Source of the DNA: Nitrospirota bacterium
GTDB lineage: Bacteria > Nitrospirota > Thermodesulfovibrionia > Thermodesulfovibrionales > UBA1546
Reading direction: 5' to 3'
DNA: 33,085 nucleotides
NCBI GenBank assembly: GCA_026387575.1
Contig: JAPLLK010000091.1
Location: 1 to 33,085, forward strand
The notes under the pieces were generated by a model. The model did not search any database. It saw only the letters and a program-made list of their open reading frames with translations, and was not told the DNA's origin. Shown piece after piece: positions 1 to 33,085 of this stretch (positions within the stretch are counted from its first letter, which is position 1; each line of letters begins with the position of its first letter). A program made the position numbers and the translations under genes.

Positions 1-2
1 TA

Positions 3-806
3 GAGGCGCCCCATGTTGCAAAAAAGGCGAGCGCCGGCCAGTTTGTGATAGTGAAAATAGATGATTTCGGAGAAAGGGTTCCTTTAACCATCGCTGATTT
101 TGACCGCAAGGCAGGCACAGTTACGATAATCTTTCAGGAGGTTGGAAAATCCACAAAGCATCTTGGCGCCCTTAATCCCGGAGATAAGCTCGCTACATTT
201 GCAGGCCCGCTGGGACATCCTACAGATATTAAAAGATACGGCACTGTCATCTGTGTGGCAGGGGGTGTAGGGATAGCACCGGTTTATCCTATTGCAAAAG
301 CGCTTAAAGAAGCGGGGAATGATGTTATCTCCGTAATAGGCGCGCGGAATAAAGGACTCTTATTCTGGGAAGAGAGGATGAGAACCGTATCTGATGAGTT
401 TATCGTCTGTACAGATGACGGCTCTTATGGAAGAAAGGCAGTTGTCACAGAGCCATTGAAGGAGATACTAAGTACAAAAAAGATTTCTCATGTCTGGGCA
501 ATAGGCCCTGCAATAATGATGAAGTTTGTCTCTATGCTAACAAAGGAATTTAATGTGCCCACAGTTGTCAGCCTTAATACGATAATGATAGACGGCACCG
601 GCATGTGTGGAGGATGCAGGGTGCTTCTTGATGAGGGCGCCAAGTTTGTCTGTGTTGACGGCCCTGAATTTGACGGACATAAGATTGACTGGGAGAGCCT
701 TCTTTCAAGGCAGAGGATATACCTGAATGAGGAGCGCGTAGCTTCCGAGAGATGGGAGCATATATGCAATCTGGACAAGGCTGTATCAGGGGATAAGGAT
801 AAATGA
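3..806 (+). CDS. nfnA: NfnA-like ferredoxin:NADP+ reductase / sulfide dehydrogenase small subunit (5' partial)
   Basis: FAD- and [2Fe-2S]-containing small subunit of an NfnAB (NADH-dependent reduced ferredoxin:NADP+ oxidoreductase) or SudAB-type complex. The frame is open to the window edge: family-like sequence (…EAPHVAKKASAGQFVIVK) continues upstream of the first possible GTG at 45, so the true start lies outside and only 267 residues are seen. A GERVPLTIADFD flavin-binding segment, a GGVGIAP nucleotide-binding loop and a C-terminal CGGC…C [2Fe-2S] motif (MCGGCRV, then FVCVDG) are visible. Its stop overlaps the next start (ATGA), so the two subunits are translationally coupled. Related dihydroorotate dehydrogenase electron-transfer subunits (PyrK) share the fold, but the NfnB-type partner favours Nfn/Sud. 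Confidence 0.88.
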   Translation, partial: EAPHVAKKASAGQFVIVKIDDFGERVPLTIADFDRKAGTVTIIFQEVGKSTKHLGALNPGDKLATFAGPLGHPTDIKRYGTVICVAGGVGIAPVYPIAKALKEAGNDVISVIGARNKGLLFWEERMRTVSDEFIVCTDDGSYGRKAVVTEPLKEILSTKKISHVWAIGPAIMMKFVSMLTKEFNVPTVVSLNTIMIDGTGMCGGCRVLLDEGAKFVCVDGPEFDGHKIDWESLLSRQRIYLNEERVASERWEHICNLDKAVSGDKDK

Positions 807-2239
807 CAAAACAGGAGCGGATGAAAATACCAAGGCAGGAGATGCCTTTGCAGGATAAACTGCTTAGAAGGCATAACTTTGATGAGGTGTCTCTGGGGTT
901 ACCGGAGGCCGTTGCCTTTAAGGAGGCAGAGCGCTGTCTTCAGTGCAAGAACCCGAAGTGCGTAGAAGGGTGTCCTGTAGGAGTTCTCATCCCTCAGTTT
1001 ATCAAGGCTCTGCGTGAAGGAAACATAAATGAGTCCATAAGGGTTATGAAGATAAAGAACAATCTGCCGGCTGTATGCGGCCGCGTATGCCCTCAGGAGA
1101 GTCAGTGCGAGGGGAAATGCATATTAGGGAAGACAGGAGAGCCTATTGCGATAGGGAGGCTCGAAAGATATATTGGAGATTATGAGCTTAGCCACAGAAC
1201 GTGCCCTATGGTTAAGCCCAAGGATACAGGGAAAAAAGCGGCTATAGTAGGCTCAGGCCCGGCGGGCATTGCATGCGCTGTTGACCTTGGCAGGGAAGGG
1301 CACAAAGTTACGATATTTGAATCTCTTCATTCAGCAGGGGGGGTTCTCATATACGGCATACCTGAGTTCAGGCTTCCAAAGTCGGTCGTTCATTCTGAGA
1401 TAGATTATGCTGTTCAGTGCCTCGGCATAGAGATAAAGACAGACCATATTATCGGCAGGACAGTTACACTTGATGAACTCCTCGAAGAGTATGATGCTGT
1501 TTTTATAGGTACAGGCGCAGGGCTTCCTAATTTCATGAAGATACCGGGAATAAATTACATCGGTGTCATGTCTGCCAATGAGTTTCTCACGAGGGTTAAT
1601 CTTATGAAGGCATATCGCTTTCCTGAATATGACACTCCTGTAAGGATTGGCGAGCGTGTGGCGGTGATTGGAGCGGGGAATGTTGCGATGGATTCGGCGC
1701 GGTGCGCTGTAAGGCTCCAGAAATCAATGGGAATGAAATCAGGAGAGGTTCATGTTATTTATAGAAGGTCACGTGCTGAAGTTCCTGCAAGATTAGAGGA
1801 ATTTCATCATGCAGAGGAAGAAGGGATAATCTTTGACTTCCTCACAAGCCCTGTAGAGATAATCGGGGACATTAACGGAAACGTGACAGGAATAAAATGT
1901 ATCAGGATGAAGCTTGGAGAAGCTGACAGCTCAGGAAGAAGGCAGCCGATTCCTATAGAGAATTCAGAGTTTGAGATAAAGGTTGATACGGTCATAATGG
2001 CGCTCGGTACAAGCCCCAATCCTGTTGTATTCACTGATGACGGGAATCTTCAGAGGACTAAAAAAGGCACTGTCGTTGCTGACAATGATACGGGAAAGAC
2101 ATCAAAGGCGCGCCTCTGGGCAGGAGGGGATGTTGTCACAGGCTCTGCAACTGTCATAAGCGCAATGGGCGCAGGGAAAAGGGCTGCTGAGGATATTCAC
2201 AGGTTTTTGATGGAGGGGCAAGAAGAAAAATTAGTTTGA
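803..2239 (+). CDS. nfnB: NfnB-like / glutamate synthase small-subunit-like FAD-NADPH oxidoreductase
   Basis: Large subunit partner of the preceding gene, 478 residues, the usual length for NfnB/SudA/GltD-like proteins. The N-terminus has cysteine motifs for two [4Fe-4S] clusters (CLQCKNPKCVEGCP at about residues 46-59, then CGRVCPQESQCEGKC). A dinucleotide fold for FAD (GSGPAGIACA) and a second one for NAD(P)H (GAGNVAMDSARCAVR) follow, with the family stretch GGVLIYGIPEFRLPK between them. In Nfn this subunit holds the bifurcating FAD that couples NADH, NADPH and ferredoxin. No glutamate synthase large subunit is seen nearby, which argues against a role in ammonium assimilation. It converges on the acs-nuo operon, and redox balancing for the Wood-Ljungdahl pathway is a reasonable inference. 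Sulfide dehydrogenase activity cannot be excluded. Confidence 0.88.
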   Translation: MTKQERMKIPRQEMPLQDKLLRRHNFDEVSLGLPEAVAFKEAERCLQCKNPKCVEGCPVGVLIPQFIKALREGNINESIRVMKIKNNLPAVCGRVCPQESQCEGKCILGKTGEPIAIGRLERYIGDYELSHRTCPMVKPKDTGKKAAIVGSGPAGIACAVDLGREGHKVTIFESLHSAGGVLIYGIPEFRLPKSVVHSEIDYAVQCLGIEIKTDHIIGRTVTLDELLEEYDAVFIGTGAGLPNFMKIPGINYIGVMSANEFLTRVNLMKAYRFPEYDTPVRIGERVAVIGAGNVAMDSARCAVRLQKSMGMKSGEVHVIYRRSRAEVPARLEEFHHAEEEGIIFDFLTSPVEIIGDINGNVTGIKCIRMKLGEADSSGRRQPIPIENSEFEIKVDTVIMALGTSPNPVVFTDDGNLQRTKKGTVVADNDTGKTSKARLWAGGDVVTGSATVISAMGAGKRAAEDIHRFLMEGQEEKLV

Positions 2240-2259
2240 GGCACCAGCCTCTCACCTCC

Positions 2260-2279
2260 AATTCTATTATAGAATTTTT
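2260..2279 (+). terminator. Possible weak terminator after nfnB
   Basis: An AT-rich perfect inverted repeat (AATTCTA, 3-nt loop, TAGAATT) runs into a short T tract about 20 bases after the nfnB stop. A small GAGGC/GCCTC hairpin (2238-2251) overlaps the stop region just before it. The stem is weak, so termination is plausible rather than certain. Confidence 0.35.
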
Positions 2280-2309
2280 CAAATGTTTGGCAACTATACT
2301 GACCTCTTC

Positions 2310-2475
2310 TTAATCCCTTCTTGGCAAGGAAGGGCAGGGGGAGGCGAAGTCTAAAATTCTGTTGATGTTTCATATGATGGGGGAGGTTTAGGGTGGGGGT
2401 GACTGAAGGTTGTTTTCAACCTCCACTTAATCCCCCTTTGCTTAACCCCCCCCTCTTAATTTAAGAGGGGGAATA
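2310..2475. repeat. G/C-run repetitive palindromic intergenic element
   Basis: This non-coding stretch holds alternating runs of G and C and ends in a near-perfect palindrome (CCCCCTCTTAA, T, TTAAGAGGGGG at 2449-2471). G-runs at about 2330-2345 and 2379-2400 could form G-rich structure on the + strand. It looks like a dispersed REP/MITE-like intergenic repeat, but its copy number cannot be judged from one window. Confidence 0.45.
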
Positions 2476-2502
2476 TCCACGCAAATACCGGAAGAGCCTT
2501 GT

Positions 2503-2555
2503 TTTAAAAAACTCTCATAGCTTATGGCGTAGAGTGAGCCTCGCACTTATAATTA
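2503..2555. repeat. 53-bp perfect direct repeat, copy 1
   Basis: Identical to 3036-3088 in the same orientation. It covers the last 10 codons and the stop of the small secreted gene, plus 19 bases of 3' flank. Identity stops abruptly at 2556. Confidence 0.9.
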
Positions 2556-2896
2556 TCGTCTTTCCCTTCAATTGTCAGCCAGCCCTCTGCTTTTATCGGA
2601 AAGTCGTTGCAGACTATTATCCAACCCAAAAGATACCCCGGCTCACTACCCACATAGAACCTCACAATACTGTCCCTTTTCCCTTCCGGGTTGCAGTCTT
2701 TAGTTTGCCAGTCGCAACACTCTTTTCCACCCGGCGGAATATTCTTTTTAAAAGCCCCACCTCTCGTTTGTGCAACATGAAATGTTATGTCCGTCTTATT
2801 ATAAACACAGAATGCCTCCGCACTTCCTGCCGCCAGGAATGCCGTTAGCGCTGCAAAGACCAATGCCACAAAAATTGAATTAATTTTTTTTCTCAT
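2522..2896 (-). CDS. Small secreted protein of unknown function
   Basis: A 124-residue exported protein that I do not recognise. The ATG at 2896 is chosen because an AAGGAAG ribosome site lies about 9 bases upstream; a TTG 21 bases further up would extend the frame into that site. An N-terminal signal peptide (MRKK followed by a hydrophobic stretch ending near AGSAEA) precedes a mature domain of about 95 residues. The domain has several cysteines (FCVYN, ECCDW, DCNPEG, VCNDFP, YKCEAH), suggesting disulfides in the periplasm. The gene is monocistronic between repeats. A decayed copy of its 3' end, including a 53-bp perfect repeat, lies about 530 bp upstream of this 3' end in the transcript direction (3055-3162). 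Confidence 0.7.
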   Translation of the reverse strand: MRKKINSIFVALVFAALTAFLAAGSAEAFCVYNKTDITFHVAQTRGGAFKKNIPPGGKECCDWQTKDCNPEGKRDSIVRFYVGSEPGYLLGWIIVCNDFPIKAEGWLTIEGKDDNYKCEAHSTP

Positions 2897-3035
2897 TGTA
2901 ATTTTCTTCCTTTTCAAGTTTTTTTAAAAATTTAAACAGCATTTTAGTTCCCTATCTGCCCTTAAATCATTGCCTTGTTTTTATATCATCACCTCCTCTT
3001 TATTCTGACTTATACAGCAATGCTGCGTTATTTGC

Positions 3036-3088
3036 TTTAAAAAACTCTCATAGCTTATGGCGTAGAGTGAGCCTCGCACTTATAATTA
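3036..3088. repeat. 53-bp perfect direct repeat, copy 2
   Basis: Second copy of 2503-2555, forming the 3' end of the decayed duplicate gene. The flanks differ at the nucleotide level on both sides. Confidence 0.9.
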
Positions 3089-3162
3089 CCGTTACTCCAT
3101 AGAACCTCCAGCCAGCTCCCTGCCTTTATCGGCCAGCTATAGCAGAGTCTTCTACTACAGCA
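3055..3162 (-). pseudogene. Decayed C-terminal fragment of a paralog of the 2522-2896 secreted protein
   Basis: An open stretch of 36 codons without a start, bounded upstream by an in-frame stop at 3163-3165. Its last 29 residues align without gaps to the C-terminus of the neighbouring secreted protein, with 17 identities (shared PIKA, WL and the final NYKCEAHSTP). No signal peptide or N-terminal half can be found upstream. It is best read as the remnant of a tandem duplication, or as a 3' end partly overwritten by gene conversion. Confidence 0.75.
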
Positions 3163-3220
3163 TCATGATTCTCTCTGTATATTTCCTCCAGATGATAAAT
3201 TGTATCATACCGAAATAAAA

Positions 3221-3252
3221 AAAAGGGCGGTGTCATCCGATACCACCCTTTT
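3221..3252 (-). terminator. Intrinsic terminator of the acs-nuo operon
   Basis: Read on the minus strand, a 14-position stem (AAAAGGGTGGTATC paired with GACACCGCCCTTTT, one mismatch and one G-T pair) with a 4-base loop runs into a long U tract (complement of 3213-3224). It lies about 50 bases after the stop of the nuoG-like gene, the last gene of the operon. Confidence 0.85.
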
Positions 3253-3267
3253 GGAAATTTATTATGG

Positions 3268-3292
3268 ATTCCCGCTTACTGACTGCGGGAAT
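3268..3292. repeat. Short palindromic repeat (ATTCCCGC…GCGGGAAT)
   Basis: An 8-bp perfect inverted repeat with a 9-base loop, followed by GACAGG, immediately after the nuoG-like stop codon. It has the form of a REP-like intergenic palindrome found in many bacterial genomes. It may protect the 3' end of the mRNA ahead of the terminator at 3221-3252. Confidence 0.5.
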
Positions 3293-3298
3293 GACAGG

Positions 3299-5332
3299 TC
3301 AAACTCCTCCGGCCATTGCCTTTTCAGACTCTTTAAGCCAGAGAAGCCTTGAGCCGTTGATTACAGATGCATTGATTGACTCTATCATTTCCTGAGGATT
3401 CACATCTAAGCCTTCTTTCTTCTTGAAAGGCTTAAGCGAAACCTTTGGTTTTGCCTTTAAAGCCTTCTTTACGTCTGCATCCTTTGGCTCTTTGATATCC
3501 TTGCCGATTGCCTTTGCGACTGCCATTAATATTTCCTTGTGAGACATTGCCTGTCCTGCCGGCTCAATAGCCTTGCAGAGGTATTTAAGCCTTCCCATAT
3601 AATCAACTATTGTTCCTGACGCCTCAAGGAATGCTGCTGACGGAAGGACAATATCAGCCTGTTTTGCAAGCTCTGTTAGGTGAGAGTTCTGGACTACGAG
3701 AAAATCTGTTTTCGGCCTCTTATTCAAAGGAAGCTCTCCGATTGCATAAATTGCACTCATTCCGTCAGTAACCATTTCTTTGTAGGACTTTCCTTCGCCT
3801 TCAATTCCCATCAAGGTAACGCCTTTGGCATTACTCTCTATAGGCACTGCTAATGCTGCGCCTTTTATCAAAGATAGATTTGCAGATGCATCGTAGAGGG
3901 AAGGGGAGGAGAATATCAAGGGGTTATTTGCTGCCATGAATAGCTCTGCGCCTTTTATTGCATTATCTGAAGGATCAACAGATGCGAGTGCATGAACCAT
4001 TTCTTTTGGAACCTTTGCGCCTTTTGAGATAACACCCTGTGCAATCTCGGAGAGTATCTTTGCCTCATCACCTTTGATGCTTAATGCTGCAACTGCTGAT
4101 ATGTTTGTATCGCCTGAATTTACCACAATAAGCTTTGCGCCTGAATTCACTCTCCTTCTTATTGCCGCATCAAGCGCAGGCAGAACCCTTGTCCACTGGT
4201 TGGGATTCAGTCCCGCAAGAATGATAAGGTCTGCTGAATCAATATCAGATGTCCCGAGCAACTCGGGATTCTTCAATGAATCAGCATCAGAATAAAGACT
4301 TGCCGTTGTATCTAAGTTCTTTGACTTCACGGATGCTGCAAGCTGTTTAAGGACCAGTGCATCCTCATTCATTATTCCTGCCGTGCTTACAAAGCCTGCG
4401 GATGCGCCTGCTTTTTTGAGTTTCTCGGCAACTATGCTTATCGCGTCTTCCCATGTTGTCTCTTTCAGTTCATTCCCGACTTTTTTCATCGGAGCTGTTA
4501 CCCTTGTCTCTGCTTCTATGCAATCAAATCCAAACCTGCCGTAGGCGCAGATATATTTTTCAACAGAGCCATCAGTTCCGCCTGAGTTTATCTTTGCAAC
4601 TCTGCCTTCTTTTGTGCTTACTGATATGTCGCAGCCGTTTCCGCATAAGAGACATACAGAACTTGTTTTTTCGTATTCCCATTCTCTTCCTTTTCTCCAC
4701 CTGTCAGCTTCAAGCAGGGCATTAACAGGGCATACATCCACACAGCTTCCGCAGAATGTGCATGAGGATTCCTGAAGGGGCTTATCGTTTGCTGTTATTA
4801 CCTTTGAACCTACGCCGCGGTCCATGAATTCAAGTACATTTGTCCCCTGATGCTTGCATACACGGACGCATCTGCCGCATAGGATACAGTAGTCAGAGTC
4901 GCGCTTTATGAACGGATTCCCCTCGTCTATTGAAAATCCGAATTTCTTTCTTGTAAAAGTGGATTCCTTGAGTTCAAAGTCGTAAGCATACTGCTGCAGG
5001 TTACAGACGCCTGCTTTTGTGCATGTCATGCAATCCAATGGATGCATAGAGAGAATAAGGTCAATGACAAATTTTCTGACCTCCTGCACCCTTTCGGTCT
5101 TTGTATGGACGACCATACCATCTTTTGCCTTTGTAGTGCAGCCTATCATCGGAGCCTTCAGACCATCAACCTCAACAAGACACAGCCTGCATGCGCCTAT
5201 ACCTTTTGTCCCCTTGAGATAACAGAGGTTCGGTATGTGAATTCCTGCAGTCGCAGCAGCATCTATGAGATTCATTCCCTCAGTTGCCTGAATCTCCTTG
5301 CCGTCTATTGTAAGTTTTATTATATTTTTCAT
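3299..5332 (-). CDS. NuoG-like iron-sulfur subunit with molybdopterin-domain remnant
   Basis: A 677-residue subunit of a soluble NADH-dehydrogenase-like complex. In order: an N-terminal [2Fe-2S] domain (CYLKGTKGIGACRLC, then a later Cys at IGC); the His/Cys-ligated [4Fe-4S] motif (HPLDCMTCTKAGVC); two ferredoxin-type [4Fe-4S] motifs (CILCGRCVRVC and CTFCGSCVDVC); a further [4Fe-4S] motif (CLLCGNGCD, Cys later at YICAYG); then about 400 residues of molybdopterin-oxidoreductase-like fold. No Cys or selenocysteine ligand for molybdenum is apparent after the fourth cluster, so it is probably an electron-transfer scaffold, as in NuoG, and not a formate dehydrogenase. It is shorter than respiratory NuoG (about 900). 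It is the last gene of the acs operon, 51 bp after the small NuoF-tail gene. HydA-like, FdhA-like or NuoG-like ancestry cannot be settled by eye. Confidence 0.82.
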   Translation of the reverse strand: MKNIIKLTIDGKEIQATEGMNLIDAAATAGIHIPNLCYLKGTKGIGACRLCLVEVDGLKAPMIGCTTKAKDGMVVHTKTERVQEVRKFVIDLILSMHPLDCMTCTKAGVCNLQQYAYDFELKESTFTRKKFGFSIDEGNPFIKRDSDYCILCGRCVRVCKHQGTNVLEFMDRGVGSKVITANDKPLQESSCTFCGSCVDVCPVNALLEADRWRKGREWEYEKTSSVCLLCGNGCDISVSTKEGRVAKINSGGTDGSVEKYICAYGRFGFDCIEAETRVTAPMKKVGNELKETTWEDAISIVAEKLKKAGASAGFVSTAGIMNEDALVLKQLAASVKSKNLDTTASLYSDADSLKNPELLGTSDIDSADLIILAGLNPNQWTRVLPALDAAIRRRVNSGAKLIVVNSGDTNISAVAALSIKGDEAKILSEIAQGVISKGAKVPKEMVHALASVDPSDNAIKGAELFMAANNPLIFSSPSLYDASANLSLIKGAALAVPIESNAKGVTLMGIEGEGKSYKEMVTDGMSAIYAIGELPLNKRPKTDFLVVQNSHLTELAKQADIVLPSAAFLEASGTIVDYMGRLKYLCKAIEPAGQAMSHKEILMAVAKAIGKDIKEPKDADVKKALKAKPKVSLKPFKKKEGLDVNPQEMIESINASVINGSRLLWLKESEKAMAGGV

Positions 5333-5354
5333 TTAATCCTCCTGCAAATTTATA

Positions 5355-5396
5355 GGTTGAGGTTGAGATTAAGTTTGAGAGAACTAAACCTCAACC
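5355..5396 (-). other. Intercistronic hairpin overlapping a stop codon
   Basis: A perfect 10-bp inverted repeat (GGTTGAGGTT at 5355-5364, AACCTCAACC at 5387-5396). One arm lies in the last codons of the NuoF-tail gene and the other in the gap before nuoG. There is no U tract on the minus strand, so mRNA processing, stability or translational tuning is more likely than full termination. Confidence 0.5.
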
Positions 5397-5974
5397 TTAG
5401 CCGCGACCTGTTTTATGTCAATAATTACAATTGCCTCTGTCGGACAGACTTTAATACAGTCCCCGCATTTAATGCACCTCTTCTGCCTTATATCAAAGGG
5501 CAGATGTCCGCCCTGATAGGGCTTTTTCTTCTTTCCGAGTATTGCGTGATATTTACATACGTCCTGACATAATCCGCACATTATGCACTTTTCAGGAATA
5601 ATTACATATTCAATTAATGACGTGCACTCTCTTTCAGCGCAGGTCCCTTTTATATGCTCCTCGAATACACCGCTGTCTATCCACTCAATAATGAACTTTG
5701 CGGTGTCCTTGCCCTTTTTGCACATTGATGTCTCAAGCATGTGTCCGGCTATCATCTTCAATTTTGCTATATCAGCCTTTGTGCCTTTTCCTCCTGCAGT
5801 GTCCTCCAGCCGTATTTTTGCCTCATAACTGCCCATTGAACAGGGGAAACACCTCCCGCACATGGGCCCTGAAAGAAATTCTGTTACAAGATACAAAGCC
5901 TTCTGGACATGGCACTTTTTTGCATCTGCAATTTTCTTTATGTCTTCTAATTTCAATTCTTTATGCTCGTTCAT
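5384..5974 (-). CDS. Stand-alone NuoF C-terminal iron-sulfur domain fused to a 2x[4Fe-4S] ferredoxin
   Basis: A 196-residue protein matching only the C-terminal part of NuoF/HydB-type subunits. Residues about 30-100 form the NuoF iron-sulfur-binding helical domain with its cluster ligands (MCGRCFPCSMG, later SMCKKG). Residues about 120-185 form a two-cluster ferredoxin (CIMCGLCQDVC and CIKCGDCIKVC). The FMN/NADH-binding domain and SLBB domain are absent, so it cannot oxidise NADH alone. The full-length NuoF-like protein encoded 10 bp upstream ends in a homologous region, which suggests duplication of that tail. It probably adds clusters between the flavin subunit and the NuoG-like subunit, or serves as a ferredoxin docking subunit. 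The ATG at 5974 follows an AGGAAT-type ribosome site. Confidence 0.78.
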   Translation of the reverse strand: MNEHKELKLEDIKKIADAKKCHVQKALYLVTEFLSGPMCGRCFPCSMGSYEAKIRLEDTAGGKGTKADIAKLKMIAGHMLETSMCKKGKDTAKFIIEWIDSGVFEEHIKGTCAERECTSLIEYVIIPEKCIMCGLCQDVCKYHAILGKKKKPYQGGHLPFDIRQKRCIKCGDCIKVCPTEAIVIIDIKQVAAKVEV

Positions 5975-5984
5975 GGACCTATTC

Positions 5985-8324
5985 CTAATAAATATCCTCA
6001 GCCATGTATAGCACTTCTGGCAGCAGATATGATATAAGATCCCTGTAAGAAATCATGCCGACAATTTTTCCGTCTTCTATGACAGGCAGATGCCTGATCT
6101 TTTTATCCGACATGAGATGCACGGCAATACTTATGTCAATGGATGGGTCCAACGTAATAGGTTTTGTTGTCATAACGTTACCCATTATTTCATCATTGAC
6201 AGATATTTTTTTAGTGAAGCAGTGCATGATATCCCTTTCAGTGAATATGCCGATTAGTTCACCATTGTTATCAGTCACAAGTATTGACCCGACATTATTA
6301 CCATCCATGATAGTTATAGCATCAGCTATCTTGCAGTCTTTCTTGCAGGTTAATATCTTTGCAGGTTTTGATTTTATTACATCTCTAAGTGTCATCTTTG
6401 CTCTCCTTTCAAGGATTTCAAATTTTTCAGGAGGAATCCTGAATTGTTCTTCAAGCTTTATGACGCTGTGTTTCCTTATCTTAACGGCGCCTACAGGACA
6501 GGCCTGGTAGCAAGCCTTGCATTGTGTGCAGTAGGCGCGGTCAATATGGTATATATCCCTTGTCTCTGTGACGGCATCAAAGGCACAGGCCCGTTTACAG
6601 AGCCCGCATCTGATGCACTCAGCTTGATTGATAACAAAAACCCCTGTACCTTTGCAGACATTTGCCCTGCAATGGTTGTCATATATATGCTCTTCGTATT
6701 CATTCCTGAAATACTTTATTGTGCTAAGCACAGGGTTTGGCGCGCTCTGTCCGAGGCCACAGAGCGAACCCTTCTGGATAAGCTTGCCAATATCTATAAG
6801 TCTCTCGATATCGCCATGCTTGCCGTGGCCTGATGTAATATTTTCAAGTATCTGCAGCATCTGGAATGTGCCTATCCTGCATGGAGGGCATTTGCCGCAG
6901 GATTCTGACTGGGTAAAGGAAAGGAAGTATTTTGCGACATCAACCATACACGTATCTTCATCCATGACAACCATTCCGCCTGAACCCATCATCGAGCCGA
7001 CCTTTGTCAGAGAATCAAAATCAACAGGCAGGTCGAGATGGATTGCAGGAATACATCCTCCTGAAGGGCCTCCTGTCTGAATCGCCTTGAATTTTTTATC
7101 TTCCATTATGCCGCCGCCGATATCATAGATTATCTCTCTGAGTGTCATACCCATGGGCACTTCTACAAGTCCTGTATTCCTGACCTTTCCTGTCAGGGCA
7201 AAGACCTTTGTCCCGGGAGATGTTGCTGTTCCAATGCTTTTGAACCAATCGGCCCCGTTTTCGATTATAGGTGGCACGCATACGTATGTCTCTATGTTAT
7301 TCAGATTGCTCGGATATCCCCATGCGCCTCCGCCCTGCTCTGAAAGCCTTGGAGGCCTTGGCCTTGGAAATCCCCTTTCGCCCTCGACAGAAGCAACAAG
7401 CGCTGTTGATTCACCGCATACGAATGCTCCTGCGCCTTCTCTTATGTCTATGGTAAAGCTGAAGTTTGTCCCAAGTATGTTTTTGCCAAGGAGTCCGAGT
7501 TCCATTGCCTGCTTGATTGCGTGTGTCAGATTTTTAACTGCCAGAGGATATTCATGTCTCACATATATCATCCCGTAATCTGCGCCTATCGCATACGCGC
7601 ATAAGAGCATCCCCTCAAACAGGCTGTGAGGGTCTCCTTCCATGACAGACCTGTCCATAAATGCTCCGGGGTCGCCTTCGTCTCCATTGGCTATCACGAG
7701 TTTTATCTTGCCCTGCGCACTCTTTACGTGTTTCCATTTTTTGCCTGCAGGGAATCCTGCGCCGCCCCTTCCTCTGAGGTTTGCCTTATCAACCGCGCTC
7801 AGCACCTGGTCAGGGGTCATTGAGCCCAAGGCTTTTCCCAAAGCCGAATAACCGCCTACTGCGATATAGTGATATATGTTTCTCGGGTCTATAAGCCCGT
7901 TATTCCTTAGTGCGATTCTCAGCTGCTTCTTGTAGAAAGGCACGTTTGTCATCTCAGGGACGGGCTCGCTTAGGATATCCTGCCTGTAAAGGCTCTGCCT
8001 GAAGGGCATTTCCCCTTGTATGGTGTATGCAAGGATAGACCTTGCATGCTCCGGGTTCACCTTCTGATAGAATATATTATGTGGTTCTACTTTCATTACC
8101 GGCCCCTTTTGGCAAAGGCCCTGGCAGCCGGTCTTAACGATATCAATATTAATTCCGCGTTTGCCTGCCTCTTCTTCCATTGCAGAGAGCACCTTGGGAG
8201 TTCCTGTAGCAGTGCAAGCTGTTCCGCTGCAAATTCTTACTCTGGGAATCTCAGGTCTGAAGGTTTCGACTTTGAGGCGTTCCCCGAGTTTTTTAAGATC
8301 ATCTATAGATTTTAATCTCTCCAT
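5985..8324 (-). CDS. NuoF/HydB-like NADH-binding flavoprotein with C-terminal ferredoxin and CBS-pair domains
   Basis: 779 residues in five blocks. (1) A thioredoxin-like [2Fe-2S] domain with C32 and C37 (CSGTAC) and CQGLC further on. (2) The FMN/NADH-binding domain with GRGGAGFPAGKKW and the CGESTALVASVEG stretch. (3) An SLBB region and the NuoF [4Fe-4S] motif (SCGKCPPCRIG, then SLCGLG). (4) A two-cluster ferredoxin at about 565-620 (CIRCGLCKRAC, CTQCKACYQAC), a feature of HydB-type subunits of multimeric hydrogenases and formate dehydrogenases. (5) Two CBS motifs at 643-779 (GSILVTDNNGELIGIFTERD and RHLPVIEDGKIVGMISYRD). CBS pairs usually bind adenine nucleotides, so allosteric control by energy charge is inferred. 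It starts 2 bp after the NuoE-like stop. Expected role: NADH oxidation or NAD+ reduction in the cytoplasm, exchanging electrons with ferredoxin. Confidence 0.9.
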   Translation of the reverse strand: MERLKSIDDLKKLGERLKVETFRPEIPRVRICSGTACTATGTPKVLSAMEEEAGKRGINIDIVKTGCQGLCQKGPVMKVEPHNIFYQKVNPEHARSILAYTIQGEMPFRQSLYRQDILSEPVPEMTNVPFYKKQLRIALRNNGLIDPRNIYHYIAVGGYSALGKALGSMTPDQVLSAVDKANLRGRGGAGFPAGKKWKHVKSAQGKIKLVIANGDEGDPGAFMDRSVMEGDPHSLFEGMLLCAYAIGADYGMIYVRHEYPLAVKNLTHAIKQAMELGLLGKNILGTNFSFTIDIREGAGAFVCGESTALVASVEGERGFPRPRPPRLSEQGGGAWGYPSNLNNIETYVCVPPIIENGADWFKSIGTATSPGTKVFALTGKVRNTGLVEVPMGMTLREIIYDIGGGIMEDKKFKAIQTGGPSGGCIPAIHLDLPVDFDSLTKVGSMMGSGGMVVMDEDTCMVDVAKYFLSFTQSESCGKCPPCRIGTFQMLQILENITSGHGKHGDIERLIDIGKLIQKGSLCGLGQSAPNPVLSTIKYFRNEYEEHIYDNHCRANVCKGTGVFVINQAECIRCGLCKRACAFDAVTETRDIYHIDRAYCTQCKACYQACPVGAVKIRKHSVIKLEEQFRIPPEKFEILERRAKMTLRDVIKSKPAKILTCKKDCKIADAITIMDGNNVGSILVTDNNGELIGIFTERDIMHCFTKKISVNDEIMGNVMTTKPITLDPSIDISIAVHLMSDKKIRHLPVIEDGKIVGMISYRDLISYLLPEVLYMAEDIY

Positions 8325-8326
8325 GG

Positions 8327-8812
8327 CTATTTCTCTTTTACTTCTTTTATTAGGGCATCAACCCTTTTGGCGGATAGATCTCCTACTACCTCTTCATTGA
8401 CTGTGACAACGGGAGCAAGTCCGCAGCATCCGACGCATCCGACTGTCTCCAGAGTCAGGGCAAGGTCAGGTGTTGTCTCTCCTTCTTTTATGCCGAAGGC
8501 CTCTTCAAATTTTTCGAGCACTTTATGCGAGCCCCTGACATGGCAGGCTGTTCCTGCGCAGACGCAGACAACATTTTTGCCTCGGGGCTTGAAATAGAAA
8601 TGTTTGTAAAATGAAGCTGTGCTGTATACCTCCGATAAAGGGATAGCAAGCTTTCTTGAGAGTGATATCAGTTGTTCTTCTGGAAGGTAATTATGCTCTT
8701 TCTGTATCTGCTGGAGGGCATGTATTAATATGCCCCTTTTTTTCTGTGTATCTGTCAGAATTTCCCTTACATTTCCTATTTTTTCATTAACATCAAACTC
8801 TGCTACTTTCAT
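8327..8812 (-). CDS. nuoE: NuoE/HndA-like [2Fe-2S] subunit
   Basis: A 161-residue thioredoxin-like [2Fe-2S] protein, the normal length for NuoE/HndA/HydC. An N-terminal helical region (the LIHALQQIQKEHNYLPEEQL stretch typical of the family) precedes the cluster domain, with ligands in CAGTAC and VGCVGCCG. It pairs with the NuoF-like flavoprotein, with only 2 bp between them, and passes electrons to or from its FMN. It sits directly downstream of acsA, 64 bp away, so the diaphorase module is co-transcribed with CODH/ACS. Whether it belongs to a bifurcating complex cannot be seen from this subunit alone. Confidence 0.9.
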   Translation of the reverse strand: MKVAEFDVNEKIGNVREILTDTQKKRGILIHALQQIQKEHNYLPEEQLISLSRKLAIPLSEVYSTASFYKHFYFKPRGKNVVCVCAGTACHVRGSHKVLEKFEEAFGIKEGETTPDLALTLETVGCVGCCGLAPVVTVNEEVVGDLSAKRVDALIKEVKEK

Positions 8813-8828
8813 CTAACCTCCGCGCAAC

Positions 8829-8871
8829 AGTTCAGCAACTCAGCAGGGCAGTAGTAAGGGCTGCTCGAACT
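8829..8871 (-). other. Intercistronic inverted repeat between acsA and nuoE-like gene
   Basis: AGTTC (8829-8833) pairs with GAACT (8867-8871), and the inner AGCAG with CTGCT. The stem is interrupted. There is no U tract, so it is not a clear terminator. Confidence 0.3.
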
Positions 8872-8876
8872 ATTTA

Positions 8877-10862
8877 CTAATAAATTCCAATATGCGGTTT
8901 TGCCGCTCTTTCAATCTCACGCCTTGCTGCCATATCCATAAGCACTCTTTCTGCGCCGAATTTTCCTGGCTCATACTTCTTGAGCTTAAGCGCCTCTCTC
9001 GCCTTGTCAATATAATCGAGCGCCATCTCAAGTATCTTTTCAGGATCGGGTTCGAAATGGAGCGCTCCCTTGAACCTCTCGAACCAGACCTCTGTCAGTA
9101 TTCTCGTAACTTCCTTGCTTGCCTCAACAGGTGATTCACCGCCGAATATCACAGGCACGCCTGATGCGGCAAAATAACAGCCAATCGCGATCGCCTTCTC
9201 CGACATCCACTCAGGCGCTATTCCCACAGCAGGCATTCCTCCGATTTCATCTGAGAGTCCGCCTTCTTCTGCCATGGCGCTTGCTATGGTGAGGATTCTG
9301 GAATTATCGACACAGGCTCCAAGGTGGAGTATCGGAGGAATTCCGATTGCCTCGCACACCTCGCGTAAACCTGGACCTGCATTTTCGAGCGCCATCTCAG
9401 GAGTGAGATACCCTGCAGTTCCGCACGCTGCTGCGCCGCAGCCGGTTGAGACAATAAGCACATCATGCTTTATGAGCTCTGTTGCGAGGAACCGGTGAAG
9501 TCCTGTTGAAGGCACTCTTGGATTGTCGCATCCTGCAAGACCCACAACTCCGCGAATTCTTCCTGCAATAATTGCGTCATTTAACGGTCTGAATGACGCC
9601 CTCCATTTTCCGCCCTGCATGTATTCGATGTACTCATGGGAAAATCCTGCGATAACCGGGAATTTCTCTGTAATGTGTTCTCCGTACGCTTTTCGGTTCT
9701 GGAAGTTGTCGATTGCTATCTTTATGATTTCCCTTGCAATTTCCTTTGCCCTGTGCTCATCAAACTCTATATGCATTGCGCCCTGTATCTTTGCCTTTTC
9801 GGAGGTAGTGATTACTTTTGTATGGAATTTTTTCGAAAGATCGGCAATCGCAGGCATAATGCATTGTACATCAACAGTAAGCGCATCTATAAGTCCGGTC
9901 ATGATCCCGAGCTCCTGGTTGGTAAAACCACCGGCAGTCGGTATCCCGTGTCTCATCAGTACCTCATTCGCTGTACAGCACATGCCGGCCAGGTTTATGC
10001 CTTTTGCGCCCTTTGATTTTGCATATGCTGTCATCTCAGGTTCTGATACGACGTCTACAATAGTTTCTGCAAGCAAAGGTTCGTGCCCGTGGACTACGAG
10101 ATTCACCTCATCTTTTTTAAATATGCCAAAGCTCGCCTCGGCCTTCACAGGCTGCGGAGTGCCGAAGAGAATGTCTGTGACATCTGTTGAAATCATTGAG
10201 CCTGCCCATCCGTCAGCAAGCGCTGTCCTCAGCCCCTGTGTCAGGAGATGATCAGGGTCATGGTCAACGCCGATGTGTGTCCTGTGCATTGTCTCACAGA
10301 CTTCTCTGTCAATGCCTCTCGGAATGATTCCCCATTTTCTCCAGCGTTCCTGAGTCTTTTTCGGCGCTCGCTTCAGGTAATTGATTTCTCCGCGTTGCCT
10401 TCCAAAGTCTTCTATCAGCTTTTCAGCCACATCTTTTGCAACAGCATTCACTTCCCTGCCTTCAAACTCAATATTCAGATATCCGGCAACCCGGTAGAGC
10501 TTTCTCACGTCAGTGATCTTAAAGTCTTTTGCTTGCCCGGTTGCGACAGCAAGTAAGGTAAAGGCCATCCCTCTGGCATGGTCGGAGTGCGCAGCCGTTC
10601 CTGCTGCTATCATCCTGAGGAAATTTCTCGCGGCAACAGTAGGAAGGGTTGCTCCGCATACACCCCTTGCCTCTTCTTCAGCATTTTTCCCGACGAGGCG
10701 GCATGGACCCATATGACAGACCTTGCAGCATGCGCCTGAGGCGCCAATAGGGCACGGCTTTATTTTTTCTGCCCTGTCAAAACAGGTCTCAATTCCATGG
10801 GCTTTTCCCCAATCAATTATTTGTTCAGCTTCTTTATTCGCAGATTTCGCGGCCTTATCCAT
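8877..10862 (-). CDS. acsA: Ni-Fe-S carbon monoxide dehydrogenase catalytic subunit
   Basis: 661 residues, close to typical CooS/AcsA length. It interconverts CO2 and CO using ferredoxin electrons and feeds CO to acetyl-CoA synthase. The N-terminus carries the B/D-cluster cysteines (CPIGASGACCKVCHMGPCR). The Ni-Fe C-cluster ligands are visible as His in VVHGHEP, Cys in AGMCCTANE, Cys in DVQCIMPA, Cys in STGCGAAACGTAG and Cys in LHLGACVDNSRI. It lies 69 bp downstream of acsB in the acsEDCBA order, so it is the ACS-associated CODH rather than a stand-alone respiratory CooS. The maturation gene cooC is not in the window. Confidence 0.95.
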   Translation of the reverse strand: MDKAAKSANKEAEQIIDWGKAHGIETCFDRAEKIKPCPIGASGACCKVCHMGPCRLVGKNAEEEARGVCGATLPTVAARNFLRMIAAGTAAHSDHARGMAFTLLAVATGQAKDFKITDVRKLYRVAGYLNIEFEGREVNAVAKDVAEKLIEDFGRQRGEINYLKRAPKKTQERWRKWGIIPRGIDREVCETMHRTHIGVDHDPDHLLTQGLRTALADGWAGSMISTDVTDILFGTPQPVKAEASFGIFKKDEVNLVVHGHEPLLAETIVDVVSEPEMTAYAKSKGAKGINLAGMCCTANEVLMRHGIPTAGGFTNQELGIMTGLIDALTVDVQCIMPAIADLSKKFHTKVITTSEKAKIQGAMHIEFDEHRAKEIAREIIKIAIDNFQNRKAYGEHITEKFPVIAGFSHEYIEYMQGGKWRASFRPLNDAIIAGRIRGVVGLAGCDNPRVPSTGLHRFLATELIKHDVLIVSTGCGAAACGTAGYLTPEMALENAGPGLREVCEAIGIPPILHLGACVDNSRILTIASAMAEEGGLSDEIGGMPAVGIAPEWMSEKAIAIGCYFAASGVPVIFGGESPVEASKEVTRILTEVWFERFKGALHFEPDPEKILEMALDYIDKAREALKLKKYEPGKFGAERVLMDMAARREIERAAKPHIGIY

Positions 10863-10871
10863 TTTACCTCC

Positions 10872-10905
10872 AAAATGAAGTTAAGAGTTTAAAACTTTTC
10901 ATTTT
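10872..10905 (-). other. Intercistronic hairpin between acsB and acsA
   Basis: AAAATGAA (10872-10879) and TTCATTTT (10898-10905) form 8-bp arms with further AGTTT/AAACT pairing inside. It lies just upstream of the acsA ribosome site and could affect mRNA processing or acsA translation. Confidence 0.4.
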
Positions 10906-10931
10906 TAAGTCCTAATTCTTCACCTATTTTA

Positions 10932-13130
10932 TTATAACATTGGGTCCATAGTGAGTGCCGGGTGCCCTGCCTGTGTAAGGAACTCAAGCAGTTTCTCGGA
11001 ATCCTCAGCAACAGTCTCATCAGCTATCTTGTCGAGGAGGTCAGGCACGCCTTCCTCAGCAGCCCTTTTGCTGAACTCATCCTTAAGGCCTTCCTTAAGG
11101 TTCTTGGTCATCCATACTATTCTCTTTATGCCGCCGTCTCCATGAAGGAATTTCTTACTTATAATGAAGTTTCTTCCTATGCCCATAAAGCCGGGGTTCT
11201 GTGTTCCGCCTCCTACGCTTCCTGCTAAAGTAGAAAACTTCATTCCTGCCGGTGTCATTCCTGTATGTCCCCTCTGCACTATCATGATGCCGTTTGCCTC
11301 AGGGATTATTGCGATGATACATTCAAAGCATCCGCATGAAGTCATAGGGTTTTCCATTATGGTATAAAGATTCAGTGTCTCGACTGCCCCGCCGGATGCC
11401 TTCTTGAGATATTCATCTATGCCTGTATATCTGCCGTATCTTGCATCCATGAGCGCGCCCTTCGGAATCGGCTGGTTGCCTCCGGTTGGGTCTATCTCAT
11501 AAGCAGCCTTTCCATCAAGCCAGTTGTATGCGCCGCAAAGACCAAGCCTTTCAGGGCTTATGACACATACATGGCTTGGCGCAAAGGACTGGCAGAGGAG
11601 GCATGAGTAAAAAATATCCACTGCCTCATCAGTAAGCGAACCGAGCCTCTTGTCACGTTCCTTGTATGCCTTTCTCGCTTCTTCCTGTATGGCAAGGACA
11701 TCTTTTTCATCGGTGTATATTGTAACCTGCACCTTATCCACGATTGATTTGAACCTATGATGTGTCATGGTTGCCATAATTACGCCAATGTGTTCTAAGG
11801 TTACGCCTTCTTTTTTTGCATTGCTGCTGATTCTTATCCAGTTAAGGTCACGCTGGCCCATGTGCCAGAGTCCCTGAGCCTCGTTTATGTTATGGTGCAC
11901 CTTTCTTTCAATTATAGACTCAAAGTCCTTCTGCATTTTTCTTCCTGCCGCATCTATCACAATGGCCAATGGCATCTGTCCGCCTTTTTCATACTTCTCT
12001 TTCCAGCCATCTCCCACAACAATTACCTTGTTATCCTCTATCTCATTCAGTTCCTTCATCCTGACCCATTCCAATGAAGGTGTTCTCTGTCCGCCGAATT
12101 CAATGAACATATCCTCTTTTCTTATTCTCTCGCCCTCAAAGGCTGGCCCGTATGCAACAGGTATAGGAGGCTTTTCAATAGTAATCTTTAACCCTCTCTG
12201 TTCAATAGCCCTCTGAACTATCTTTCCATGGTCAAGCTCTTTGTCCACTTCTTCGTATATACATACTCCTGTAGGATGTATAACCGGAATGTCCGTATCT
12301 GCAATTGCAGGGAATCCCATGTTAATTGCTCCCGCGCCTGTAGTCCATATTATGTCATCAAGTTCACCAAGAACCACTGCGAATGCAAAAACCCTGTCCT
12401 TCTGGTATTTGAGATGCTCTTTATAATCGCCGGGTTTTTTGCCTCCAAAAATCAGGGATGCCCTTATGGCCCAGTCAAGAGCATAGAGCGTATGTTCTGT
12501 ATCAGGGCCGAGGGGGACAATTCTTGTGTCCCATCCTAATTCAACACCATTTCTCAAAAGCTGTTTTGTAACGCTGTTGCCGTTTACATTGCCTGAGAGG
12601 AATGTGAGGATATTCTTTTCCTGAAGTTCCCTGACAATGTTTACAGCAATATCATCATTCGGAGCAGCTCCGATAATCGCGGCAAAGCCCGGCATTGTGC
12701 CGTCAACAAGCTGGATACCCAGATTCCTCTGGATAGTGTCGGTGATAAATCCGTTATATACGAAACCTGTCTCGGGGTCTTTAGCAGGCTCCAGACCATT
12801 TATATATTTCAATGCAAGCAGTATCTCTTCTGCAAAGAGAGTTGCCATGCCTGAGTCCAGCGCCTCGCCAAGATAAGGCTTCCATAAATGATCTTCAGGC
12901 TCGTCATGAAGCAGTTCTCTTGCCATGCCCAGCGCAACTTTCATATCGCCCAGTGTTTTAACAGGGAAGGCTGTCATTGCGTAAATCATCGGAAGATAAA
13001 AAGCGGTGTCAGGAAATTCAAAAGTGAAGTCTTTGCCTTTTTCTGCGGTGGTTTTTTCAAGCAGTTCTTCTGCTTGTTTTACCAGGGTATGCGCGCCTCT
13101 TATGGCTGCAGAGGCTATTAACTTGGACAT
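10932..13130 (-). CDS. acsB: Acetyl-CoA synthase (CODH/ACS beta subunit)
   Basis: 732 residues, matching full-length bacterial AcsB, which includes the N-terminal CODH-contact domain absent from archaeal CdhC. It condenses CO, a methyl group from the corrinoid protein and CoA into acetyl-CoA. The A-cluster ligands are all visible: CLLC, then Cys after 8 and after 9 more residues (HVCVISPERLGLC) for the cubane and proximal Ni, and CGC in TSCGCFEC for the distal Ni. The C-terminal glycine-rich region (GSVGGGTQNPGFMGIG) is typical. It starts with ATG preceded by GAGGTAAC and lies 40 bp after acsC. Confidence 0.95.
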   Translation of the reverse strand: MSKLIASAAIRGAHTLVKQAEELLEKTTAEKGKDFTFEFPDTAFYLPMIYAMTAFPVKTLGDMKVALGMARELLHDEPEDHLWKPYLGEALDSGMATLFAEEILLALKYINGLEPAKDPETGFVYNGFITDTIQRNLGIQLVDGTMPGFAAIIGAAPNDDIAVNIVRELQEKNILTFLSGNVNGNSVTKQLLRNGVELGWDTRIVPLGPDTEHTLYALDWAIRASLIFGGKKPGDYKEHLKYQKDRVFAFAVVLGELDDIIWTTGAGAINMGFPAIADTDIPVIHPTGVCIYEEVDKELDHGKIVQRAIEQRGLKITIEKPPIPVAYGPAFEGERIRKEDMFIEFGGQRTPSLEWVRMKELNEIEDNKVIVVGDGWKEKYEKGGQMPLAIVIDAAGRKMQKDFESIIERKVHHNINEAQGLWHMGQRDLNWIRISSNAKKEGVTLEHIGVIMATMTHHRFKSIVDKVQVTIYTDEKDVLAIQEEARKAYKERDKRLGSLTDEAVDIFYSCLLCQSFAPSHVCVISPERLGLCGAYNWLDGKAAYEIDPTGGNQPIPKGALMDARYGRYTGIDEYLKKASGGAVETLNLYTIMENPMTSCGCFECIIAIIPEANGIMIVQRGHTGMTPAGMKFSTLAGSVGGGTQNPGFMGIGRNFIISKKFLHGDGGIKRIVWMTKNLKEGLKDEFSKRAAEEGVPDLLDKIADETVAEDSEKLLEFLTQAGHPALTMDPML

Positions 13131-13170
13131 TGTTACCTCCTCAAAAAGTTAAAGTTAGGTCATTTATTTA

Positions 13171-14514
13171 TTATGCTGTTCTTGCTTTCAAAAATGCTGG
13201 CAGTCCGTTTGCCTCTCTCGGGCCGACTGTCACCTTCCAGCCTTCAAGTTTGTCTTCTATAGAACCGCTTAATATTGCGACATATCCGGGAATTATCAAC
13301 TCCCTGTGTTTTACTTCATTCTCAATGCCGCTCTCTTTTATAAATGCCGCTATCTTTGATGCAGTAAATTTCCCTGCCGCCCATGCGGTCAATACTGATA
13401 ATCCTTCGCAGTCCATGACTGCAAGCCTGCATGGAACTTTGCTGTTTTCTATTTCACCTGAAACAATAAAGTATGTGAGAGAGAAATTTGTTGTAATTGT
13501 AAGCGGTGAATCAGGCGTTGCTTCTCCTATCGTGTATATCTTCTGTTCAACCTGCATAGGCACCTGAGGATCGGTGTATATATTCTGCCTTAAAGTGAAG
13601 AGGGCGAGGTTTTTCCATTTCTCAATGCTGCTAACAACTATGATTGATGCATATTTTGTGATTCCAACAGATGCAATCAAAGCCTCATGGAGGCTGTCGT
13701 CTCTCTGGGCAAAGTTAATCACAGGGTATCCAAATGGCTTGAAGTTCTTCTTAATCGCAGCTCTTCTTATCATGGTATTGTTTTCAAGCATTTCTTTTGC
13801 TTTTTTTGCTCCAGAGTCTATAACCATGTCCTCAACCCCGAGGGATTTTATCTTTTCCGTAAGCGTGGAGAGTTCATCCAAACCGTTTGCAACTACTCCG
13901 AGTGTTGCCTTTTCTGCCTTTGCAATATTTGCCATTGCCTCTGCATTGCCTGAGTTTGCTCCATAGATAATGGGCTTCTTACCGGCAAACGGTTTTACAG
14001 CCGCTTCTGCGGATGCAGGGTCTGTTGTCGAGAGGATTATCGGAATGTTTGGCGCCTTTGATGCAATAAGTTTTGCGGCTGATTCAAACTTTCCTTTATC
14101 GCCGGATGCATTTGTAAGAGCTATTGCGTCAATTCTGAGTTTCTGTCCGACCCTGTCTATTTCAGATGCAAGGACTTCCTCTATCTTCTTTGTTATCTCT
14201 GTCTCGGAAAGAGTGTCTTTGATTTCAACAGCGAGAGCGCATGGGTTTACGAATTTTTTGTCATGCCTGAAGAGGACAGTCTCTTCGCCTATCTTTACCG
14301 CCCTGTCTCCGGAGCCTATGGTGATAGAGCGTATCGGAGGCGCTGAAGCCTCTCCGAGTATCTTTTTTGCCTCTTCGGATACGTCAGGGCACTGCTCCAG
14401 TGATGCCTGTCTCTGTGCAAGCTTCATTGCAAATGCAAGGCATGTGGGATGACCGCATTTTTTGCAGTTTGTCTTTGGCAATAATTTAAATATCTCAACG
14501 CCTGAGAGAGCCAT
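13171..14514 (-). CDS. acsC: Corrinoid iron-sulfur protein large subunit
   Basis: 447 residues, the expected length for AcsC/CdhE. The N-terminal [4Fe-4S] domain (CKKCGHPTCLAFA, then EQCPD) activates the cobalamin cofactor. A TIM-barrel domain and a C-terminal B12-binding domain follow. With AcsD it carries the methyl group from AcsE to the A-cluster of AcsB. It lies 71 bp after acsD; the gap includes an imperfect repeat rich in ACGCATAA-like words. Confidence 0.94.
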   Translation of the reverse strand: MALSGVEIFKLLPKTNCKKCGHPTCLAFAMKLAQRQASLEQCPDVSEEAKKILGEASAPPIRSITIGSGDRAVKIGEETVLFRHDKKFVNPCALAVEIKDTLSETEITKKIEEVLASEIDRVGQKLRIDAIALTNASGDKGKFESAAKLIASKAPNIPIILSTTDPASAEAAVKPFAGKKPIIYGANSGNAEAMANIAKAEKATLGVVANGLDELSTLTEKIKSLGVEDMVIDSGAKKAKEMLENNTMIRRAAIKKNFKPFGYPVINFAQRDDSLHEALIASVGITKYASIIVVSSIEKWKNLALFTLRQNIYTDPQVPMQVEQKIYTIGEATPDSPLTITTNFSLTYFIVSGEIENSKVPCRLAVMDCEGLSVLTAWAAGKFTASKIAAFIKESGIENEVKHRELIIPGYVAILSGSIEDKLEGWKVTVGPREANGLPAFLKARTA

Positions 14515-14585
14515 ATCTAAAACCTCCGTAATACGTTACGCATAACACGCGGCAAAATACTCATCACGCATTAAGCGTACGATAT

Positions 14586-15524
14586 TTATAGTTCTTCTAT
14601 TAATTTCCCCACTGCCTCAACAGCCTTTGGATGCCTCATGATTAAGAGTTCTGCGCCTGCCATGAGAAGCGCAGCAGCGGTTGCTGCCTCCCATGCAATT
14701 CCTCTCTCTTCAGCGTTACCCCATAAGGGCATATCTGATTCAGGCGCCTGCGTCTCTTTGATTTTCCATACATACATGCCTATATCTGCGACCATAGGCG
14801 GCTGCATCGTAAGGTCATTCTGTGTAAGCGCGGCAAGCCGTATCCTCTCCATGACTGAATATGTATATTCAAGGCCATACCCTAAAGCAGAGCACATAGG
14901 GTCTGTTATAAGCCTTTCCTTGTCAAAACCCATCTGGGTTATTAGAATGTTCAACTGTTTTGAGAGGTTTATGTCAAGCTCTGACATCGCAATAAGTTTG
15001 TGGTTATTTGCCATTGCAGCAGCAGCTATTGTTTTATAGTTAGCTTCCTGCGCCTTGCCTAATATGCAGTTCTTGTCTTTTGCAGCCTCAGCAGCAGCTA
15101 CCAGGACAGGAGCGTCTTTTTCTGCATTGTTGCTTCCAAGTATTATCAAAGGGACATTAATGGCAGAAAGCACGTCTCTAACGGTTTTTGCAGCATCTTC
15201 AGGTGAACGATTTTCCCTGTCGGGGTGGGTTCCGATAAGCCTTAAAGCTATAGCCTTTGCCTTCAGCGTATCCTGACAGAACTTTGCCCATGTAACAGGA
15301 TCGCCTGAAAAACTGCTGAAGGGTTTCTGAACATTTTCAGGCCAGTCTGCTGGAGGAACGTCCTGTATTTCATATGCGATTAAGGGTTTGTTTGGGATTG
15401 TCCCTTCAAAAGGCAGAAAAGGAAGCACGTTTTCCCCTCCAAAGCTTGCTGCCTTGTCGCCTGTGCCTATTGTTACATTATAAACTTTGCCTGAATAAGT
15501 CTCTTTTGGAGCAGTAAAAGCCAT
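14586..15524 (-). CDS. acsD: Corrinoid iron-sulfur protein small subunit
   Basis: 312 residues, as expected for AcsD/CdhD. It is a TIM-barrel partner of AcsC that helps hold the base-off corrinoid and docks with the methyltransferase. The N-terminus (TIGTGDKAASFGGENVLPF) and the DPMCSALGYGLEYTYSVMER segment are recognisable family stretches. It lies between acsE and acsC with a GGAGG-type ribosome site just upstream of ATG. Confidence 0.93.
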   Translation of the reverse strand: MAFTAPKETYSGKVYNVTIGTGDKAASFGGENVLPFLPFEGTIPNKPLIAYEIQDVPPADWPENVQKPFSSFSGDPVTWAKFCQDTLKAKAIALRLIGTHPDRENRSPEDAAKTVRDVLSAINVPLIILGSNNAEKDAPVLVAAAEAAKDKNCILGKAQEANYKTIAAAAMANNHKLIAMSELDINLSKQLNILITQMGFDKERLITDPMCSALGYGLEYTYSVMERIRLAALTQNDLTMQPPMVADIGMYVWKIKETQAPESDMPLWGNAEERGIAWEAATAAALLMAGAELLIMRHPKAVEAVGKLIEEL

Positions 15525-15560
15525 TTTAACCTCCTAAATTCAGTGTAAGTGGTAAGTGAC

Positions 15561-15598
15561 AGTGTCTGTTACTGACAATATAAACTGACACAGACACT
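15561..15598 (-). other. Intercistronic hairpin between acsE and acsD
   Basis: AGTGTCTGT (15561-15569) and ACAGACACT (15590-15598) are perfect 9-bp arms. TGAC words inside the loop repeat in direct orientation. The T run lies on the + strand side, so for the minus-strand operon it is not a standard terminator; RNA processing or attenuation is possible. Confidence 0.45.
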
Positions 15599-15603
15599 AT
15601 TTT

Positions 15604-16386
15604 TTACATTTCCAAATACGAATGCGCATAAAGGGTTTTGCCCATTATCACATCTATTGTCTTTGAGGTTTCTGTAACTTCATGCGCATCAGCTATCGCT
15701 GCTGTTAAACCCTCGTACATCAGTAATCCGAAATAATAGGTATTTAATATGGGCCTCAATGCCTTCGGACAGCCGTTTGATATGTTGCTAAGTCCGACCA
15801 CTGTTTTCATAGGCGGATCATTAAGTTCCTGAAACATCTTTATTGCCTTTATCACATGCTTTGCGTGATCCTGAGAGGTTGCAATCTGTAATACCAGCGG
15901 GTCGAGGTAGATGTCTTCAAGCGGAACGCCGTATTCCATGGCCCGTCCCATTATCTCTGCTGCTATTGCAGCCCGCTCTTCCGCATCTGCCGGAAGCCCG
16001 CCTTTTCCTACTGTAAGGCCTATAACCTGAGCATTATATTTTGCCCCGAGTTCAAGAATAGGAAATCTCTCAGGGTCGTTTGATGTTGAATTTATTAAAG
16101 GTTTTCCCCATTGGTTATTATGCACCTTAAGCCCTGCCTCTAGTGCCTTTGCATTTGTTGTGTCAAGGCATATCGGCAATGATACGACTTCCTGTATTGT
16201 TGTAACCATCCACTGCATTAAATCCTCTCCGCCGTCTTCCGCGGGGCCTATGTTTGCATCTATCATTCCTGCGCCGGCTTTCCACTGGGAGATTGCGATT
16301 TCCTGTATAGGCCCCTTATCCTTTTTCATCATTGCCTCCCTGACCCTCTTGGCTATGATGCTTAATTTTTCACCTATTATTATCAT
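15604..16386 (-). CDS. acsE: 5-methyltetrahydrofolate:corrinoid iron-sulfur protein methyltransferase
   Basis: 260 residues, the usual AcsE length, and the first gene of the operon. It transfers the methyl group of methyl-tetrahydrofolate to Co(I) of AcsCD. The pterin-binding TIM barrel shows DANIGPAEDGG, CLDTTNAKALEAGLK, INSTSND and VVGLSNISNGCPK. The ATG at 16386 follows AGGAGG. It is homologous to the pterin-binding domain of MetH and MtrH, but the acsDCBA context decides the call. No methyl-branch genes (fhs, folD, metF) lie in the window. Confidence 0.93.
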   Translation of the reverse strand: MIIIGEKLSIIAKRVREAMMKKDKGPIQEIAISQWKAGAGMIDANIGPAEDGGEDLMQWMVTTIQEVVSLPICLDTTNAKALEAGLKVHNNQWGKPLINSTSNDPERFPILELGAKYNAQVIGLTVGKGGLPADAEERAAIAAEIMGRAMEYGVPLEDIYLDPLVLQIATSQDHAKHVIKAIKMFQELNDPPMKTVVGLSNISNGCPKALRPILNTYYFGLLMYEGLTAAIADAHEVTETSKTIDVIMGKTLYAHSYLEM

Positions 16387-16415
16387 TACCTTAAAAACCT
16401 CCTTGTACTCCTGTT

Positions 16416-16434
16416 AGCCTTAAATAGTAAGGCT
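16416..16434. promoter_or_regulatory. Inverted repeat over the acs -10 region (operator candidate)
   Basis: AGCCTTA, 5-base spacer, TAAGGCT: a perfect 7-bp inverted repeat covering the proposed -10 box. It could be a repressor operator or a hairpin near the 5' end of the acsE leader. Confidence 0.4.
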
Positions 16435-16450
16435 GGAGATAAGTTGTCAA
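16424..16450 (-). promoter_or_regulatory. Candidate promoter of the acs operon
   Basis: On the minus strand a perfect -35 TTGACA (complement of 16445-16450) is followed by a 15-bp spacer and a -10 TACTAT (complement of 16424-16429); shifted -10 choices give 16-17 bp. It lies about 40 bp upstream of acsE. Confidence 0.6.
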
Positions 16451-16470
16451 TGGTAACATAAAGACATTAA

Positions 16471-16529
16471 GCAGGTAAAGGTTGTTTCTAATTGTTAATT
16501 TTTATAAATCTATAAGATTTTCTACCTGC
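16471..16529. promoter_or_regulatory. Inverted GCAGGTA sites flanking a palindrome between acsE and thiD
   Basis: GCAGGTA (16471-16477) and TACCTGC (16523-16529) face each other across an AT-rich segment that contains a second perfect palindrome (AAATC TATAA GATTT, 16506-16520). The arrangement lies upstream of the acs -35 box and suggests binding sites for an activator or repressor of the operon. The protein is unknown. Confidence 0.4.
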
Positions 16530-16560
16530 GCTTTAAGTATAGAAGTTCATAAGCTTAAAC

Positions 16561-16590
16561 TTGTCAGTAAATTTCAGGCAGAGGTATAAT
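16561..16590 (+). promoter_or_regulatory. Sigma-70 promoter of thiD, positioned for a leaderless transcript
   Basis: TTGTCA (16561-16566), 18-bp spacer, consensus TATAAT (16585-16590). A start site 6-7 bases after the -10 box would fall on the ATG at 16597. Confidence 0.6.
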
Positions 16591-16596
16591 AGCAAA

Positions 16597-17361
16597 ATGA
16601 AATCAGCACTCACTATAGCTGGTTCTGATCCGACAGGCGGGGCAGGACTTCAGGCTGACCTGAGAGTATTCAGGGCATTCGGTGTTCATGGACTTTCAGT
16701 TCCTTCCGCGCTCACAGCCCAAAACACAGAAGATGTCAGTTCTATCCTTCCTGTTGATAAGAATTTCTTTGCAGAGCAGCTTGACGTTCTTTTAAAAGAT
16801 ATAACACCTGATGCTGTTAAGACCGGCATGATTTACAGTAAGCAGTTAGCAGGTGTAGCCGCTGAAACTATAAGAAGATATTCGCTTAAAAATCTCGTGA
16901 TAGACCCTGTTACCGTGTCATCATCAGGGGTCAGTCTTATTGAAGACGGCACGCTGGATGCAATAAGAGAACAGCTTTTCCCCTTGGCAAAGGTGATAAC
17001 CCCGAACATCTATGAGGCATCTGTTCTGACAGGCATATCAATAGAAGACGTGACTCAGATGGAGGAAGCTGCAAAAGAATTGAAAAAGATGGGGTCTGAG
17101 AATGTGGTGATAACAGGAGGGCATTTGGAGGGAGAGGCTCTTGATTTATACTATGACGGCTTCAGTTTTTTCCGGATGAAGTCTGCAAAGAGGGAAGGGG
17201 AATATCACGGCACAGGATGTGCATTTTCAGCGGCTGTCACTGCATTGCTTGCAACCGGACATTCAATGCTTGAGTCGGTGAAGAAGACAAAGGAATTTAT
17301 AGACGATGCAATAAAAAATGCTTACCACCTCGGAAAAGGAATGAGGCTGCTTAATCTTTAA
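16597..17361 (+). CDS. thiD: Hydroxymethylpyrimidine/phosphomethylpyrimidine kinase
   Basis: 254 residues, the normal ThiD length. It phosphorylates HMP and HMP-P in thiamine pyrophosphate synthesis. The N-terminal ALTIAGSDPTGGAGLQADL substrate-binding segment, SALTAQNT, the VIDPV motif and the C-terminal GTGCAFSAA anion-hole region are clear. The ATG at 16597 fits the conserved N-terminus. A TTG 36 bases earlier extends the frame, but that extension is the promoter (TTGTCA…TATAAT). No TPP riboswitch is visible, as there is almost no leader. It is divergent from acsE and stands alone. Confidence 0.93.
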   Translation: MKSALTIAGSDPTGGAGLQADLRVFRAFGVHGLSVPSALTAQNTEDVSSILPVDKNFFAEQLDVLLKDITPDAVKTGMIYSKQLAGVAAETIRRYSLKNLVIDPVTVSSSGVSLIEDGTLDAIREQLFPLAKVITPNIYEASVLTGISIEDVTQMEEAAKELKKMGSENVVITGGHLEGEALDLYYDGFSFFRMKSAKREGEYHGTGCAFSAAVTALLATGHSMLESVKKTKEFIDDAIKNAYHLGKGMRLLNL

Positions 17362-17390
17362 GCTCAGAGTCCGCTGGCGTTTAGCCCGCA
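17362..17390 (-). other. Truncated attC-like half site after yoeB
   Basis: On the minus strand, directly after the yoeB stop, GGGCTAAACGCCAGCGGACT resembles the left half of the attC-like site at 17964-18028 (CTAAC…CCACCGGACC; CCAGCGGACT matches 8 of 10). The other half would have been replaced by the end of thiD. Weak evidence alone, but it lies where a cassette boundary would be expected. Confidence 0.3.
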
Positions 17391-17391
17391 T

Positions 17392-17655
17392 CTATTCATA
17401 GTGTGTCCACATGCGTATTACTTTAACTGTTTTAATTTCATCAAGAATCTCATAGACAAGCCGATGCTGTATATTTATGCGTCTGGAATATGCGCCTTCC
17501 AAGTCGCCGACGAGTTTCTTGAAAGCAGGCGGGTCTTGAAAGGGATTTCCTTCCAATATCCTAATCAACCGTTCCGCCTGAGGCCGCAATCCTGAAGCAG
17601 AAATCTTTTTTGCATCTTTTCGAGCTTGTTTGGTATATACAATCTTCCATATCAC
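17392..17655 (-). CDS. yoeB: YoeB/Txe-family mRNA-interferase toxin
   Basis: 87-residue ribosome-dependent mRNA-cleaving toxin of the YoeB (RelE-superfamily) type. GTG at 17655 is chosen as the start: it overlaps the antitoxin stop (GTGA) and gives the family N-terminus IWKIVYTKQARKDAKK. The C-terminus (KLVGDLEGAYSRRINIQHRLVY and KVIRMWTHYE) includes the conserved Arg, His and terminal Tyr-Glu of the active site. An alternative ATG at 17676 lies within the antitoxin frame and is less likely. The reading frame is intact, so the module may be active. Confidence 0.9.
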   Translation of the reverse strand: MIWKIVYTKQARKDAKKISASGLRPQAERLIRILEGNPFQDPPAFKKLVGDLEGAYSRRINIQHRLVYEILDEIKTVKVIRMWTHYE

Positions 17656-17894
17656 CAGCGGAGCTGCTTTGAACATTTTGCGACAGGTGTTTTTAAACCC
17701 TTGCGTATTGATTCCCCCATGCCTGGAATTGAAAGCAGATAAAGCGTTTCCTGAATAGAACTCCAATCGTTTTCAGAAACTATCACAGCCCTGCCGCGTT
17801 TCCCTGTAATGTGTACAGCCTCGTGTGAATCTTCCACTTCATCTATTAAACGGTACAGTTTTTTTCTTGCTTCGGTTACTGTTATTGTTGTCAT
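17652..17894 (-). CDS. yefM: YefM/Phd-family antitoxin
   Basis: 80-residue antitoxin. The ATG at 17894 follows GGAGGTG at good spacing; a longer frame from TTG would include that ribosome site. The N-terminal DNA-binding part (TTITVTEARKKLYRLIDEV) and the toxin-neutralising C-terminus (LLSIPGMGESIRKGLKTP) match YefM. It neutralises YoeB and with it represses its own promoter. The pair lies beside an attC-like site, and toxin-antitoxin modules are common integron cassettes. Confidence 0.92.
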   Translation of the reverse strand: MTTITVTEARKKLYRLIDEVEDSHEAVHITGKRGRAVIVSENDWSSIQETLYLLSIPGMGESIRKGLKTPVAKCSKQLRW

Positions 17895-17922
17895 AATTTC
17901 ACCTCCAATCAACGTACGTCAT

Positions 17923-17952
17923 AGTGTACGCCATGCAGAATGGTTGTGTCAA
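17923..17952 (-). promoter_or_regulatory. yefM-yoeB promoter and operator
   Basis: On the minus strand TTGACA (complement of 17947-17952), 18-bp spacer, TACACT (complement of 17923-17928). An inverted repeat CGTAC…GTACG (17913-17930), similar to the GTAC-containing operators of this antitoxin family, overlaps the -10 box. Confidence 0.6.
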
Positions 17953-17963
17953 TACTTCCTTTG

Positions 17964-18028
17964 GGCTAACGCAAAGCTCACGGGGAGCGCGGCTTTTCGC
18001 ACAGGTCCGGTGGAATGAACAGTTAGAT
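17964..18028 (-). other. Integron attC-like recombination site
   Basis: A 65-bp imperfect palindrome. On the minus strand it begins with ATCTAAC (matches the RYYYAAC core), continues with TTCATTCCACCGGACC, a central GCGAAAAGCCGC loop region and GTGAGCTTTGC, and ends in GTTAGCC (one mismatch to GTTRRRY). It begins 9 bases after the stop of the lipoprotein gene and is followed by the yefM promoter, the standard order gene, attC, next cassette. No integrase is in the window, so if real it is a lone or CALIN-type site. Confidence 0.55.
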
Positions 18029-18037
18029 ATTTTGGGA

Positions 18038-18628
18038 CTACTTGTTGCCTGAAGATGCATAGTCGATATCTGAGACAATGTTTCTGTCATCAAACGAAAT
18101 ACTCAGACCTTTGCGGAAAAACTTAAAACCGCTATACACACCACCGCGGGTGGTTTGGTAGCTGTATCCAATTGCTTCACCTGAAGTTTCCTTTACCATG
18201 GGGAAGATGAATGAGGAGGAGGGCTTCCCTAATAGCTGAAATACTTCTGAACGGGTTGTTTTGCCTTTTATGATTTTGTCGATTTTTATATCGTCAAAAT
18301 TAGAGTTGTCAGACTTAAATGATGAGAGAAATGCTTGACCAACAAGCACATCATTGTGGAAGTAGTACACCAACGCACGTGCGGGAATAACCCCTTCTTC
18401 CAAAGGCTCGCCTCCCGTAGCGGCGTATACATAAGTAATACTCTTCAAGTTCTTCCCATTCTTCACAACGTCGCCGACTTTCCTTGGCTCTCCCATCTGC
18501 TGCACGACTTGTGAGTAGGTTGTTTGACCCAATTTGAACGCATCGGAGCTTGGGCGAACGAAATCTCTTCCCGCACATCCAGCAAGTAAAAGTATCCCGC
18601 AAAATAGCAGTTTAGTAAAATTATTCAT
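18038..18628 (-). CDS. BamE/SmpA-like lipoprotein with two related repeats
   Basis: 196-residue predicted lipoprotein. A short signal peptide ends in the lipobox LLAGC (Cys18). Two segments share the BamE/OmlA-type pattern (KLGQTTYSQVVQQMGEPRKV near residue 32 and KIIKGKTTRSEVFQLLGKPS near 117), suggesting a tandem pair of these small alpha/beta domains. It is expected to be membrane-anchored facing the periplasm; its function is not known. AAGGAGG lies just before ATG. It follows the HEPN-motif gene by 35 bp and ends just before the attC-like site, so it may be a cassette gene. BamE itself is about 110 residues with one such domain, so this is not a plain BamE ortholog. Confidence 0.6.
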   Translation of the reverse strand: MNNFTKLLFCGILLLAGCAGRDFVRPSSDAFKLGQTTYSQVVQQMGEPRKVGDVVKNGKNLKSITYVYAATGGEPLEEGVIPARALVYYFHNDVLVGQAFLSSFKSDNSNFDDIKIDKIIKGKTTRSEVFQLLGKPSSSFIFPMVKETSGEAIGYSYQTTRGGVYSGFKFFRKGLSISFDDRNIVSDIDYASSGNK

Positions 18629-18663
18629 TTTGCCTCCTTAAATTTGCCGGTTGAAGAATAATT

Positions 18664-19437
18664 TTATGCCTCACTCGGATTTAAGCTCTGCCGAGTATAA
18701 GCAAATTTTTTAGCAAAGAGACTATCAACATAATCAGTTAAGAGAAAGAAGAAGTAAAAAAATCCGTGAAAGATATTCATATCAATAGAAATTAATTTAT
18801 TATTCTCAAGAATACTCGATGAGTGAACAATTCTGTGCCGCACCTGTGCTAACTCATCTAAGAAGTTTAAGGGATTTTTATGCTTCTTGTCCTCAAAATC
18901 CATCTCAAAGCTATTAAATTTATTCATCAAATCGTTAGCTTTGTAATCAACTTTAAAAACTTCATTCATTTTGCAAAATTTGCCATCCCATTTTTTCCGC
19001 ATGAGGATGTCTCGGGATTTATCTAAAATGTTGTCTGTGATACACACCAAAGGAAAAGATTTTTCAAAAAGCTGGAATAAATATGTTTCAAAAGACCCAT
19101 AAAACATTACAAAGGCTTGGCGCGTAAGAAGATTTATTCCATTTTTCGTTATTTCGATAATTCTTGCCGCGGGCATAACAATGGAATTGCCGCCGTTCAT
19201 TTCGATCTTGATAGGGGTTTCTGCTTTGAAAGGTAGTTTGGGAATAATATCTTTCTCATATCTCTCTTTGCAAACATCAAATGAGATTTTCGTTATATAT
19301 AGCAACGCATGAATCTCATTCATTCTTCTGAAGAACAATTTTCGCTCATCTGTGCATTCAGTTTCTGATAACACAAATGTGTTCCCTGCGAAAGGATCAG
19401 GAACCATGTTGAGAGGATTATCAGAGTTTGAAGTCAT
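18664..19437 (-). CDS. Hypothetical protein with HEPN-type Rx4H motif
   Basis: 257 residues, not confidently recognised. The C-terminal half is helical, with ARRIIE/TRQAFVMFYGSFETYLFQLFEKSF-like helices followed by R200-HRIV-H205, matching the Rx4-6H signature of HEPN RNases at the expected place near the start of a late helix. The overall pattern resembles RiboL-PSP/MAE_28990-type HEPN proteins. No transmembrane segment is evident, although the C-terminus has a phenylalanine-rich helix (HGFFYFFFLL). It is 29 bp downstream of a 79-residue ORF in the same direction, which could be an antitoxin partner. The A+T-rich composition differs from the lipoprotein downstream. Confidence 0.5.
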   Translation of the reverse strand: MTSNSDNPLNMVPDPFAGNTFVLSETECTDERKLFFRRMNEIHALLYITKISFDVCKERYEKDIIPKLPFKAETPIKIEMNGGNSIVMPAARIIEITKNGINLLTRQAFVMFYGSFETYLFQLFEKSFPLVCITDNILDKSRDILMRKKWDGKFCKMNEVFKVDYKANDLMNKFNSFEMDFEDKKHKNPLNFLDELAQVRHRIVHSSSILENNKLISIDMNIFHGFFYFFFLLTDYVDSLFAKKFAYTRQSLNPSEA

Positions 19438-19466
19438 TATATGTCTATCCTACTTTTCTCACCCAA

Positions 19467-19706
19467 TTAGGCATCCCAATGTTTAAAATTACTTAAAGCT
19501 TTCATGATATTTAGCTTTGCCGATTTGTCGCCAGAGTCAATATAATCATCAATATGCTTTCTCAATATTGAAGTTCTTGACCCGTCATTTCTTGCGACGT
19601 AGTACATCATGTCTTTCTCAGAAAAGTATCTTAATTCAGTTGTATCCTTTCCCATTTCAGCATATAGACTGATGATGGCTGGCTTTATTTCATCTGGTGA
19701 TTTCAT
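19467..19706 (-). CDS. Small hypothetical protein upstream of the HEPN-motif gene
   Basis: 79 residues of unknown family with a clear AAGGAG ribosome site 6 bases before ATG. It is charged and probably alpha/beta, with no signal peptide or membrane segment. It is the first gene of a unit with the HEPN-motif protein and has its own promoter. A role as antitoxin or regulator is an inference from order and size only. Confidence 0.6.
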   Translation of the reverse strand: MKSPDEIKPAIISLYAEMGKDTTELRYFSEKDMMYYVARNDGSRTSILRKHIDDYIDSGDKSAKLNIMKALSNFKHWDA

Positions 19707-19736
19707 GCTGTTCTCCTTTCATATTCATAACTAATG

Positions 19737-19745
19737 ATTATACCA
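19737..19745 (-). promoter_or_regulatory. Extended -10 promoter of the small ORF/HEPN unit
   Basis: On the minus strand TGGTATAAT, a consensus extended -10, lies about 30 bp upstream of the small ORF start. No strong -35 box is seen, as is common for extended -10 promoters. Confidence 0.55.
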
Positions 19746-19888
19746 ACTTCCTATTTATAGCTTTCATGGGAAGAATATAGCATATTTTAAGGTTTTGATA
19801 AAGAAAAAGGTCATTTAAATGCAATCAGCATATAAACTCCTTCTCTCAATACTTATTTTTTCAATCAGGTGTTAAAATATCATCTGCC

Positions 19889-20695
19889 ATGAGAAGAAGA
19901 AAAAGAAAGAAGAGTTCATTTAAAAAGATATGCTGGATTTTTGTTGTATTCATTATCTCCGGAATTTCCGCTTATCTCTATTTCAGTTTCCCTGATATTG
20001 AGAGCCTTAAAAAATATAATCCTAAGAAGACTTCTTTTATGGAATATAGGGAAAGGGAATGGAAAAGGCAGGGGAAGAAATACAGAATTCAGCAGAAATG
20101 GGTTCCTATCTCGCAGATATCTCCATATCTTATAAAGGCTGTGCTTATTGCCGAGGACGACAAATTCTGGAGCCATGAGGGTTTTGATTATGAGGCGATG
20201 CAGAAGGCGATGGAAAAGGATATAAAGGCAGGGAAATTTAAGGCCGGCGGAAGCACCATATCTCAGCAGCTTGCAAAGAACCTTTATCTTTCGCCCTCAA
20301 AAAATCCCCTGAGGAAGATAGAGGAAGCAGTTATCACATGGAGGATGGAAAAGATACTTAGCAAGAAAAGAATCCTTGAATTATATCTCAATGTAGCAGA
20401 GTGGGGAGACACAGGGATTTTCGGCATTGAGGCTGCCGCAGGGCATTATTATGGGAAGCCTGTGTCTAATCTTACTCCTGATGAGTCTGCCAGACTTGCA
20501 TCCGTGCTTCCGAATCCGAGAAGATATAATCCTCTCGGTGATTTAAAATATGTTGTGAACCGCTCAAATCTGATTTACAGCATAATGGTCAAGAGAGGTA
20601 TTGTTATGCCTGAATATGAAGAGGTTTTAGAAAATGGAAGTAAAGACACTACCTCTCCTAATCTTTCAGAGACCCAGCAAACACCCGCTCGGTAA
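19889..20695 (+). CDS. mtgA: Monofunctional peptidoglycan glycosyltransferase
   Basis: 268 residues. A basic N-terminus and one membrane helix (about residues 13-32) anchor a GT51 domain facing the periplasm. Family motifs appear in order: EDDKFWSHEGFD with the catalytic Glu, GGSTISQQLAKNLYLS, RKIEE, and KKRILELYLNVAEWG. It polymerises lipid II into glycan strands. No transpeptidase domain follows, so it is MtgA-like and not a class A PBP. It ends convergent to the small basic protein gene, 36 bp away. Confidence 0.93.
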   Translation: MRRRKRKKSSFKKICWIFVVFIISGISAYLYFSFPDIESLKKYNPKKTSFMEYREREWKRQGKKYRIQQKWVPISQISPYLIKAVLIAEDDKFWSHEGFDYEAMQKAMEKDIKAGKFKAGGSTISQQLAKNLYLSPSKNPLRKIEEAVITWRMEKILSKKRILELYLNVAEWGDTGIFGIEAAAGHYYGKPVSNLTPDESARLASVLPNPRRYNPLGDLKYVVNRSNLIYSIMVKRGIVMPEYEEVLENGSKDTTSPNLSETQQTPAR

Positions 20696-20731
20696 TATTG
20701 AGACTGCCTTTTCAGATTTTAACTTTATTCC

Positions 20732-20848
20732 CTATTTCTTTTTCTTTGCAGTCTTTTTAGCTACTGTTTTCTTCACAGTTTTTTTCGTTGCTGTTTTCTT
20801 TTTTGCAGCACATTGGGTTTTTGCTTTATGTCCAGGCTTGCATGACAT
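20732..20848 (-). CDS. 38-residue Lys/Ala/Thr-rich basic protein (histone H1-tail-like)
   Basis: A very short gene with an excellent ribosome site (AAGGAGGTG, 6 bases before ATG). The product starts MSCKPGHKAKTQCAAKKK and continues as repeats of KKT, VKK and AKK to a final KKKK; about half of its residues are lysine. Two cysteines near the N-terminus (Cys3, Cys13) and a His7 could bind metal. Lys/Ala repeats of this kind occur in histone H1-like nucleoid proteins, so DNA or RNA binding is inferred. It could instead be a translated low-complexity stretch, but the strong ribosome site, exact ATG and clean stop argue for a gene. Confidence 0.65.
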   Translation of the reverse strand: MSCKPGHKAKTQCAAKKKTATKKTVKKTVAKKTAKKKK

Positions 20849-20974
20849 TTCTTTCACCTCCTTAATAAATTTTTATTTATTTCAAATATATCACGCGGAT
20901 TAATTACTGTCAAATGAAATCAACAGTCTTGCTGAGGGCTTATAGCTGACGGCCTTCAGTTTTAATTAATTAAT

Positions 20975-21003
20975 TTGACATCGCCTTTAACTTGGAGTAT
21001 AAA
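20975..21003 (+). promoter_or_regulatory. Strong sigma-70 promoter for the GYD gene
   Basis: Perfect TTGACA (20975-20980), 17-bp spacer, TATAAA (20998-21003). The leader is about 45 nt, ending in a purine-rich AAAGGAGGAGGAGG ribosome site. Confidence 0.75.
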
Positions 21004-21054
21004 GGTCTTAGGAAGGGGTAAGTTTGAGGCTCGTAGAGAAAGGAGGAGGAGGCT

Positions 21055-21339
21055 ATGGCATCTTATATAATCATGAGCACTCTAACAGATGAGGGGCGAA
21101 AGACGATAAAAGAGAAACCTAACAGGATTCTTGAGGTTAATAAGGAGCTTGAAAAAATGGGGGTTAAGGTAAAGCAGCAGTTTGCCGTGCTCGGGCCTTA
21201 TGATTTTGTGAACATTGTTGAGGCGCCTGATAATGAGACTGTAATGAGGATGTCTGTTGAACTTGGCGCAAGGGGCTCTGTCCAGCTTATAACTTTGCCT
21301 GCAATCCCTGTGGAAGAGTTTATAAAGAAACTTAAATAA
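21055..21339 (+). CDS. GYD domain-containing protein
   Basis: 94 residues, spanning one GYD domain (alpha/beta ferredoxin-like fold). The central FAVLGPYDFVNIVEAPDNETV is the family signature. The biochemical role of GYD proteins is unknown; the fold suggests small-molecule binding or a multimeric regulator. Monocistronic with a near-consensus promoter and a very strong ribosome site, so high expression is expected. Confidence 0.85.
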   Translation: MASYIIMSTLTDEGRKTIKEKPNRILEVNKELEKMGVKVKQQFAVLGPYDFVNIVEAPDNETVMRMSVELGARGSVQLITLPAIPVEEFIKKLK

Positions 21340-21503
21340 TTTTGCGCCCCCTTCCGTTTTGCTTTAAAAAATAGATGACTTTTTTTGATTAGAGGATTTG
21401 CCTTTTGCTTAAATGCAGAAAATTGGATAGAAATTTCTTCATGTGATATGTTAAAATAAATAAGTAGGGAATCAGCAGTTTATCATTCTGACCGAATTAA
21501 ATA

Positions 21504-22262
21504 ATGTTTAAATTTTTATTAGTAATCTCATTTATAGCCTTGCCTTCCGCTGCCTTTGCGTGGGGGCCTCTGACTCATGTCTATCTGGGCAGCGAGATCT
21601 ATTACCTCGGTTCGCTTCTTCCTGCCGGAATATATGCGCTTATAAAAAAGTATAAAAGCGACTTTCTTTACGGCAACCTGATGGCGGACATTATTTTTGG
21701 CAAGAAGTATCTGCCTGATGATAAGAGTTCGCACAGCTGGGATGTGGCATTGGGTCTTTTTGAGGCTGCCGAGACACAGCAGCAAAAGGCCTTTGTTTAC
21801 GGTTACATGAGCCATCTTGCCGCTGATACTGTTGCGCATGAGATGCTGACAGCAGGGAAAAAGAATGTCGGGCATACGTTCATTGAACTGAAGGCAGACA
21901 GCATTGTTGACAAGAAATACTGGTTTCAGGCAGTCACAATAGATAAAAAAGTTCAGCGCAGGAATGACACTTTTCTTGAGGCGTCTCTGGATACCGCCAT
22001 ATTTTCTTTTAAAACCAATAAGCGGATTCTTAAAAGTGCAGTGTTAATCTCGGGGCTTCATCAGAAGAGAGTAAGCAGTTTTATTGACAGGAATATTATC
22101 ATTGCTTCTGTTTATAAGAGAGAAAATATAAAGAGACTTCAGGAAAAATCATTAGACAGGATGGTTGATCTTCTTCAGAATGGCGCTGATTCGGCAGTTT
22201 TGAAGAAGAGTCCGCTCGGCAGCCAGAGACATAAAAAGCATTTCAAAAATTATCTAATCTGA
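21504..22262 (+). CDS. Zinc-dependent phospholipase C-like exported protein
   Basis: 252 residues. A cleavable signal peptide ends at about ALPSAAFA, leaving a mature N-terminus WGPLTH; a Trp at the mature N-terminus is typical of zinc-dependent phospholipase C, where it binds zinc. Metal-binding motifs follow: HSWDVALG, YGYMSHLAADTVAHE and GHTFIELKAD. The substrate is unknown; many environmental bacteria have such paralogs. No strong ribosome site precedes ATG. It lies 42 bp upstream of moeA. Confidence 0.8.
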   Translation: MFKFLLVISFIALPSAAFAWGPLTHVYLGSEIYYLGSLLPAGIYALIKKYKSDFLYGNLMADIIFGKKYLPDDKSSHSWDVALGLFEAAETQQQKAFVYGYMSHLAADTVAHEMLTAGKKNVGHTFIELKADSIVDKKYWFQAVTIDKKVQRRNDTFLEASLDTAIFSFKTNKRILKSAVLISGLHQKRVSSFIDRNIIIASVYKRENIKRLQEKSLDRMVDLLQNGADSAVLKKSPLGSQRHKKHFKNYLI

Positions 22263-22304
22263 ACCGGCCTTTAAAGAATAACCTTGGGCTAAAAAGAAGG
22301 GCGT

Positions 22305-23555
22305 ATGCGAGACATGCTTGGCAGAGAAGAAGTTGTTACTGTTGAAAAGGCGCTGGATATACTTAAGAAACTTTCTATGGTATTTCCTCCTGAGACAAAA
22401 CTGAATATAGAGCATTCATGCAGGAGAGTTTTGTCACGGGATATTTTTTCACCTGAAAACCTTCCCCAGTTTGCGCGCTCCACAGTTGACGGCTTTGCAG
22501 TTAATTCTTCTGATACATTTGGCGCTTCGGACGGTCTTCCCGCATATATTAACATCGCCGGTGAAGTATTGATGGGCGCAATGCCTGACTTTGAGCTTAA
22601 AAAGGGGATGACAGCAAAGATAGCAACAGGCGGGATGCTTCCAGAGGGCGCTGATGCAGTCGTTATGATAGAGCACGCACAGACGATAGATGAAAAGATG
22701 GTAGAGATAATGAAGCCGGCAGCGCCTGGAGAAAATGTGATACGGGTAGGGGAGGATATAAAGAAAGGCGAGTTGGTATTAAAGAAAGGGCATAGGCTCA
22801 GGCCTCAGGATACGGGCGCACTCTCAGGGCTCGGAATAACAGAGGTCTACGCCTATGAAAAACCAAAGGTTTCCATTATAGCAACAGGGAATGAGATTGT
22901 TCCCGCAGACAAGGATGTTAAACTTGGACAGGTGAGGGACATAAATTCATTTAATCTTGCTGGTCTTATATCAGAAGCAGGAGGAGAACCCCTAAAGCGC
23001 GGCATATTCGGCGACGAATACAGCGTTATAAAAAAGATAGTTGAAGAGTCTCTTAAGGATTCCGCTATGGTGCTTATAACAGGCGGGAGTTCTGTAGGCA
23101 CAAAAGATATGACTGCTAAAGTTATAAATGATGTCGGAAGCCCCGGAGTTTTATTCCACGGCGTATCAATTAAACCCGGCAAACCACTGATAGGAGGCAT
23201 CGTAAACAACAAACCCGTATTCGGACTTCCCGGACATCCTGCTGCTGTCACAGTATGTTTCGAACAATTCATTGAGCCTGTCATGAAAAAACTCACAGGC
23301 ATTTCTGAAAACAGGTTCAGAGATAGAAAACTTACCGTAACGGCAAAGATGGCAAAAAATGTTTCATCAAGTTCAGGCAGGGAAGACCACATAAGGGTTG
23401 CCCTTGAAGAGCGGGGCGATGAAATCTGGGCGAATCCGATTCTGGGAAAGTCAGGACTTATAACGACTCTTGTTAAGGCTGACGGGATTGTTGTTATTCC
23501 GCTAAGGAAGCTTGGAGTGGAGCAGGGCGAGGTTGTAGAGGTAAGACTGTTTTAG
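22305..23555 (+). CDS. moeA: Molybdopterin molybdenumtransferase
   Basis: 416 residues, full MoeA length. It inserts molybdate into adenylylated molybdopterin. Clear motifs: RSTVDGFAV, ATGGMLPEGADAVVMIE, SIIATGNEI, ITGGSSVGTKD and KPGKPLIGG…VFGLPGHPAA. Molybdo- or tungstoenzymes such as formate dehydrogenase must be encoded elsewhere. The other moa/mob genes are not in the window. It is followed by a small GTCCC/GGGAC hairpin (23596-23614), then the convergent efflux operon. Confidence 0.94.
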   Translation: MRDMLGREEVVTVEKALDILKKLSMVFPPETKLNIEHSCRRVLSRDIFSPENLPQFARSTVDGFAVNSSDTFGASDGLPAYINIAGEVLMGAMPDFELKKGMTAKIATGGMLPEGADAVVMIEHAQTIDEKMVEIMKPAAPGENVIRVGEDIKKGELVLKKGHRLRPQDTGALSGLGITEVYAYEKPKVSIIATGNEIVPADKDVKLGQVRDINSFNLAGLISEAGGEPLKRGIFGDEYSVIKKIVEESLKDSAMVLITGGSSVGTKDMTAKVINDVGSPGVLFHGVSIKPGKPLIGGIVNNKPVFGLPGHPAAVTVCFEQFIEPVMKKLTGISENRFRDRKLTVTAKMAKNVSSSSGREDHIRVALEERGDEIWANPILGKSGLITTLVKADGIVVIPLRKLGVEQGEVVEVRLF

Positions 23556-23595
23556 TTGTTATTAACGGCAGGATATAATATTTTTGCTCATTCTC

Positions 23596-23614
23596 GTCCC
23601 AATATTATCGGGAC
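23596..23614 (+). terminator. Possible hairpin after moeA
   Basis: GTCCC, 9-base loop, GGGAC without a T tract. Weak; it marks the junction between moeA and the GC-richer efflux operon. Confidence 0.25.
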
Positions 23615-23683
23615 TCCGATCCACGGCAGCGGACCAACTGAGGCTGATAATACTTGTCTATCTTCTGTCCTTCCTTCCTTCCC

Positions 23684-25093
23684 TTAGTCCTTTTCACCAC
23701 CACCCAGCACCTTATAGAGAGTTACCAGATTAGTCAGCTTAGAGAGGCGAACTGTAATTAGACCCTGCTGTGCGCTGTAGAGGGAGCGTTGGGCGTCCAG
23801 AACGCTCAGGTAACTATCAATCCCGCTTTTGTAGCGCGCATCGGAGAGGCGATAGCTCTCGGCAAAGGCTTCCACAAGGGACTGTTGCGCCGCCATCTGA
23901 TCCCCTACGGTTCCCTTCTGGGCAAGGGCATCGGCCACTTCCCTGAATGCCGTCTGAATCGCCTTCTCGTATTGGGTCAATACAATTTCCCTGTCTACTT
24001 TACTTGACTCCAAGGCAGACCACGTGCGCGCATCAAAAATTGGCATATTTATCTGTGGAGTGAAACTCCATGTACCCGTACCAGTTTTGAACAAGCCTGA
24101 CAGTTCGTCACTTGCGGTGCCGATTGCGCCCGTAAGAGAGATACGGGGAAAGAAAGCTGCTCGGGCGGCGCCGATATTGGCGTTGGCAGCCTTGAGGAGA
24201 GTTTCAGCTTGAAGAACATCGGGCCGGCGCAGGAGCGCCTCAGAGGAGATGCCCGGGGAAATCTCCTTTGGAGGGCTGACAGTAATTAGGTCTATCGGCA
24301 AAAGATCTTTCGGTATTGGTGAGCCAACCAGCAGGTTTAAGGCATTTTCACCTTGCGCCGCCAGTTGCGTGTATCGGGCGACATCTCCTCTTGCTGTATC
24401 CACTTGCGTTTGTGCTCGACGGAGATCCAATGCTGATGCGAGCCCGACGTCATAGCGCCGTTTAATCAAATCATAGGCGGCCTGCTGGGTATCAAGGGTA
24501 GACTTTGCCAGTTTAAGGATTTCCAGATCAGCGGCAAGGGACAGGTATGTATTGGCAACCGCAGAAATCAGAGAGATTTGCGCGCTGCGACGGGCATGTT
24601 CCGTAGCTAAATACTCCTGTAGCGCCACATCTTTTAGACTGCGGATACGGCCGAAGAAGTCTATCTCCCAAGAGGTGATGCCCAAATTCACACTGTATTG
24701 TTCAGTTGTCCTCAGTTCTCCGGGACGCACAATATCGAGGGAGCCGCGCTTTTTGCTTTCACTTCCGACTGCATTGACGACAGGGAAGATCTCTGCCCGC
24801 TGAATACCGTAGATCGCGCGTGCCTTTTCCACATTCAAGGCGGCAAGTTTTAGGTCCCGGTTATTGTTCAAGGCCATCTCGATGATCTGTTGCAGCTTTG
24901 TGTCGGTGAAAAATTCCTGCCACCTCAGTTCCGAGGCTGCCGGAGCACCGGCTGCAGCTTTGGTTCCTTTGTATGCCTCACCGGTTGGCCAATCGGCAGG
25001 CACCGGGGCTGCAGGCTTTGTATATTTCGGAGCCAAAGAGCAGCCAACCAGACAAATAAGCACGCCCATTATCAAATGTATTTTTCTCGTCAT
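23684..25093 (-). CDS. Outer-membrane efflux lipoprotein (OprM/NodT family)
   Basis: 469 residues, TolC-like outer-membrane channel of an RND tripartite pump. The ATG at 25093 is chosen: it falls 1 base after the pump stop, is preceded by GGAGGTG and gives a signal peptide with lipobox LVGC (Cys18). A further-upstream ATG would overlap the pump gene by 44 bases. Two OEP repeats are visible (EMALNNNRDLKLAALNVEKAR and ETLLKAANANIGAARAAFFP). It is the last gene of the operon. Confidence 0.92.
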   Translation of the reverse strand: MTRKIHLIMGVLICLVGCSLAPKYTKPAAPVPADWPTGEAYKGTKAAAGAPAASELRWQEFFTDTKLQQIIEMALNNNRDLKLAALNVEKARAIYGIQRAEIFPVVNAVGSESKKRGSLDIVRPGELRTTEQYSVNLGITSWEIDFFGRIRSLKDVALQEYLATEHARRSAQISLISAVANTYLSLAADLEILKLAKSTLDTQQAAYDLIKRRYDVGLASALDLRRAQTQVDTARGDVARYTQLAAQGENALNLLVGSPIPKDLLPIDLITVSPPKEISPGISSEALLRRPDVLQAETLLKAANANIGAARAAFFPRISLTGAIGTASDELSGLFKTGTGTWSFTPQINMPIFDARTWSALESSKVDREIVLTQYEKAIQTAFREVADALAQKGTVGDQMAAQQSLVEAFAESYRLSDARYKSGIDSYLSVLDAQRSLYSAQQGLITVRLSKLTNLVTLYKVLGGGEKD

Positions 25094-25094
25094 A

Positions 25095-28000
25095 TTAAGA
25101 CACCTCCGGAGCATTCTTGGGAGCTGAGTTTTGCTCATGGATCTGGTTTTGTTGTCTTTTCTTGCGGGATGTCAGGACAAAAAACAGGGGAATGAAAAAG
25201 AGGTCGATAAATGTGGCTGAGAGCATCCCGCCGGCAACAGCAGTACCAATGGCGCTTTGTGCCCCTGCACCGGCGCCAGTCGCAATGGCCAGTGGAAGGA
25301 CACCGAAGAAGAAGGCAAGCGAGGTCATGATGACCGGTCGAAAGCGCAACCGCGCTGCACCAAGGATCGCATCGATCAGGTTGGCCCCTTGCGCTATCTG
25401 ATCTCTTGCAAACTGAATAATAAGGATGGCGTTTTTTGTCGACAGCCCGAGGGTGGTGAGAAAGCCGATCTGGAAATAGACATCATTGGGAAACCACCGC
25501 AGCGAGGTGGCTAGTATCGCGCCGAACACACCCAACGGCAACATCAGCATATTGGCGATAGGGATAGACCAGCTTTCGTATAAGGCTGCCACGCACAGAA
25601 AAATCACGAGGATGGAAAATGCGTAAAGAATGGGAGCCTGGGAACTTGCCATTCGCTCTTGGTAGGAAAGCCCTGTCCAGTCAAAGCCTATTCCCTGCGG
25701 AAGCTTCGATGCGATCTCTTCCATTGCTTGCATTGCCTCACCGGTACTTCTACCCGGTGCCGGCTCGCCCCAGATATTTATAGAAGGAAAAGCGTTGTAG
25801 CGCTCCAGCTTGGGAGAACCATACGTCCAGTGTCCGGATGCAAAAGAAGAAAAGGGTACCATATTCCCCGCATTATTGCGTACATAGATTTTTTTCAAAT
25901 CCTCGGGCAACATGCGCTGCGGTGCATCTGCCTGAGCGTATACCCGCTTGACCCGCGCAGCCTGGATAAAGTCATTGACATAAGAGCCGCCAAAGGCCGC
26001 TGTAATAGTGTTATGGATGGCGCTTATGGGAATTCCCAAAGCGCCGGTCTTTTCCCAATCTACGTCAATGTGGTACTCGGGTACGTCTTCCATACCGTTG
26101 GGCCGAACCCCGGTCAATCTCGGGTCTTTTGCCGCCATCCCCAGGAGTTGGTTGCGGGCACCCATCAGGGCGGCGTGTCCCATGCCGCCACGATCCTGCA
26201 ACTGAAAATCAACCCCCGTGGCATTGCCCAACTCGATGACCGACGGAGGCGGGAAGGCGAATACCATAGCGTTGCGAATCTTTGAGAACCTTCCCATGGC
26301 CCTGCCTGCTATGGCCTTGACTTTCAGATCAGGTCGGTTGCGCAGTTTCCAGTCCTTGAGCTTAGCAAATCCCAGTCCCAGGTTCTGACTCTGGCCGCTA
26401 AAGCTGACACCTGAGAGTGCCATGAAGGATTCCACCGCATCTTTCTCCTGCGTCAGGAAATAGTCCCTGACCTCATCCATGACCTTTTGGGTCTGCTCTA
26501 GGGTGGAACCGGACGGAAGGCTCGCCTGAATCAACAAGATACCCTGGTCTTCATCCGGTAGATAGGAGGTGGGCATACGCTGAAACAGATATCCCACCGC
26601 AGCCACAATTAACACATATATGAATACGTAACGCAGTTTTTTTGCAAGAATGCGGCCGACCAGTCTTACATACAGATCTCTGATCCTGAAAAAGACGTGA
26701 TCAAACCATCTGAAAAAGGGGCGCATAAAAGGAATCGCATTGTCTGACGGTTCATGCCCTGCCGGTACCGGTTTGAGGAATGTGGCGCAGAGAACCGGGG
26801 TCAGGATCAGGGCTACAACCACTGAAAGGAGCATGGAGGAGATGATAGTCACGGAAAACTGGCGATAGATGACGCCGGTGGAACCGGGAAAGAACGCCAT
26901 GGGGCCGAACACAGCCGACAACACCAGCCCGATGCCGATCAGGGCACTGGTGATCTGGGTCATGGACTTGGCGGTGGCTTCCCGCGGCGAAAGTCCCTCT
27001 TCACTCATTATTCGTTCTACGTTTTCCACTACTACAATGGCGTCGTCCACCAACAGGCCGATTGCCAGCACCATGGCGAACATAGTTAGCATGTTGATAG
27101 AGAACCCGAAGAACCCTAACGCTGCGAAGGTGCCCAGCAGCACCACAGGCACCGCAATGGTTGGTATCAGGGTGGCCCGGATGTTACCCATAAACAGGTA
27201 CATAACCACAAAAACCAGAAGGATCGCCTCGATAAGGGTCTTGACCACTTCATTGATAGCTACCTTGGTAAAAGGAGTGGTATCATAGGGATAAATCACC
27301 TTCATGCCTGCGGGGAAATACCGGCTCATTTCTTTCATTTTTGCTTTGACTCTATCCGCCGTAGCCAGGGCATTGGCGCCGGAGGCCATGCGAATGGCCA
27401 TGGCACCTTCGGGTTTGCCCATGTAATTTGGCACTATATCGTAACGATCGGTCCCCAGTTCCGTGCGTCCGATGTCCTTGATGCGTACCACAGAGCCGTC
27501 CGGATTGGTGCGGATAGGTATGGCGGCAAACTCCTCAGAGGTCTTCAACATATGCTGGACTATAATAGAGGCGTTCATGCGCTGACCTGCCGTAGCCGGC
27601 GCTCCGCCAAACTGGCCGGCGGAGACTTCCACATTGTAAGCCCGCAGCGCCGTGATCACATCTTCCATTGTCAGATGATAATCGGTGAGTTTATCAGTGT
27701 TGACCCAGACCCGCATGGCATACTGGGTGCCGAAATTCTCCACTTCGCCAACGCCCGGCACCCGCGACAGGACCTTCTCCAGGTTGGATTGGGCATAGTC
27801 CCTCAGATCTTCGGCATCCATGCTGCCGTCTTCGGAGATCAGCCCCACAATGATCAGAAAGTTCTTGGTCGATTTGCTGACCTTGACGCCTGAGCGCTGG
27901 ACCACTTCCGGAAGGCTTGCCATAGCGAGCTGAAGCTTGTTCTGCACCTTGGACCATGCAACATCAGGATCGGTGCCGGGCTTAAAGGTCAATTCGAGGC

Positions 28001-28268
28001 GGGACGCGCCGGATGAAGAACTGGTGCCTGAAAGGTAGAGCATATCGTCTAAGCCGGTCATTTTCTGCTCAATGATCTGTGTGATGGTGTTTTCCACGGT
28101 CTCCGCCGAAGCCCCGGGATAAAAGGAGTCAATGGCGATGGACGGAGGGGCGATAGGAGGATACTGTGATATGGGCAGGTTGTAGATTGCCAGGCATCCC
28201 AGTACCATAATAATGATGGCGATAACCCAGGCGAAGACTGGCCGTTTCAGAAAGAATTTTGATAACAT
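25095..28268 (-). CDS. RND multidrug efflux permease (HAE1/AcrB-MexB family)
   Basis: 1057 residues, full-length inner-membrane drug:proton antiporter. N-terminal FFLKRPVFAWVIAIIIM, the TM4 proton-relay motif GLLVDDAIVVVENVERIM with paired Asp, GSTGVIYRQFSVTI and a C-terminal TM cluster are typical of HAE1 pumps. It is stop-start linked to the adaptor gene (both share base 28268) and to the outer-membrane factor. Substrates cannot be predicted. The whole operon is richer in GC than its neighbours, which suggests lateral transfer. Confidence 0.95.
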   Translation of the reverse strand: MLSKFFLKRPVFAWVIAIIIMVLGCLAIYNLPISQYPPIAPPSIAIDSFYPGASAETVENTITQIIEQKMTGLDDMLYLSGTSSSSGASRLELTFKPGTDPDVAWSKVQNKLQLAMASLPEVVQRSGVKVSKSTKNFLIIVGLISEDGSMDAEDLRDYAQSNLEKVLSRVPGVGEVENFGTQYAMRVWVNTDKLTDYHLTMEDVITALRAYNVEVSAGQFGGAPATAGQRMNASIIVQHMLKTSEEFAAIPIRTNPDGSVVRIKDIGRTELGTDRYDIVPNYMGKPEGAMAIRMASGANALATADRVKAKMKEMSRYFPAGMKVIYPYDTTPFTKVAINEVVKTLIEAILLVFVVMYLFMGNIRATLIPTIAVPVVLLGTFAALGFFGFSINMLTMFAMVLAIGLLVDDAIVVVENVERIMSEEGLSPREATAKSMTQITSALIGIGLVLSAVFGPMAFFPGSTGVIYRQFSVTIISSMLLSVVVALILTPVLCATFLKPVPAGHEPSDNAIPFMRPFFRWFDHVFFRIRDLYVRLVGRILAKKLRYVFIYVLIVAAVGYLFQRMPTSYLPDEDQGILLIQASLPSGSTLEQTQKVMDEVRDYFLTQEKDAVESFMALSGVSFSGQSQNLGLGFAKLKDWKLRNRPDLKVKAIAGRAMGRFSKIRNAMVFAFPPPSVIELGNATGVDFQLQDRGGMGHAALMGARNQLLGMAAKDPRLTGVRPNGMEDVPEYHIDVDWEKTGALGIPISAIHNTITAAFGGSYVNDFIQAARVKRVYAQADAPQRMLPEDLKKIYVRNNAGNMVPFSSFASGHWTYGSPKLERYNAFPSINIWGEPAPGRSTGEAMQAMEEIASKLPQGIGFDWTGLSYQERMASSQAPILYAFSILVIFLCVAALYESWSIPIANMLMLPLGVFGAILATSLRWFPNDVYFQIGFLTTLGLSTKNAILIIQFARDQIAQGANLIDAILGAARLRFRPVIMTSLAFFFGVLPLAIATGAGAGAQSAIGTAVAGGMLSATFIDLFFIPLFFVLTSRKKRQQNQIHEQNSAPKNAPEVS

Positions 28269-29470
28269 TATTTGCCTCCGCCTGTTCGTTTTTGCGGCTG
28301 TGCATTAGTGCTGGTCGTATTTTCATTAAAAGGTACCACTTTCACTGTAGCGCCGGGCCGTGCCTTTTGCAGCCCTTCGACTATCACCAGTTCGCCGGGA
28401 GCAAGACCGGCCGAGACAAGCCATTTATCGCCCATGACCCGGTCGAGCGTGAGCATCCGTTGAACAACCTTGCTCTCGGCATTCACGATTAACACCACGG
28501 GATTTCCCTTCGGATCGCGTGAGACGGCCTGCTGGGGGATAAGGATAGCCTGTTTATTAACACCCTCTTGCACCTCTGCCCTGACAAACATGCCTGGCAG
28601 TAGAACGTGTTTGGGATTTGGAAAGACAACTCGCAGTATAACGGAGCCGGTTGTAGAATCCACTGATACATCCCGGAACTGAAGCGTACCTTTCAAAAGA
28701 TATTTCGTGCCGTCTTCTAATATAAGAGTGACTCTGTTTTGATTCGCTCCATCTTGCTTGATGCTGCCGTCCTCCAGGCTTCGTTTCAGCCGCAACAGGT
28801 CGGTTGTGGATTGGGTCACATCTACATAGACCGGATCAAGCTGCTGAATCACTGCAAGCGCAGCAGGTTGGTTTGCGGTCACCAGTGCCCCATTCGTCAC
28901 GTTGGATTTGCCGATGCGTCCTGAGACAGGTGCTGTGATACGGGTATATCCCAGGTTGATACGGGTCGTCTGAACTGCTGCTTTCCAGTATTCAATATCG
29001 GCCTTTACCTGTTGCAAGGAGGCAGCTGCGTCGTCGTAGTCCTGCTGACTTACAGCCTTTTCTGCGAGCAATGACTTGTAGCGCTCAACCCGCAAGCTGA
29101 TTGATGGCAGATTAGCCTCAGCCTTGGTGAGAGCGGCCTTTGTATTGTCATGGGCAGCCTGAAAGGGCGCAGGATCAATCTGATAGAGCACATCTCCGGC
29201 CTTGACGTCCGAACCTTCTGTGAACAGACGTTTTTGAATGATGCCACTGACCTGTGGGCGAACCTCTGCCACAAGATAGGCCGATGTCCTCCCTGGCAGT
29301 TCAGTGGCAAGCGTTACCTTCTCATGTTGCACTGTCACCACGGCCACTTCTGGTGTGCCCATAGGCGGAGGACCGCCGGCTCCATGCGGTTTCCCGCAAC
29401 CGGTTAATATCATGCCGCTAATAAGAACTCCCATAGCAGTGATCAGCTTCGTTTTGTACATGGGTTGCAT
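28268..29470 (-). CDS. RND efflux periplasmic adaptor lipoprotein (AcrA/MexA family)
   Basis: 400 residues. Signal peptide with lipobox LTGC, then the barrel-sandwich/lipoyl halves (LVAEVRPQVSGIIQKRLFTEG and YTRITAPVSGRIGKSNVTNG) around an alpha-hairpin with a coiled coil, then a beta-barrel. It bridges pump and outer-membrane channel. It starts with ATG after GGAAGGGGG and is the first structural gene, 78 bp after the TetR gene, with a palindromic operator candidate in the gap. Confidence 0.94.
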   Translation of the reverse strand: MQPMYKTKLITAMGVLISGMILTGCGKPHGAGGPPPMGTPEVAVVTVQHEKVTLATELPGRTSAYLVAEVRPQVSGIIQKRLFTEGSDVKAGDVLYQIDPAPFQAAHDNTKAALTKAEANLPSISLRVERYKSLLAEKAVSQQDYDDAAASLQQVKADIEYWKAAVQTTRINLGYTRITAPVSGRIGKSNVTNGALVTANQPAALAVIQQLDPVYVDVTQSTTDLLRLKRSLEDGSIKQDGANQNRVTLILEDGTKYLLKGTLQFRDVSVDSTTGSVILRVVFPNPKHVLLPGMFVRAEVQEGVNKQAILIPQQAVSRDPKGNPVVLIVNAESKVVQRMLTLDRVMGDKWLVSAGLAPGELVIVEGLQKARPGATVKVVPFNENTTSTNAQPQKRTGGGK

Positions 29471-29494
29471 AGATACCCCCTTCCTTCAAATGGA

Positions 29495-29510
29495 AAGAAC
29501 ATTCATTCTT
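29495..29510. promoter_or_regulatory. TetR operator candidate upstream of the efflux adaptor
   Basis: AAGAACATTCATTCTT, an imperfect 16-bp palindrome (AAGAA/TTCTT arms) that shares ATTCATTC with the perfect palindrome at 30146-30161. It lies 25 bp upstream of the adaptor start. Confidence 0.55.
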
Positions 29511-29548
29511 GCAATCAATAACAAAAAACGGTTCTCTATTACCACACC

Positions 29549-30124
29549 TTACCGCCTAATCCCATCCCAGCATGCCTCAATGATTCGGGCGATCAGGGCA
29601 TCGTCCAGCGTGATGAAGCCGAGAATATGGTCCCGCGCGACGTTCAGCAGCGGTCCGAAGGATAGGGCGAATAGGGCAGCAAGAGGAATACCCTTGATGA
29701 CCTGCTGTTCCACTCCTTCTTCAAAAAGCTCGCGGTACATGTCAGGCTCACCCTTTTTCCCCAGGATTTTATCTCTGCGGACGGCCACGCCGTATGGGGA
29801 GTTGTGGAACTGCTCCATGTACCGGAAATCCAGAGGGTTCTCGATGAAGTAGCGCAACAATGCTGTGCAGAGATGGAGAAACCGCTCTCTGATCGGCTTC
29901 TCCGATGCGTAACCTTCCATTATGACGGACTGAATCTTCTCTTCGAGTTCCTGGTAGAGCTTGGAGATGAGCAAGTCCTTGTTTGCGAAATAGCGGTATA
30001 TTGTCCCAGTGCCCACCCCTGCCCGATCAGCAATCATGGCTATCGGGGCTCCGTGGAACCCATTCTCGGCAATAAGTTCCAAGGCGGCTCGCACTATATC
30101 GTCACGCTTGTCTCGTCTTGCCAT
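29549..30124 (-). CDS. TetR-family transcriptional regulator
   Basis: 191 residues. N-terminal helix-turn-helix (about residues 10-55: IVRAALELIAENGFHGAPIAMIADRAGVGTGTIYRYFANKDLL) and a variable C-terminal ligand domain. It is first in the efflux operon direction, so it most likely represses the pump genes and itself. Two related palindromes, before this gene and before the adaptor, support autoregulation. The inducer is unknown. Confidence 0.92.
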   Translation of the reverse strand: MARRDKRDDIVRAALELIAENGFHGAPIAMIADRAGVGTGTIYRYFANKDLLISKLYQELEEKIQSVIMEGYASEKPIRERFLHLCTALLRYFIENPLDFRYMEQFHNSPYGVAVRRDKILGKKGEPDMYRELFEEGVEQQVIKGIPLAALFALSFGPLLNVARDHILGFITLDDALIARIIEACWDGIRR

Positions 30125-30145
30125 AGCGTATAAACCTCCCTATCT

Positions 30146-30161
30146 GAATGAATATTCATTC
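30146..30161. promoter_or_regulatory. TetR operator candidate upstream of the regulator
   Basis: GAATGAATATTCATTC, a perfect 16-bp palindrome 22 bp upstream of the TetR start; typical size and symmetry for this family. Confidence 0.7.
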
Positions 30162-30443
30162 CTATCTTATGTTATCCGATTTGTCCGAGTCAAGTTTTTT
30201 GGGATTAATATTCACTATCCATCTGCACGTTGTGCGTTCGACCTTTGTCTTAGCTACGGTAACATTTATTGTAAGTCAATTCGTCCTGAATAAAATATTC
30301 CTCTTTTATTTGTAAAAATGCTATTACTTATGCAAGAATATTGTGGTAATAGAGAACTGGAATTGATTAAGTGCCATTTATCAAAACTGATGGGCGAGTT
30401 TTATTATCTTTTAACAGAATTTCCATTAACAAGGAGGCTTAAA
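30162..30443 (+). other. Intergenic region upstream of the DoxX gene
   Basis: No convincing gene. A + strand frame from 30318 runs into the DoxX gene but lacks a ribosome site and conserved sequence. A possible promoter (TTGTAA, 16-bp spacer, TAAAAT near 30270-30300) is the best candidate for DoxX transcription. Composition is AT-rich again, marking the end of the efflux island. Confidence 0.4.
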
Positions 30444-30848
30444 ATGCTCTTAAAATCATTAAGCAAGTATCAGGATCTTGGACTTTTGATTATGCGGCTT
30501 GGTCTTGGAGCAATGTTTATGTATCACGGTCTGCCAAAACTCTTGGGCGGTCCTGAAAAATGGGCAAAGGTCGGTGTTGCGATGCAATATGTCGGCGTTG
30601 ATTTCGCGCCTGTTTTCTGGGGATTCATGGCATCTTTTGCCCTGGTCTTTGGATCGATCTGCCTGATCTTCGGATTCTTTTTTGTGCCGACATGCATCCT
30701 TCTTTCATTCACAATGGCAGTTGCTGCTGCAATGCATCTTGGCAAAGGAGATACACTTCAGACCGCATCTCATGCTATAGAAGCCGGTATTGTATTTTTC
30801 AGTCTGATATTCATCGGTCCTGGCAAACATAGTATTGAGAAACAGTGA
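30444..30848 (+). CDS. DoxX-family membrane protein
   Basis: 134 residues with four predicted membrane helices. The N-terminal LLIMRLGLGAMFMYHGLPKLLGG motif is the DoxX signature. The ATG at 30444 follows AAGGAGG; longer starts are unsupported. Members include subunits of thiosulfate:quinone oxidoreductase and stress-linked membrane proteins; this stand-alone copy has no assignable substrate. A terminator follows. Confidence 0.85.
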   Translation: MLLKSLSKYQDLGLLIMRLGLGAMFMYHGLPKLLGGPEKWAKVGVAMQYVGVDFAPVFWGFMASFALVFGSICLIFGFFFVPTCILLSFTMAVAAAMHLGKGDTLQTASHAIEAGIVFFSLIFIGPGKHSIEKQ

Positions 30849-30875
30849 TTTTTAAAATTTATTTCGAAGAATGAA

Positions 30876-30907
30876 AAAACAGAGAGAAATTCAATATTCT
30901 CTGTTTT
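30876..30907 (+). terminator. Intrinsic terminator after the DoxX gene
   Basis: AAAACAGAGA and TCTCTGTTTT form a perfect 10-bp stem with a 12-base loop, ending in a T run, 28 bp after the stop. It could work in both directions. Confidence 0.7.
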
Positions 30908-31059
30908 GGTTTTGAATAGGTTAAAAAGAGTTGCCTAATTAATGACACTAAGATACTCTCACCTTGCCCAGCGCATCTTCACAAGGCGGTAGATATGCTT
31001 GATAATGCCTTGAACGAAAAACCAACCGCACAATTAGTGGCACAATCGGCGCAATGAGA

Positions 31060-31089
31060 TTGACAATCAGGGATAGAAAAATGTTATTT
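31060..31089 (+). promoter_or_regulatory. Promoter of tRNA-Val
   Basis: TTGACA (31060-31065), 18-bp spacer, TTATTT (31084-31089), 13 bp before the mature tRNA 5' end. Confidence 0.5.
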
Positions 31090-31102
31090 TAAATGCTCTT
31101 GA

Positions 31103-31177
31103 AGGCTCGTAGCTCAGGGGGAGAGCGCTTCCTTGACACGGAAGAGGTCGGCGGTTCGAGACCGCCCGGGCCTACCA
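31103..31177 (+). tRNA. tRNA-Val (anticodon GAC)
   Basis: 75 nt with CCA encoded. Acceptor AGGCTCG pairs with CGGGCCT (one G-T), D arm GCTC/GAGC, anticodon stem CTTCC/GGAAG with loop TTGACAC (anticodon GAC), T arm GGCGG TTCGAGA CCGCC, discriminator A. All arms close. Confidence 0.95.
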
Positions 31178-31277
31178 TTTAAATGCATCATCACTTTTTC
31201 TAAAATAGGAACTCAGTTCTTTCTGCGTTTTGTTTCCCCTCTAAAAACAAGGTATTCCAGGCTGGGGAAATAAACAG

Positions 31278-31306
31278 TTGCAAGGCATGATATTTATTGT
31301 TACACT
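31278..31306 (+). promoter_or_regulatory. Possible promoter of the YIP1-like gene
   Basis: TTGCAA (31278-31283), 17-bp spacer, TACACT (31301-31306). A moderate match, about 50 bp before the start codon. Confidence 0.35.
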
Positions 31307-31355
31307 TTACACACAATAAACTTTTTAATAAAAAATTTCATGACAGGAGGGCAAG

Positions 31356-32078
31356 ATGGAAGAGGGTAAGAGCTTAGTCAGCGGCATAGTATCAACATCC
31401 TTAAAGGTTATCACAAATCCGTCCGGATTTTACAGGGAGATGCCAAAGACAGGCGGGTTTCAGCATCCGGTAATCTTTCTGGTTGCCATGATGGTTGCAG
31501 GCATAGTGATAGGCTATATCGGTTCGTTAGCTCATATCGGTATCAGCCCAATGGGAGGAGGCATGATGGGCGCCGGCGCCATTGCAGGAATAATTATCGC
31601 TCCGATAATAGGGCTGGCTTTTAGCTTCATAGCAGCGGGAATCCTTTTTATTATCTGGAAGATAATGGGCTCGCAGGAGAATTATGAGACGGCATATCGC
31701 TGTGCTGCATACAGCAGCGGAATTATCCCTGTTACATCAGTTCTTGGTTTTATTCCATATCTTGGTTCTGTTGCAGGACTTTTCTGGGGTTTTTATCTTC
31801 TTATTACCGCATCAATAGAAGTTCATAAGATAAAATCGTCTCTGGCATGGACAGTGTGGGGAATAATCGCAGCGCTTTTCATAATACTGTCACTGTCGGC
31901 ACAGTATGCAGCAAGGAAATTTTCCGGTGAGTGGATGGAAAAGACAAAGGAGATGGAGAAATCAGCCAAGGACATGGAAGAAGCGGCCAAAAAGATGCAG
32001 GAAACGCTTTCAAATATGCAGCAAGGCAGACAGATGACGGAAGAACAGCAAAAGCAGAAGAAGCAGGGAAAGGAATAA
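31356..32078 (+). CDS. YIP1-family membrane protein with C-terminal charged coiled coil
   Basis: 240 residues. An N-terminal cytoplasmic stretch with the family pattern (VITNPSGFYREMPKTGGFQHPVIF) leads into about five membrane helices between residues 35 and 185. A Lys/Glu/Met/Gln-rich coiled coil occupies about 189-240 (MEKTKEMEKSAKDMEEAAKKM), which is unusual for bacterial YIP1 proteins. AGGAGG precedes ATG. Function unknown; it may organise membrane partners. It lies 24 bp upstream of the EndoQ-like gene. Confidence 0.75.
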   Translation: MEEGKSLVSGIVSTSLKVITNPSGFYREMPKTGGFQHPVIFLVAMMVAGIVIGYIGSLAHIGISPMGGGMMGAGAIAGIIIAPIIGLAFSFIAAGILFIIWKIMGSQENYETAYRCAAYSSGIIPVTSVLGFIPYLGSVAGLFWGFYLLITASIEVHKIKSSLAWTVWGIIAALFIILSLSAQYAARKFSGEWMEKTKEMEKSAKDMEEAAKKMQETLSNMQQGRQMTEEQQKQKKQGKE

Positions 32079-32102
32079 GAGGTATTTAAAAGACTTTCCG
32101 GT

Positions 32103-33085
32103 ATGAAATTTATAGCAGACCTTCACATGCATTCAAGATATTCCCGCGCTACAAGCAGGGACATGACTCCTGAAAATCTCTGGAAATGGTCACAGTTAAA
32201 AGGCATAACGGTTCTTGGGACAGGCGACTTTACGCATCCTCAATGGCTGAGCGAGGTTAAGGAAAAGCTGGACAACTGCGGAAACGGTTTGTTCAGGTTG
32301 GAAAAGAAATACCGGCTTAATGACATCCCCGTGTCCTGCTCATCTGAGATGTATTTCATGCTTACAGCAGAGATAAGCTGCATTTACAGTAAAAATGGAA
32401 GATTAAGAAAGATACACAGTATTGTTTTGGCGCCTGACTTCAAGGCAGCGGAAAAGATTAATTCAAAACTCTCAAAGATAGGTAATTTGTCAGCGGACGG
32501 AAGGCCCATTCTCGGACTTGATGCAAAGGAACTTCTGAGGATTGTCCTTGAGGCATCGGAAGATGCAATGCTTATTCCGGCACATGCATGGACGCCTCAT
32601 TTTTCAGTTTTTGGCGCAGCTTCGGGTTTTGATTCTCTTGAGGAGTGTTTTGAAGAATTAACGCCGAATGTTTATGCGATTGAGACAGGGCTTTCCTCTG
32701 ACCCGCAGATGAACTGGAGGCTGTCAGACCTTGATAGGATTACATTAACATCACACTCTGATGCACATTCACCGCAGAAGATAGGAAGAGAGGCTAATAT
32801 TCTGGATACAGATGTCTCATACACGGCAATCACAAATGCAATGAAAAAGAGAGGCGGTTTTACGGGCACAATAGAATTTTTTCCCGAAGAAGGAAAATAC
32901 CATTATGACGGCCACAGGATGTGCGGTGTGAGCCTTTCGCCTGAAGAGACAATTAAGAACAATTATTTATGTCCTGTATGCGGGAAAAAAGTGACAATAG
33001 GAGTTATGCACAGGGTAGATAAGCTTGCTGACAGGAAAATCGGATTTAAACCTAAAAATGCCCCTGTTTTTTATTCCGTTATCCC
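32103..33085 (+). CDS. Endonuclease Q-like PHP-domain protein (3' partial)
   Basis: The frame stays open to the window edge (327 residues seen). The PHP metal-binding motif DLHMHSRYS opens the protein, with further family stretches GTGDFTHPQWL, AHAWTPHFSVFG, YAIETGLSSDPQMNW, SHSDAHSPQKIGRE, and a zinc-ribbon half CPVCGKKVTIGV near 300. This order matches endonuclease Q, which nicks DNA 5' of deaminated bases such as uracil and hypoxanthine or abasic sites. Bacterial members are annotated as PHP or UvrD-like helicase-associated proteins and may carry a C-terminal extension that cannot be seen here. ATG at 32103 follows a weak ribosome site. Confidence 0.75.
   Translation, partial: MKFIADLHMHSRYSRATSRDMTPENLWKWSQLKGITVLGTGDFTHPQWLSEVKEKLDNCGNGLFRLEKKYRLNDIPVSCSSEMYFMLTAEISCIYSKNGRLRKIHSIVLAPDFKAAEKINSKLSKIGNLSADGRPILGLDAKELLRIVLEASEDAMLIPAHAWTPHFSVFGAASGFDSLEECFEELTPNVYAIETGLSSDPQMNWRLSDLDRITLTSHSDAHSPQKIGREANILDTDVSYTAITNAMKKRGGFTGTIEFFPEEGKYHYDGHRMCGVSLSPEETIKNNYLCPVCGKKVTIGVMHRVDKLADRKIGFKPKNAPVFYSVI

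Follow-up and report, generated by a model that had tools for sequence, protein, structure and literature searches.

The C-terminal tail of a NuoF/BfuB-like protein was found as a separate gene between the NuoF- and NuoG-like genes of a CODH operon in a Nitrospirota bacterium. The gene (5384..5974, minus strand; protein P0001, called TAIL in the following) lies in a window of 33,085 nucleotides, the whole stretch of DNA that was analysed, and codes for 196 aa as seen from ORF, Pfam and alignment. With moderate confidence we propose that TAIL is a dedicated fourth subunit, which extends the electron wire of an NADH-dependent Bfu-type complex linked to CODH and POR (pyruvate-type 2-oxoacid:ferredoxin oxidoreductase). 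A soluble NuoEFG-like (BfuABC-type) complex, linked to NADH and ferredoxin, would work together with Ni-CODH, and with POR in one family. TAIL, stably bound to it, would have arisen long ago by copying of the BfuB tail and would have lost the link to the flavin domain. Electrons would pass its three [4Fe-4S] clusters, one N3/B1-like and two ferredoxin-like, around a metal hinge, and the wire would be extended from the BfuB/BfuA end toward a low-potential partner, i.e. CODH, POR or their ferredoxin. The points for a subunit are the BfuB ligand set, the match of the predicted model, the flanking NuoF and NuoG genes, natural fusions, CODH beside TAIL in varied gene orders, co-occurrence with CODH, the joint absence of NuoEFG and TAIL beside CODH/ACS in two genomes (G009, G174) and low dN/dS values.

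The first-pass annotation had described a 196-residue protein that keeps the cysteines of the NuoF tail and of a dicluster ferredoxin without FMN and SLBB domains. This was confirmed by Pfam and by an alignment of 92 TAIL sequences. NADH_4Fe-4S (PF10589) was assigned to residues 30-99 (E 9e-12) and, C-terminal to it, a dicluster ferredoxin (Fer4/Fer4_7) to residues 123-182; Complex1_51K (FMN/NADH, PF01512) and SLBB (PF10531) were not found in TAIL by Pfam. Compared with BfuB (HydB) proper, NADH_4Fe-4S (IPR019575) and 4Fe-4S ferredoxin (IPR017896) are present over cut-off, whereas the FMN-binding domain (IPR011538) and SLBB (IPR019554) are missing. After alignment of the 92 TAIL sequences with 107 NuoF tails, the 15 cysteines and one histidine of the BfuB-type tail were seen to be common to both groups, and each of these 16 ligand positions is conserved in 91 or all 92 TAIL sequences.

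The N3/B1-like [4Fe-4S] site comprises C39, C42, C45 and C85 (5720..5860, minus strand; 91-92/92 relatives), which align with C476, C479, C482 and C522 of the adjacent NuoF (P0002). The two-cluster ferredoxin contains C130, C133, C136 and C140 as well as C167, C170, C173 and C177 (5444..5587, minus strand; alignment). Clusters are presumably assembled at these sites. A third site of three cysteines and one histidine, the Zn/B2-like C21, H107, C112 and C117 (5624..5914, minus strand; 92/92), is an addition to the ligands listed before. From the aligned positions we infer that these residues are the counterparts of the HydB Zn-site ligands. In HydB of Thermotoga maritima zinc is bound by three cysteines and one histidine at a possible hinge of the mobile iron-sulfur arm (PMC9499530), and for Acetomicrobium a [2Fe-2S] cluster was modelled at the equivalent place (PMC8880783).

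TAIL departs from BfuB around the B1 site, with GPM before C39 and KKGKD after C85, and has a specific insertion around residues 156-161 of the ferredoxin part, which is absent from BfuB. The altered residues near the B1-like cluster may shift its potential or contacts. Beyond that, nothing specific speaks for a structural or assembly subunit with clusters idle in turnover, and such a role is very unlikely in our estimate, because all 12 cluster cysteines are kept in 91-92 of the 92 sequences across a long divergence.

Solved HydB tails match TAIL far above chance (7t2r_B, E 6e-24). An AlphaFold model calculated with 74 sequences reached a mean pLDDT of 85.5. When Foldseek compared it with the PDB, HydB/BfuB subunits ranked first, aligned over about 170 columns (8oh5_B with TMq 0.72 and rmsd 2.2), and VIA-align likewise places it with these subunits. 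The predicted model covers BfuB tails over nearly the whole length of TAIL. Since the alignment used for modelling included BfuB tails, this fold match adds little to the sequence evidence, with which it agrees.

Only 10 bases separate TAIL from the upstream gene of the same operon, which codes for the NuoF/BfuB-like subunit P0002 (5985..8324, minus strand). The adjoining full-length NuoF with the same C-terminal layout, likewise noted before, is real; the 16 ligands align between the two families. By Pfam, P0002 contains FMN, SLBB, thioredoxin-like [2Fe-2S], NADH_4Fe-4S and ferredoxin domains, with a B1-B4-type tail and a C-terminal CBS pair; the aligned region homologous to TAIL spans its residues 459-609 (6498..6950, minus strand). 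Downstream of TAIL the NuoG/BfuA-like P0003 (3299..5332; Pfam) is encoded. Upstream of NuoF follow the NuoE/BfuC-like P0004 (8327..8812; Pfam), the catalytic subunit P0005 of an anaerobic Ni-CODH (8877..10862; TIGR01702 over cut-off), the acetyl-CoA synthase (ACS) P0006 (10932..13130; NF040764 over cut-off) and corrinoid protein genes, with P0003 to P0006 all on the minus strand.

P0002-P0004 agree with the BfuABC domain definitions in the available text of PMC9304861, the Pfam equivalents being found in P0003, P0002 and P0004, and the CODH genes share one cluster with the BfuABC genes as defined there for Codh-Bfu. A complex of these proteins may bifurcate electrons between NAD(H), ferredoxin and a third substrate. 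In P0003 the Cys/Sec-His of formate dehydrogenases is missing (ARVCHS aligns with ASLYSD, Tyr-Ser standing at Cys-His); therefore, the TAIL complex by itself would be no formate dehydrogenase. The protein is also far below the TIGR01591 cut-off. The CBS pair of the operon NuoF (6000-6407 in the window) occurs in many relatives with proteins of about 780 aa, and in other relatives NuoF ends without it at about 630 aa; nucleotide control of the complex by this pair is possible. NfnAB-like genes are located near the cluster in many genomes (45-2239 in the window; L135, L136).

A scan of genome contigs yielded 162 matches to TAIL, and the best 80 of these were analysed for gene order. In at least 76 of these 80 loci the gene immediately before TAIL is NuoF, and in 77 the next gene after it is NuoG; the remaining loci are mainly contig ends or have intervening genes. 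The usual cluster is MeTr-CFeSP-ACS-CODH-NuoE-NuoF-TAIL-NuoG, and the order NuoE-NuoF-TAIL-NuoG is nearly invariant, mostly within the CODH/ACS operon. CODH is found beside TAIL also in CODH-only clusters of other lineages with different gene order. In L108-L111 and L118 it stands after NuoG or before NuoE and ACS is missing, the order in L065/L116 is TAIL-CODH-NuoE-NuoF, and L113 shows this arrangement with a broken NuoG. This NuoG, between TAIL and CODH (L113, 8400-9290), has a frameshift and a large internal deletion, possibly by assembly error. In L044 (7650-12948) TAIL is flanked by two NuoF genes, whose long identical stretches suggest gene conversion.

Four genomes of family f10 code for one protein of about 900 aa, composed of NuoF, an additional ferredoxin dicluster and TAIL. 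Downstream of the fusion gene lie NuoG and the POR genes gamma, ferredoxin-like, alpha and beta (L104, 5390-10166, minus strand; likewise L105-L107). An 851 aa ORF of L076 was rejected as a TAIL-NuoG fusion, because the ORF was spuriously prolonged in a different reading frame. The NuoF-ferredoxin-TAIL fusion suggests a position of TAIL past the ferredoxin end of NuoF, and the path would thereby be lengthened toward the low-potential enzyme or ferredoxin. The lengthened electron wire assumed in the first-pass annotation is supported to this extent, as the natural fusion to the NuoF end via an extra dicluster ferredoxin fits it. According to a table in the available text of PMC9304861, the oxidation of both CO and pyruvate lies near -500 mV, which fits a common adaptor for CODH and POR. 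A wire role is not self-evident, because in the HydABC bridge structure the distance between the B3/B4 clusters and the others is too large for electrons to pass directly (PMC9499530).

The fusion also bears on the question whether TAIL is a subunit at all. It is small, has a ferredoxin module and is encoded in one operon with CODH, and it could hence be a soluble three-cluster carrier, that is, a dedicated ferredoxin of CODH. We regard this as improbable, since TAIL is fused to NuoF in four genomes, its gene is placed between NuoF and NuoG, and the N3/B1 domain and the Zn-type site are retained.

The association with CODH and POR genes, to which the first-pass annotation had not pointed, is the strongest lead to the function of TAIL. 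A CODH match (E <= 1e-50) was detected in 84 of 85 genomes with TAIL and in 16 of 161 genomes without it (Fisher p 5e-48, with the genomes treated as independent despite shared descent). In G058, the sole TAIL genome without CODH match, ACS is located at the contig end on the TAIL contig; hence, CODH may be missing from the assembly. In G009 and G174 the genes next to CODH/ACS are NfnAB, directly behind it, and TAIL and NuoEFG are both absent from that place. Genus g14 (e.g. L143) has an ACS of a divergent kind (about 56% identity), and neither a CODH of the TAIL-operon type nor TAIL is present. In L145 (6803-10519) a second CODH (46% identical) adjoins a NuoF that belongs to the operon clade; TAIL, NuoE and NuoG were not found there.

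Among the best 80 of 162 matches, 24 loci have no CODH in the surrounding stretch. Some of these stretches are short contigs, others are longer than 15 kb. Because several of them are long, CODH need not be a physical partner of TAIL. These clusters would also suit a second ferredoxin docking and electron-exchange arm on the Bfu complex that makes no direct contact to CODH or POR, with CODH linked through shared soluble ferredoxin and common regulation only; a second docking branch had been named in the first-pass annotation as well. For NiFe-HydABCSL it was proposed that ferredoxin binds and is reduced at a [4Fe-4S] cluster of HydB (PMC8880783), in line with such an arm. The recurrence of CODH or POR as neighbour in several distinct arrangements argues against it, and we rate this alternative as rather doubtful. 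Equally tentative is a further-reaching form of the proposed fourth subunit, according to which TAIL marks a separate class of NADH-linked complexes, in which the detached BfuB arm would be docked straight onto CODH (or POR). If true, these enzymes would be hard-wired to NADH and ferredoxin in both directions, rather than depending on diffusing ferredoxin alone.

TAIL was found in 85 of 246 Nitrospirota genomes (E <= 1e-30). Most genomes of the order to which the window belongs carry it; the exceptions are genus g14 and a few further genomes. Among the best 80 of 162 matches most records are Nitrospirota, few are named only 'bacterium', and one (L094) is labelled Deferribacteres; the TAIL of L094 groups among those of Nitrospirota in the tree. 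In plasmid records only distant HydB-type tails and no closer match to TAIL were found. Pairwise comparison of closely related TAIL genes by the Nei-Gojobori method (own script) gave a dN/dS of about 0.04-0.16. A functionless duplicate in decay could be suspected from one copy (L060/L023) which is interrupted by an in-frame TGA; the second copy in this genome is intact. Decay in relatives, considered in the first-pass annotation as a possible objection, is already contradicted by the dN/dS values, the distribution in 85 of 246 genomes of the phylum and the nearly invariant ligands, and its probability is close to nil.

The partial gene duplication proposed in the first-pass annotation was examined by the comparison it had named, a phylogeny with the C-termini of NuoF and HydB proteins. 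In an unrooted tree of 78 tails, all TAIL sequences, fused ones included, are joined in one clade (100/100), and a branch of about 2.6 changes per column divides them from all BfuB tails. TAIL is thus one ancient clade; it is homologous to NuoF/HydB-type tails. The single deep clade excludes a recent copy of the adjacent NuoF gene as source. The NuoF tails of the operon cluster with one another, and a tree in which TAIL is constrained with them costs 2.5 log units (p-AU 0.41), i.e. this grouping is neither preferred nor rejected. Hence, the homology to the NuoF/HydB tail held, and descent from the adjacent gene is possible on the basis of the tree if the copy is old. The copying of the tail would be old, because TAIL is present in more than one class of Nitrospirota. 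If complex I NuoF were the source, a tail ending after N3, without the B3/B4 ferredoxin, would be expected; TAIL has the ferredoxin. The NuoF of complex I in the same genome (G000:C85, 423 aa) ends after N3, and its match to the NuoF tail is limited to the first 101 residues of the latter.

Besides complex I, the genome encodes another NuoE/NuoF pair, together with a NuoG-like gene of which the contig end leaves only the start. A formate dehydrogenase alpha gene with in-frame TGA was also detected (L148; G000:C48 11896-13893), and the TGA probably codes for selenocysteine. NiFe hydrogenase was not found over cut-off in this genome (92% complete).

The electron supply to CODH/ACS and the balance between ferredoxin and NADH are a central open question in the energetics of Wood-Ljungdahl organisms. 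TAIL, conserved across a bacterial order and fused in the neighbourhood of POR genes, is a concrete protein to test in this respect. The NuoEFG-like neighbours of CODH are already published. Inoue et al. (2019) reported COG1034, COG1894 and COG1905 with Ni-CODH of the Wood-Ljungdahl group (PMC6344411), as in the TAIL loci; a stand-alone tail protein is not mentioned in the available text. Schut et al. (2022) predicted Codh-Bfu and Por-Bfu complexes, Codh-Bfu only from Firmicutes (PMC9304861). BfuABC-type genes are clustered there with CODH or POR genes as in the TAIL loci; unlike these, no separate copy of the BfuB tail is named in the available text. A paper on the genomic context of CODH (eLife 2026, PMC13056359) does not mention NADH, Nuo, bifurcation or Nitrospirota. 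Thus, in the accessible text of the literature found, no report of the stand-alone tail subunit was encountered.

In comparison with known proteins, TAIL shares with the BfuB/HydB tail the fold over about 160-175 residues and the same 15 cysteines and one histidine. Unlike BfuB/HydB, it is encoded by a separate gene, has no FMN, SLBB and thioredoxin-like domain, and differs by the insertion in the ferredoxin part and the surroundings of B1. In the [FeFe] hydrogenase CbA5H, too, a domain resembling the HydB tail occurs in a protein other than NuoF (Foldseek E 1e-5; PMC9499530). In contrast to TAIL, this domain is part of the hydrogenase chain and not a separate protein. The role of the HydB arm in electron bifurcation is disputed; TAIL shows that this arm can evolve as a separate module.
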